Below, in pieces: positions 1-50,584 of a DNA stretch of 50,584 nt. Both the position numbers and the translations under genes were made by a program. This DNA comes from Candidatus Eisenbacteria bacterium (GTDB lineage Bacteria > Eisenbacteria > RBG-16-71-46 > SZUA-252). The notes under the pieces are model-generated. The model worked only from the letters and a program-made list of their open reading frames with translations, was not told the DNA's origin and did no database searches. The stretch's first letter is position 1, and every line of letters starts with the position of its first letter. Where the stretch lies: positions 4,128 to 54,711 of the forward strand of contig VBOW01000040.1 in NCBI GenBank assembly GCA_005893275.1. Reading direction: 5' to 3'.

Positions 1-767
1 CGTATCAGACGCGCCGCCAATTCGACCGGATAGGGTGCAGGATGCCCATTCTTGGTGGATGCGCCGCGAATATCGCTCCAGAAGGAGCGGAACCAACTTG
101 TCATCTCATCCTTGGTCAGCATTGAAAGCGCCTTCTGAATTGGGCGGACCGATCGATACTTCTCGCCCTTCCGCATGAAAAGGATGTGTTCCACGTCGTT
201 CTTCACAATCGCGCCGGGCTGATAGGGTTTCCCATAGAACCCGGTGCCGTTCCCCTGGGCTTCCGTCGCCCCGTTCGCAATCTTGAGCCACATGATTGGG
301 GTGAGGCAGTCCAATCCATGTCTGCGCGCGCGTACCTGTATGTCCGAATGCAGGGGCATGACATAGTGCCGCCCCCCTGACTTCCGTGGAACGCACACGT
401 CTCCCACCACACAGCAGATTCGACCGCCGGGAACAAGCACGCGTTTACACTCGGACCACACCCTGTCGAGTTGCGTCAGAAAATCCTCATAGCTCTCAAT
501 GGCGCCCATCTGGTTTCGAGAGGGCAAGTATTCCTTCAAAGTCCAGTAGGGTGGAGAAGTCACGACGAGCTGGACCGATTCGTCTTTCAACCAGGAAAGA
601 TCTCGAGCATCAGCGATTCGGAGTGCGTGGTGCGTTTTGTCGAATGGCGCAGGCCAAGGACGGGTTCGATAATGTCGGTTGGCCTCTAGAAGCGCTCTCA
701 ACCCCCCGGGAGTATTGTCAGCTCCGTCGATCTCAAAGTGATGGCGAATACTCGGGCTGGCTTCCAT
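1..767 (-). CDS. DNA methyltransferase, N4-C/N6-A class (partial, runs off left edge)
   Basis: The minus-strand frame from ATG 767 stays open to base 1, giving about 255 residues of a SAM-dependent DNA methyltransferase. Seen directly are the catalytic TSPPYW motif (near base 560), then GKPYQP, and near the left edge HPAPYPVELAARLI, which matches the HPAPFP region that precedes the SAM-binding FxGxG motif in beta-class amino-methyltransferases. The FxGxG motif is not reached, so the C-terminus lies outside the window. An in-frame stop just upstream (around 785) fixes the start to ATG 767, with AGGAG about 12 bases before it. It is divergent from lexA across 136 bases. No restriction endonuclease is visible beside it, so it may be a solitary methylase or part of a system further left. 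Target base and recognition site cannot be read. Confidence 0.85.
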   Translation of the reverse strand, partial: MEASPSIRHHFEIDGADNTPGGLRALLEANRHYRTRPWPAPFDKTHHALRIADARDLSWLKDESVQLVVTSPPYWTLKEYLPSRNQMGAIESYEDFLTQLDRVWSECKRVLVPGGRICCVVGDVCVPRKSGGRHYVMPLHSDIQVRARRHGLDCLTPIMWLKIANGATEAQGNGTGFYGKPYQPGAIVKNDVEHILFMRKGEKYRSVRPIQKALSMLTKDEMTSWFRSFWSDIRGASTKNGHPAPYPVELAARLI

Positions 768-867
768 GCGAGTGTTGTCTCCTAATCCGGGGTTTTAGGG
801 GGGCCGACTGAGCGGCAGTATGCTTGCCGCATCGGTCGCGGGCAACAGGTCTCCCCAAATGCCTCTC

Positions 868-896
868 TTGACAACTGCACAAATGTGCACTATACT
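868..896 (+). promoter_or_regulatory. Sigma-70-type promoter of lexA
   Basis: TTGACA (868-873), a 17-base spacer and TATACT (891-896) make a near-consensus housekeeping promoter. The -10 box ends only 7 bases before the lexA ATG at 904, so transcription should begin at or next to the start codon. Confidence 0.75.
876..889. promoter_or_regulatory. Putative LexA operator (inverted repeat in promoter spacer)
   Basis: TGCAC-AAAT-GTGCA is a perfect 5-base inverted repeat lying between the -35 and -10 boxes of lexA, where a bound repressor would block RNA polymerase. LexA normally represses its own gene, so this is the best operator candidate. It matches neither the CTGT-N8-ACAG nor the GAAC-N4-GTTC LexA boxes. 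Its role is inferred from position only. Confidence 0.45.
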
Positions 897-903
897 AGGG
901 GTC

Positions 904-1641
904 ATGGTCAAGCCCAATTCGCCTAAGACGTCGCGAGGTGCCAGGAGACGCAAGCTCAAGCGATTCCCAGACATCGAACCCGTTGACCGCGAACAGGCGA
1001 TCCTAGATATGATTGCGGGGTCGCTCCGCGAGCAGGGCCGGCCGCCGACGATCCGTGAAATCGGGGAGGCCTTCGGGATTGCCTCGACGAACGGTGTGCG
1101 GTACTACCTGGACCGCCTCGAGAAGGCGGGGAAAATCCGCCGCGACCGATGGACCTCGCGGGGGATCGAGATCCAGCACATTCCCGCGAGCGCCCCCGCG
1201 TCGGTTCGCGCGATCCCAGAACGGGCTTCCGAACATATCACCACCACCCGCAACGCCATCGAAATCCCCCTGCTGGGCCGCGTGGCCGCCGGCGCGCCGA
1301 TTCTCGCCGAGGAGAACATTGAGGACGTGCTCATCGTAGACGGCGCGTTCGTGCGGCCCGGCAAGCATTTCGCCCTGCGCGTCAAGGGGGACAGCATGAA
1401 GAACGCGGGGATCCTGGACGGCGACGTCGTCATCGTGCACCACGAGGCGCCGCTCCGCTCCGGCGAGATCGCGGTGGCGGTGATCGGCGACGAGGCGACC
1501 GTGAAACGCTACTTCCCGCGCCGCGACAAGGTCCTCCTCATTCCTGAGAACGAAGCATACGAGCCGATCGAGGTGCGCCCGTCCGATCCGGACTTCCGGC
1601 TCGCGGGCAAGGTGGTGGGGGTGTTCCGGAGGCTTGGCTGA
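904..1641 (+). CDS. lexA: LexA SOS repressor/autopeptidase
   Basis: 245 residues. LexA represses DNA-damage genes and cleaves itself when activated RecA is present. The N-terminal winged helix-turn-helix covers residues ~32-90 (PPTIREIGEAFGIAST, then YYLDRLEKAGKIRR). The S24 peptidase domain follows. The self-cleavage Ala-Gly bond is A129-G130 in GRVAAGAP, the nucleophile is Ser164 in GDSM, and the general base is Lys201 in TVKRYF. All catalytic elements are intact. ATG 904 is chosen because it follows the promoter directly; a longer frame from 820 would start upstream of the -35 box. The first ~30 residues are a basic extension longer than in E. coli LexA. The stop overlaps the next start (TGATG), so it heads the lexA-dinB operon. 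Confidence 0.96.
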   Translation: MVKPNSPKTSRGARRRKLKRFPDIEPVDREQAILDMIAGSLREQGRPPTIREIGEAFGIASTNGVRYYLDRLEKAGKIRRDRWTSRGIEIQHIPASAPASVRAIPERASEHITTTRNAIEIPLLGRVAAGAPILAEENIEDVLIVDGAFVRPGKHFALRVKGDSMKNAGILDGDVVIVHHEAPLRSGEIAVAVIGDEATVKRYFPRRDKVLLIPENEAYEPIEVRPSDPDFRLAGKVVGVFRRLG

Positions 1642-1937
1642 TGGTCCATGCGCACTCATTCCCTAAGGCGAGCGACGGCTACTTCATGATCGAATCGATC
1701 CACGACCCCATCGAAGTCATCACGATGTTCGGAAACGGCCGGATGCGCCCCATCCGATTCCGCTGGAAGAACAAGATCGTGAAGGTGGCGAAGGTGACGG
1801 GTGACTGGGTCCGCCACGAGGGGCAGAACAAGATCCATTACTTCGCGCTCATGGCGGACAACTCGGATTACTACGAGGTCTGCTACAACGCAAAGGACAT
1901 GACCTGGCAGCTCACCCGCGTCTGGATGGAAGGGTGA
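1641..1937 (+). CDS. Small DUF6504-like protein of the mutagenesis cassette
   Basis: 98 residues, no signal peptide or membrane segment. The pattern DPIEV...RPIRFRWKNKIVKV...W near the middle and YYEVCYNAKDMTWQLTRVW at the end resembles the DUF6504 family, small beta-rich proteins often encoded beside translesion polymerase genes such as dinB or imuB/dnaE2. Biochemical function is unknown. The ATG overlaps the lexA stop by one base, and dinB begins 6 bases after its stop, so the three are surely co-transcribed and probably damage-induced. The family match is by eye from residue pattern and context, so it is moderate. Confidence 0.6.
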   Translation: MVHAHSFPKASDGYFMIESIHDPIEVITMFGNGRMRPIRFRWKNKIVKVAKVTGDWVRHEGQNKIHYFALMADNSDYYEVCYNAKDMTWQLTRVWMEG

Positions 1938-1943
1938 CACAGC

Positions 1944-3140
1944 GTGCGGGTCGTCCTGCACCTCGACATGGATTCGTTTTTCGCCTCGGTGGAGGAGAAG
2001 CTGAACCCACGCCTCAAGGGGAAGCCGATCCTCGTGGGGGGCACCGAGCGGCGCGGCGTCGTGGCCTCGGCGAACTACGCGGCGCGCCCCTTCGGAATCC
2101 GCGCGGGAATGCCCATAGCGGAGGCGAAGAGGCTCTGCCCGCACGCGGTCTTCGTCGAGGGTAATCCGCAGAAGTACGTCCACACCTCATTACAAGTCCT
2201 CGACGCATTGAAGAGCTTCACGCCAGCGGTCGAGCCGTTCAGCATCGACGAGGCGTTTCTCGACCTCACGCAGGTGCCTTATGCGGGGAAGCCAGGCGCC
2301 GAAGAGCGCGATCCGGCCGCAATCCTCGACTCCGCGATCCCGGTCGCCCACGCGATTCAGCGCGCTGTGATGCGCCGCGTGGGGCTCACCGCCACGATCG
2401 GCATCGCACCGAACAAATACGTCGCGAAGATGGCGAGCGGGGTGCAGAAGCCTCGCGGGCTCACGGTGCTGACCCTCGAGCGCTACCGGATACGCTTCTG
2501 GGATCGAGGCGTCGAGGAGCTGTGGGGAATCGGAGAGAAGACGCGCGTCGCGCTCTCGAAGCTCGGCATCCGCACGATCGGGCAGCTCGCGAAGTTCCCG
2601 CGCGAGTTTCTCACGTATCACTTCGGGCTGAACGGCGAGAACATGCAGGAGGCAGCGCTCGGCCGCGACGAGAACCCGGTCGTCCCGTACTACGACGGCA
2701 TCCCGGTAAAATCGATGGGGCACGAGATCACGCTGCCGTCGGACATATCCGACAAGGACGCGCTCTTAGCACAGCTCCTCCGCCTGAGCGACATGGTGGG
2801 GCGGAGGCTCCGCGCGGACCACTACTTAGGAAGGATCGTCTCGGTGAAGATCCGCGATTCGAAATTCCGCACCACAATCCGCCAGCGCGCGCTCCCCGAG
2901 GTCATCGACGACGAGCACGAGATCTTCCACACGGCGTCACTATTGCTCGACGAGCACTGGGACGGACGACCGCTGCGATTGATCGGAGTCTCGATGTCGG
3001 GGCTGGTCAACGCGGCAGGGCACTACCAGCACAGCCTGTTCGGTGAGGACGAGCATCGCAGGAAGATGCTCGAGGCGGTGGATTCGCTCCGGGACAAATT
3101 CGGCGAGAGTTCATTAGTGAAAGCTGGGGTGTTGCGGTGA
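1944..3140 (+). CDS. dinB: DNA polymerase IV (Y-family translesion polymerase)
   Basis: 398 residues, close to full length for DinB. It copies past damaged template bases at the cost of mutations. Palm-domain metal motifs are present: HLDMDSFFASVE at residues ~6-17 (first Asp pair) and SIDEAFLD at ~100-107. YAARPFGIRAGMP is the nucleotide-binding finger region. The helix-hairpin-helix segment (ELWGIGEKTRVALSKLGI) and the little-finger domain follow. The start is GTG 1944, six bases after the preceding stop. Placed directly behind lexA, it is expected to be SOS-induced. No beta-clamp-binding motif is obvious at the C-terminus (…VKAGVLR). Confidence 0.95.
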   Translation: MRVVLHLDMDSFFASVEEKLNPRLKGKPILVGGTERRGVVASANYAARPFGIRAGMPIAEAKRLCPHAVFVEGNPQKYVHTSLQVLDALKSFTPAVEPFSIDEAFLDLTQVPYAGKPGAEERDPAAILDSAIPVAHAIQRAVMRRVGLTATIGIAPNKYVAKMASGVQKPRGLTVLTLERYRIRFWDRGVEELWGIGEKTRVALSKLGIRTIGQLAKFPREFLTYHFGLNGENMQEAALGRDENPVVPYYDGIPVKSMGHEITLPSDISDKDALLAQLLRLSDMVGRRLRADHYLGRIVSVKIRDSKFRTTIRQRALPEVIDDEHEIFHTASLLLDEHWDGRPLRLIGVSMSGLVNAAGHYQHSLFGEDEHRRKMLEAVDSLRDKFGESSLVKAGVLR

Positions 3141-3177
3141 CACGCGCGGGGGCGGGCTGTTCGGTGGGTGTGGCGCG

Positions 3178-4074
3178 ATGATCCTCCTGGGCACTTCCGG
3201 CTACTCCTTTCCCGACTGGGGCGGCGTCTTCTATCCGCCTGGGCTCGACCGCTCCAAGATGCTCGACTACTACGTTCGGCAGTTCAAGACGGTCGAGGTC
3301 AACTCGACGTATTACCGGATCCCGCCGCCCTCGACGTTCGCCGCGATGGAACGGAAGACGCCCGCCGATTTCGAGTTCGTCGTGAAGGTGCACCACGACA
3401 TGACCCACGCCCAGACGCGCGACCCCGAGGCGTACGCGGCGTTCCACGCCGCCCTGGAGCCCCTGCGCCGCGCGCGCAAGCTGAGCGGCGTGCTCGCGCA
3501 GTTCCCGCAGGCGTTCCACCGCTCGGAGGACAACGAGAGGTTTCTACTCGAGCTTCAGGGGCGGATGGAGGGCGTCCCGCTCTTCGTCGAGTTCCGGCAC
3601 AACTCGTGGATGAAGGAGGACCTGTTCCAATTCCTCGAGCGCGAGAGCCTCGGTTACGTGAGCGTGGACGAGCCCGATCTCCCGGGCCTCCTGCCGCGGG
3701 TCGCGCGCGCGACCGGGCCGCTCGCATACGTGCGGTTCCATGGACGGAACAAGAAGAGCTGGTACGACGGTGCGCCGCGCGGGGAGGATGAAGGCCAGGG
3801 GCGCAAAGGGGCGCCTCGAGAACGCGAAGGCCCGGGCGTCAAAGCGCCGCCCCGCGAGCGCGACCGACGTCTCCTCCGCTACGACTACCTCTATTCCGAG
3901 GCGGAGCTCAAGGAATGGGCGGACAAGATTCGCGCGCTGAACCAGAAGACCGAGAAGACCTTCGTCTTCTTCAACAATTGCCATGCCGGCCAGGCCGCCA
4001 CGAGCGCGAAGCTGATGCGAAAGCTCCTCGACATGCCCGAGCCGAGCCTCACGGAGCAGACGGGGTTCCTGTGA
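3178..4074 (+). CDS. DUF72 (YecE-like) family protein
   Basis: 298 residues. DUF72 proteins have a TIM-barrel fold; their reaction is not established. Family hallmarks are LGTSGYSFPDW at residues 3-13, EVNSTYYRIP, FEFVVKVH, VEFRHNSW, YVRFHGRN and the C-terminal FFNNCHAGQA. Between YVRFHGRN and the final helix-strand unit there is a low-complexity stretch of about 35 residues rich in Arg, Glu and Gly, where related proteins have a short loop; it looks like a lineage-specific insertion. It starts 37 bases after dinB and is probably the last gene of the lexA operon, hinting at a damage-related role, which is inference only. Confidence 0.9.
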   Translation: MILLGTSGYSFPDWGGVFYPPGLDRSKMLDYYVRQFKTVEVNSTYYRIPPPSTFAAMERKTPADFEFVVKVHHDMTHAQTRDPEAYAAFHAALEPLRRARKLSGVLAQFPQAFHRSEDNERFLLELQGRMEGVPLFVEFRHNSWMKEDLFQFLERESLGYVSVDEPDLPGLLPRVARATGPLAYVRFHGRNKKSWYDGAPRGEDEGQGRKGAPREREGPGVKAPPRERDRRLLRYDYLYSEAELKEWADKIRALNQKTEKTFVFFNNCHAGQAATSAKLMRKLLDMPEPSLTEQTGFL

Positions 4075-4160
4075 TCGTGGCGCTACCCTGCCGCACTTTG
4101 AGCTATCTCCCGCCGAGCCGCCTCCCCTCTACGCGACCTTCCCCGCGAGTACATGTTCCG

Positions 4161-5396
4161 ATGCGCGAATACACGTTGACCCATCTGAGTGACGCGGTTC
4201 TTCTTCGCGACCTGGCCGCGCTGGTCGCTCGAGATCGCCTCACCACGGCTACGCTCCTGGCCCACATCGCCGAAGTGGACGCCCGCCGGCTGTACGTTCC
4301 GGCCAGCTACCCGTCCATGCATGCCTATTGTGTTGACGAGCTGCACCTGTCCGAGGACGCAGCTTCGAAACGCATCCACGCCGCGCGAGCGGCCCGGCGA
4401 TTCCCGGTGCTTTTCACGGCCCTAGCCGAAGGTCGCCTTCATCTGGCAGCGGTCTGCCTCCTCGCACCCCACCTCACTCCAGAGAATGTCGACGAGCTGA
4501 TCGAGATAGCGACGCACCGGCGCAAGTCGGAGATCGAAGAGCTGCTTGCGGGCCGCTTTCCGCTTTCGGGATTGCAGCTTTCGGAATTGCCCGCGAAAAT
4601 TCGGCCAATTGCCACAATGACTTACGAGCAACAACATGCCCCAGGGCATGTTGAACGTGATGTTTCGACGCCGATCGCAACACCCGATGAACATGCCGTG
4701 GGGCATGTTGGTCATCCGACACCGCCTCCTTTAGCCCAGCTTCCTTCCGCTGATCGATTCTTAGTTCAGCTCACGATCCCGAAGAGCACCCATGACAAGC
4801 TTCGCCACGCCCAAGCCTTGCTCAGCCATGCAATTCCCAACGGGGACATGGCTCAGGTGCTCGACCGGGCGCTCGATGCTCTAATTCATAAGCTCGAGAG
4901 ACAGAAGATAGGGGTCGCTTGCCGTCCGCGACGACAGCACGACAATGTTCACCCCGACCCCAAGGTCAGGAATCATTACGTCCCCGCACACGTTCGCCGC
5001 GCTGTTTGGGAGCGGGATCAGGGTCAATGCACCTTCGTGAGCAAGAGGGGAGGCCGCTGCAAGGCACGTAGATTTCTTGAATTCGATCATATTGACCCGG
5101 TGGCGCGCGGGGGAAAGGCGATCGTCGATCGCATGCGCCTGCGATGTCGCGCACATAACCAGTACGAAGCCGAGCGGGTGTTCGGCGCCGGGTTCATGGC
5201 CAGGAAGCGGCTAGAGGGGCGCCGACCCGTGGCCGACCAACACTCCCGAGACGTCCTGGCCGGCCTACGCAGCCTCGGATGTCCCGTCAACGAAGCGCGT
5301 CGCGCCGTTGAGATCTCCGAAGCTCATCATGGAGCAACCCTGGAGGAGCGCATGCGGCTCGCACTAAAATTTCTTCGCCGAACGGGATCGCCATGA
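4161..5396 (+). CDS. HNH endonuclease with DUF222-type N-terminal region
   Basis: 411 residues from ATG 4161. The N-terminal ~130 residues are helical (LLAHIAEVDARRLYVP…SEDAASKRIHAARAARRFP) and match the DUF222/13E12-type region common in HNH proteins of soil bacteria. Residues ~200-245 (DRFLVQLTIPKSTHDKLRHA) form a second conserved helical block. The nuclease domain is at ~272-340: HVRRAVWERDQGQC, FDHIDPVARGG and RLRCRAHNQYEAE supply the His-Asn-His set, with Cys290 and Cys300 likely structural. The linker at 155-190 carries two coding palindromes. The stop overlaps the mrfA ATG (ATGA), so translation is probably coupled. The family is often considered mobile; here it is intact and locked into an operon. 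Confidence 0.85.
   Translation: MREYTLTHLSDAVLLRDLAALVARDRLTTATLLAHIAEVDARRLYVPASYPSMHAYCVDELHLSEDAASKRIHAARAARRFPVLFTALAEGRLHLAAVCLLAPHLTPENVDELIEIATHRRKSEIEELLAGRFPLSGLQLSELPAKIRPIATMTYEQQHAPGHVERDVSTPIATPDEHAVGHVGHPTPPPLAQLPSADRFLVQLTIPKSTHDKLRHAQALLSHAIPNGDMAQVLDRALDALIHKLERQKIGVACRPRRQHDNVHPDPKVRNHYVPAHVRRAVWERDQGQCTFVSKRGGRCKARRFLEFDHIDPVARGGKAIVDRMRLRCRAHNQYEAERVFGAGFMARKRLEGRRPVADQHSRDVLAGLRSLGCPVNEARRAVEISEAHHGATLEERMRLALKFLRRTGSP
4632..4709. repeat. Two coding palindromes in the HNH gene linker
   Basis: CAACATGCCC-CA-GGGCATGTTG (4632-4653) and AACATGCC-GTGG-GGCATGTT (4690-4709) are near-perfect inverted repeats. Read in the gene frame they encode HAPGHV and HAVGHV. A third palindrome of the same design lies at 50380-50397 on the other side of the window and encodes LAPGQV. 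Confidence 0.6.
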
Positions 5397-7852
5397 TCCG
5401 GAACGTCCCCGGTCCCGGCTCCGGGAACCCTGGGTTCCCGCAGCTTTTCGCGGACGAGCCGCGCGTGGCCGCTTCCAGCGTCGAGACAGTGGAAGAGTTC
5501 CACAAGATGCTCCTGTCGCTACAGGACGGGAACGACCAGCGCGAGAACATGCGCGGCCGTGGCGGCGCCCCACACGGCCGTGGCGCCCCGGAGCTGGTTC
5601 ACGCTGAATCGCTGCCCGCGCGGCCGGCGCGCTACGGGGACCTTGCCGAGCCGCTCCCTCGTACCCTCGCGCACGTCCTCGACGCGCAGGGGATCTCCCG
5701 CCTCTATTCGCACCAGGCCGAGGCGATCGATCTCGCCCGCGCGGGGAAGCACCTCGTGGTCGCGACCGGCACCGCCTCGGGGAAGTCGCTCGCGTACCAT
5801 ATCCCGGTCCTGGAACGCCTCCTCCTCGAGCCGCACGCCACCGCGCTCTATCTCTTCCCAACGAAAGCGCTCGCGCAGGATCAGCTCCGCGGGCTCAACC
5901 GATTCGCCGAGGCGTCCTACGACCTCGCCCGCGTGCTCGCGACCGGCACCTACGACGGCGACACGCCTGGCTCCGCGCGGCGGAAGCTCCGCGAGACCGG
6001 AAACGCGATCCTCACGAATCCAGACATGCTCCACCAGGGGATCCTGCCCTATCACGCGCGCTGGGGGCGCTTCTTCTCGAATCTGCGCTACGTCGTCGTC
6101 GACGAGGTGCACACCTATCGGGGCATCTTTGGCTCGCACGTGGCGAACGTGCTCCGCAGGCTGCGCCGAATCGCGCGGCACTACGACGCCGAGCCGCAAT
6201 TCCTTCTTTCCTCGGCGACGCTCCGCAATCCGCAGGAGCTGGCTGAGCTTCTCGTGGGGGACGAGGTTGCCTTGGTGGACCAGGACGGCTCTCCGCGCGG
6301 GCCCAAGCTCTTCGCGTTCTGGAATCCGCGCCAGTATGGCCTCGATTCGCCCGAGCGGCGCAGCGCCTCCGTCGACGCCGAGCGGATCCTGGTCGCGCTC
6401 TTGAAGCGCGGCGTGCAGTCGATCGTGTTCACCAAGGCGCGCGTCGTGGCCGAGCTGATCTACCGCTACGCGCGCGAGCGTCTCGAACGCGAAGAACGCG
6501 GGCTCGCGGATCTCCTTAGCCCGTATCGCGGAGGCTACCTCCCCGAAGAGAGGCGCGCGATCGAGCGGCGGCTTTTCGAGGGTGAGCTGCGTGGGGTCAT
6601 TTCGACCAACGCCCTCGAGCTGGGGATCGACGTGGGCACGCTCGACGCCTCGATCCTCGTCGGCTTCCCGAACACGATCGCGAGCACGTGGCAACAGGCG
6701 GGACGCGCGGGTCGGAAGCAGGCGCCCTCGCTCGCGGTGGTGGTCGCGTACGAGGATCCGGTCGACCAGTACCTCATGCGGCATCCGAACTATTTCTTCG
6801 GCCAGTCCGTGGAGAGCGCGGTGCTGGACCCCGAGAATCCCTACGTCCTCGCCTCGCAGCTCTCGTGTGCGGCCTACGAGCTGCCGCTGAGCGAAGAGGA
6901 CGAAGCGATCTTCGGAAGTCGCGCGCCGGCGATCGCCTCCATCCTCGAGGAGGAGGGCTCATTCAAATCGCTCGACGGGCTCCGCTACTGGTCCTCGGCC
7001 GAATACCCGGCGGGCAGCGTGAACCTGCGCACGATTTCCGACGACACCTTCACGATCCTCGACCAGACGCGGGAGAACGCGGTGCTCGGCACCGTGGATT
7101 CGATCAGCGCGCCGGAGCTTCTCTATCCCGAGGCGATCTACCTCCACGAGGGGGACACCTACTTCGTTCGCGATCTGGACCTGCGTCAAAAGGTCGCCTA
7201 CGTGGAGCCGCGCGAGGTGGACTACTACACCCAGCCCGTGCTCGACACGCACCTGAAGCTCGAGGAGACGCGAGAGTCGAAGCGGTTCGGGGAGGAGGCG
7301 ATCGGGTTGGGCCCGGCGGAGGTTTCGTGGCAGACCGTCGCGATGAAGAAGATCCGCTTCCGGAGTCTCGACGCGATCGGCTATCACCCGCTCGATCTGC
7401 CGCGGCAGAAGCTGGACACCATGGCGCTCTGGATCCAACCGAGCGAGGGGACTCGGAATAAGGTCCGGACCGCGGGGATGAACCCTCGCGAGGGCATGTC
7501 GGGGCTTCGGAACCTCCTCATCACGATCCTTCCGCTCCACGTCATGTGCGATCGCCCCGACATCGGCGGCATTTTGGAAAGCGCGAATCTGGGGGAGGCG
7601 ACGATCTTCATGTACGACCGCTATCCGGGCGGGCTCGGCTACGCGGAGCGCGGGTATGCGATCGTGGGGGAGCTTCTGGGCGCGGCGCTTCGGCTGGTCG
7701 AGGACTGCCCGTGCGAGCTGGGCTGTCCCTCTTGCGTGGGGCTGCCGATATTGCGCCCGGCGCAGCAGCAGGATCCCGACCTCTACGGCGGCTGGCCGAT
7801 CCCGAGCAAGGCGGCGACGGTGGCCCTGCTCAGGCGGATGCTCGGGCGATGA
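5393..7852 (+). CDS. mrfA: MrfA-like DEAD/DEAH helicase with C-terminal zinc-binding DUF1998
   Basis: 819 residues. MrfA is a superfamily 2 helicase that works with the exonuclease MrfB in a nucleotide-excision-independent repair of mitomycin C damage in Bacillus. Motif Q/I: YSHQAEAID then VATGTASGKS at ~123-132. Motif II is DEVH in VVVDEVHTYRG, motif III is SSATLRNP, and the helicase C-lobe has STNALELGIDVG and QQAGRAGRK. Near the C-terminus, CPCELGCPSC has the C-x-C-x3-C-x2-C spacing of the DUF1998 zinc site. The start overlaps the HNH stop. However, the first ~38 residues are low in family likeness and contain a perfect palindrome (5422-5440), so ATG 5507 (residue 39) is a reasonable alternative start. 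It overlaps mrfB by ATGA. Confidence 0.92.
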   Translation: MIRNVPGPGSGNPGFPQLFADEPRVAASSVETVEEFHKMLLSLQDGNDQRENMRGRGGAPHGRGAPELVHAESLPARPARYGDLAEPLPRTLAHVLDAQGISRLYSHQAEAIDLARAGKHLVVATGTASGKSLAYHIPVLERLLLEPHATALYLFPTKALAQDQLRGLNRFAEASYDLARVLATGTYDGDTPGSARRKLRETGNAILTNPDMLHQGILPYHARWGRFFSNLRYVVVDEVHTYRGIFGSHVANVLRRLRRIARHYDAEPQFLLSSATLRNPQELAELLVGDEVALVDQDGSPRGPKLFAFWNPRQYGLDSPERRSASVDAERILVALLKRGVQSIVFTKARVVAELIYRYARERLEREERGLADLLSPYRGGYLPEERRAIERRLFEGELRGVISTNALELGIDVGTLDASILVGFPNTIASTWQQAGRAGRKQAPSLAVVVAYEDPVDQYLMRHPNYFFGQSVESAVLDPENPYVLASQLSCAAYELPLSEEDEAIFGSRAPAIASILEEEGSFKSLDGLRYWSSAEYPAGSVNLRTISDDTFTILDQTRENAVLGTVDSISAPELLYPEAIYLHEGDTYFVRDLDLRQKVAYVEPREVDYYTQPVLDTHLKLEETRESKRFGEEAIGLGPAEVSWQTVAMKKIRFRSLDAIGYHPLDLPRQKLDTMALWIQPSEGTRNKVRTAGMNPREGMSGLRNLLITILPLHVMCDRPDIGGILESANLGEATIFMYDRYPGGLGYAERGYAIVGELLGAALRLVEDCPCELGCPSCVGLPILRPAQQQDPDLYGGWPIPSKAATVALLRRMLGR
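5422..5440. promoter_or_regulatory. Perfect palindrome at the mrfA 5' end
   Basis: CGGGAACCC-T-GGGTTCCCG has 9-base perfect arms. If mrfA starts at ATG 5507 instead of 5393, this site falls in the spacer after the HNH gene and could be an operator or an RNA hairpin. Otherwise it is just coding sequence. Confidence 0.3.
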
Positions 7853-8796
7853 TCTCTCCGGCGGTGCGACAGCGGATCGGGGAGTTCCTGCGGCGCGAGC
7901 CGCGCACGGAGGTGAGGTTTCCACGCCCCGAGCCCCGCATCGTTCCAACCTCGATCGAGGAGATCCTCCCCGGCGGGATCCTCATCGGACGCGAAGGCCC
8001 GTGCTTCGTGCACGAGCGGCTCTACACCGAGCTAAACGAGCGCCCCATGCCGCTCCTCAGGCGATTCGAGCAGATAGGGAGGCCGGATCTGGCGGAGGTC
8101 GAAGATGGCGCGTACTGGGAGCCTGTCGACGGTCCGGATGGCTCACCCGCCCCCCATCGCGAGCCCCGCACGCTTCCCGAAGCCGTCGCGGCCCTCGATC
8201 CCCCGGAGCGCGGCCTCTTCCGAAAGTTCGGACACAGGCGCATGCTCTTCCTCGATATCGAGACGTGCGGGCTCCAACCGGCGCCGGTTTTCCTCGTCGG
8301 GTTCTGCCACATCGGAGACCGCAATCTCGTCCTGCGCCAGCTCTTCGCGCGCGATTACGCGGAGGAGCGCTCGCTAATCGTGGAGGTGGAGCGGATCGTC
8401 GGAGAACACGACTTCCTCATCACGTATAACGGAAAGACCTTCGACATTCCCTTCCTGCGCAACCGAGCCGTGCATCACCGCCTGGGCTTCGAGGCCCGGA
8501 TCCCGCACCTCGACCTGCTCTGGATGGTGAGGCGCCGCTGGCGCGACCGTCTTCCCGATTGCAAGCTCCGGACGCTCGAGTGGCGCGTGCTTCGCCGGCT
8601 TCGCGCGGGGGACATCGACGGCGCGGAGATTCCGGGCGTTTATCACGAGTACGTGAAGCACGGCCAGCCGCACCGGCTGATTCCCGTCTTCCACCACAAC
8701 CTGCTCGACCTGGTCGCGATGGCGGAGCTACTGCCGAGGCTCTTCGAGCCGGAGACCTTCGCGAGGGATTACGCGGGGGTCAGCCAAAGTTCATGA
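7849..8796 (+). CDS. mrfB: MrfB-like DEDD-type exonuclease (YprB family)
   Basis: 315 residues. MrfB is the RNase H-fold exonuclease partner of MrfA. The metal-binding acidic residues are visible: FLDIETCGL (motif I, D and E), ITYNGKTFDIPFL (motif II, D), and HHNLLDLVAMAELL (motif III, D). The N-terminal ~120 residues, with TSIEEILPGG, are typical of the YprB family. The start overlaps the mrfA stop (ATGA), and its own stop overlaps the next start (ATGA), so MrfA and MrfB are made together. No tetratricopeptide C-terminal extension is present, so it is shorter than the Bacillus protein. Confidence 0.9.
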   Translation: MISPAVRQRIGEFLRREPRTEVRFPRPEPRIVPTSIEEILPGGILIGREGPCFVHERLYTELNERPMPLLRRFEQIGRPDLAEVEDGAYWEPVDGPDGSPAPHREPRTLPEAVAALDPPERGLFRKFGHRRMLFLDIETCGLQPAPVFLVGFCHIGDRNLVLRQLFARDYAEERSLIVEVERIVGEHDFLITYNGKTFDIPFLRNRAVHHRLGFEARIPHLDLLWMVRRRWRDRLPDCKLRTLEWRVLRRLRAGDIDGAEIPGVYHEYVKHGQPHRLIPVFHHNLLDLVAMAELLPRLFEPETFARDYAGVSQSS

Positions 8797-9347
8797 ACAC
8801 GCGCGATGCAGTGTCGCTGATTCGTGAGGCGATCCCCCGCTGCAGGGGCGCCTGGGCCGACCTCGGTGCGGGCGACGGGACGTTTACGCGGGCGCTCGTC
8901 GACTTACTCGAGCCGAGCCGGGTCTATGCTGTCGATCGCGATGCGCGCTCGCTGTCGAAGCTGACGCGTTGGGCGAGGACGGAGGCGCCGGGCGTGATCC
9001 CGGTGTTGGCCGATTTCTCGGCTCCGTTCGATCTGCCCGGGTTCAATGGGCGCAAGCTCGACGGGATGCTTCTGGCAAACTCCCTCCACTTCGTCCGCGA
9101 CCCGGGGCATGTGCTCGCTCGCCTCGTCACTTGGTTGCGGCCCGGCGGACGCGTCGTGCTCGTCGAATACGACCGCCGTCGGGCAAGCCGATGGGTCCCC
9201 TATCCCATCCCTGCCGCGGAGTGGCCCGCGCTTGCTGCCTCCGCCGGCCTTTCGCTGCCCGTAATCACCGCCTCGCGACCTTCCGCGTTCGGCGGGGACC
9301 TCTACGTGGCGGCGGCAAACCTGTCGGGGGATGAACAGGACGGCTGA
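8793..9347 (+). CDS. Class I SAM-dependent methyltransferase
   Basis: 184 residues, cytoplasmic. SAM-binding motif I is WADLGAGDGTFT at residues ~20-31, followed by VYAVDRD (motif II acidic residue), the DGMLLANSLHFV loop, and LRPGGRVVLVEYD (motif III). These place it in the small-molecule/unknown-substrate class I methyltransferases. Compared with the usual family the C-terminus is short. It overlaps mrfB by ATGA, making it the last gene of the HNH-mrfA-mrfB unit. The substrate is not predictable; a role in that repair unit is inferred from coupling only. Confidence 0.8.
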   Translation: MNTRDAVSLIREAIPRCRGAWADLGAGDGTFTRALVDLLEPSRVYAVDRDARSLSKLTRWARTEAPGVIPVLADFSAPFDLPGFNGRKLDGMLLANSLHFVRDPGHVLARLVTWLRPGGRVVLVEYDRRRASRWVPYPIPAAEWPALAASAGLSLPVITASRPSAFGGDLYVAAANLSGDEQDG

Positions 9348-9495
9348 CGTGCCAAACAAAGCAGGGCACAGGACGGCGTCACTCAATCACCTGCTTTTCC
9401 CACGGCCCCCGCGGTCCCGATGGTCTCTCGCGGAGACGACTGTAGCCGGGCTGGCCGCCGCCGGTGGCTGCGAGGCGGTAGGGAGGCCCCCGATG

Positions 9496-9524
9496 TTGAC
9501 CGTGGTTCACCCCAGGGCTAGCCT
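9496..9524 (+). promoter_or_regulatory. Promoter of the VOC-family gene
   Basis: TTGACC (9496-9501), a 17-base spacer and TAGCCT (9519-9524). The predicted start point leaves a leader of about 50 bases before ATG 9582, which carries a strong ribosome site. Confidence 0.5.
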
Positions 9525-9581
9525 CAATGGAGGTGTTGCCGGGCCCCACCCGCTAGGGGCATGCACAAGGAGGAATGCACC

Positions 9582-10076
9582 ATGAAAGCGATCAACCCCT
9601 GCCTGTGGTTCGATAGTCAAGCCGAGGAGGCGGCGCGTTTTTACACCTCTATTTTCAAGAAATCCAAGATTGGAACCATTACCCGCTATGGAGAGTCAGC
9701 ATCGAAAGCCGGCGGAAGGCCGAAGGGGTCGGTGATGACCGTAACGTTCCAGCTCGATGGCCAGGAGTTCATGGCCCTGAACGGCGGTCCCATCTTCAAA
9801 TTCAGCGAGGCGATCTCGCTCATGCTGAACTGCGACACCCAGGAAGAGATCGACTATTTCTGGCAGAAGCTTTCCGAAGGTGGAGAGCAGAGGCCGTGCG
9901 GCTGGCTCAAGGACAAATACGGCCTCTCCTGGCAAATCGTCCCCGCAATCATGGGTGAATGGATGAAAGACAACACCCGATACGAGAGAGTGATGGATGC
10001 TCTTCTCAAAATGAAGAAGCTCGACATCAAGGTTCTGAAGCAAGCGTACGAGGGCGAAAAGGCCGGAGTTCGCTAG
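9582..10076 (+). CDS. VOC superfamily protein (PhnB / glyoxalase-like)
   Basis: 164 residues, cytoplasmic. Residues 1-25 (INPCLWFDSQAEEAARFYTSIF) are the classic opening of PhnB-like/3-demethylubiquinone-type VOC proteins, and GWLKDKYGLSWQIVP closes the beta-alpha-beta-beta-beta repeat. Members are metal-dependent lyases, isomerases or dioxygenases, or have unknown activity; the substrate cannot be named here. The start is fixed by AAGGAGG at 9567-9573, eight bases before ATG 9582; an upstream ATG at 9561 has no ribosome site. It has its own promoter and stands alone. Confidence 0.88.
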   Translation: MKAINPCLWFDSQAEEAARFYTSIFKKSKIGTITRYGESASKAGGRPKGSVMTVTFQLDGQEFMALNGGPIFKFSEAISLMLNCDTQEEIDYFWQKLSEGGEQRPCGWLKDKYGLSWQIVPAIMGEWMKDNTRYERVMDALLKMKKLDIKVLKQAYEGEKAGVR

Positions 10077-10621
10077 CGGTGTCGCTGTCGGATCGCTGAC
10101 GGCGTCGAACCTTCGTCGCATGTTCGCCGACCGTCAGTGTCGGTCCGCCGACGCACACGCTCCGTCGCGCAAGCCTGTAAGTCCAATATTCCCCGCGAGT
10201 CGTGAGGGCACGGCGATTGCACAAGGCCCTTCTGTGCCGCGGCCGAAACGACCTCGCTTGCGTGACGAGCGCGCGGATCACGACCCGCTGGATGGGTAAG
10301 GCCGTGGACGGGGTGGTCGGGGGGAGGCGAGCGGCGCGGTGGAACCCGGCGCCGGTCGCTCCCAAGGGGGTGGTGGAGGGACCGCGCCCTTGTGGTGGGA
10401 TGGACGTCCACGACGAGCCCAGGTTCATGCGGGACCATAGAGAGGGGAAGGGCCCGGCGCCCACATAGCACAGCTAGGCCGGGCCCTCCCTGTTTTCCGC
10501 CGCGCGGCCCCTCCCGGTCGCTCGCAGCGGCGCGCCGCGCCCGGCCGCACCGCTCCACGCCCGGCCGCGCCGCTCCGCACCCGGCAGTGCTGCTCCGCGC
10601 CGCGCCCGCCGTCGCGCTGCC
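10077..10621. other. 545-base spacer without a convincing gene
   Basis: Lies between the VOC gene and the convergent transporter gene. Apart from the hairpin near 10445-10497, I see no conserved protein, RNA gene or repeat. The right part (about 10500-10620) is a C/G-biased stretch with repeated CCGGCCGC-like and GCTCCGC-like pieces. Open frames here have no ribosome sites and no family features. Confidence 0.6.
10445..10497 (+). terminator. Intrinsic terminator-like hairpin
   Basis: GGGCCCGGC (10450-10458) pairs perfectly with GCCGGGCCC (10478-10486), extended by flanking G/C pairs, and is followed on the plus strand by TGTTTTCC. It probably stops plus-strand transcription 370 bases after the VOC gene. 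The distance from the gene lowers confidence. Confidence 0.4.
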
Positions 10622-12679
10622 CTAGTACACCCGCACCGGAAGAATCACCATCGGCAGGCCGTGGAACGCCAGCCGCCGCTGGAGCGCGGGGCAGGTCTGA
10701 TTGTGGAGCCATCGGACGATGGCCCCTTCCTTCTGGAACACGAGCTGGCCGCCGAACGTGACGGACCGGGGGTAGTCCTTGCTCGCCTGGAGGCAGAGCG
10801 CCTCCAGCTCGTCGACGATGTCGGTGCCGATCGAGTAGCGATACTCGGCGGGCATCCCGAGCTTCCGCGCGAAGTCCACGTACTTTTGCAGCTCCGCCTC
10901 GGTGCTCTTCCGCAAGGCTTCGATTTCGTCCGCGCCTTTGAATTTTCCTGAATCGATCGCGCCCACCGACACGAAGACGATCTGCTTGAACTGATTCGGG
11001 AAGATGCGGAACTGGTTCAAGAGCGAGTGGATGCCCAGCCCGCCGAAGTTCGTCACCGTCAGGATCGCCGTCTGCGCGTTCCGCTGCATCGGGGCGGTGG
11101 TGGGCTCACCCCGGGGCAGCGGGACCGTGGTCAGCGTGTCGTCCAGCCGGTGCAGGCTCTGCGCGGTCCGGATGTAATGTCGGCGGATCGCAACGCAGCA
11201 AAGCGCGAGGATCGTCGTGACGAGCAGGGTGGCCCATCCACCCTCGCCGAACTTGAATGAGACCGTTCCAACCAGAAGAAGCCCGGTGACGACGAACCCG
11301 ATGCCGCTCACCATGAGGGGCTGGCGCCACTGCTTTCCCTCGCGTCTCAAGTGCAAGGCGTCGCGAATCATTCCCAATTGAGCGAGCGAGAACGTCAGAA
11401 AGACGTTGATGCTGTAAAGCACGACGAGGACGTGCACGGCTCCGCCTGTGACGGCGAGCACCGTAGCCGCCGCGATCGCCATGAACATGACCCCGTTCGA
11501 GCTGACAAGCCGCTCGGAGAGGTTGGCGAATCGCGAGGGGACCCAGCGGTCGAGCGCCATGTAGACCAGCACGCGGGGCCCGCCGAGAAATCCGGTCTGG
11601 GCGGCGACGAAGAGCAGGGCGCCCGCCGAGAGCAGGACAACGGCGACCAGCGCGCTCCCGAGATGGCTTCCCGGTGGAAAGAGCTGCCCGGCCACGGCAT
11701 ACCACAGCACCGCGTTCAGAGTCTTTCCCGGCACCGGGCGGACCTGGTACAGCAGATATCCGACCAGGATCCCCCCGGCGATGAGAGCGAGCGAAAACGC
11801 CATGTACCGCATCGTCGCCTTCGCCGTCTCGACTTTCGGCTCCCGCAGCATCGGCACGCCGTTGCTCACCGCCTCGATGCCGGTATAGGTTCCGCCGCCC
11901 AGGGTGAAGGCCCGGAACAGCAGCATGAGGAGCGGGATCCACCCCGTCTCCTGCACCGCGCGGACGGATTGCTCTCGCAGATGATTCACCTCGATGGGGA
12001 CCTGATGGAGATTCAGGACGACGGCGGCCAGGATTGCTCCCACGTGGCTCACGATGAATACCAAGAAGATGGGGGAGATGACCGCAACCGACTCGCGAAC
12101 GCCGCGCAAGTTCAGCAGGGTGAGGCTCGCGAGCAGAAGAAACGTGAAAGGACCACGGAGCGGCTGCATCGCCGGCGGGAACAAGCTGAATATCGACTCC
12201 GAGCAGCTCGCGAGCGAGATCGCGATCGTGAGCACGTAATCGACGAGGAGCGCGGATCCCGACATGAGCCCCGCTCCGGGACCCAAGAGCTTCGTCGCGA
12301 CGACGTATCCTCCGCCCCCCGCCGGGAAGCGCTCGATGATCCGCATGTAGCTCACCGCGATGACCACAACCGTGACCGCGGTGAGAATCGCGAGCGGGAT
12401 CGCGAGGAACGTGTTTTCCCCCAAGGCCCGGAACGCGGCCTCAGGGCCGTAGGCCGAGGACGAGAGCCCGTCCGCGCCCAAGCCGACCCAGGCGAGAAAC
12501 GCCGCGAGCGAGATCTTATGGAATAGGTGGGGGTCGGTGATCCGGCGCGCGGGGCCGACGACGATCTCGAACGCACGCTCGAGGAATCGCAACACGCCGG
12601 ACACCTGGACCGGCCCTCCCTCCTCGGGAGGCAGCTCGGGGATGCTGGGGGTGGGTCCTTCCGGCGGGTGATCGGCCAT
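10622..12679 (-). CDS. APC-superfamily permease, KimA-like potassium/amino-acid transporter
   Basis: 685 residues. The N-terminal ~40 residues are cytosolic, then about 12 hydrophobic segments fill residues ~50-530. GADGLSSSAYGPEA at ~68-81 and the PAGGGGYVVA and YTGIEAVSNGVP motifs match the KimA/YdaO branch of the APC superfamily, whose Bacillus member is a high-affinity K+ importer. The last ~150 residues form a soluble domain (ILTVTNFGGLGIHSLLNQF…FARKLGMPAEYRYSIGTD) resembling the universal-stress-protein-like tail of these transporters. A -10-like TATAGT lies at 12696-12691 on the minus strand, 11 bases before the ATG. Potassium transport is inferred from family, and an amino-acid substrate is not excluded. 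Confidence 0.85.
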   Translation of the reverse strand: MADHPPEGPTPSIPELPPEEGGPVQVSGVLRFLERAFEIVVGPARRITDPHLFHKISLAAFLAWVGLGADGLSSSAYGPEAAFRALGENTFLAIPLAILTAVTVVVIAVSYMRIIERFPAGGGGYVVATKLLGPGAGLMSGSALLVDYVLTIAISLASCSESIFSLFPPAMQPLRGPFTFLLLASLTLLNLRGVRESVAVISPIFLVFIVSHVGAILAAVVLNLHQVPIEVNHLREQSVRAVQETGWIPLLMLLFRAFTLGGGTYTGIEAVSNGVPMLREPKVETAKATMRYMAFSLALIAGGILVGYLLYQVRPVPGKTLNAVLWYAVAGQLFPPGSHLGSALVAVVLLSAGALLFVAAQTGFLGGPRVLVYMALDRWVPSRFANLSERLVSSNGVMFMAIAAATVLAVTGGAVHVLVVLYSINVFLTFSLAQLGMIRDALHLRREGKQWRQPLMVSGIGFVVTGLLLVGTVSFKFGEGGWATLLVTTILALCCVAIRRHYIRTAQSLHRLDDTLTTVPLPRGEPTTAPMQRNAQTAILTVTNFGGLGIHSLLNQFRIFPNQFKQIVFVSVGAIDSGKFKGADEIEALRKSTEAELQKYVDFARKLGMPAEYRYSIGTDIVDELEALCLQASKDYPRSVTFGGQLVFQKEGAIVRWLHNQTCPALQRRLAFHGLPMVILPVRVY

Positions 12680-12756
12680 GCAAGGCGTGGACTATATAAT
12701 GAACGGCCCATCCCGGCCACAGCCGGAAAAATTTCGTAGTTGCCCCAGAGGCACGG

Positions 12757-12793
12757 CCAAAAATTTCGCCCCGGCGAGTGCGCCCGCCGGGGC
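12757..12793 (-). terminator. Intrinsic terminator of the cold-shock gene
   Basis: Reading the minus strand after the cold-shock stop: GCCCCGGCG, an 8-base loop, CGCCGGGGC, then a T-rich run (AAATTTTTGG). A 9-base perfect G/C stem plus T tract is a textbook intrinsic terminator. Confidence 0.85.
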
Positions 12794-12822
12794 GGCCCTT
12801 CTATCGGTACAATGGGACGGCC

Positions 12823-13026
12823 CTAGACCGTCGTCACGTTGGCTGCCTGTTTGCCTTTCGGGCCTTCGACGATCTCGAACTCCACCGCCTGACCCTCGGC
12901 GAGGGTCTTGAAGCCCTCTCCCTGGATGGCCGAGTAGTGTACGAACACGTCCTCGCCCCCCGGCTGCTGGATGAAGCCAAATCCCTTCGACTCGTTGAAC
13001 CATTTCACGGTTCCGCGCTTGCGCAT
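12823..13026 (-). CDS. Cold-shock protein (CspA family)
   Basis: 67 residues, a single cold-shock OB-fold that binds single-stranded RNA/DNA. It opens [15 protein letters not shown] (RNP1 is KGFGFI) and continues with DVFVHYSAI (RNP2), ending [11 protein letters not shown]. The start is set by a perfect AGGAGGTGA ribosome site (13042-13034) eight bases before the ATG, implying very strong translation. It stands alone with its own terminator. A second paralogue is at 21536. Confidence 0.95.
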
Positions 13027-13460
13027 TGAATCTTCACCTCCTCCCGAGTATGGCTACCAAGTGGAGACACAAGCCGATGGGAGGCCCGATGCCGGCGGCG
13101 ATTCGCCCGCGTGAGGCACTGCGGGTCGTAGGCGGGGCGCTCCCATCATTTGTCGTTTGATCCAGGAGATTGCTTCAGCGTATGGACACCGATCGATGCT
13201 TTGAACCTTGCCGCGTGCCAGCGCTGAAGCCGAGATTCCCGATGCGAGGCAACACCATTGCAGGTTTCCAAAGCGAGCCTTGATTGGCCGTTCTTGCCGG
13301 CCCCAGACACGCCGGTACCGTAGCTTCGCCGCGAAATCGTGTCAACGTAAACTTGGCCGCGCCGCGCGCGCGGGGATTCTTGACCGCGCCGCGGGAGCGC
13401 CGTAACGTGCGCCCCATACGAGAGAACTACCCCCAACCTTGTATCGCGCCCGGAGGTCGA
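13027..13460. other. 434-base divergent spacer (cold-shock gene / DUF4139 gene)
   Basis: Holds the leader of the minus-strand cold-shock gene (strong ribosome site at its left end) and a candidate promoter for the DUF4139 gene at 13380-13408. I could not find a clear promoter for the cold-shock gene. No RNA gene or repeat is seen. Confidence 0.6.
13380..13408 (+). promoter_or_regulatory. Candidate promoter of the DUF4139-kinase-subtilase operon
   Basis: TTGACC, 17 bases, TAACGT. It matches the TTGAC(A/C)/TANNNT pattern of the other promoters in the window. The leader to ATG 13461 would be about 45 bases. Confidence 0.4.
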
Positions 13461-14825
13461 ATGACCGGATTCCGGCTCCCAGTTTCCACCCTGCTCGCGC
13501 TGTTCATCACGGTACTTCCCGCCGCGGCGCATGCGGCGGTGGCGCAGCGGGCGCCGGGTCGTGTGGAGCTCGTGATCTACAATAACGATCTGGCTCTCGT
13601 GCGCGAGCCGTATGTCTTGAAGCTCTCGCCGGGCCGGAACGACGTGACGCTCGAGGGGGTGCCTCGCCGCATCGATTCGACCTCGGTGCGCCTCGAGGGG
13701 GATGGCTTTCGAGTTCTCAGGCAGAGCTTCGACTACGATCTCTGGAACGGCGACCGCGTCTTCCGCCGCTTCCTCGGCGACTCGATCGTGTACCGGTACG
13801 CCAGCAGGGCGTACCACGGACGCCTCGTGGGAATCGAGGGGGACGACCTCTTCATCGAGCGCCGCGATTCGGTTGGGGTTCTCACGATGATCGACCGGCG
13901 GCAGATCAGCGAGCTCGAGTTTTCGTCACGCATGGGCCTGGCCACCCGCCCCTCGCTTCGCTGGCAGGTGGAGAGCGCGAAGGGAGGGACGGAGGCCGCG
14001 ATCCTTTCCTATCTGACCTCCGGGATCGAGTGGAGCGGCGAGTACGCGGTGATCCTCGATCCGGGCGAGAAGGAAGTCGAGCTCTCAGGCTGGGCGTCGG
14101 TCGTGAACCGTACGGGGACGACCTACGAGGACGCGAAGGTGGCGCTCGTCGCGGGCGACCTGCATCGCGCGGGGGAGACCCCGGATCGCGGCCCCGCCTC
14201 GGAAGAGGCCCCCTCCGCGGCGCCGGCTCCCAAGGCCCAGGATCTCTTCGCGTACCACCTCTACCCGCTCCCGGGCTCGATGGATCTTCGCTACCTCGAG
14301 ACGACCCAGATCCCGCTCGTCGGGCCGGTACGCGTCCCCGCGCGCCGGGCCTACGTCTACGACGCGGCGCGCGATGGATCGCGCGTTCGCGTGCGACTGG
14401 AGCTCGGGAACGAGAAAACCCAGGGGCTGGGGGTGCCGCTTCCGGCGGGACGCGTGCGCGTCTACCAGGCGGACCGCGGCGGGGCTCAGGCGCTCGTCGG
14501 CGAGGATGCGATCGGCCACACGGCGGCGGGAGAGAAGATCAAGATCCTGAGCGGCACGGCTTTTGATCTCGTGGGCGATCGGGCGCGCACGTCTCACTCC
14601 CGAATCTCACGCAGCGTGACCGAGGACGCATACAAGATCACCATTCGAAACCGCGGCGGGAAGCCCGCGACCGTCACGGTCATCGAGACCTTGTACGGAA
14701 ACTGGGAGATCACCGCGAAATCCTCCGAGTACCGGAAGAAGGACGCCGATACGATCGAGTTCGATGTCCCGGTGGATGCCGGCCGGTCGGAGGCCATGAC
14801 CTACACGGTTCGATTCAAGTACTAG
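13461..14825 (+). CDS. Exported DUF4139-domain protein
   Basis: 454 residues. A Sec signal peptide covers about residues 1-27 ([20 protein letters not shown] then HA-A), so it is periplasmic or secreted. The remainder matches DUF4139-type proteins: [15 protein letters not shown] near the start, [12 protein letters not shown] in the middle, and [19 protein letters not shown] towards the end. It is predominantly beta-strand, with a Pro/Ala-rich linker at about 235-255. The start is ATG 13461 with GGAGG five bases upstream. The function of the family is unknown. Only 8 bases separate it from the Ser/Thr kinase gene, so it is likely co-transcribed. Confidence 0.85.
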
Positions 14826-14833
14826 AGGGATCG

Positions 14834-17419
14834 ATGGCTCTTTCCGCGGGCGCGCGGCTGGGTCCCTACGAGATTCTCGCCCTGCTGGGCGCGGGGGGAA
14901 TGGGCGAGGTCTACCGCGCGCGCGACACACGTTTGGCCCGCTACGTCGCGGTCAAGGTTCTCCCGGGCGCCTACTCGGCGGATCCGGACAGGATGCGCCG
15001 CTTCGAGCACGAGGCTCGCGCCGCGGCCGCCCTCAATCATCCCAACATCGTCGCCGTCTACGACGTCGGTACCCACGACGGCGCCCCCTACGTGGTCTCC
15101 GAGCTGCTGGAGGGGATGACCCTGCGCGAGCGCCTGGCGGGGGGCTCGATTCCGGAACGGAGGACGATCGAATTCGCGCTGGATATCGCGCACGGCCTGG
15201 CCGCGGCCCACGCCAAGGGAATCGCGCATCGCGATTTGAAACCGGAGAACCTCTTCGTCACACGGGACGGCCGGATCAAGATCCTCGATTTCGGTCTCGC
15301 GAAGCTGACCCGTCCCGAGGCGATGGAAGGAAGCCGGAGCAAGGCGCCCACCGTGACCGCAGGCACCGACCCGGGAGTGATTTTCGGCACCGTGGGCTAC
15401 ATGGCGCCCGAACAGGTCCGCGGCGAGCCCGCCGACCACCGCGCCGATCTCTTCGCGCTCGGCGCCATTCTCTACGAAATGCTCTCCGGGAAGAGGCCGT
15501 TCCATCGCGCCACGCCCGTCGAGACGATGAACGCGATCATGAAGGAGGACCCGCCGGATCTCGCGCACGCCGCGCGGCCCGTCTCCCCCGCGCTCGAGCG
15601 AATCGTGATGCATTGTCTCGAGAAGGACCCGGGCGCCCGTTTCCAGTCGGCGCAGGACGTCGCGTTCAATCTGGAGGCCCTCTCCGGGCTCAGGGAGCCG
15701 GGCACGCCCCTCCCCGGAGGGGCGAAACCGCGCCTCGGTCTCAAGCCCCTGGGCGCGGCACTCGCCGTGGCGGCGCTGCTCCTCGCGGCATTCGCCGCCG
15801 GGCGCGCGATCCGGGCAGGGCGCGCCGCGGTACCGGAATATCATCAGCTCACCTTTCGCAAGGGGCCGGTCTTCGGAGCGCGCTTTGCGCCGGATGGAGA
15901 GACCTACGTTTATGCGGCCGCGTGGCAGGGGTCTCCATACAGGATCTACATGGGAAGGCTCGGCTCGCCGGAGTCTCGCGATCTGGGTCTCACGGGGGCG
16001 ACGCTTCTCGCGGTTTCCCCCACCGGGGAAATGGCCCTCTGCCTCGGCGCGCGCCGGGAATCCGGTCTCTTTACGAGAGGCACACTCGCACGGGCGCCTC
16101 TCGCGGGCGGCGCCCCCCGGGAAATGATGGCGGACGTCCTCGGGGCCGACTGGTCGCTGGACGGATCCGCCCTCGCCGTCGTCCGAGAGGTCAAGGGCGC
16201 GTTCCGTCTGGAATACCCGATCGGAACCGTTCTTTTCGAGACAAATGGCAGGCTCACCAACCCGCGCGTTTCCCCGGACGGAGACCGGGTTGCCTTCCTC
16301 TTCCATCCAGCCCGACGCGATGACCGAGGCACGGTCATGGTGGTCGATCGGGCCAAGAAGGCTCGTACGCTCTCCCCGGAGTGGAGCAGCGAGGGAGGGT
16401 TGGCATGGTCGCCCGGGGGCCGGGAGGTGTGGTTCACCGCGGGGCGCGGGGGCATCGAGCGCTCTCTGTACGGGGCCACGCTCTCAGGCAAGGTGCGCGT
16501 CGTGGCCCGGATCCCCGGCGGGATGACGCTCCACGACATTTCGCGCGACGGCCGAGTGCTCCTGGCGTCGGACGACCAGCGGGCGGACATCTACGGTCTC
16601 GTGGCCGGTGACGACAAAGAGCGGGAGCTGACCTGGCTCGATTTCTCGGTTCCTGCCGACATCTCACCGGATGGGAAGACCGTGCTGTTCACGGAGCAGG
16701 GAGCGGCGGCGGGAGACTTGTACACCATATTCGTGAGGGGTATCGATGGTTCCCCTGCGGCCCGACTCGGCGAGGGAGAAGCGCTGGCGTTCTCCCCGGA
16801 CGCGAAGTCCGTCCTCGGGATCCTGTTCACGACGCCGCCCCGGATGGTCCTGCTTCAGGTTGGCGCAGGAGAGGCGAGCCAGCTGCCCAACCCAGGGTTC
16901 GATCGGTATCTAGATCGCCCGCCAGCCTGGACTCGGGACGGCAGGAACATCGTCTTCGGCGCGGGCGAGACAGGTAAGCCTCCGCGTTGTTACGTCCAGA
17001 ACGTGGAGACGGGAGCCACGCATCCAATCACGCCGGAGGGCGTCGGTGAATTTCTACTCTCCCCGTTCGGAGACTCGGCCTACGCAGACGGCGCGGACGG
17101 CAATGTCTACGCTTATCCCCTGGCGGGGGGAAAACCTACCCCGATATCCCCTGCAGGCCTCGATCCCAAGGACCAGTTCATCCGATTCAGCGACGACGGC
17201 CGTTCGGTTTTCCTCTTCCAGGAGGCGGAGCGGAGCGCCAAGCTATTCCGCTTGGACGGCCTCACCCGGCGACGGTTCCTGCTCCGGGAGCTGAAGCCGA
17301 CCGACACCACGGGGCTCCTGAGGGTACGCGACGTGGTGGTCTCCCCCGACGGCCGTTCGATCGTCTTCATGGCGCGCCGCTATCTCTCGCAGCTCTACCT
17401 GGCCGAGGGCTTGCGGTGA
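14834..17419 (+). CDS. Transmembrane Ser/Thr protein kinase with TolB-like beta-propeller
   Basis: 861 residues. Kinase domain at ~10-280: glycine loop [13 protein letters not shown] (19-31), ATP-binding Lys41 in VAVKVL, catalytic loop HRDLKPEN (D134), metal-binding DFG (152-154) and the APE motif in GYMAPEQ. All key residues are present, so it should be active. One membrane helix at ~305-325 ([15 protein letters not shown]) separates it from a C-terminal region of about 520 residues. This region has repeated strand units such as [26 protein letters not shown] and [13 protein letters not shown], typical of PD40/TolB propeller blades, placed outside the membrane. It probably senses an extracytoplasmic cue. 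GTGA overlap with the subtilase gene. Confidence 0.93.
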
Positions 17420-19200
17420 TCCCAAAGCCGTGGCGCTTCACGGCGATCGTCTCGGCGCTCTTAGCACTTCTGGCCCGGCCGGTCGCCGTATCGGCGGAGC
17501 CGGCGAGGGCCGCATCTCCGGTTTGGATCTTCTTCACCGATCTCGGCGCGCTGGGGACGCCGGGCCCTGCGCGTGAGGCGGCGCTCGCCCAGGCCTCCCG
17601 GCGCATCACCCAGCGCGCGGTCGCGCGGCGCGCGAAGGCGGCCCGCGAGCGGCTCGCCTCGGGCGGGGGTGCCGCGGGAATTCCTTCCGCGTCCCAGGCC
17701 CCCCTCGACATCCGCGACCTGCCGCCCGATCCCGCCTATGTCGCTGCCGTCGCCGCCAGGGGCGGGACGATCCGCACCCGTTCGGCCTGGCTTAATGCGG
17801 TGAGCATCGAGGCTCCGGCCGAATCGCTCGATGGGATCCGGAAGCTCCCGTTCGTTGCGGAGATCCGGCCGGTCGCAAGCGAGTCCCGGAATGACGCCGG
17901 CTCGACGCATGCCCCGCATGACGCCGGGTCGGCCGGAGCCCCCGGCACGCCCGACGCCTCCGGCGCCCCAACCGGGCAAGACGCCGAGTTCAACGCGGGG
18001 CCCTCGTACCTCCAGATCGACATGCTTCACGTGCCGGAGGTGCACGCGATGGGGCTCCACGGCGAGGGCGTCCTCGTGTGCGTTCTGGATTCGGGATTCG
18101 AGCTCGACCACGAAGCCCTCCGGCAGCTCGAAGTCCGCGGGCAGCGCGACTTCGTGAACGGCGACGATGACCCTTCCTACGATCCACGCACCGACCAACC
18201 GACCCAGTCGAGCCACGGGACCTCGGTGCTCTCGACGATCGCCGGCTTCGCGCCCGGCAAGCTGATCGGTCCTGCCTATCGCGCCGAATACCTCCTCGGC
18301 AAGACGGAGCGAATCGGCTCGGAACGTCCCATCGAGGAGGACTACTGGTGCGCGGGCGTCGAGTGGGCCGAGGGCCAAGGAGCCGACGTCCTGACCAGCT
18401 CTCTCTCGTACCACGATTGGTACCGCTGGCGCGATCTCGACGGCCGCACCGCCGTGGCCACCCGCGCGGCCAACGTCGCGTTCTCGCGGGGGCTCCTCAT
18501 CGTGAACGCGATCGGGAACCAGGGTCCCGGGGAGGGGAGCGTGGGAGCCCCGGCCGACGCCCCGGGCGCGATCTCGGTCGGCGCCGTCAACGGAATCGGG
18601 GCGGTCGCGGGCTTCAGCTCCGTGGGCCCCACCTACGACGGGCGCGTGAAGCCCGACGTGGTCGCGCCGGGTGTGGCCGTCCTCGCCGTGCGCGCACGCA
18701 CCTATGACGAGTACTCGCGATGGAACGGCACGTCATTCTCGACACCGCTCGTCGCCGGATGCGTGGCGCTCATCATGGAACGGCACCCCGATTGGGGGCC
18801 GGAGATGGTGCGCGACGCGCTCACGATGAGCGCGAGCCGCGCCGAACGGCCGGACAATCGATTCGGCTGGGGCCTCGTGAACGCCCGCGATGCGCTCTTC
18901 TACCCTTTCATCGAGGGGACCATTACCGACGAGACCACCCGCGAGCCGCTCCGGGGGGCGAGCGTGCGATGGGAGCCTTGGGGAAGCGTCGATTCGCTGG
19001 ACGCCGCGGCCAGCGATTCCCCCCCGCGAGGCTCGGTCGAGACCGATTCAACCGGCGCCTATGTCATTCCGAGCCTTCCGCGCGGGTCGTTCAGGATCAC
19101 GATCTCGAAGGCGGGGTACCTCGATGCCGCGGCGGGGCCCTACGAGGTCCCGCCCAACCTCGGCGACGCGAACGTCGCGCTTCGCTACCGGGAGAAGTGA
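17416..19200 (+). CDS. Exported subtilisin-like serine protease (S8) with carboxypeptidase-regulatory-like domain
   Basis: 594 residues from GTG 17416, which overlaps the kinase stop. A signal peptide covers about 1-27. The propeptide region follows up to ~150, then an Ala/Pro/Gly/Asp-rich linker. The catalytic triad is Asp225 ([10 protein letters not shown]), His267 (SSHGTSV) and Ser440 (NGTSFSTPL), and the oxyanion Asn lies in AIGNQGPG. The final ~85 residues ([19 protein letters not shown]…[12 protein letters not shown]) form a CarboxypepD_reg-like beta-sandwich. No C-terminal sorting tag is evident. Coupling to the kinase suggests secretion controlled with, or sensed by, that kinase. The last 16 bases overlap the convergent nucleotidase gene. 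Confidence 0.93.
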
Positions 19201-20822
19201 AACAGATCCCGCATCGGGAGCGCGCCTTCCCAATGAATGCGGTCGCGCTTCTTGAATTCGTAGCCGGGGTGCCTGCGAAGAAAATCGATGGCCGCGTCCC
19301 GCGTGAAGACGCCGCTTCTCACGGCGGGTCCCGCTTTCTCGAACATCGTGTAGCCGTCGCCGCCTCCGTAGAGGAAATCGATCGTCCCCACCCGGTAAGC
19401 GCGGTCGCTCTCCAGAGGGTGTCCCCCCACGCGGATGTAGTCCGCCCGCCCGCGCCGGATCACGAACTGGACACCCGAGACCTGGGCGAATCCCCCCTTG
19501 CCCAGCCGCCGGGCGATGAAATCGAGAAGCTCCCGCACCTGCCAGCCCTTCATCGGGACCGTCACAACCGTGTTGTCGAACGGGAGCACGGTGTAGATGT
19601 CGCCGACGGTGACGCGCCCCTGCGGCAAGGGCGCGCGGATCCCGCCCGCGTTCATGACAGCGAGATCGGCGTGCGAGGTCTCGAGGATGACGTCGGCGAC
19701 GAAGTCGCCCAGCGGGGTCTCCCCCTGCTCGAGCCCCGACATGCTCACCGGCGCCGGATTCCGAAAGACCGGCTTGTCCATGGAGGTCGCGATCGAGTCC
19801 CGGAAGGGTTGGAGCATCGCGGCCACCCGCGGATCCTCCCCTTCGCTGGGGCGGACGGGAAGGAGCGCGTCGGTCAGGCCCCGAATTCCGCGGGGACCGA
19901 CCCCGACCGCGATCCGTCCGACCCGGTCTCCCCAGCGGCCGGCCTGCACGATTGCGGTGCCTCCGTATCCGTTCGCGTTCCGATTGGAGACAAAGACCGG
20001 ATCCCAGAGAAAGGTGTGGCTGTGCCCCCCGACGATGAGATCGATCCCGGGTACGCGCGAGGCGAGGGCGCGGTCCTCGCCGACCCCGACGTGGGTCACG
20101 GCGATCACGAAATCCGCCTTCGCCCTGAGCTCCGGGACGAGAGTCGACGCGACCGCGATCGGATCGGATACCGCAACGCCGGGGTTGCGCGTGCGGCTCA
20201 CGATCGACACGATCTCTCCCGTCGTGAGCCCCAACATCGCGATCCTGACGCCGTCCACCTCGCGTACGACGTAGGGCGTCGCGAGATATCGGAGCGGCGC
20301 GCCATCCGGAACCCGGGCTCCGCCGATCCACCGCGCGCCCCGCCGGATCCCGGCCGGTACGGGGAAGAGCCGGGACGCCCACGAGCTGTCCCCCGCGACG
20401 AACACGTTGGCGCTCAGGATCGGGAACGCGGCCTCGGAGCGCGCGCGGAGCCAGGAGGCGGGGCCGTCGTCCAGCTCGTGGTTTCCGAGCGCGCCCGCGT
20501 CGTAGCGCATGAGGGTCATCGAGCGATAGTCGGGCACTCCGCGGAAGAAGTTGTAGAGCGGCGTGCCCTGAAACACGTCCCCCGCGTCGAGGAGCAGCGT
20601 CTTCCGATCGGAGGATCGGAGCCGCGCGATCAGCGCCGCGCGCGCCGCCGCGCCACCCACGACCGTCCCCTGCGAATCGTCAAAGGGAAGCAGATGGGCG
20701 TGGATGTCGTTCGTGTGGAGGATGATGAGGGAATCCGGATGGTCCGGCCAGGCCGCGGACGAAATCGTTACGCGGGCCGCGTTGAGAAAGACGAAAGCCG
20801 CGAGGGTCGCGAGGATTCGCAC
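19185..20822 (-). CDS. Exported 5'-nucleotidase / UshA-type metallophosphoesterase
   Basis: About 545 residues. A signal peptide is at the N-terminus (ILATLAAFVFLNAARVTISSA). Metal-binding motifs are in order: HTNDIHAHLLPF, DAGDVFQGTP, GNHELDDG and GGHSHTF. The C-terminal substrate domain has GETPLGDFVADVI, NAGGIR, LPFDNTVV and LYGGGDGYTMF, which recognises the nucleoside. It is therefore a periplasmic enzyme releasing phosphate from nucleotides or related esters. No ATG or ribosome site is available; GTG 20822 gives a compact signal peptide, and TTG 20831 is the alternative. It is convergent with the subtilase gene, sharing 16 bases. Confidence 0.93.
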   Translation of the reverse strand: MRILATLAAFVFLNAARVTISSAAWPDHPDSLIILHTNDIHAHLLPFDDSQGTVVGGAAARAALIARLRSSDRKTLLLDAGDVFQGTPLYNFFRGVPDYRSMTLMRYDAGALGNHELDDGPASWLRARSEAAFPILSANVFVAGDSSWASRLFPVPAGIRRGARWIGGARVPDGAPLRYLATPYVVREVDGVRIAMLGLTTGEIVSIVSRTRNPGVAVSDPIAVASTLVPELRAKADFVIAVTHVGVGEDRALASRVPGIDLIVGGHSHTFLWDPVFVSNRNANGYGGTAIVQAGRWGDRVGRIAVGVGPRGIRGLTDALLPVRPSEGEDPRVAAMLQPFRDSIATSMDKPVFRNPAPVSMSGLEQGETPLGDFVADVILETSHADLAVMNAGGIRAPLPQGRVTVGDIYTVLPFDNTVVTVPMKGWQVRELLDFIARRLGKGGFAQVSGVQFVIRRGRADYIRVGGHPLESDRAYRVGTIDFLYGGGDGYTMFEKAGPAVRSGVFTRDAAIDFLRRHPGYEFKKRDRIHWEGALPMRDLFHFSR

Positions 20823-20913
20823 TCTATGCAAGACTACGTACAGGGGTCGCGCTCCAACTTGGGGACTCGCCGAGGCTTCCCATGATGCCTCGGGGCGCGC
20901 CGGCGCAAATTCC

Positions 20914-20942
20914 TTGACACAAGTGCCGGTATTCTATATAGT
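20914..20942 (+). promoter_or_regulatory. Strong promoter of the zinc-ribbon/cold-shock operon
   Basis: TTGACA (20914-20919), exactly 17 bases, TATAGT (20937-20942). Transcription would start near 20949, leaving a leader of about 190 bases before ATG 21143. Confidence 0.7.
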
Positions 20943-20948
20943 TAACAT

Positions 20949-21142
20949 GTGCGTCGTCAAATTTCCGCGCGGCGGAGGAGTCTTCGGTAGCAACGAGCGG
21001 AACCCAGTGCATCTTCTCAACCCCGATCCGACCTTTCCCGCATCGTCCCAACGAGCCCTTCGTATGCTACATCTCTGCCCCTGGCGTTACTCGCCCGCCG
21101 GGGGCTTCGCGTTTTCAAAGGCGAGGACGCCTCGGAGGCTTC
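20949..21142 (+). promoter_or_regulatory. Long leader with terminator-like hairpin
   Basis: About 190 untranslated bases. Near its end GCCCCTGGCG (21077-21086) pairs with CGCCGGGGGC (21096-21105), giving ten pairs including one T-G, followed by TTCGCGTTTT. This resembles an attenuator. Cold-shock genes elsewhere have long, temperature-folding leaders; a similar role is inferred. Short open frames here lack ribosome sites. Confidence 0.45.
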
Positions 21143-21487
21143 ATGGTGGAGAGCGATAAGGTCATCAAGTGTAGGGACTGCGGGGAGGAGTTTGTATTCA
21201 CTGCGGGGGAGCAGGCTTTCTACAAGGAACGTGGCTTCCAGCATGAGCCGACCCGGTGCCGGCGCTGCCGTGACGAGAAGAAGCGGCAGGGCCCGGGAGC
21301 GGTGGCGGGACCACTCAGCGCGGCCCCCGCATCCACGGGAACGTCCTCGCGCGAGTTTCACGAAGCGGTCTGCTCCTCGTGCGGCGTGACGACGCAGGTT
21401 CCGTTCAAGCCGACCGCGGGCAAGCCGGTCTATTGCCGGGACTGCTTCCAGTCTGTTCGCGCCGGAAGGGGGGTTGGCGCCTCGTAG
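21143..21487 (+). CDS. Small double zinc-ribbon protein
   Basis: 114 residues, soluble. The N-terminal unit has CRDCGEEFVFTAGEQAFY and, 18 residues on, CRRCRDEKK, a four-Cys zinc ribbon of the 'probable zinc-ribbon' type. The C-terminal unit has CSSCG and YCRDCFQS, a second four-Cys site seen in CxxC-x-CxxC proteins of many environmental bacteria. The two are joined by an Ala/Pro/Gly/Ser linker at ~50-70. Likely nucleic-acid or protein binding; no enzyme residues are visible. GGAGG lies four bases before the ATG. Its gene is followed 48 bases later by a cold-shock gene under the same promoter, suggesting a shared RNA-related role. Confidence 0.8.
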   Translation: MVESDKVIKCRDCGEEFVFTAGEQAFYKERGFQHEPTRCRRCRDEKKRQGPGAVAGPLSAAPASTGTSSREFHEAVCSSCGVTTQVPFKPTAGKPVYCRDCFQSVRAGRGVGAS

Positions 21488-21535
21488 AGCCACGAAAGAT
21501 CCAAACGTACAAGCTCGAAAGGAGGGGCCCTGCAC

Positions 21536-21745
21536 TTGAAGCACCACGGCTCGGTCAAGTGGTTCAACGAGACCAAGGGTTACGGGTTCATCCGCGAAGA
21601 TTCCGGCGAGGAGTTCTTCGTTCACCACTCGGCGATCCAATGTGAGGGCTTTCGGACGCTCGCAGAAGGAGAGGTCGTCGAGTTCGAATCGATGGAGGGT
21701 CAGAAGGGGAAGCAAGCCGCCAACGTCGTGAAAGTCCGGACCTAG
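21536..21745 (+). CDS. Cold-shock protein (CspA family), second copy
   Basis: 69 residues, one cold-shock domain. [15 protein letters not shown] holds RNP1 and EFFVHHSAI is RNP2; it ends [11 protein letters not shown]. It differs from the copy at 12823 in having HH rather than HY in RNP2 and a Cys after the SAIQ motif. It starts at TTG 21536, supported by AAAGGAGG at 21518-21525; no ATG fits. It is the second gene after the zinc-ribbon gene and is followed by a terminator. Confidence 0.93.
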
Positions 21746-21770
21746 CTCGGGCGGCACCTTGAGCCATATG

Positions 21771-21806
21771 GCCCCGGCGGGAATTTCCTCCGTCGGGGTT
21801 CGTATT
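21771..21806 (+). terminator. Intrinsic terminator after the cold-shock gene
   Basis: CCCCGGCGGGA, a short loop, TCCGTCGGGG (ten pairs with two G-T), then TTCGTATT. The T tract is modest. Confidence 0.6.
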
Positions 21807-21878
21807 ATCGGGCGAATGCGATAGAGTTCCCGATCCATGACCGCACGTCTGTCCCGGATCTCGGAGGTCCGCACCCGA

Positions 21879-24617
21879 ATGCGCGCCAACCCAGCCCTTC
21901 TGCTCCTCGCCCTGCTCCTGGTCCCGGCTCAAGAAGCCTCCGCCCTGCCCGATCTCGTTCGGACCCTGCCCAACAAGATCACGGTCGTCGTGCGCGAAGT
22001 TCATACCCGCCCCATCGTCTCGATTCAGGCCTGGATGCGCGCGGGCACCCGCGACGAGGCGGTAAAGGACCGCGGTCTGGCGGTCGGGACCGCGCAGTGC
22101 ATCATGGAGGCGACCTCCGAGCGTGATCCGGGACAGATGCAGAAGGAGGTCTACGCGCTGGCGGGCACGTACGCGAGCGATGCGGGCTACGACTACTCCT
22201 ACTTCGATCTCACCGTCCCGGCGCCTTCCTTTGTAAAGGGCCTCAAGCTTCTCGCCGACGGGCTGATGCACGCGCGTCTGGACGGGCCGGTCATGGATCT
22301 GGCGCTCGGCAGGGCGAAGGGGCTCGCGCGCACGGTCCTCGCCGATGCGGATCGCGCCGCGGTGAACACGGTGCGCGCCCAGCTCCACGAGGGGACGCCG
22401 CTCGTATCACCCCTGGCGATCCACGAGCACGAGTTTACCGGGATCACGGCGACCCTGATCCAGCGGTTCTATCGCGATTACTACGTCGCGGAGAATCTGA
22501 CGGTCGTCGTGGTCGGAGACGTGGACGCCGAGGACGCTGTCACGAAGGTTGGGGCGGCATTCGGCGCGATGCAGCGCGGGAAGGCCTCGTCGCGCTCGCG
22601 CTTCAACGAGCGGCCTTTCGAGGGCCCGCGCGCCGTTCTCGATCGCAATCCGCCCGATACCCACGGCGCGGCGGTCGCCGTCGGCTTCCGCGCGCCGGTC
22701 TGGGGAAGCGCGGACGCGCTCGCGCTCGACATTCTCATGGCCGTGCTGGTCGACAGCCCCTCCTCGCGCGCTCAAACGCGGCTCAACTCGGGGAACGCCG
22801 AGTTTCTCCGCGCCGCGGCGATACGGGAATACGAGACGGACGGCGGCACGGTCGCGCTCACCCTCGCCGTCAATCCCGACAGTTTGCAGGATGCCGAAGG
22901 GGCGCTCCTGACGATGGTGGAGCAGGCGCGGTCGACCCCGGTCACCGCCCAGGAGCTCGACGCCGCGGTCACGTCCGTGCTGTTGCGGGATCTCTTCACG
23001 CGAGCCGACCAGAGCGGGGTCGGGCGCGCCACCGCGCTCGCTTTCCTCCGAGGGGCTCCCGGTTCGGACGACGTCTACGTGCGGCGGTTGAAGGCGCTCC
23101 GACCCGAAGATCTAATCGCGGTCGCCCGCAAGTACCTCGACATGAAGAAGGCGGTCGTGGTGGAGATGGGTCCCTCCGACGTCATGAACAGGTTCAAGCA
23201 AAGCGATCTCGAGCGGCGGGTTCGCGAGAAGCAAGCGGTGTATGTGGCCGCGTACCGCGGCGGGCCCCAGGTGACCGCCAGCGGAGACGCCGAACGCCAG
23301 GCCAGGATCGATGCGGCGCTCAAGCAGATCCCAGCCAAAGCGGAGAGCGCCGGCCGCGGCCGGGTCGTGCGCACGGCACTTCCGGGGGGCGCGCGGCTCC
23401 TGACGAGCGAAGACCACAGCGCGCCGCTCGTCTCGGTCGCGCTCTATTTCATGGGAGGGGTGCGGTACGAGAGCGACAAGACGAACGGGGTGACGGCGCT
23501 GGTGCGCGAGGCGCTCCTCAACTCGTACGATCCCCGAGGCAAGGGGCTCACCTACCGCCAGACGCTCGGCCAGATGGGGAAGCTCACCTCCTACCAGGAC
23601 AAGGACATGTGGGGGTGCGCGGTGACGCTCCCATCCGATTCGTGGCGGGAAGCGCTCCAGCGTATGGGCTCGATGTTCGCCCATCCGGGTCTCGATACGG
23701 TGAACGTGGACGCGACCCGGATTTACGTTCTCGACGAGCTCGATAAATGGCTCGACGACGACCAGGCCCAGCGCGAGCGGCTCATTTTTCCGACCAAGTA
23801 CCAAATCAGCGGCTATCGGCTGCCGGCGCTGGGCTCACACCGGACGCTCGTGAGCATGCCGCACTCGGAGATCGAGGACTTCTACCGCAGATTCGTGGTC
23901 CAGCAGAACATGGTCGTCTGCGTCTTCGGGGACATCGACGCCTCCCTGGCTCCGCCAGCCGCGGAAGAGGCGGTTCGCGATGTTTCGACAAAGGCCTTCC
24001 GACCGGGAACCGTGGCGCAAGAGGGAGATTTCGAAGGGTTCCGCGAGAAGTGGGAGCTCGGGCAGGGCGCGAACAGTACCGTGGCGCTCGCGTTCAATGG
24101 GCCGCCGGCGCGAAGCCCGGACATCCCGGCGCTCTACGTGTTCGCATCGCTCCTGAGCGGGCCCAAGGGGTGGTTCGAGCAATACATCATCAAGACGGGC
24201 GGGGCCAAGGGAGCGAACGCCATCCTCTCGCAGGCTATGGACGAATGCCCCCTGATCGCGACCCTGACGGTGGGGGGCCCGCTCCAGGAAGAGGACATGG
24301 TCAAGCTCCTGTTCCGACAGATCAAGAAGGCCGCGCTCCTGCCGCTTCACGGGGACCTCGCGCCGGACCTCGTGTACGCGAAGACGCTGGCGTCCGGCGG
24401 CTACCTCATGGCCCTCGATTCCAACCCGACGCGCGCCCTCCAGTACGCGCGGGCAGAGCTCTTTGGGTTGGGGATCGATTATCCGATCCTCCTGCCGGCG
24501 AAGATCGAAGGAACGACCTCCGACGACCTCCTTCGCATCGGGCTCAGGTACTTCCAAAAAGATCAGTGGAATCGGGCGCCGTACGCGATCTGCGAGACGC
24601 GCCCCGGCGGCTGGTAG
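21879..24617 (+). CDS. Exported double M16-type protein without the zinc motif
   Basis: 912 residues from ATG 21879 (GGAGG 11 bases upstream); ATG 21837 would add 14 residues. A signal peptide (NPALLLLALLLVP…ASA) directs it to the periplasm. Two M16 peptidase-like halves are seen: residues ~25-480 start LPNKITVVVREV and continue YYVAENLTVVVVGDVD; residues ~500-905 start LPGGARLLTSEDHSAPLVSV and continue FVVQQNMVVCVFGDID. In active M16 enzymes the HxxEH zinc motif follows Gly-Leu-Ala. Here the first half has GLAVGTAQCIME and the second GVTALVREALL, so the metal-binding histidines are missing in both. It is probably not a protease as it stands; a chaperone or partner role is possible. Confidence 0.85.
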   Translation: MRANPALLLLALLLVPAQEASALPDLVRTLPNKITVVVREVHTRPIVSIQAWMRAGTRDEAVKDRGLAVGTAQCIMEATSERDPGQMQKEVYALAGTYASDAGYDYSYFDLTVPAPSFVKGLKLLADGLMHARLDGPVMDLALGRAKGLARTVLADADRAAVNTVRAQLHEGTPLVSPLAIHEHEFTGITATLIQRFYRDYYVAENLTVVVVGDVDAEDAVTKVGAAFGAMQRGKASSRSRFNERPFEGPRAVLDRNPPDTHGAAVAVGFRAPVWGSADALALDILMAVLVDSPSSRAQTRLNSGNAEFLRAAAIREYETDGGTVALTLAVNPDSLQDAEGALLTMVEQARSTPVTAQELDAAVTSVLLRDLFTRADQSGVGRATALAFLRGAPGSDDVYVRRLKALRPEDLIAVARKYLDMKKAVVVEMGPSDVMNRFKQSDLERRVREKQAVYVAAYRGGPQVTASGDAERQARIDAALKQIPAKAESAGRGRVVRTALPGGARLLTSEDHSAPLVSVALYFMGGVRYESDKTNGVTALVREALLNSYDPRGKGLTYRQTLGQMGKLTSYQDKDMWGCAVTLPSDSWREALQRMGSMFAHPGLDTVNVDATRIYVLDELDKWLDDDQAQRERLIFPTKYQISGYRLPALGSHRTLVSMPHSEIEDFYRRFVVQQNMVVCVFGDIDASLAPPAAEEAVRDVSTKAFRPGTVAQEGDFEGFREKWELGQGANSTVALAFNGPPARSPDIPALYVFASLLSGPKGWFEQYIIKTGGAKGANAILSQAMDECPLIATLTVGGPLQEEDMVKLLFRQIKKAALLPLHGDLAPDLVYAKTLASGGYLMALDSNPTRALQYARAELFGLGIDYPILLPAKIEGTTSDDLLRIGLRYFQKDQWNRAPYAICETRPGGW

Positions 24618-24649
24618 CGGGCGGATCCGCGCCTTGGCCCCGCACTGAC

Positions 24650-25579
24650 TTGGAGCCGGTCGCCGTCATCGTCACCGTACGGAACGAAGCGGGGTCGATC
24701 GGCGCCCTTCTCGGTTCCATTCTCTCGGGCACCCGGCTCCCGGACGAGATCGTCGTGGCGGACGGCGGCTCCAGCGATCGAACGCTCGAGCTGCTCCACT
24801 CCCGCGCCGCCGCCGATCCGCGGATTCGCGCGGTCTCCGCTCCCGGCAACCGCTCCGTCGGCCGGAACGCCGCGGTCCGCGCTTCCCGATCCCCGATCAT
24901 CGCGTGCACCGACGCCGGCGTGGAAGTCGAGCCGGACTGGCTCGAGCGGATCACGCGCCCGTTCGACTTGGTCCCCGAGACCGACGTGGTCGCCGGGGTT
25001 ACTGTTCCTGCGGGTACGACCTGGTTCGAGCGCGCCGCCGGGGTGATCTCCGCCCCGCGCGCCGATGAAATCAACCTCGCGCGGTTTCTCCCCTCGACGC
25101 GTTCCGTCGCGTTTCGCCGTTCGGCGTGGGAGCGGGTCCGCGGTTTCGACGAATCGCTCGCCCACAACGAGGACACGCCGTTCGCGCTGGAGCTCAAGCG
25201 CTCGGGAGCGCGGTTTCATTTCGAGCCTCGCGCGCGCGTCCGCTGGCGTCCGCGCGGCGACGTGGGGTCCTTTTTCCGCCAGCACAGGCGATTCGGATTC
25301 GGGGACGGCGAGTCCCGCGCACAGGGCTGGTTCTATGCAACCCTCGCGGCGAAATACGTCTTGGGCGCGGCTCTCTTCCTGATGGGCTTTCGATTTCGAG
25401 CGGCGTGGTGGCTGCTCGGGCTCGGCGTGGTCCTGTTCGCGGTCGGACAGGCGCGAAGGGGAGTCGGAAGGATCGGAAACGTGGAGACCGCGCTGGCGGT
25501 GCCGCTCTTGAAGGTGGTCTACGACGTGGCCTATCTGAGCGGGTACGTGCGCGGGCGGCTGAGCCGCCTCGGCCGCTAG
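24650..25579 (+). CDS. Glycosyltransferase family 2, membrane-associated
   Basis: 309 residues. The GT-A nucleotide-sugar domain covers ~1-215: VAVIVTVRNEAGSIGALLGSI, then DEIVVADGGSSDRT, RSVGRNAAV and CTDAGVEV (the acidic metal motif position), and HNEDTPFALELKRSG (catalytic ED region). Two or more hydrophobic helices at ~230-275 (YVLGAALFLMGF, WWLLGLGVVLFAVG) anchor the C-terminus. It probably builds envelope glycan or glycolipid; donor and acceptor are unknown. The only plausible start is TTG 24650, 32 bases after the M16 gene. The stop TAG sits inside a CTAG shared with the convergent cdaA stop. Confidence 0.88.
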   Translation: MEPVAVIVTVRNEAGSIGALLGSILSGTRLPDEIVVADGGSSDRTLELLHSRAAADPRIRAVSAPGNRSVGRNAAVRASRSPIIACTDAGVEVEPDWLERITRPFDLVPETDVVAGVTVPAGTTWFERAAGVISAPRADEINLARFLPSTRSVAFRRSAWERVRGFDESLAHNEDTPFALELKRSGARFHFEPRARVRWRPRGDVGSFFRQHRRFGFGDGESRAQGWFYATLAAKYVLGAALFLMGFRFRAAWWLLGLGVVLFAVGQARRGVGRIGNVETALAVPLLKVVYDVAYLSGYVRGRLSRLGR

Positions 25580-26370
25580 CTCTCCTGCCCGACCTCTTCG
25601 GGCCCCGGGCTTTCCTCAGGCCTCGGGTTGAAGATCGCGGCCAGCTCGCTGCGGAGCTGCCCCGAGTCTAGCTTCCATTTCAGCTCCCCTTTGTGCGCGA
25701 TCGAGATCGCGCCGGTTTCCTCCGACACGACGATGACGACCGCGTCGGTCTCCTCGGCCAGCCCCAGCGCGGCGCGATGACGCGTCCCGAGAAGGGGGGA
25801 GAGTCCGCGTGTCTGGCTCAGGGGCAGGATGCAGCCGGCCGCGACGATCTGATCGCCGCGGAGGATCGCCGCGCCGTCGTGGAGGGGCGAATGCGGCGTG
25901 AAGACGGTCTCCAGCAGCTCCGAGCTGACGCGCGCTTCGAGCTTGGTGCCGGTCTCCACGTAGTTGCGAAGCCCCATGTCCCGTTCCACCACGATGAGCG
26001 CCCCACGCCGCTCCTCGCTCATCTCCTCCACCGATTTCAAGATTTCGCCGACGACGCCGTAACCCTCCACGCGGATGAGCGCGCGGAGCAGGCGGTTCTG
26101 GCCGATGTGGGTCAGGAGCGCGCGCAACTCGGGCTGGAACAGGATTACGAACAGGATGACCCAGACCGTCTTCAGGCTGTTGATGATCCAGTTGAGGGCG
26201 TTCAAGCGGAACCATTGCGCCACGATGGAGACGAACACGATCACGACGAGCCCCACGAACATCTGCGAGGCGCGGGTGCCTTTGATCATCGCGAACAGGC
26301 GGTAGAAGAGAAACGCGACGATCAGCACATCGAGGACGTCGAGGAGGATCTGGGGCTTGATCGCGATCAC
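25576..26370 (-). CDS. cdaA: Diadenylate cyclase, CdaA type (c-di-AMP synthase)
   Basis: 264 residues. Three hydrophobic segments in the first ~90 residues (LLDVLDVLIVAFLFYRLF, MFVGLVVIVFVSIVAQW, TVWVILFVILFQPEL) are followed by the DAC domain. The DAC signatures are LHDGAAIL (Asp-Gly-Ala, metal/ATP) and GTRHRAALGLAEETDA (RHR, ATP), both intact. It condenses two ATP into cyclic di-AMP at the membrane. No cdaR or glmM partner is next to it. The start GTG overlaps the folP stop (GTGA), a pairing seen in several phyla. The C-terminal ~25 residues are Pro/Glu-rich. Confidence 0.95.
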   Translation of the reverse strand: MIAIKPQILLDVLDVLIVAFLFYRLFAMIKGTRASQMFVGLVVIVFVSIVAQWFRLNALNWIINSLKTVWVILFVILFQPELRALLTHIGQNRLLRALIRVEGYGVVGEILKSVEEMSEERRGALIVVERDMGLRNYVETGTKLEARVSSELLETVFTPHSPLHDGAAILRGDQIVAAGCILPLSQTRGLSPLLGTRHRAALGLAEETDAVVIVVSEETGAISIAHKGELKWKLDSGQLRSELAAIFNPRPEESPGPEEVGQES

Positions 26371-27299
26371 GCGCCGGCCCCTTGCTCGGCAGTCCCCACC
26401 GGAGTCGAATTCAGGAGTGTCTCCGCGAGGTGAAGCGCCGCCACGGTCTCGCGAACGTCGTGCGTGCGGAAGATTCGCGCACCCAGAACGTAGGCTGCGA
26501 CCGAGGCGCCGAGCCCCGCGGCCAGCCTGCCCTCGGCCGGCTCGCCGGTCAGCGCGCCGAGGAACGACTTGCGGGAAAGACCGACATAGACCGGGCGGCC
26601 GAGCGGCCCAAGACCCGGAATCCCGCGCAGAGCATCGACGCTCTGCTCGGGTCGCTTCGAAAACCCGATCCCCGGATCGATCGCGATCCGCTCCCGCGGG
26701 ACACCCCGCGATTCCGCGAACCGGATCCGCTCGGCGAGGAACGCGCGCACCTCGGCGGCCACGTCGGCGTAGACCTGGCGCGCGTGGATCTCCCCCGGCG
26801 CCCCGCGCGAATGCATGAGCACGAGACCCGCGCCCGCCCTCGCGACCTCATCCGCCACGGCGGGCGCGACGCCGAGTCCGCTCACGTCGTTCACGATCGA
26901 AGCCCCGCATGCGAGCGCGCGCCGGGCGACGTCCAGATGGTAGGTGTCGATCGAAACCGGCAGGGGAACGCGCGCCAGGATCGAGCGGAGGATGGGTCCA
27001 AGGCGCTCCCATTCCTCCTCGGGCCCGACCGGCACGCTGCCGGGGCGCGTGCTCTGCGCGCCGACGTCGAGCGCATCCGCTCCTTCGGAGGCCATGGCAT
27101 CCGCCCGGGCAAGCGCCGAATCGGCGCCCTGGAAGCGGCCGCCGTCGTAAAACGAGTCGGGCGTGAGGTTCAGGATGCCCACGACGCGAGGCCGGTCGGC
27201 CAGATCCCAGACGCCGGTGCGGTGGACGAAGGTTAGGGGCTCGGTCGAAGCTCGGTGCGGGAGACTGTCGGTACGCGGAGCATCGGGGCTCGGGTGCAC
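26367..27299 (-). CDS. folP: Dihydropteroate synthase
   Basis: 310 residues. It joins 6-hydroxymethyl-dihydropterin pyrophosphate with p-aminobenzoate in folate synthesis. Motifs: VVGILNLTPDSFYDGG at the first strand (metal/phosphate loop), DALDVGAQSTRPGS, VSIDTYH, IVNDVSG, LMHSRG, AIDPGIGFSK and YVGLSRKSFLG, the whole TIM-barrel set. The start GTG 27299 lies 4 bases after the ftsH stop. The ~40 residues before the conserved core are not family-typical, so a shorter protein is possible. It overlaps cdaA. Confidence 0.94.
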   Translation of the reverse strand: MHPSPDAPRTDSLPHRASTEPLTFVHRTGVWDLADRPRVVGILNLTPDSFYDGGRFQGADSALARADAMASEGADALDVGAQSTRPGSVPVGPEEEWERLGPILRSILARVPLPVSIDTYHLDVARRALACGASIVNDVSGLGVAPAVADEVARAGAGLVLMHSRGAPGEIHARQVYADVAAEVRAFLAERIRFAESRGVPRERIAIDPGIGFSKRPEQSVDALRGIPGLGPLGRPVYVGLSRKSFLGALTGEPAEGRLAAGLGASVAAYVLGARIFRTHDVRETVAALHLAETLLNSTPVGTAEQGAGA

Positions 27300-27303
27300 G
27301 GGA

Positions 27304-29442
<2,139 letters not shown>

Positions 29443-29452
29443 GCCCGATTCC

Positions 29453-30526
29453 TCAAGCTTTGGATGGCGCCTCGGCGCGCTCCGGTTCGGCCTCGCGCTT
29501 CCTCAGCACAACCGTCCCGCGCTCGCGCCGCGCCTGGATTCCCATCGGGATGTCCGCGGACCGCCCGGCATGTGACGTGAGGAGCGAGTGGAGGGCGTCG
29601 ATATGAGCCGTCGACAAATCGAGGATGTCCCCGTTCAACTCCTGCAAGACGTAGCGGAAGAGGTACTTCCGCAGAAGCTCAGGGTAGTGGAGCATCCCGG
29701 CCGCATCAAGCTCGATTTTCCCCGGACCTCGGGCGCGGATAATTCCAGGGAGCGCCCGGCGCGCCTCGGCGCTCAAATAGTCGTCCGCCTCGCGAAAAAG
29801 CGCGGCCCCCCGGAGCAGGGACTGCAGAATGGACGGGTTCATGAGCTCCCGAATACGCGGCAGGATCTCGAGCCTCAGGAAATTACGCCGGGCGTCCGGA
29901 AGAAAATTCGATGAATCGAGCCTGTGCTCCAGACCGCGGCGTTCCAGGTAATCGAGCACCTGCTCCCGCGTGGTCGTGAGGAGCGGGCGGATCAGGGTCA
30001 AGCCGTGGATCGCCCGGATCGGCCGCATCCCGGAGAGCCCCGTGAGCCCGGCGCCCCGGATCAGCCGAAGAAGCACCGTCTCGGCCTGATCGTCTGCGGT
30101 GTGGGCGACGGCCACCCGGTCCGTTCCCGCCTCCGCCGCCATCTTCCGGAGCGCCTCGTAGCGGAGCGCCCGGGCCGCCGCCTCCCTCGACTCACGGCGC
30201 TCGCGCTGCCTGAGCCCGGGCGCGACCCGTGCCGTCAGGCACCGGATGCCCAGCCGCTCCGCGGCCCGCTCGACGAACGCCGCATCCCCCTCCGATTCGT
30301 CGCCGCGGAGCCCGTGATTCACGTGCCCCGCGATGAGCCCTCCTGCCGGGATTCCCGAGCGCTCGCGGTATCCGGCTAGGAAATCGAGAAGCGCGATCGA
30401 GTCAGGACCCCCCGAGACGCCGACCACGAGGGGCGATTCCCGGGGAATGAGCCCGTGCGCGGCGATGAGGCGCTCGGCGTTGAGCTCGAGGCGCTCGTCG
30501 CGCGGATTGGGGCGGGACGCTCTCAT
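29453..30526 (-). CDS. tilS: tRNA(Ile)-lysidine synthetase
   Basis: 357 residues. It converts C34 of the CAU-anticodon isoleucine tRNA to lysidine, so that it reads AUA. The N-type ATP pyrophosphatase P-loop is [13 protein letters not shown], followed by [30 protein letters not shown], and GLSGMRPI, all diagnostic. The C-terminal part is shorter than in E. coli. ATG 30526 is the first ATG, but GTG 30559 may be the true start. A TATACT box ends 6 bases before that GTG, and there is no ribosome site for either. It is separated from the upstream tRNA by a terminator and begins the tilS-ftsH-folP-cdaA run. Confidence 0.92.
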
Positions 30527-30565
30527 GCCCCGGGGCGGTCGTGTCGAGGAGGGAGTCACCCCCCC

Positions 30566-30571
30566 AGTATA
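30566..30571 (-). promoter_or_regulatory. -10 box upstream of tilS
   Basis: TATACT on the minus strand, six bases before GTG 30559, with no clear -35. If used, it gives a leaderless tilS message starting at GTG. Confidence 0.35.
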
Positions 30572-30584
30572 GAGGGGAGAGCGC

Positions 30585-30610
30585 AAAAAGCGCGGGGCAA
30601 AGCCCCGCGC
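30585..30610 (-). terminator. Intrinsic terminator of the tRNA gene
   Basis: Minus strand: GCGCGGGGC-TTT-GCCCCGCGC-TTTTT. A 9-base perfect stem with a three-base loop and T run, 13 bases after the tRNA CCA end. Confidence 0.9.
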
Positions 30611-30622
30611 CTCGGCGCAACA

Positions 30623-30698
30623 TGGTGGCGGCGCAGGGATTCGAACCCCGGACCAAGGGATTATGATTCCCCTGCTCTACCAGCTGAGCTACACCGCC
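30623..30698 (-). tRNA. tRNA with CAT anticodon (elongator Met, or Ile2)
   Basis: 76 bases with encoded CCA. Acceptor GGCGGTG pairs with CGCCGCC (one G-T). The D arm is GCTC/GAGC, the anticodon stem GGGGA/TCCCT with loop ATCATAA (anticodon CAT), the variable loop TGGTC, and the T arm CGGGG-TTCGAAT-CCCTG. G1-C72 pairing excludes the initiator tRNA. The GGCGGTG acceptor resembles elongator Met tRNAs, while the GAGCAGG…CTTGGTC region resembles tRNA-Ile2, the substrate of the neighbouring TilS, so identity is left open. Base 32 is A, where C or T is usual. Confidence 0.93.
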
Positions 30699-30749
30699 AG
30701 CGAGACGAGGATCGTAGTCACACGACCCCGCGGTGTCAAGGCGGGCCGG

Positions 30750-30779
30750 TTGACATAAGGGGATGCGGGTTCGTATACT
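30750..30779 (+). promoter_or_regulatory. Promoter of the outer-membrane protein gene
   Basis: TTGACA (30750-30755), an 18-base spacer and TATACT (30774-30779). The leader to ATG 30846 is about 60 bases. It lies divergent to the tRNA gene. Confidence 0.65.
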
Positions 30780-30845
30780 AGCCAACTACCATTCAGGGCC
30801 GGCTCCACCGGCGCACCGGCGCCTTCAGGGAGATCTCCAAACGTC

Positions 30846-33019
<2,174 letters not shown>

Positions 33020-33020
33020 G

Positions 33021-33102
33021 GGGATGCGAGGTTTCCCCCTCGGGCTCAAAGCAACGACCAGAGCCCTCGGGAGAAACCTCGCATCCCTCGCAGAGCCCGA
33101 GG
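33021..33102. repeat. Large imperfect inverted repeat with a competing third arm
   Basis: Arms 33021-33047 and 33061-33087 (27 bases each, 24 paired) surround a 13-base loop. The outer part, GGGATGCGAGGTTTC, is perfect. A third segment, GAGCCCGAGG (33093-33102), is also perfectly complementary to CCTCGGGCTC (33038-33047) in the left arm, so two alternative folds are possible. No T tract follows. It lies directly behind guaB. Confidence 0.7.
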
Positions 33103-33136
33103 CGGATACCTCTCTTCCCCTGTCGAAACCCCCCAA

Positions 33137-33239
33137 AACGCGGCGCCCCGCCGGGGGAGCGGGGCGTGGGATTCGAGCCGCGTTGTTCTAGGGGTGCGTG
33201 CCCTCCGGGGGTGAAGCAGTCGGGGGACGGAGGGCACGC
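33137..33239. repeat. Nested and adjacent hairpins in the guaB downstream spacer
   Basis: Outer arms AACGCGGC/GCCGCGTT (33137-33144, 33177-33184) enclose an inner perfect stem CGCCCCGC/GCGGGGCG (33144-33151, 33159-33166). They are followed by a 12-base perfect stem GCGTGCCCTCCG/CGGAGGGCACGC (33196-33207, 33228-33239). Together with the element before it, nearly all of the spacer can fold. Confidence 0.65.
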
Positions 33240-33257
33240 GGGGGACCTGGGCGCCCG

Positions 33258-34037
33258 CTAGGGACCTCCCGCGGGCAACGAAAAGTGGAAGTCGGGCACG
33301 AGCTGACGGATCTCGCGAGCCAGCCCGCGCATTTGATCCAGGAGCTTCCGCTCGCCGGTTCGCTTCCATTCCGAGTAGGCATCGAGCAAGAGATCCTGCA
33401 TCTCCCGAAGGGATTGCTCCCTCGCGTCCTCGTCGACCTTGCGCTCGAGCCGAATGACTTGCGCCTTACGGAACCGCTTCGAGACGCTCCAGTACTCGCC
33501 CTTCATATGCGAGAGGAGCTTGTGGTAGCGCTCCAGGCCGAGCGTCAGCTTCTCCAGCACGGCCGCGATCGTTTCAGCCGGATTCTCGAGCAGCTCTCCA
33601 TACGTATACGTGAAGTGATACCAGTTCGGGCTCCGCCCCACGTCCGCTTCCTCGCCGGGGAGCATCCCGTCGCGGCGGCTCGGCACGTTCGGCCCGTGGT
33701 GCTCGAAGATGCCGACGGAAATCAGCAGGAGGTCCTCGGGGGTGCGAAGGATCAGGTATTTGAGGGCCCCGCGATTCGAGTTGGCCAAACGCCGCCAGGC
33801 CCCGATGTCGTACCGCGAGAGAAGCCGCGTGCGCTCCGACGGCAGCGGCACCTGCGCCTCGAACTGGTCGCGCAGCGTGCTCAGGTAAGCGTCCACATCT
33901 TCCTGCGGAAGCGGATCACCGTTCTGCGGCGTGCCCTCCGCTTTCGTGAGGAGGAGGCAGTTCATCGTGAAGTAGAGCGTCGGCTGCAGCTTCCTTTGCC
34001 CAGCTTTGGTTGCGAGATACTTTCGCGCTGCCGACAT
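33258..34037 (-). CDS. Protein of unknown function
   Basis: 259 residues from ATG 34037, chosen for AAGGAG at 34050-34045 seven bases upstream; the open frame continues to 34133 without a ribosome site. I do not recognise the family. It is soluble, with no signal peptide or membrane segment. The N-terminal half contains MSAARKYLATKAGQRKLQPTL and LTKAEGTPQNGDPLPQED; the middle has LKYLILRTPEDLLLISVGIFE and WYHFTYTYGELLENP. The C-terminal ~90 residues are strongly charged helices (RLERKVDEDAREQSLREMQ), perhaps coiled coil. It stands alone, convergent with guaB across a hairpin-rich spacer. The distribution of charges and good codon use argue for a real gene. Confidence 0.75.
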   Translation of the reverse strand: MSAARKYLATKAGQRKLQPTLYFTMNCLLLTKAEGTPQNGDPLPQEDVDAYLSTLRDQFEAQVPLPSERTRLLSRYDIGAWRRLANSNRGALKYLILRTPEDLLLISVGIFEHHGPNVPSRRDGMLPGEEADVGRSPNWYHFTYTYGELLENPAETIAAVLEKLTLGLERYHKLLSHMKGEYWSVSKRFRKAQVIRLERKVDEDAREQSLREMQDLLLDAYSEWKRTGERKLLDQMRGLAREIRQLVPDFHFSLPAGGP

Positions 34038-34441
34038 GGCCCCACTCCTTGATAAGAACGGCATCCATTCCCCGTACCCAGTCTTCTCCACATGCCAATC
34101 CAGTGCATCTGCATCCCCCGTGCCGCCCCGCATGGGCCGCGGCTCCGCGCGGGGCTAACTCGCGCGGCGGTATGGCGATCGACCCAAGTGAGATCTCACG
34201 CGACATCGGCGGCCCTAGTGCCGATTGGTCGCTGTATGGCTTGAAGGAACCGCGGAAAAGGGCGGAAGCACCCACTTCATACGCAATGCCGATAATGCGT
34301 TTTGCTGTTCTACAAGCTTTTTGCAATGAGCGGACGCGGCGCAGGCCGCATGTGGCGAGGAATGGCCTCAGGGAGACGTCGGGGAGGACACCCAATGTGC
34401 GAACGTAGGCAGGCTTGCAGGCAGGAATTGCGGGCCGCCCG
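34038..34441. other. 404-base divergent spacer upstream of the sigma-54 promoter
   Basis: No gene is seen. It holds the leader of the minus-strand unknown gene and a 12-base perfect palindrome GTGAGATCTCAC (34188-34199), about 250 bases upstream of the sigma-54 promoter. That is a plausible but unproven position for an enhancer-binding protein or other regulator. A 6-base hairpin (ATCGGC/GCCGAT, near 34205-34225) follows. The region 34260-34330 is locally more AT-rich. Confidence 0.45.
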
Positions 34442-34457
34442 TGGCACGCTATTTGCG
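34442..34457 (+). promoter_or_regulatory. Sigma-54 (-24/-12) promoter
   Basis: TGGCACG-CTAT-TTGCG. The invariant GG (34443-34444) and GC (34455-34456) are exactly 10 bases apart, and the match to TGGCACG-N4-TTGC is complete. The predicted start near 34468 leaves ~50 bases to the first gene. It needs RpoN and an AAA+ activator, neither of which is in the window. Confidence 0.8.
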
Positions 34458-34519
34458 ATTCATTCCGACTTCGCGATCAGAGCCGCATCGACGCGGCAGC
34501 GAACCGAAGAGGGGTCGAC

Positions 34520-35008
34520 GTGAACATGAACCTCGGCACGAGAGGCGCGCTCACCTTCCGGCTCGGGGACTTCTGCTTTGCCGTCCGTGTCGAGGAGGCG
34601 GGCGGGATTCTCGACGCCGAGCGTCTCGCGCACTTGCCGTGCGTCGCCGAGCCGATCGCGGGGGTCGCCGCGTTTCGCGGCGAAATGGTCCCGGTCGTCG
34701 ACCTCGCCGCCTATCTCGGCATTGAGACCCACGGCCTCCCCGGCCACCGGTACGCGCTCGTGCTCGCGCGCGGGATGGACCGCTTCGCTCTGCTCATTCC
34801 AGAGATCCCAAAGCTCGTTCCCGGCCGGGACCTCCGTGAAGCGCCCGCTTCCGCGGTCGATCCCGAATTGGGCGAGCTCTTCGAGTCGGAGCTGGAGACG
34901 GACCAGGATCACTTCCATTGCCTTAACTACTGGAAGATTTTCGAGACGATGATTCCGCCCGCCGGCGCGGCGGGCCCGGGTCGACCTTCCAGGGAAGGGG
35001 GGAAATAG
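34520..35008 (+). CDS. CheW-like coupling protein
   Basis: 162 residues. A single CheW-like domain: LTFRLGDFCFAVRVEEAGGIL (first strands), LPCVAEPIAGVAAFRGEMVPVVDLAAYLG (the typical 'G…RG…VPV(V/I)DL' core) and RYALVLARG…FALLIPEI. CheW bridges receptors and CheA in chemosensory arrays. The C-terminal ~40 residues (FESELETDQDHFHCLNYWKIF) are a tail. The start is GTG 34520, with AGAGGGG just upstream; ATG 34526 is nearly as likely. It is the first gene after the sigma-54 promoter and lies two bases before the MCP-like gene. Confidence 0.85.
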   Translation: MNMNLGTRGALTFRLGDFCFAVRVEEAGGILDAERLAHLPCVAEPIAGVAAFRGEMVPVVDLAAYLGIETHGLPGHRYALVLARGMDRFALLIPEIPKLVPGRDLREAPASAVDPELGELFESELETDQDHFHCLNYWKIFETMIPPAGAAGPGRPSREGGK

Positions 35009-35010
35009 AG

Positions 35011-36345
35011 ATGCAAGGGCGGAGGGATGAGGACGTTCGCCGCGTGGAGACTCCCAAGCCCCCGGCGGTTCTCATCACGTTCGTCGCGGCCCTCCTGGCC
35101 GGGGCCGCCGGGATCATTCTCTCGGGTCTTGCCGCCTGGGTCTGGGTCGGAGCGATCACCTGCGGGGGGGCATACCTCGCCTCGAAAGCGTCGAGGGGGG
35201 TGAAGAGCGAGGGCCCCATCAAGGCACGACGACTCCTCCTGATGCTCGACCGCGGCGGTTCCACCGAGACCAAGGGCCCCCCGCCCGAGTTCACGGAGGA
35301 GTGGGGGACGCTCTACGACCGCCTGAACAAGATCGCCTCCGAGGCACGCACCAACGCGACCGCGCTGGCCGACTTGGAGCGGTTCCGCCAGCAGGCGGAC
35401 CTCGCCGCATCCATCCTTCGGGACGACAAGGACCCGCTGACCGAGGCGCCCGAGCTGCGCGTGGGACCGCTGCAGTCCCTGCTCGAAAGCGTCAAGAGCG
35501 TGGCCGGGGCCCCGGTCGTGAGCCGCCTCCCCTTCGGCGAGGAGGAGCTGATCGGCGCCGACGGGGAGGGGCTTCCCCCGACGTGGCCCAAATCGGCCCC
35601 CGGGTCGCCGCCGCAAGGATCGGCGATCCCGGGCGAGGTCGAGAATGGGCTCCGGCATCTCGTCCGGGACCTCGAAGGGCTGGCGGCCTCGCTCGCGGGA
35701 GAAGGGCGCAGGCCGTCTGCGCCGGCGGGTGAGAACGCGGATCTGAGGAGTCCCGCCCAGCTCGTCGACGCCGTGGTGCTCACCGCGGCGGACGGGATCG
35801 AGGACCTCGCGGCGGGGCTCATGCGGGCGAACGAGCTTGCTCTGGTCGCCGAGCGCGTGACCAATCGCGCGACCCTGCTCGCGTTGAACGCGGCGCTCGA
35901 GGCGACCCGCTCCGGGAGCGAAGCCTTCGCCGCGATCGCCGAAGAGACCCGGCGACTTGCCGAGTTCGCGCGCGAGGCAACCGACACCATTTCACGCCTG
36001 TCCTCGGAAATCGAGTACAAGGTCGGCGAAACCATCACCGCGATCCATGCGACGAGCGAGGACGCGAAGACCTCCCTGGCCGAGATGTCCGGAGCGGCCA
36101 CGCCCGTCCCGGCCTCGGCGCGAAGTGCGCGCGTCCAAGTCGGGAAACTGCTCGATCGGGCCCACGGGCTCCTGCACAGGCTCGGCGCGTCCCCCCCTCC
36201 CGAGCCGACCGGAGGGGACCCCGCAGCCAATCGGAATTCGGCGCAGGATGTCGTGGAGAACGATCCTCCACCGGCCGACAACTTGCCTGCGGAGGGAATC
36301 TTGCTGATCGAAGGGCTGAAACCCGGGGCCCACCTCGAGAGCTGA
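35011..36345 (+). CDS. Short membrane-anchored MCP-like protein
   Basis: 444 residues. Two membrane helices occupy ~17-60 with almost no external loop between them, so it has no periplasmic sensor domain. A variable, Pro/Gly-rich cytoplasmic stretch (~60-245) follows. The chemoreceptor signalling tip is at ~281-320: ERVTNRATLLALNAALEATRSG then EAFAAIAEETRRLAEFAREATD. It aligns with the conserved NLLALNAAIEAARAGE…FAVVAEEVRKLA hairpin that binds CheW and CheA. The helical arms on either side are much shorter than in ordinary receptors, and no methylation repeats are obvious. The C-terminal ~70 residues are disordered-looking. It probably reads a membrane or cytoplasmic cue. Confidence 0.85.
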   Translation: MQGRRDEDVRRVETPKPPAVLITFVAALLAGAAGIILSGLAAWVWVGAITCGGAYLASKASRGVKSEGPIKARRLLLMLDRGGSTETKGPPPEFTEEWGTLYDRLNKIASEARTNATALADLERFRQQADLAASILRDDKDPLTEAPELRVGPLQSLLESVKSVAGAPVVSRLPFGEEELIGADGEGLPPTWPKSAPGSPPQGSAIPGEVENGLRHLVRDLEGLAASLAGEGRRPSAPAGENADLRSPAQLVDAVVLTAADGIEDLAAGLMRANELALVAERVTNRATLLALNAALEATRSGSEAFAAIAEETRRLAEFAREATDTISRLSSEIEYKVGETITAIHATSEDAKTSLAEMSGAATPVPASARSARVQVGKLLDRAHGLLHRLGASPPPEPTGGDPAANRNSAQDVVENDPPPADNLPAEGILLIEGLKPGAHLES

Positions 36346-36373
36346 CCCCTCGCCCGGGCCATCGAGAGGCAGC

Positions 36374-38047
36374 ATGAGAACCGCCGCGTCCGAATATCTA
36401 AGCCAAACCCAAATCATGTCGCGCCTGGGGGCGACCTTCGGCGCGCTCATCCACGAGCAAGTCGCGGCCGTCCGCCGTTTCCTGGACGACGAGACCAATT
36501 ACGATTCGAGCGAGCTCCTGCCGATCGCCGAGCTGGCCGTACGGCTCGTGGAGCGAAGCGCCGAATGGCTTGAGGTCAGCGAGATCGCGAGTCTCGCCCT
36601 CGAGATGAGGGAAGCGCTGGCGCAATTGGGCCAGCTCCGCCCGACCGACCGCCAGGATGTGATCACCCAGTGCCGCGTCGCGCTGGAGGCCGAGGAGCGC
36701 CTGGTCGACCGGCTGCGGGCCGATGGGTTCACGGCTCTGGTCGACCACGCCGGGATCGTGAGCGATGCCCTGGACGGGCTACGCGCGAATTTGAAGCAGG
36801 CGCGCGCGCAGGAGCTCAACTCGGCGCGCGGCATGATCGACGACGCCACGCCGGATGTCGGCAGCCAGGAAAACCTCCTCGCGCTCACCTTCGAGATCAA
36901 GAACTCGCTCATTCACCAGAATGAACGAATCGGGTCGATGAGCGAGACCGTCGGCGAGGCGTTGGCCGCCGCGCATTCGGCGCTGACGGAGTGGGACACC
37001 GTTCAAAAGGCGGTCGAGCGCCAGCGGATGTCGCCGGGAAAGAAAACGGGCCACGGTCCGAGCCCCTTGGAGGGGAGGTCCCTGACCATCAACCAGCTTC
37101 TGCAAGACACGGCGTCGGGGCTGCGCGCCGTCTCTCACGAGCTGAACCAGCTCCTGGGCCTCCAGTACTCGCTCGAACGAAGGGCGCGGGATCTGGACGA
37201 GCACCTCCTTTGGGAGTTCCTGGATCCCCTCGACCGGTATCTCGACGACATGTACACCGCCGCCCATTGTGGGAGCCGCGGCCAGCGCATGGGCCTTTCG
37301 ATTCAGACCGGAGGGGTCGGTTTCGAGCCCGAGATCGGGGCGATCCTGCTCCCGCTCGTGCTGCGCCTCCTCGAGTCCATGCAGCCCCTGACCGACGCGG
37401 GTGAGACGCTCGAGATTCGGATCACCGCCGCCCGGGAAGGGCTCGAGGCGAGACTCCAGATTGAGGGACCCGTCACGCTCGATCTGGAGCCGGTCCGACT
37501 CCTCGAAAATGCTCTGGAGAGTTTGGGCGGGTTTGCGTCGTTGAACGAGTCCCCCGGCGTGGGGTCCACGCTCAGGCTCCAGTTCCCCATGGCGCGGTCG
37601 CTCCGGAGCTTCCTGATCGTGGAGGCGGGGGGGCAGCGAATCGCGCTCCCGTGGAGCGCGATCGAGCGAATCTATTCGAGCGACGCGGATCCGGCCTGGA
37701 CATCGGCCGCCAACCCCGGTCGGATCTACTCGCTCGCGGCGCTCTTCGGCCGGGATCCCGTCCGGGGGTCCGAGGCGACCCCGCCGACCCAGTCATCGGG
37801 CTCCCGCGCCGCGACGGGCGGCGAGGGGCACCCGCTGGCCGTGCTTCGGTCCGGGAGCGGTTCGGCGGTCGTCAGCTTCGACCGGCTTGTATGGCGCGAG
37901 AACGCCCGGCTGAAGCCCCTTCCTCCGAGGCTCTTTCCCGTCGAGGAGGTCCTCGGAGGCATCATGACCCCCGATTCGGGCATCACGCTCGTGCTGAGTC
38001 CGGGCGCGCTCTTGAAGCGCGCCCGCATGGAAGGCGGGGCCTCGTGA
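36374..38047 (+). CDS. CheA-like protein with apparently inactive kinase (pseudo-CheA)
   Basis: 557 residues, soluble. The C-terminal 150 residues are a CheA-type regulatory (CheW-like) domain: LRSFLIVEAGGQRIALPWSAIERI at ~410-432. It is directly preceded by the end of a histidine-kinase ATPase domain (LESLGGFASLNESPGVGSTLRLQFPMA, G2 box and last strand), so the CheA architecture is clear. Earlier elements are eroded: where CheA has the N-box (LxxNAxDHG) this has LLPLVLRLLESMQPL (~325-339), and the G1 box DxGxG is EGPVTLD. The N-terminal helices (~50-115) resemble an HPt domain with Arg57 where the phospho-His should be. By eye it can neither bind ATP normally nor accept phosphate. The stop overlaps the next gene's GTG. 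Confidence 0.78.
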   Translation: MRTAASEYLSQTQIMSRLGATFGALIHEQVAAVRRFLDDETNYDSSELLPIAELAVRLVERSAEWLEVSEIASLALEMREALAQLGQLRPTDRQDVITQCRVALEAEERLVDRLRADGFTALVDHAGIVSDALDGLRANLKQARAQELNSARGMIDDATPDVGSQENLLALTFEIKNSLIHQNERIGSMSETVGEALAAAHSALTEWDTVQKAVERQRMSPGKKTGHGPSPLEGRSLTINQLLQDTASGLRAVSHELNQLLGLQYSLERRARDLDEHLLWEFLDPLDRYLDDMYTAAHCGSRGQRMGLSIQTGGVGFEPEIGAILLPLVLRLLESMQPLTDAGETLEIRITAAREGLEARLQIEGPVTLDLEPVRLLENALESLGGFASLNESPGVGSTLRLQFPMARSLRSFLIVEAGGQRIALPWSAIERIYSSDADPAWTSAANPGRIYSLAALFGRDPVRGSEATPPTQSSGSRAATGGEGHPLAVLRSGSGSAVVSFDRLVWRENARLKPLPPRLFPVEEVLGGIMTPDSGITLVLSPGALLKRARMEGGAS

Positions 38048-39762
38048 GAGCGCTCCAGATCGAGCGCGTCGGTCCGCGCGAGGATTTCCACTTCGCGCTC
38101 CGGGGAGTCGTCGATGCCGAAGGGGCGCGCTCCATCGACCGGCTCCTCCTGAATTGCCAGGGACGAAGCGCGCCGCGCGTCCGGCTCGACTTCACACATG
38201 TCGAGAGCATCTCGAGCCTCGGCATCTCGGTCTTGAGCCGGTGGGGGCGCGTCTACGAAAAGACCGAGCGACGAATCGAGCTGAACGGCCTGGCCCCCGA
38301 GGTCCGGGCGACGCTTCATCAATCCGAGGCGATCGTCTACCTCGCGAACGCGCGCCCGTCGGCTCCCGCGCCGGCGCCCGATGCCCGCCGCGTGGACGTC
38401 CCCGAGGCCGTGCTCGAGCCGGTCCCGGTGAGGCCCTACCTCGCCCCGCCGGTGGACCCTCCCGCGGGTCCCGAGCTGGCTTCGCTCCAATCGAAGCTCA
38501 AGCGAAAGATCGTCGAGTTCCGAAACCTGTTCGAGATCACCCAGGCGCTCAACCTCGCGCAGGACCTGGACGAGGTCCTGAACCTCTTCGGCTTGAGCGT
38601 CATGGGTCAGTTCGGACTGGAGCGCCTCGCGCTTTTCCTGAGCGATCCCGACAGGAACGGGGATTTGGTTCCTCGTCACGTGCGCGGGTTCGCGCAGAAC
38701 CATTTTCAGGATTTCTCCGTCCCGTGGACCGCGTTTCGAAAGTTCGCTCCCGATCGCTCGTTCGTGACCCTCCACGACATGGAGGGCAAGCAGAACGGCG
38801 CGGAAGAGATCGAAGCGCTTCGGGAATCGGGATTCGAATGGGGAATCCTGCTCTGGGTGCGTCGCGATCTCGAGGGCGTGCTCTTCCTGGGAGGCCGCGG
38901 CAGCAGGAAGAGGTTCGAGGAGGACGAGCGCGACCTCCTGACCATTCTTTCCCACCAGGGAGCCGTGGCGATTTCAAACGCAAGGGTCCAGCGGGCCCAG
39001 GAGGAGCGAAATCTCGGGCTCGTGCGGGGGATGATGGCGCTGATCGAGAGCCGCGACGGATACGCGAAGGGCAGCACCGAGCGCGTCGTCCGGTACGTGA
39101 GCGCGGTGGCGCGGCTCCTGGATTATCCGAAGGAGTACTTGAAATCGCTCGTGTACGGGGCGGTGCTCCGCGATATCGGGATGATCACCGTGAGCGGGCT
39201 TATCTTGAAAAACCCCGCGCACCTGTCGGAAGAGGAATGGGCGCTCATCAAGCAGCATCCGCTTCGCGGGGCCCAGATCCTCGAGGAGATGAACTTCCCC
39301 AAGGAAGTGATCGCGATCGTCTTGAATCATCACGAGCGCTGGGGAGGGGAAGGATACCCGAACGGTATTCGCGGCCAGGACATTCCGCTCGGCGCGCGCA
39401 TCGTGTCGCTTGTGGACGCCTACGTCGCGATGACGAGCGAGCGGCCCTATCGGCGGGCGCTCCCCTATGAGAAGGCCCGGCAGGTGATCGCGGAGAACTG
39501 GGGAAGCCCCTTCGACCCGAGCGTCATCGAAGTGTTCCTGACCGTCCTCGACAAGATCGAACGCCGTACCCGCCTCAAGGCGGGCCAACCGCTGGCCGAA
39601 GTGACCGGGACCGGCACGGACGCCGGACCGACGTCCGCCGGCGACTCGGTCCTGGACCCGCTCTCCTCGGGCGCGACGATTCCGCCTGAGAAGGACTCCG
39701 CATCCGACGCCGCCGCGGGAACCGGGTCCGGACCCACGATGGAGGCGGGAAGGCGCCGATGA
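38044..39762 (+). CDS. STAS-GAF-HD-GYP protein with degenerate metal site
   Basis: 572 residues from GTG 38044 (GTGA overlap). Residues ~1-100 are a STAS/anti-sigma-antagonist-like domain (PRVRLDFTHVESISSLGISVLSRW). A Pro-rich linker (~103-142) leads to a short coiled segment and a GAF domain (~165-315). The HD-GYP domain runs ~325-510. HD-GYP enzymes hydrolyse cyclic di-GMP using a metal site. Here GAVLRDIGM (374-380) replaces the usual LHDIGK, losing the HD His and the Lys, and STERV (344-348) replaces HTERV. The GYP motif HHERWGGEGYP (429-439) is kept. It is therefore probably a binding or signalling module, not an active phosphodiesterase. It overlaps the next gene by ATGA. Confidence 0.88.
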   Translation: MRALQIERVGPREDFHFALRGVVDAEGARSIDRLLLNCQGRSAPRVRLDFTHVESISSLGISVLSRWGRVYEKTERRIELNGLAPEVRATLHQSEAIVYLANARPSAPAPAPDARRVDVPEAVLEPVPVRPYLAPPVDPPAGPELASLQSKLKRKIVEFRNLFEITQALNLAQDLDEVLNLFGLSVMGQFGLERLALFLSDPDRNGDLVPRHVRGFAQNHFQDFSVPWTAFRKFAPDRSFVTLHDMEGKQNGAEEIEALRESGFEWGILLWVRRDLEGVLFLGGRGSRKRFEEDERDLLTILSHQGAVAISNARVQRAQEERNLGLVRGMMALIESRDGYAKGSTERVVRYVSAVARLLDYPKEYLKSLVYGAVLRDIGMITVSGLILKNPAHLSEEEWALIKQHPLRGAQILEEMNFPKEVIAIVLNHHERWGGEGYPNGIRGQDIPLGARIVSLVDAYVAMTSERPYRRALPYEKARQVIAENWGSPFDPSVIEVFLTVLDKIERRTRLKAGQPLAEVTGTGTDAGPTSAGDSVLDPLSSGATIPPEKDSASDAAAGTGSGPTMEAGRRR

Positions 39763-41426
39763 CCCCCGAGAGCTTGAAGCCGGCCCTGGAGGCGCGCGAA
39801 GGCAAGCAGAAGCGAACGATCCTCGTCGTCGACGATGACCGGCGCGTCGTGGATCTCCTGCAAATCTCCCTGTCGCAGAACGGCTACCAGGTCACGACCG
39901 CTTCGACCGGCGAGGAAGCGCTCGAGGCCGTGCGCCGGGAGATACCGGATCTGATCATTCTCGACTTGAGGCTCCCCAAGAAGAACGGGTACGAGGTCTG
40001 CGCGGCGCTGAAGAGCTCGAAGGAGACCGTCGCGGTCCCGGTCATCATGGTCTCCGCGACCGCGGAGGTCGACGCGCGCCTCCAGGGCCTCATGCACGGC
40101 GCGGACGATTACCTGACGAAGCCGTTTTCGCCGAAAGAGCTTCTGATCAAGGTGCGCCGCATTTTCGAGAGGATGGAGAAAACCGAGGTCCTGAGCGTCA
40201 AGAACCGGGAGCTCGAGACCGAGGTGGCTCGGAACCGCGAGGACCTGGTGGTTCGCAACAAGGAGCTCCGGTTCCAGGTGTTCAGCCTCGAGACCCTGAT
40301 GGGTCTTACCCACCAGCTCAATTCCTCCCTCGATCTCGATTCGCTCATGGGGACCGTCATTCTGAGCGTCGTGGGCCAGCTTCGCGTGAACTCCGCCTGC
40401 CTGTTCCTCACCGACTCGCGCGAGAACCCGAAGCGGCTGGATGCCTGGACGTTCAAGGGCGTTAAGGAGGATCTGGTTCGTTCCATCACGTTCCGCTACG
40501 AGGATGATTTTGTCCAGGCGATCCGGCCGGTCGAAGGCGAGGAAGCGCGGCCGATCCGGCTGCAAGACCTGTCGGAGGATCCCTCCCTCGAGCGCGACGT
40601 GGGACCTCTCTACGCCGCCGGGTTCACGCTCGTGTGCCCGGTCGTGATGAAGCAGAAGCTCACCGCCATCCTCGCCGTCGGCGAAAAGGTGAGCGGGCAG
40701 GACTTTCAATCCACCGACCTCGAGATGGTGAAGGCTCTGTCCGAGTCGGCGGGCATCGCGATCGAGAACGCGCGGCTGTTCAAGGATCTTCAGGACACCT
40801 ATCTCGCCACCGTGCGCGTGCTGGTCTCCACGATCGAGGCCAAGGATCCATACACGCACGGGCACACGGAGCGCGTGGCGCAGTACGCGGTCGGGATCGC
40901 GAAGGCGATGGGGTTCAGCTCGGACGAGATCCAGACGATCCAGCTGGGCGCGATCCTTCACGACATCGGCAAGCTCCACACGAGCGACTCGATCCTGCAT
41001 AAACCCGGAGCGCTCACGGACGAAGAGTGGCGCCTCGTCAAGGCACATCCCGTTCGCGGCGCGCAAATGCTTCAAGGCGTGAAGTTCCTCGAGAAGGCTA
41101 CCGACCTGGTCCGCCACCATCACGAGCGGGTGGACGGAAAGGGCTACCCCGACGGGCTGAGCGGTGACGAAATCACGATCGGGGCGAAGATCGTGAACGT
41201 GGCGGATGCGTTCGACGCGATGACAACGGAGCGCCCGTATCGCTCCGGCCTCAGCGTCGATCAGGCGGTCGCTCAGCTGCAGGAGAAGGCCGGCACCCAG
41301 TTCGCCGCCGAAGTGGTCGAGGTGTTCGTGGGGGCGCTCCGCGACGGGAGCATTCAGCTGATCCGGAACACCCGCGCTTTCGACGACTCGGCCAGGGCGA
41401 CCATCTCCGGCGACCGCGGACGCTAG
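39759..41426 (+). CDS. Response regulator with receiver, GAF and active-type HD-GYP domains
   Basis: 555 residues. Receiver domain ~18-135: acidic pair DDD (25-27), phospho-acceptor Asp69 (IILDLRLP), and Lys121 (YLTKPF), all intact. A coiled segment (~140-175) precedes a GAF domain (~180-340). HD-GYP ~350-540: HTERV (His369), LHDIGK (400-405), HPVRG, and HHERVDGKGYPDG (454-466) form a full metal and GYP set, so it should hydrolyse cyclic di-GMP. It is the only protein of the operon with all phosphorelay residues. No cognate intact kinase is encoded nearby. Last gene of the operon. Confidence 0.93.
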   Translation: MTPESLKPALEAREGKQKRTILVVDDDRRVVDLLQISLSQNGYQVTTASTGEEALEAVRREIPDLIILDLRLPKKNGYEVCAALKSSKETVAVPVIMVSATAEVDARLQGLMHGADDYLTKPFSPKELLIKVRRIFERMEKTEVLSVKNRELETEVARNREDLVVRNKELRFQVFSLETLMGLTHQLNSSLDLDSLMGTVILSVVGQLRVNSACLFLTDSRENPKRLDAWTFKGVKEDLVRSITFRYEDDFVQAIRPVEGEEARPIRLQDLSEDPSLERDVGPLYAAGFTLVCPVVMKQKLTAILAVGEKVSGQDFQSTDLEMVKALSESAGIAIENARLFKDLQDTYLATVRVLVSTIEAKDPYTHGHTERVAQYAVGIAKAMGFSSDEIQTIQLGAILHDIGKLHTSDSILHKPGALTDEEWRLVKAHPVRGAQMLQGVKFLEKATDLVRHHHERVDGKGYPDGLSGDEITIGAKIVNVADAFDAMTTERPYRSGLSVDQAVAQLQEKAGTQFAAEVVEVFVGALRDGSIQLIRNTRAFDDSARATISGDRGR

Positions 41427-41837
41427 GCGACCGCGGCGCCCCTCGCGTTGACGCCCGGCGAAGCCGCCGGGCCTGAGCCGCTTACCCCCGCGTTCGACAT
41501 TCCCGAGCCCTCGTTGCGTCAACCGCAGTGGGCACCGCCCGAATGCGACCTTCCGGAGCGCGGAGCCGCTCGGCCCGCGCTAGCTCCCGCAGAACAACGG
41601 CTTGCTCCACCGAGCTCCATGTGCGGGCGGCAGGCACGCCGGTTGCGATGCAGATTCGCCGGCGGGACGCTCTCTGTTTGGGGGAGAGCACTGCGGAGTC
41701 GGGGCCGCGGTGTGATGAAGCCGAGGAGGCAAGGAGGCGTCCCGCCTTGACTTCATTCGTGGGGGCAAAGCGCGGGCGGTGGATCCCTGGCGGCTTCAAG
41801 CGCCGGTCGGTCGCGATCGCGCCGCCCTCATTTTTCG
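41427..41837. other. 411-base spacer without a recognisable gene
   Basis: Between the HD-GYP gene and the ATP synthase promoter. GCCCGGC-N6-GCCGGGC (41453-41472) is a 7-base hairpin without a T tract, perhaps a weak transcription end. Open frames on either strand have no family features or ribosome sites. Nothing else is seen. Confidence 0.55.
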
Positions 41838-41866
41838 TTGACCCTCCTGGCACCATCCGCTATGGT
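41838..41866 (+). promoter_or_regulatory. Promoter of the ATP synthase operon
   Basis: TTGACC (41838-41843), 17 bases, TATGGT (41861-41866). It leaves a leader of about 95 bases to GTG 41969. Confidence 0.55.
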
Positions 41867-41968
41867 TTTCGGCTCGTAGTCGGCGGTACCATTCCTCCTG
41901 CAACCTACGGACGGTGGACGTATCGGCGTCCGTACGCCGCCGCGAGTTTCGCGTGCGGAGACCCTCAA

Positions 41969-42199
41969 GTGGCCGGAAAGACACCGAAAAGGGTCACGGG
42001 CTGGCGGCAGGTGGGGCTGCTTTCGTCGATTCCGTTCATTCTCGCCCTGGCGCCCATCATCGGATTCGTCATCGGGCAGTTACTCGATCGACACTTCCGG
42101 ACCCGCCCATGGCTGAGCATCATCCTGCTCGTCCTGGGCTTCGTAGCCGGCGTGCGTGAGACGATCAAGATCGTGAAGCTTTCACAGCAGGAGGACTAA
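41969..42199 (+). CDS. AtpZ/AtpI-like small membrane protein
   Basis: 76 residues from GTG 41969, with GGAG eight bases upstream. Two membrane helices (LLSSIPFILALAPIIGFVIG and WLSIILLVLGFVAGVRETI) are joined by a short basic loop with LLDRHFRTRPW. This is the layout of the AtpZ/putative F0F1-ATPase accessory family (AtpZ-AtpI act together in Mg2+/Ca2+ uptake or c-ring assembly). It is the first gene of the ATP synthase operon and ends 7 bases before the AtpI-AtpB fusion. Confidence 0.82.
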   Translation: MAGKTPKRVTGWRQVGLLSSIPFILALAPIIGFVIGQLLDRHFRTRPWLSIILLVLGFVAGVRETIKIVKLSQQED

Positions 42200-42206
42200 C
42201 CCCGAC

Positions 42207-43598
42207 ATGGTTGAGGCCCGCCCCGGGCGCGACATCTTGAGCCGTTCGCTTCGAACCTCGTGGCTCGTCGCGATCGTGCTCGCCGCGTCCCTGGCCCCGA
42301 GCCTTCCCCGCGCCGCGCTCGCGATCCTCGCGGGCCAGCTCATCTCGTTCCTCAACTTCATTTTCCTCCGCCAGATTGTGAAACTCTTCACAGAGGGCGG
42401 GAGGGACGCGCGTATCCTGCTCGCGATCGCGGCAAAGGTGACGCTCGTGTACGGGGGACTCGCCGCGCTGATTGCGTGGGGTGGCGTCCGCTACGGGCCG
42501 CTCTGCGCGGGAATCGGGCTTCCCTTCGCCGCGCTTTTCCTCAAATCGATCCTGTTGGCCCTGGGCGCCGGGCCTTCCTCGCTCACGGCACGGCGGGCAA
42601 CCGAAACGGCTCGTTCCCTGGGGAACGCGGCCAAGCCCGCCGTGTTTCTGCTGCTCCTGGGCGCCTCGGCGCTCCTCGCTTTCTCGGCGCTGCCCGGGCC
42701 GGCGCATGCAGGCGAAGCGGCGCATGCAGGCGAAGCGGCGCATGCAGGCGAAGCGGCGCACGGCGCGCCGGCGGCCCACGCGGGGGAGGCCCGGCACGGC
42801 GAGGAGGGCGCGGCGGAGCTTCCGAACTGGCTTGTGATCCTCCACGATTTCAACCCCGGGAACCCACTGATCGCCTGGCTCGAGAAGAACCAGGTCATCG
42901 TATTCGCGTGGATCGCGGGACTCCTCTTCCTCCTCGTGAGCTGGCTGGCGATGCGCAAGCCGAAGATGGTGCCGGGCCCCTTTCAGAACGGCGTGGAGTG
43001 GATGGTCGAGAGCATGGAGGACGTGTGCGGCGGGCTCCTCGGCCCGCAGATCGAAAAACACTTCCCGCTCATCGGGGCGCTCTTCTTCTACATCCTCACG
43101 ATCAACATGCTGGGGATCATCCCCGGGATGAAGTCCGCGACTTCCTCGCTCGACCTGACGCTGGCGCTGGCCCTGATCACGTTTCTCTACGTGCAGTTCT
43201 GGGGGATCCGGAATCTCGGGATCGTCGGCTACCTGGACCACCTCGCAGGGTCGCCCCGCGACGCGATCGGCTGGGCGATGCTCCCGGTGATGCTCCCGGT
43301 CCACATCCTGGGAGAGCTCGCCAAGCCCGTGAGCCTCTCCTGCCGACTCTTCGGCAACATCTTCGGGGAGGACACGCTCATCGTTGTGTTCGTCGGGGCC
43401 ACGGCGCTCTTGATCAAGGCCTCCCTCGTGGCGATCGCGGTCCCTCCCATGGCCGGTATCACCGCGCTCTTCATGATGCTCCAGACGCTCACGAGCATCG
43501 TGCAGGCGCTGATTTTCTCCCTCCTTGCGACCGTGTACCTCTACATGATGCTGCCTCACGAGGCGCACGAGAGCGGGGAGGCCAAGGAAGCGCATTGA
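42207..43598 (+). CDS. atpB: AtpI-like domain fused to ATP synthase subunit a
   Basis: 463 residues, about 200 longer than a normal subunit a. Residues ~1-120 contain four hydrophobic helices (WLVAIVLAASLAPSLP; AILAGQLISFLNFIFLRQIV; LLAIAAKVTLVYGGLAALIAWGG; GIGLPFAALFLKSILLAL) and match the AtpI/UncI family. A hydrophobic segment (~140-155) and an AHAGEA-repeat linker (~163-200) follow. Subunit a covers ~205-463: helices around LIGALFFYILTINMLGIIPGM, and the essential Arg in LAKPVSLSCRLFGNIFGED. That Arg drives proton transfer to the c-ring. The fusion has one frame with no stop or shift between parts. Confidence 0.9.
   Translation: MVEARPGRDILSRSLRTSWLVAIVLAASLAPSLPRAALAILAGQLISFLNFIFLRQIVKLFTEGGRDARILLAIAAKVTLVYGGLAALIAWGGVRYGPLCAGIGLPFAALFLKSILLALGAGPSSLTARRATETARSLGNAAKPAVFLLLLGASALLAFSALPGPAHAGEAAHAGEAAHAGEAAHGAPAAHAGEARHGEEGAAELPNWLVILHDFNPGNPLIAWLEKNQVIVFAWIAGLLFLLVSWLAMRKPKMVPGPFQNGVEWMVESMEDVCGGLLGPQIEKHFPLIGALFFYILTINMLGIIPGMKSATSSLDLTLALALITFLYVQFWGIRNLGIVGYLDHLAGSPRDAIGWAMLPVMLPVHILGELAKPVSLSCRLFGNIFGEDTLIVVFVGATALLIKASLVAIAVPPMAGITALFMMLQTLTSIVQALIFSLLATVYLYMMLPHEAHESGEAKEAH
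42702..42755 (+). repeat. Three tandem 18-base repeats in atpB
   Basis: The unit GCGCATGCAGGCGAAGCG is repeated three times without change, encoding AHAGEA three times in the linker between the AtpI-like and subunit a parts. A degenerate copy follows at about 42775-42795 (AHAGEA again). Likely polymerase slippage. Confidence 0.9.
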
Positions 43599-43862
<264 letters not shown>

Positions 43863-43877
43863 GTCGCGAAGGGGTTC

Positions 43878-44369
43878 ATGGAAAAGCTCGTTCACCTAAA
43901 TCAGCTCCTCGCCCACGCGATCAGCTTCATCATTTTCCTCTTCCTCGTCCGTGGCGCGTTCAATGCGATCATCTTTCCCCCCATGCGCGAGCGCCGCGAG
44001 CGGATCCGCGCGGAATTCGAGCGCATCGAGCGGGAAAGGGCGGAGGTCCAAAAGATCCGCCAGGGGTACGAGGCTCACATGAAAAAGCTGGACGCCGAAA
44101 GCCGCCAGCGCATCCAGGAGGCGGTGGCGGAAGGCCAGCGCGTGGCCGCCGAGATCCGAGAGGCGTCGCGCAAGGAGGCCCAGGAGATGATCACCCGCGC
44201 GCGCCAGGAGATCGGGCTCGAGCGGGACAAGGCGCAGGCCACGCTCCGGAACGAGGTGGTCGATCTGGCGGTCGAGATCGCGGGGAAGGTGATCCGGGAA
44301 GAGCTGACCGCCGAGAAGCATCGGAAGCTCGTCGATGGGTTCCTCGCCGAGGTGGAAGAGGTCAAGTGA
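43878..44369 (+). CDS. atpF: ATP synthase subunit b
   Basis: 163 residues, the peripheral stalk. One N-terminal membrane helix (LLAHAISFIIFLFLVRGAF, ~10-28) is followed by a long charged helix (RERRERIRAEFERIERERAEVQKI…), ending AGKVIREELTAEKHRKLVDGFLAEV, the usual delta-binding region. Fifteen bases after atpE. The end overlaps atpH (GTGA). Confidence 0.95.
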   Translation: MEKLVHLNQLLAHAISFIIFLFLVRGAFNAIIFPPMRERRERIRAEFERIERERAEVQKIRQGYEAHMKKLDAESRQRIQEAVAEGQRVAAEIREASRKEAQEMITRARQEIGLERDKAQATLRNEVVDLAVEIAGKVIREELTAEKHRKLVDGFLAEVEEVK

Positions 44370-44911
44370 TCTCCGCCGTTCTCGCGCGCCGCTACGCCCG
44401 CGCCCTTCTCGCTCTCTCCCAGCGTCTCGATGATGTGGAACGGACGCATCAGGATCTCCGGGGGGTCACGAGCATTTTCGAGAGCGACCCGCGTGTCCGG
44501 AGATTCTTCGAAGCGCCCAACATCGCGCGCACCGAGAAGGAAGCGTTCCTCGAGCGGAGATGGAAGCCCAAGCTCAACCGGAACGTCTACGGGTTGCTCG
44601 TGATCCTGCTCCGCCGCCGGCGCTTCGACCATCTGGTCGCGATCGCGGCCGAGTTTCACAAGCTCGCGGAGGAAGCGCAGGGCATCACCCGAGCGATCGT
44701 CCGCACCGCGGTCCCGATCAGCGAACGACAGGCGGACGCGCTGACGCGCGCGCTCAACCGACGTACCGGAAGGAAGGTCACCCTCACCCGCGAAGTGGAC
44801 CCCGCGCTCCTCGGGGGTGTTACCCTCTCGCTGGATCACAAGGTCATCGACGGCACCCTCGCGACGCAGCTCTGGCGCATCCGCCGGCAGCTGCGTGAGG
44901 CGCGGGTCTGA
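44366..44911 (+). CDS. atpH: ATP synthase subunit delta
   Basis: 181 residues, links the peripheral stalk to the top of F1. The N-terminal helical domain opens [15 protein letters not shown] (the conserved RYAxAL motif), and the C-terminal part has [18 protein letters not shown], then [25 protein letters not shown], matching the conserved IGGxxxxxGDxxxDxSxxxxL signature. Start GTG 44366 overlaps the atpF stop. Confidence 0.95.
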
Positions 44912-44927
44912 GGCCAGAGGTCAACGC

Positions 44928-46457
44928 ATGGCGTTCAAGCCAGAAGAAGTGAGTTCGGTCCTCGAGCAGGAGCTCGAGCGCTACGAGTCTCGGCTCAAGA
45001 TGGAGAGCGTCGGGACGGTGTTGCAGGTGGGCGACGGCATCGCCCGCATCTGGGGCCTCGACGACGCGATGGCGGGGGAGCTCCTCATCTTTCCGGGGGA
45101 CCTGACCGGCATCGCCCTCAATCTGGAAGAGGACAACGTGGGAGCGGCCCTTTTCGGCGGGACGGACAACGTCAAGCAGGGAGACACCGTGCGCCGCACC
45201 GGACGGATCGCTTCCGTCCCGGTCGGGGAGGCGATGATCGGCCGGGTCGTGAACGCGATCGGTCAGCCGATCGACGGCAAGGGTCCGATCGTCACGGACA
45301 AGTCGCGAGCCCTGGAGGGTCACGCGCCGGGCATCGTGGACCGCCAGCCGGTGAACCAGCCGGTGCAGACCGGCCTCAAGGCGATCGATTCGATGATCCC
45401 GATCGGGCGCGGGCAGCGAGAGTTGATCATCGGCGACCGCCAGACCGGCAAGACCGCGCTCGCGATCGACACGATCCTGAACCAGACCGCGGGCGACCTC
45501 CACTGCATCTACGTCGCGATCGGGCAGAAGGACTTTACCGTCGCGAAGGTGGTGAAAGTGCTGGAGGACCGCGGAGCGATGAAGTACACGACCGTGGTGT
45601 CCGCGGGGGCGAGCGAGTCCGCGCCGCTCCAGTACATCGCGCCCTACACCGGCTGCGCGATCGGCGAGGAGTTCCGCGACGCGGGGAAGCACGCCCTCGT
45701 GATCTACGACGATCTCTCCAAGCACGCTCAGGCCTACCGGCAGCTCTCGCTGCTCCTGCGCCGCCCGCCGGGGCGCGAGGCGTATCCGGGGGACATCTTC
45801 TACCTGCACTCACGGCTTCTCGAGCGCGCGGCGAAGCTGAACGAAAAGCTGGGCGCGGGCTCGCTCACGGCGCTCCCGATCATCGAGACGCAGGCGGGGG
45901 ACGTGTCGGCCTACATCCCGACGAACGTGATCTCGATCACGGACGGCCAGATCTTCCTTGAGAGCGACCTCTTCTTCGCGGGCATCCGCCCCGCGATCAA
46001 CGTGGGGATCTCGGTCTCGCGCGTCGGCGGCAAGGCGCAGACGAAGGCGATGAAGAAGGTCGCGGGACGGCTGCGCCTCGACCTAGCGCAGTTCCGCGAG
46101 CTCGCTGCGTTCTCCCAGTTCGGATCGGACCTGGACAAGGCGACCCAGGACCAGCTCACCCGCGGCGAGCGGATGGTGGAGCTCTTGAAGCAGGGGCAGT
46201 ACGAGCCGCTGCCGGTGGAGCGCCAGGTCGCGATAGTCTACGCGGGCACGCAGGGGTTTCTCGACGACCTCCCGACGAGCGACATCCGCGATTTCGAGAC
46301 GGGGCTCTATGAGTACCTCGACAAGAGCTACGCCGACCTGATGCACGACATGAAACAGAAATACGAGCTGACGGATGCGATCGAGGCGAAGCTCAAGAAG
46401 GCGATCGCGGCCTGGAAGGAGCTGTTCACGAAGAAGCGCGGGGGCGCCTCGAGGTAA
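44928..46457 (+). CDS. atpA: ATP synthase subunit alpha
   Basis: 509 residues, the non-catalytic nucleotide-binding subunit. The beta-barrel opens [26 protein letters not shown]. Walker A is GDRQTGKTA, Walker B region is [12 protein letters not shown], then the signature [17 protein letters not shown]. Normal length and complete. ATG 44928 lies 16 bases after atpH; AGAGGT is upstream. Four bases to atpG. Confidence 0.97.
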
Positions 46458-46461
46458 TCAC

Positions 46462-47355
46462 GTGGCGACCCTTCGCGACATACGACGCCGGATCCGGAGC
46501 GTCCGGAGCACGGCCCAGATCACCAAGACGATGGAGATGGTCTCGGCGGCGAAGCTCCGCCGCGCGCAGGCGACGGTCGAGTCGGCGAGACCCTATGCCG
46601 GCGACCTGAGCGCGGTTCTCGCGAACCTGGCCGAGGCCTCAAGCGACCTGAGCCACCCGGCGTTCGCGAAACGCGAGGTGAAAAACCGCGCGATCGTGCT
46701 CGTCAGCTCCGACCGTGGTCTCTGCGGCGCCTTCAACACGAACCTGGTCCGGGCCGTCGAGGAGCGCATGCGCGAGAAGCGCCAGCCCACGCGGCTGGTC
46801 CTCCTCGGCAAGAAGGGCTCCGATTTCTTCCGTCGGCGCGGTGCCTCGATCCTCGTCTCGAAGACGGACCTGGGCGGCGTCGCCGACTGGGGATTCGCGG
46901 AGGAGACGAGCCGCGCGGTTCTCTCGCGCGTGGCGGCGGGCGAGATCGACGAGGTGGACCTGATCTACACGCGCTTCAAGAGCGCCCTGCGCCGCTACGT
47001 CGTCATGGAGCCGTACCTCCCGCTCGGGGGCGGGACCTTCGCGCGCGCCTCCGAGTCGGTCCAGGGCGCGGGCAGGGAACGCAAGGCTTCCGGGGCGCGC
47101 GAGTACATCTACGAGCCCGACCCGGGCGCCATCCTGACCCGCATCGTGCCCTACTTCCTGGCGATGCGGCTCTACATGGCGCTCGCGGAATCCGCCGCCG
47201 CGGAGCACGGCGCGCGGATGATCGCGATGGGCTCCGCCACGAAGAACGCGAACGAGATGATCCAGACGCTCACGCTGCACATGAACCGGACCCGCCAGGC
47301 CACGATCACGCGCGAAATCGTCGAGATCGTCGGCGGGGCCGAAGCGCTCAAGTAG
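46462..47355 (+). CDS. atpG: ATP synthase subunit gamma
   Basis: 297 residues, the central rotor shaft. The N-terminal coiled-coil helix has LRDIRRRIRSVRSTAQITKTMEMVSAAKLRRAQ and the C-terminal helix ends ESAAAEHGARMIAMGSATKNANEMI…LHMNRTRQATITREIVEIVGGAEAL. SSDRGLCGAFN is the conserved Rossmann-like motif. The globular middle is intact, without the chloroplast-type redox insertion. Start is GTG 46462, four bases after atpA. Confidence 0.96.
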   Translation: MATLRDIRRRIRSVRSTAQITKTMEMVSAAKLRRAQATVESARPYAGDLSAVLANLAEASSDLSHPAFAKREVKNRAIVLVSSDRGLCGAFNTNLVRAVEERMREKRQPTRLVLLGKKGSDFFRRRGASILVSKTDLGGVADWGFAEETSRAVLSRVAAGEIDEVDLIYTRFKSALRRYVVMEPYLPLGGGTFARASESVQGAGRERKASGAREYIYEPDPGAILTRIVPYFLAMRLYMALAESAAAEHGARMIAMGSATKNANEMIQTLTLHMNRTRQATITREIVEIVGGAEALK

Positions 47356-48867
<1,512 letters not shown>

Positions 48868-48884
48868 CCGCGCACGCCCGACGA

Positions 48885-49151
48885 ATGGCCGAGCACACGT
48901 TTCTCCTGAGGCTTGTCACCCCGCAGAAGCTTCTTCTCGAAGCCGAGGTCGCGTCTTTACAGGCACCCGGCTCCGAGGGCTACCTCGGGATCCTCGCCCA
49001 CCATGCGCCTTTGATCACGGCGCTCAAGGAGGGGAAGCTCGAGGTAAAGGATCCGGCGGGCCGGGTGACTACCTACCACGTCACGGGGGGATTCCTCGAG
49101 GTTTCCGACAACCGCGCGACGGTGCTCGCGGATTCGGCCGAGGTGGCTTAA
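48885..49151 (+). CDS. atpC: ATP synthase subunit epsilon, short form
   Basis: 88 residues. The N-terminal beta-sandwich is complete (LRLVTPQKLLLEAEVASLQAPGSEGYLGILAHHAPLITAL…VTGGFLEVSDNRATVLADSAE). The usual C-terminal pair of helices (~45 residues), which can block ATP hydrolysis, is absent. The frame ends AEVA-stop with no helical coding seen downstream. Some bacteria have such short forms, so this is probably natural. Last gene of the operon; a hairpin follows within 2 bases. Confidence 0.94.
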   Translation: MAEHTFLLRLVTPQKLLLEAEVASLQAPGSEGYLGILAHHAPLITALKEGKLEVKDPAGRVTTYHVTGGFLEVSDNRATVLADSAEVA

Positions 49152-49152
49152 A

Positions 49153-49176
49153 GGGCGGGCGCGGCTCCGCCCGCCC
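49153..49176 (+). terminator. Hairpin after the ATP synthase operon
   Basis: GGGCGGGCG-N6-CGCCCGCCC, a perfect 9-base stem starting right after the atpC stop. No T tract follows, so it may be a weak terminator or an mRNA-end stabiliser. Confidence 0.4.
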
Positions 49177-49209
49177 CACAACGAGTCGCGCCCGCCCCAG
49201 AATCTGCCT

Positions 49210-49215
49210 TAGACT
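49210..49215 (+). promoter_or_regulatory. -10 box directly upstream of tsaD
   Basis: TAGACT six bases before ATG 49222, without a -35 box and without a ribosome site in the preceding 25 bases. It fits the TANNNT-N6/7-start arrangement of leaderless genes. Confidence 0.35.
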
Positions 49216-49221
49216 CCCCTC

Positions 49222-50232
49222 ATGCGCATCCTCGGAATCGAGACCTCATGCGATGACACCGGCGCGGCCGTCGTCGAAGACGGCCGCATTCTCTCCAACA
49301 TCGTCGCGGCACAGGACATCCATCTCGAGTACGGCGGGGTCGTCCCGGAGCTGGCGTCGCGGGCCCACATCACGCTCCTGCCCCGCGTCGTCGACGAGGC
49401 CCTCGGGGCCGCGGGAACCAAGCCCAGCCAAATCGATGCCGTCGCCGTTACGATCGGGCCGGGGCTTCAGGGCTCGCTCCTCGTGGGCATCGAGTTCGCC
49501 AAAGGATTCGCCATGGCGCGTGGCATCCCCTGGGTGGGGGTGAACCACGTGGAGGCGCACCTCGTCTCCGCGGGGCTCGAATCCGAGCTCAATCCCCCCT
49601 ATGTGGGCATGGTCGCCTCCGGGGGCCATACAGAGATCTATCATGTGCCGGAGAAGGGGGTCTTTCGGCGCGTCGGTTCGACGCGTGACGACGCCGTCGG
49701 AGAGGCCTTCGATAAGATCGGGAAGCTTCTCGGCCTGCCTTACCCGGCGGGGCCGCACCTCGACCGGCTCGCCCGGGAGGGGCGGGCGGATCAGGTTCCG
49801 CTCCCCAAAGCCCGGCTCAAGGGGGACACGCTCGACTTGAGCATGAGCGGTCTCAAGACCGCGGCTAAGCTCTTCCTCGAGCGTGAGCCCCACCCGATTC
49901 CCGACGCGAGGCTCCGCGACATCGCGGCCTCGGTCGAGAAGGCGATCGTCGACGCTCTGGTCGAGCGGCTCGCGCAGGCGCTCTCCCGGTTCGAAGCCGG
50001 CGCCGTCACCGTCGCGGGGGGTTGCGCCTGCAACACGCTGCTCCGCCGCGAGACCGCGCGCCTCGCCCATACCCGGGGGATTCCGGCCCTGTTTCCCTCC
50101 CCAAAGCTCTGCCGCGACAACGGGGCGATGATCGCATACGCCGGCTCCCTGAGGCTCCAGGGCGGCCAAACAACCCCCTTCAGCGCCACCGCCATCGCCA
50201 ACCTGGACTCGTTTTCGTCTTTGCCGGTCTGA
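49222..50232 (+). CDS. tsaD: tRNA N6-threonylcarbamoyladenosine transferase TsaD
   Basis: 336 residues. With TsaB and TsaE, TsaD moves threonylcarbamoyl onto A37 of tRNAs reading ANN codons. ASKHA-fold motifs: ILGIETSCDDTGAAVV (phosphate-1), VVPELASRAH, VTIGPGLQGSL, NHVEAHLVS (the two metal-binding His), VASGGHTEIYHV, DDAVGEAFDKIGKLL, and VAGGCACNTLLR (usually GGVAAN). FPSPKLCRDNGAMIAYAG carries the last metal Asp. Complete, normal length. tsaB and tsaE are not in the window. Confidence 0.96.
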   Translation: MRILGIETSCDDTGAAVVEDGRILSNIVAAQDIHLEYGGVVPELASRAHITLLPRVVDEALGAAGTKPSQIDAVAVTIGPGLQGSLLVGIEFAKGFAMARGIPWVGVNHVEAHLVSAGLESELNPPYVGMVASGGHTEIYHVPEKGVFRRVGSTRDDAVGEAFDKIGKLLGLPYPAGPHLDRLAREGRADQVPLPKARLKGDTLDLSMSGLKTAAKLFLEREPHPIPDARLRDIAASVEKAIVDALVERLAQALSRFEAGAVTVAGGCACNTLLRRETARLAHTRGIPALFPSPKLCRDNGAMIAYAGSLRLQGGQTTPFSATAIANLDSFSSLPV

Positions 50233-50340
50233 ATTTTTGACTGGGGCGACCCTCGTCCGCAACTCGTCCCGGGGCATGCTCTCCGGACCTGACGACCGAA
50301 GCGGAAGCCGGGGTGGCGCGTAACTTCGCCGATACCTAGG

Positions 50341-50435
50341 AGCAGGTAGCCGTGGGCAAGCAGCTCCTCGATTTCGGAAACTTGCCCCGGGGCAAGTGGG
50401 GCGTCACTTGCCGTTTGCCCCTGGGTTGTCACCAC
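50341..50435 (-). pseudogene. Scrap related to the DUF222/HNH linker region
   Basis: On the minus strand, from about 50435, the frame reads GQTASDAPLAPGQVSEIEELLAHG in two adjoining pieces. The HNH protein has RKSEIEELLAGRF and HAPGHV/HAVGHV in the same neighbourhood but in the opposite order. LAPGQV is encoded by a perfect 18-base palindrome (50380-50397). Beyond EIEELLAHG the frame shows no family likeness. I read it as a decayed, rearranged fragment; a chance likeness is possible. Confidence 0.35.
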
Positions 50436-50584
50436 CGTGCAATTTGCAACGCCTCAGCCCACCCGGAACGCACCCTAATCCCACACCCCGGCTCAAGATC
50501 GCCATCGGGAAAGCCGAACATTTCCAAGAGCGGTACCAAGTTCCGCCCTTTGGCGGTTCGGAAGCCGCACGCGCAAGCCACGGC
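50429..50584 (-). CDS. Possible C-terminal end of an unknown protein
   Basis: A minus-strand frame enters from the right edge and ends at TGA 50431-50429 after 51 codons (for example LVPLLEMFGFPDGDL and SGWAEALQIARW). Composition is protein-like but no family is recognised, and the length is too short to be sure. The rest of 50233-50340 holds nothing recognisable. Confidence 0.25.
   Translation of the reverse strand, partial: AVACACGFRTAKGRNLVPLLEMFGFPDGDLEPGCGIRVRSGWAEALQIARW

Follow-up and report, generated by a model that had tools for sequence, protein, structure and literature searches.

Can a homologue of the chemotaxis kinase CheA remain of use to a cell that has lost both of its catalytic sites? 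This question is raised by a gene of Candidatus Eisenbacteria located in the window, i.e. the whole stretch of 50,584 nucleotides that was analysed, for which a preliminary description had proposed a pseudokinase with an open frame of 557 codons. The frame is indeed open, starts with ATG, encodes 557 aa with a GC3 of 0.85 and overlaps the next gene by four bases (GTGA at 38044). Its product is a conserved CheA homologue under selection without either catalytic site, and it is co-encoded with a CheW, an MCP and two HD-GYP proteins, one dead and one with intact motifs. The operon and the domains of the protein, termed pseudo-CheA in the following, are:

34415-35008, + strand: CheW (PF01584, E 1.2e-12; sole PF01584 match in the genome)
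35011-36345, + strand: short membrane-anchored MCP-like protein (PF00015, E 2.9e-9; sole MCP in the genome)
36374-38047, + strand: pseudo-CheA, 557 aa, P1*-P3-P4*-P5 (model, alignments, profiles, tree, dN/dS)
36404-36823, + strand: P1*, five-helix Hpt-like bundle, residues 11-150, with an invariant Arg57 replacing the phospho-accepting His (profile alignment, model)
36863-37219, + strand: P3-like dimerisation hairpin, residues 164-282 (model; Foldseek matches to CheA P3-P4-P5 and P3P4 structures)
37229-37588, + strand: P4*, GHKL-type relic, residues 286-405, N-box helix without Asn, G1, ATP lid and G2 deleted (alignment, model, Foldseek)
37601-38044, + strand: P5, CheW-like regulatory domain, residues 410-557, with diagnostic ALPW and DR[IL]VWRE motifs (profile comparison, tree)
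38044-39762, + strand: STAS-GAF-HD-GYP protein with the degenerate motifs GSTER, RDIGM and HHERWGGEGYP (Pfam scan; motifs of the orthologues)
39759-41426, + strand: REC-GAF-HD-GYP protein with intact receiver and HD-GYP motifs GHTER, HDIGK and HHERVDGKGYP (PF00072, 1.4e-29; PF13487, 4.5e-40)

Domain structure and loss of the catalytic sites

A Pfam scan of pseudo-CheA returned no significant domain, and the Hpt, H-kinase_dim and HATPase_c profiles found nothing at E<=1 in the protein and nothing at E<=0.1 in any orthologue. The only CheA match in a phmmer search of the PDB was sub-threshold (E 0.075) and ran from the end of P4 into the first part of P5, so that sequence alone was insufficient for identification. 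Whole-length hhalign, working on shallow alignments, misplaced the N-box, and domain-wise alignment was used instead together with a structure model. The AlphaFold2 model, which was built on the nine orthologues described below (mean pLDDT 73, pTM 0.50), begins with a helical bundle, continues through a long helical hairpin and a GHKL-like core of alpha-beta type, and ends in a beta domain; its eight top Foldseek matches in the PDB are all CheA (E 4e-16 to 6e-12). The P3 region corresponds to the long hairpin and is covered by the Foldseek alignments to CheA P3-P4-P5, with no match of the H-kinase_dim profile. As modelled, pseudo-CheA is a full-length CheA homologue devoid of P2.

Compared with the profile of nine true CheAs from the phylum, P5 gave an E-value of 8.5e-8 and the last part of P4 one of 5e-4. 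The segment EAGGQRIALPWSAIERI, which had initially been read as a CheA-like regulatory domain, lies inside this P5 domain, and PF01584 is matched weakly by six of the nine orthologues (best 4.5e-4). In a tree of P5 and CheW domains pseudo-CheA is located on the CheA-P5 side, split from CheW with a support of 100/99, although some branches are long. The protein thus carries the CheW-like P5 domain of CheA.

The preliminary description had located an Arg at the His position of the HPt-like helices. In the almost gapless profile alignment, which is weak when taken alone (E 0.14), Arg57 stands opposite the Hpt His, and it is invariant in all nine orthologues, this one counted. A separate model of residues 1-151 (mean pLDDT 81) is a five-helix bundle with Arg57 in its second helix. 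The natural proteins that match this bundle best are for the most part CheA P1 domains, including those of Thermotoga (TM 0.74 by target), Salmonella and Rhodobacter; the E-values of at least 0.13 are not significant, which is common for helical bundles. With a weak sequence match (E 0.14) and a fold match of a kind that helical bundles reach easily (Foldseek E 0.13), the P1* assignment is only suggestive. A substitute His elsewhere in the bundle would have spoken against the proposed loss; none is invariant there or anywhere else in the protein among the nine orthologues, and H125, situated in the bundle's last helix, occurs in seven of them.

In P4, the losses concern the nucleotide-binding site. 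The N-box segment LLPLVLRLLESMQPL, described as devoid of its Asn, forms the helix 319-335 of the model, and the Asn position corresponds to E334, which is Glu in eight orthologues and Gly in one, so that the Asn is absent from all nine. The lack of DxGxG in the G1 box was likewise confirmed by an invariant Gly365 in place of the Asp. The true CheA of a relative (G004) has about 60 residues between G1 and the helix after G2 versus about 11 in pseudo-CheA, indicating that the lid, the F-box and G2 were deleted; in total, the deletion in P4* comprises about 50 residues (G1 region, ATP lid/F-box, G2). One claim has to be corrected: SPGVGSTLRLQFP, previously taken for the G2 region, is an unconserved strand after G2. 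In the alignment, SPGVGSTL pairs with the later SxxGxGTT strand, without conservation among the orthologues; the G2 motif reads SGRGVGMD in the true CheAs of the relatives and was deleted together with the ATP lid in pseudo-CheA. Model and alignment contain no Asn or DxGxG at shifted positions, which argues against an ordinary ATP pocket with displaced residues. The phospho-accepting His, the N-box Asn, G1, G2 and the ATP lid are all missing, and loss of kinase function is well supported by the alignments and the predicted structure.

Conservation in genomes with and without CheA

Orthologues of pseudo-CheA without internal stops are present in all nine genomes (this one included) of its taxonomic family, which is designated f1 and comprises four genera. 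Pairwise dN/dS of the whole gene ranges from 0.095 to 0.28 (0.095, 0.164 and 0.181 for three congeners), and by domain from 0.06 to 0.29, with 0.06-0.18 in P1* and P4* and up to 0.29 in P5; the neighbouring IMPDH gene, used for comparison, shows 0.06-0.08. Arg57, W65, G365, LERRARDLDE and residues of QFPMAR are invariant, and LERRARDLDEHLLWEFLDPLDR around the P3-P4 junction is nearly so. The losses are accordingly fixed in nine genomes and four genera, with purifying selection acting on the relic domains too, in support of the earlier view of a pseudokinase and not of decay. With its predicted fold retained, its catalytic residues lost, and both conservation and purifying selection documented, the protein is to be classified as a putative pseudokinase derived from CheA. 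The orthologue of genome G007 (L061:12011-13501) lacks about 60 residues, most of them from the P3-like hairpin, with the remainder kept.

The genome is 99.65% complete, the Hpt profile has no match in it, and the CheW and MCP profiles have one match each, both in the pseudo-CheA operon, from which it follows that there is no other CheA. Three congeners as well as G007 and G008 show the same picture: no Hpt was found, and the CheW and MCP of the operon are the only ones; the Hpt profile had no match in G000 (this genome) to G003, G007 and G008, nor in the three genomes of taxonomic family f6. In G004, G005 and G006 a true CheA is encoded about 10 kb from the pseudo-CheA operon, in G004 inside a complete che operon (CheA, CheW, MCP, CheY, CheB, CheR). 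The retention of the operon in genomes without CheA shows that it is independent of a surviving CheA.

These genomes bear on the possibility that pseudo-CheA is a dominant modulator of genuine CheA via mixed arrays or heterodimers. The proximity of a true CheA in G004, G005 and G006 would suit such a role, but the operon was kept in six of the nine f1 genomes, the present one among them, and in each of the three f6 genomes, although the lack of an Hpt means that none of these encodes a complete CheA. As a general role this explanation is refuted; it can hold only where CheA survives, and we consider it quite unlikely.

The operon and its reduced relatives in the phylum

The order CheW, short MCP, pseudo-CheA, STAS-GAF-HD-GYP and REC-GAF-HD-GYP is kept in all nine f1 genomes within the limits of the contigs, and the operon typically lies between the IMPDH and ATP synthase genes. 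The true start of CheW probably lies near 34520. In the MCP-like protein two hydrophobic segments lie close together, no sensor domain was found, and the hairpin tip LALNAALEATRSGS is conserved in the orthologues. Compared with the usual GRGF region this tip is shorter by about two residues, and the MCP gene of G006 (L060:5207-6431) appears split over two frames by a frameshift or a sequencing error. CheR-domain proteins are encoded elsewhere in this genome, and methylation may therefore occur.

In all nine genomes the STAS-GAF-HD-GYP protein has lost signature residues from each motif, namely His from GHxxR, both His and Lys from HDxGK, and Asp from HHExxDGxGYP, the motifs of the orthologues reading G[S/N/T/G]TER, RDIGM and HHERWGGEGYP. 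The phosphodiesterase signature (GHxxR, HDxGK, HHExxDGxGYP) is thus absent, and the protein is, to judge from its motifs, a second conserved pseudo-enzyme, a putative pseudo-phosphodiesterase beside an intact one. In the REC-GAF-HD-GYP protein the phosphorylation residues of the receiver are intact, which suggests that some other kinase probably phosphorylates it.

A divergent gene upstream of the operon (33258-34133) has no Pfam or NCBIfam match. Orthologues with 72-91% identity are located beside the operon in eight other f1 genomes, and similar proteins adjoin it in f6, f8 and f11; the product is a possible functional partner of the operon.

A P5 profile built from diverse members of the pseudo-CheA family was used to search 47 genomes of the phylum and detected the family in 29 of them, namely all nine of f1, all three of f6 and 17 of the 20 of f8. 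A restriction to one taxonomic family is therefore rejected. P5 is the domain common to all members found, and all 20 P5 domains that were tested group in a single clade (100/98), making one origin before the split of f1, f6 and f8 likely. A P5-profile match in G026 was rejected as a family member, because it is an ordinary CheA; the operon copy of G026 itself has no recognisable P5. Among about 340 sampled genomes outside the phylum the P5 matches were weaker (best 4.9e-13) and mostly located in frames of ordinary CheA size.

The members of the three taxonomic families form a graded series from P1*-P3-P4*-P5 to P5 alone, which reveals the contacts that were given up last. The f8 proteins combine helices resembling P1* with a P4* relic and P5, to which complete copies add a receiver domain; no P3 is recognisable, and N-box, G1 and G2 were absent from the sequences read. 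Where read, their genes lie directly upstream of a REC-GAF gene. In f6 there is just a P5-like protein of 154-172 aa, still located between the MCP and REC-GAF-HD-GYP genes, suggesting that P5, the putative array contact, was the last part to disappear in this taxonomic family. The REC-GAF protein lacks HD-GYP motifs in its C-terminal part in two f8 genomes (L098:5499-6983, L097:7806-9290), so that c-di-GMP hydrolysis is excluded as an output shared by all members of the family. Only in the taxonomic families whose REC-GAF-HD-GYP protein is intact (f1, f6) does the link to c-di-GMP hold.

Beyond the ORF itself, the locus is of interest mainly because a chemosensory-type operon has been conserved in genomes that no longer contain a CheA-type histidine kinase. 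The preliminary description did not reveal that there is no CheA to modulate, that the neighbouring HD-GYP protein is dead and that the family is present throughout the phylum in progressively reduced forms. In a survey of thousands of CheAs, P1, P3, P4 and P5 were the core of all, with a kinase domain in every homologue (PMC10782961). The pseudo-CheA family, which lacks either catalytic site, contrasts with this view of the kinase domain as universal and defining for CheA. Its presence in 29 of 47 genomes, nine of which encode no Hpt protein and therefore cannot have a complete CheA, indicates that a receptor-CheW-P5 assembly is selectable apart from phosphotransfer, and array function without a kinase becomes a directly testable question.

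A putative phosphotransfer-free scaffold

We regard it as probable that pseudo-CheA acts without phosphotransfer as the scaffold of a receptor-CheW-like complex that is wired to the co-encoded c-di-GMP phosphodiesterase, the output step being the part that we infer. The protein would dimerise through P3, and its P5 would join CheW and the MCP tip in a membrane-bound, core-unit-like complex that does not autophosphorylate. The relic P1* and P4* domains may serve as protein-docking surfaces, whose likeliest partner would be the receiver of the REC-GAF-HD-GYP protein; this receiver is the best docking candidate because the f8 members are fused to one. Inputs via MCP, GAF, STAS or receiver domains could then set c-di-GMP hydrolysis, or its location, by protein contacts instead of phosphotransfer. 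The likeliest end output would be type IV pili or another surface behaviour, since PilT-family proteins are present in all 47 genomes of the phylum and the flagellar motor protein FliG is absent from the f1 and f6 genomes. Only tentatively do we go as far as to propose that a non-flagellated lineage uses an array-like complex of receptor, CheW and dead CheA, with a core unit free of histidine kinases, for contact signalling to a c-di-GMP phosphodiesterase and its dead paralogue. More generally, the findings suggest that soil Candidatus Eisenbacteria have a chemoreceptor-type complex that signals without a kinase.

Precedents support each step of this mechanism separately, and no single one combines all features; literature searches for CheA pseudokinases, CheA with HD-GYP, chemotaxis in Eisenbacteria and CheA-less systems returned nothing matching. 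Genuine CheA shares with pseudo-CheA the domain order P1-P3-P4-P5, the P5 clade and the genomic company of CheW and MCP, whereas the latter lacks the phospho-accepting His, the N-box Asn, G1, lid, G2 and P2. CheA3 of Rhodobacter (Cereibacter) sphaeroides has a degenerate, helix-lacking P4 and an intact P5 (PMC10782961); it retains the phosphorylated P1 His, and its partner is the active CheA4 of the same operon (PMC10782961, PMC6829392). The degenerate P4 and the P5 are common to CheA3 and pseudo-CheA, but the latter has neither the P1 His nor an active partner. It also does not correspond to a split CheA of this type, given that the His is lacking and neither an Hpt nor a second CheW-domain protein was detected in the genome. 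DivL, a pseudo-histidine kinase of Caulobacter, uses its dead kinase core as a docking sensor that reads a phosphorylated receiver (PMC4211667). Reuse of a kinase core without kinase activity is the common element, and receiver docking by pseudo-CheA is conceivable on this model; DivL is of the PAS-containing sensor-kinase type, whereas pseudo-CheA is of the CheA type, carries a P5 and is encoded beside a receptor and CheW. The receiver-HD-GYP phosphodiesterases of the RpfG/NosR type resemble the product of 39759-41426 with its REC, GAF and intact HD-GYP motifs, but differ in that the latter is accompanied by a motif-dead STAS-GAF-HD-GYP protein and a kinase-less chemosensory-type module.

Among the alternatives, the one that survives best is a ParP-type array-localisation factor, composed of a P5-like domain and tethering domains and devoid of a signalling role. 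P5 is sufficient to recruit CheA to arrays, and arrays form without CheA given ParP (PMC5706961). This Vibrio protein is not a kinase and enters receptor arrays with its P5-like AIF domain, promoting their formation (PMC5706961), as proposed for pseudo-CheA, and the presence of P5 in all members found fits such a function. However, the other part of ParP binds the pole anchor ParC, and ParP works beside a true CheA, with no CheA-derived P3/P4 relics described, whereas the rest of pseudo-CheA is CheA-derived (P3, P4*). The operon moreover encodes signalling proteins, and no ParC-like positioning ATPase was recognised among the neighbours scanned. We consider a pure localisation factor unlikely, though less so than the modulator of genuine CheA discussed above.

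Unusual activities have been found in other pseudokinases, and the conserved and strongly constrained P4* might point to a relic kinase with an unconventional catalytic or nucleotide-binding activity. The deletion of the nucleotide-pocket lid, G1 and G2 goes beyond mere substitution, and f6 lost P4* entirely while the operon was kept, making this activity very improbable. A decaying gene with an accidentally open frame, for which the shrinking series from 557 aa with P3 and P4* through P4* without P3 to P5 only could be cited, is refuted by dN/dS values well below 1 in the whole gene and in P1*/P4*, the conserved motifs with their invariant residues and the lack of internal stops, and its probability is negligible. 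The scaffold reading is thus the one that we prefer. Elsewhere in the window, a gene for a Ser/Thr protein kinase with PD40 repeats (14834-17419) adjoins one for a subtilase with a carboxypeptidase-regulatory-like domain (17416-19200).
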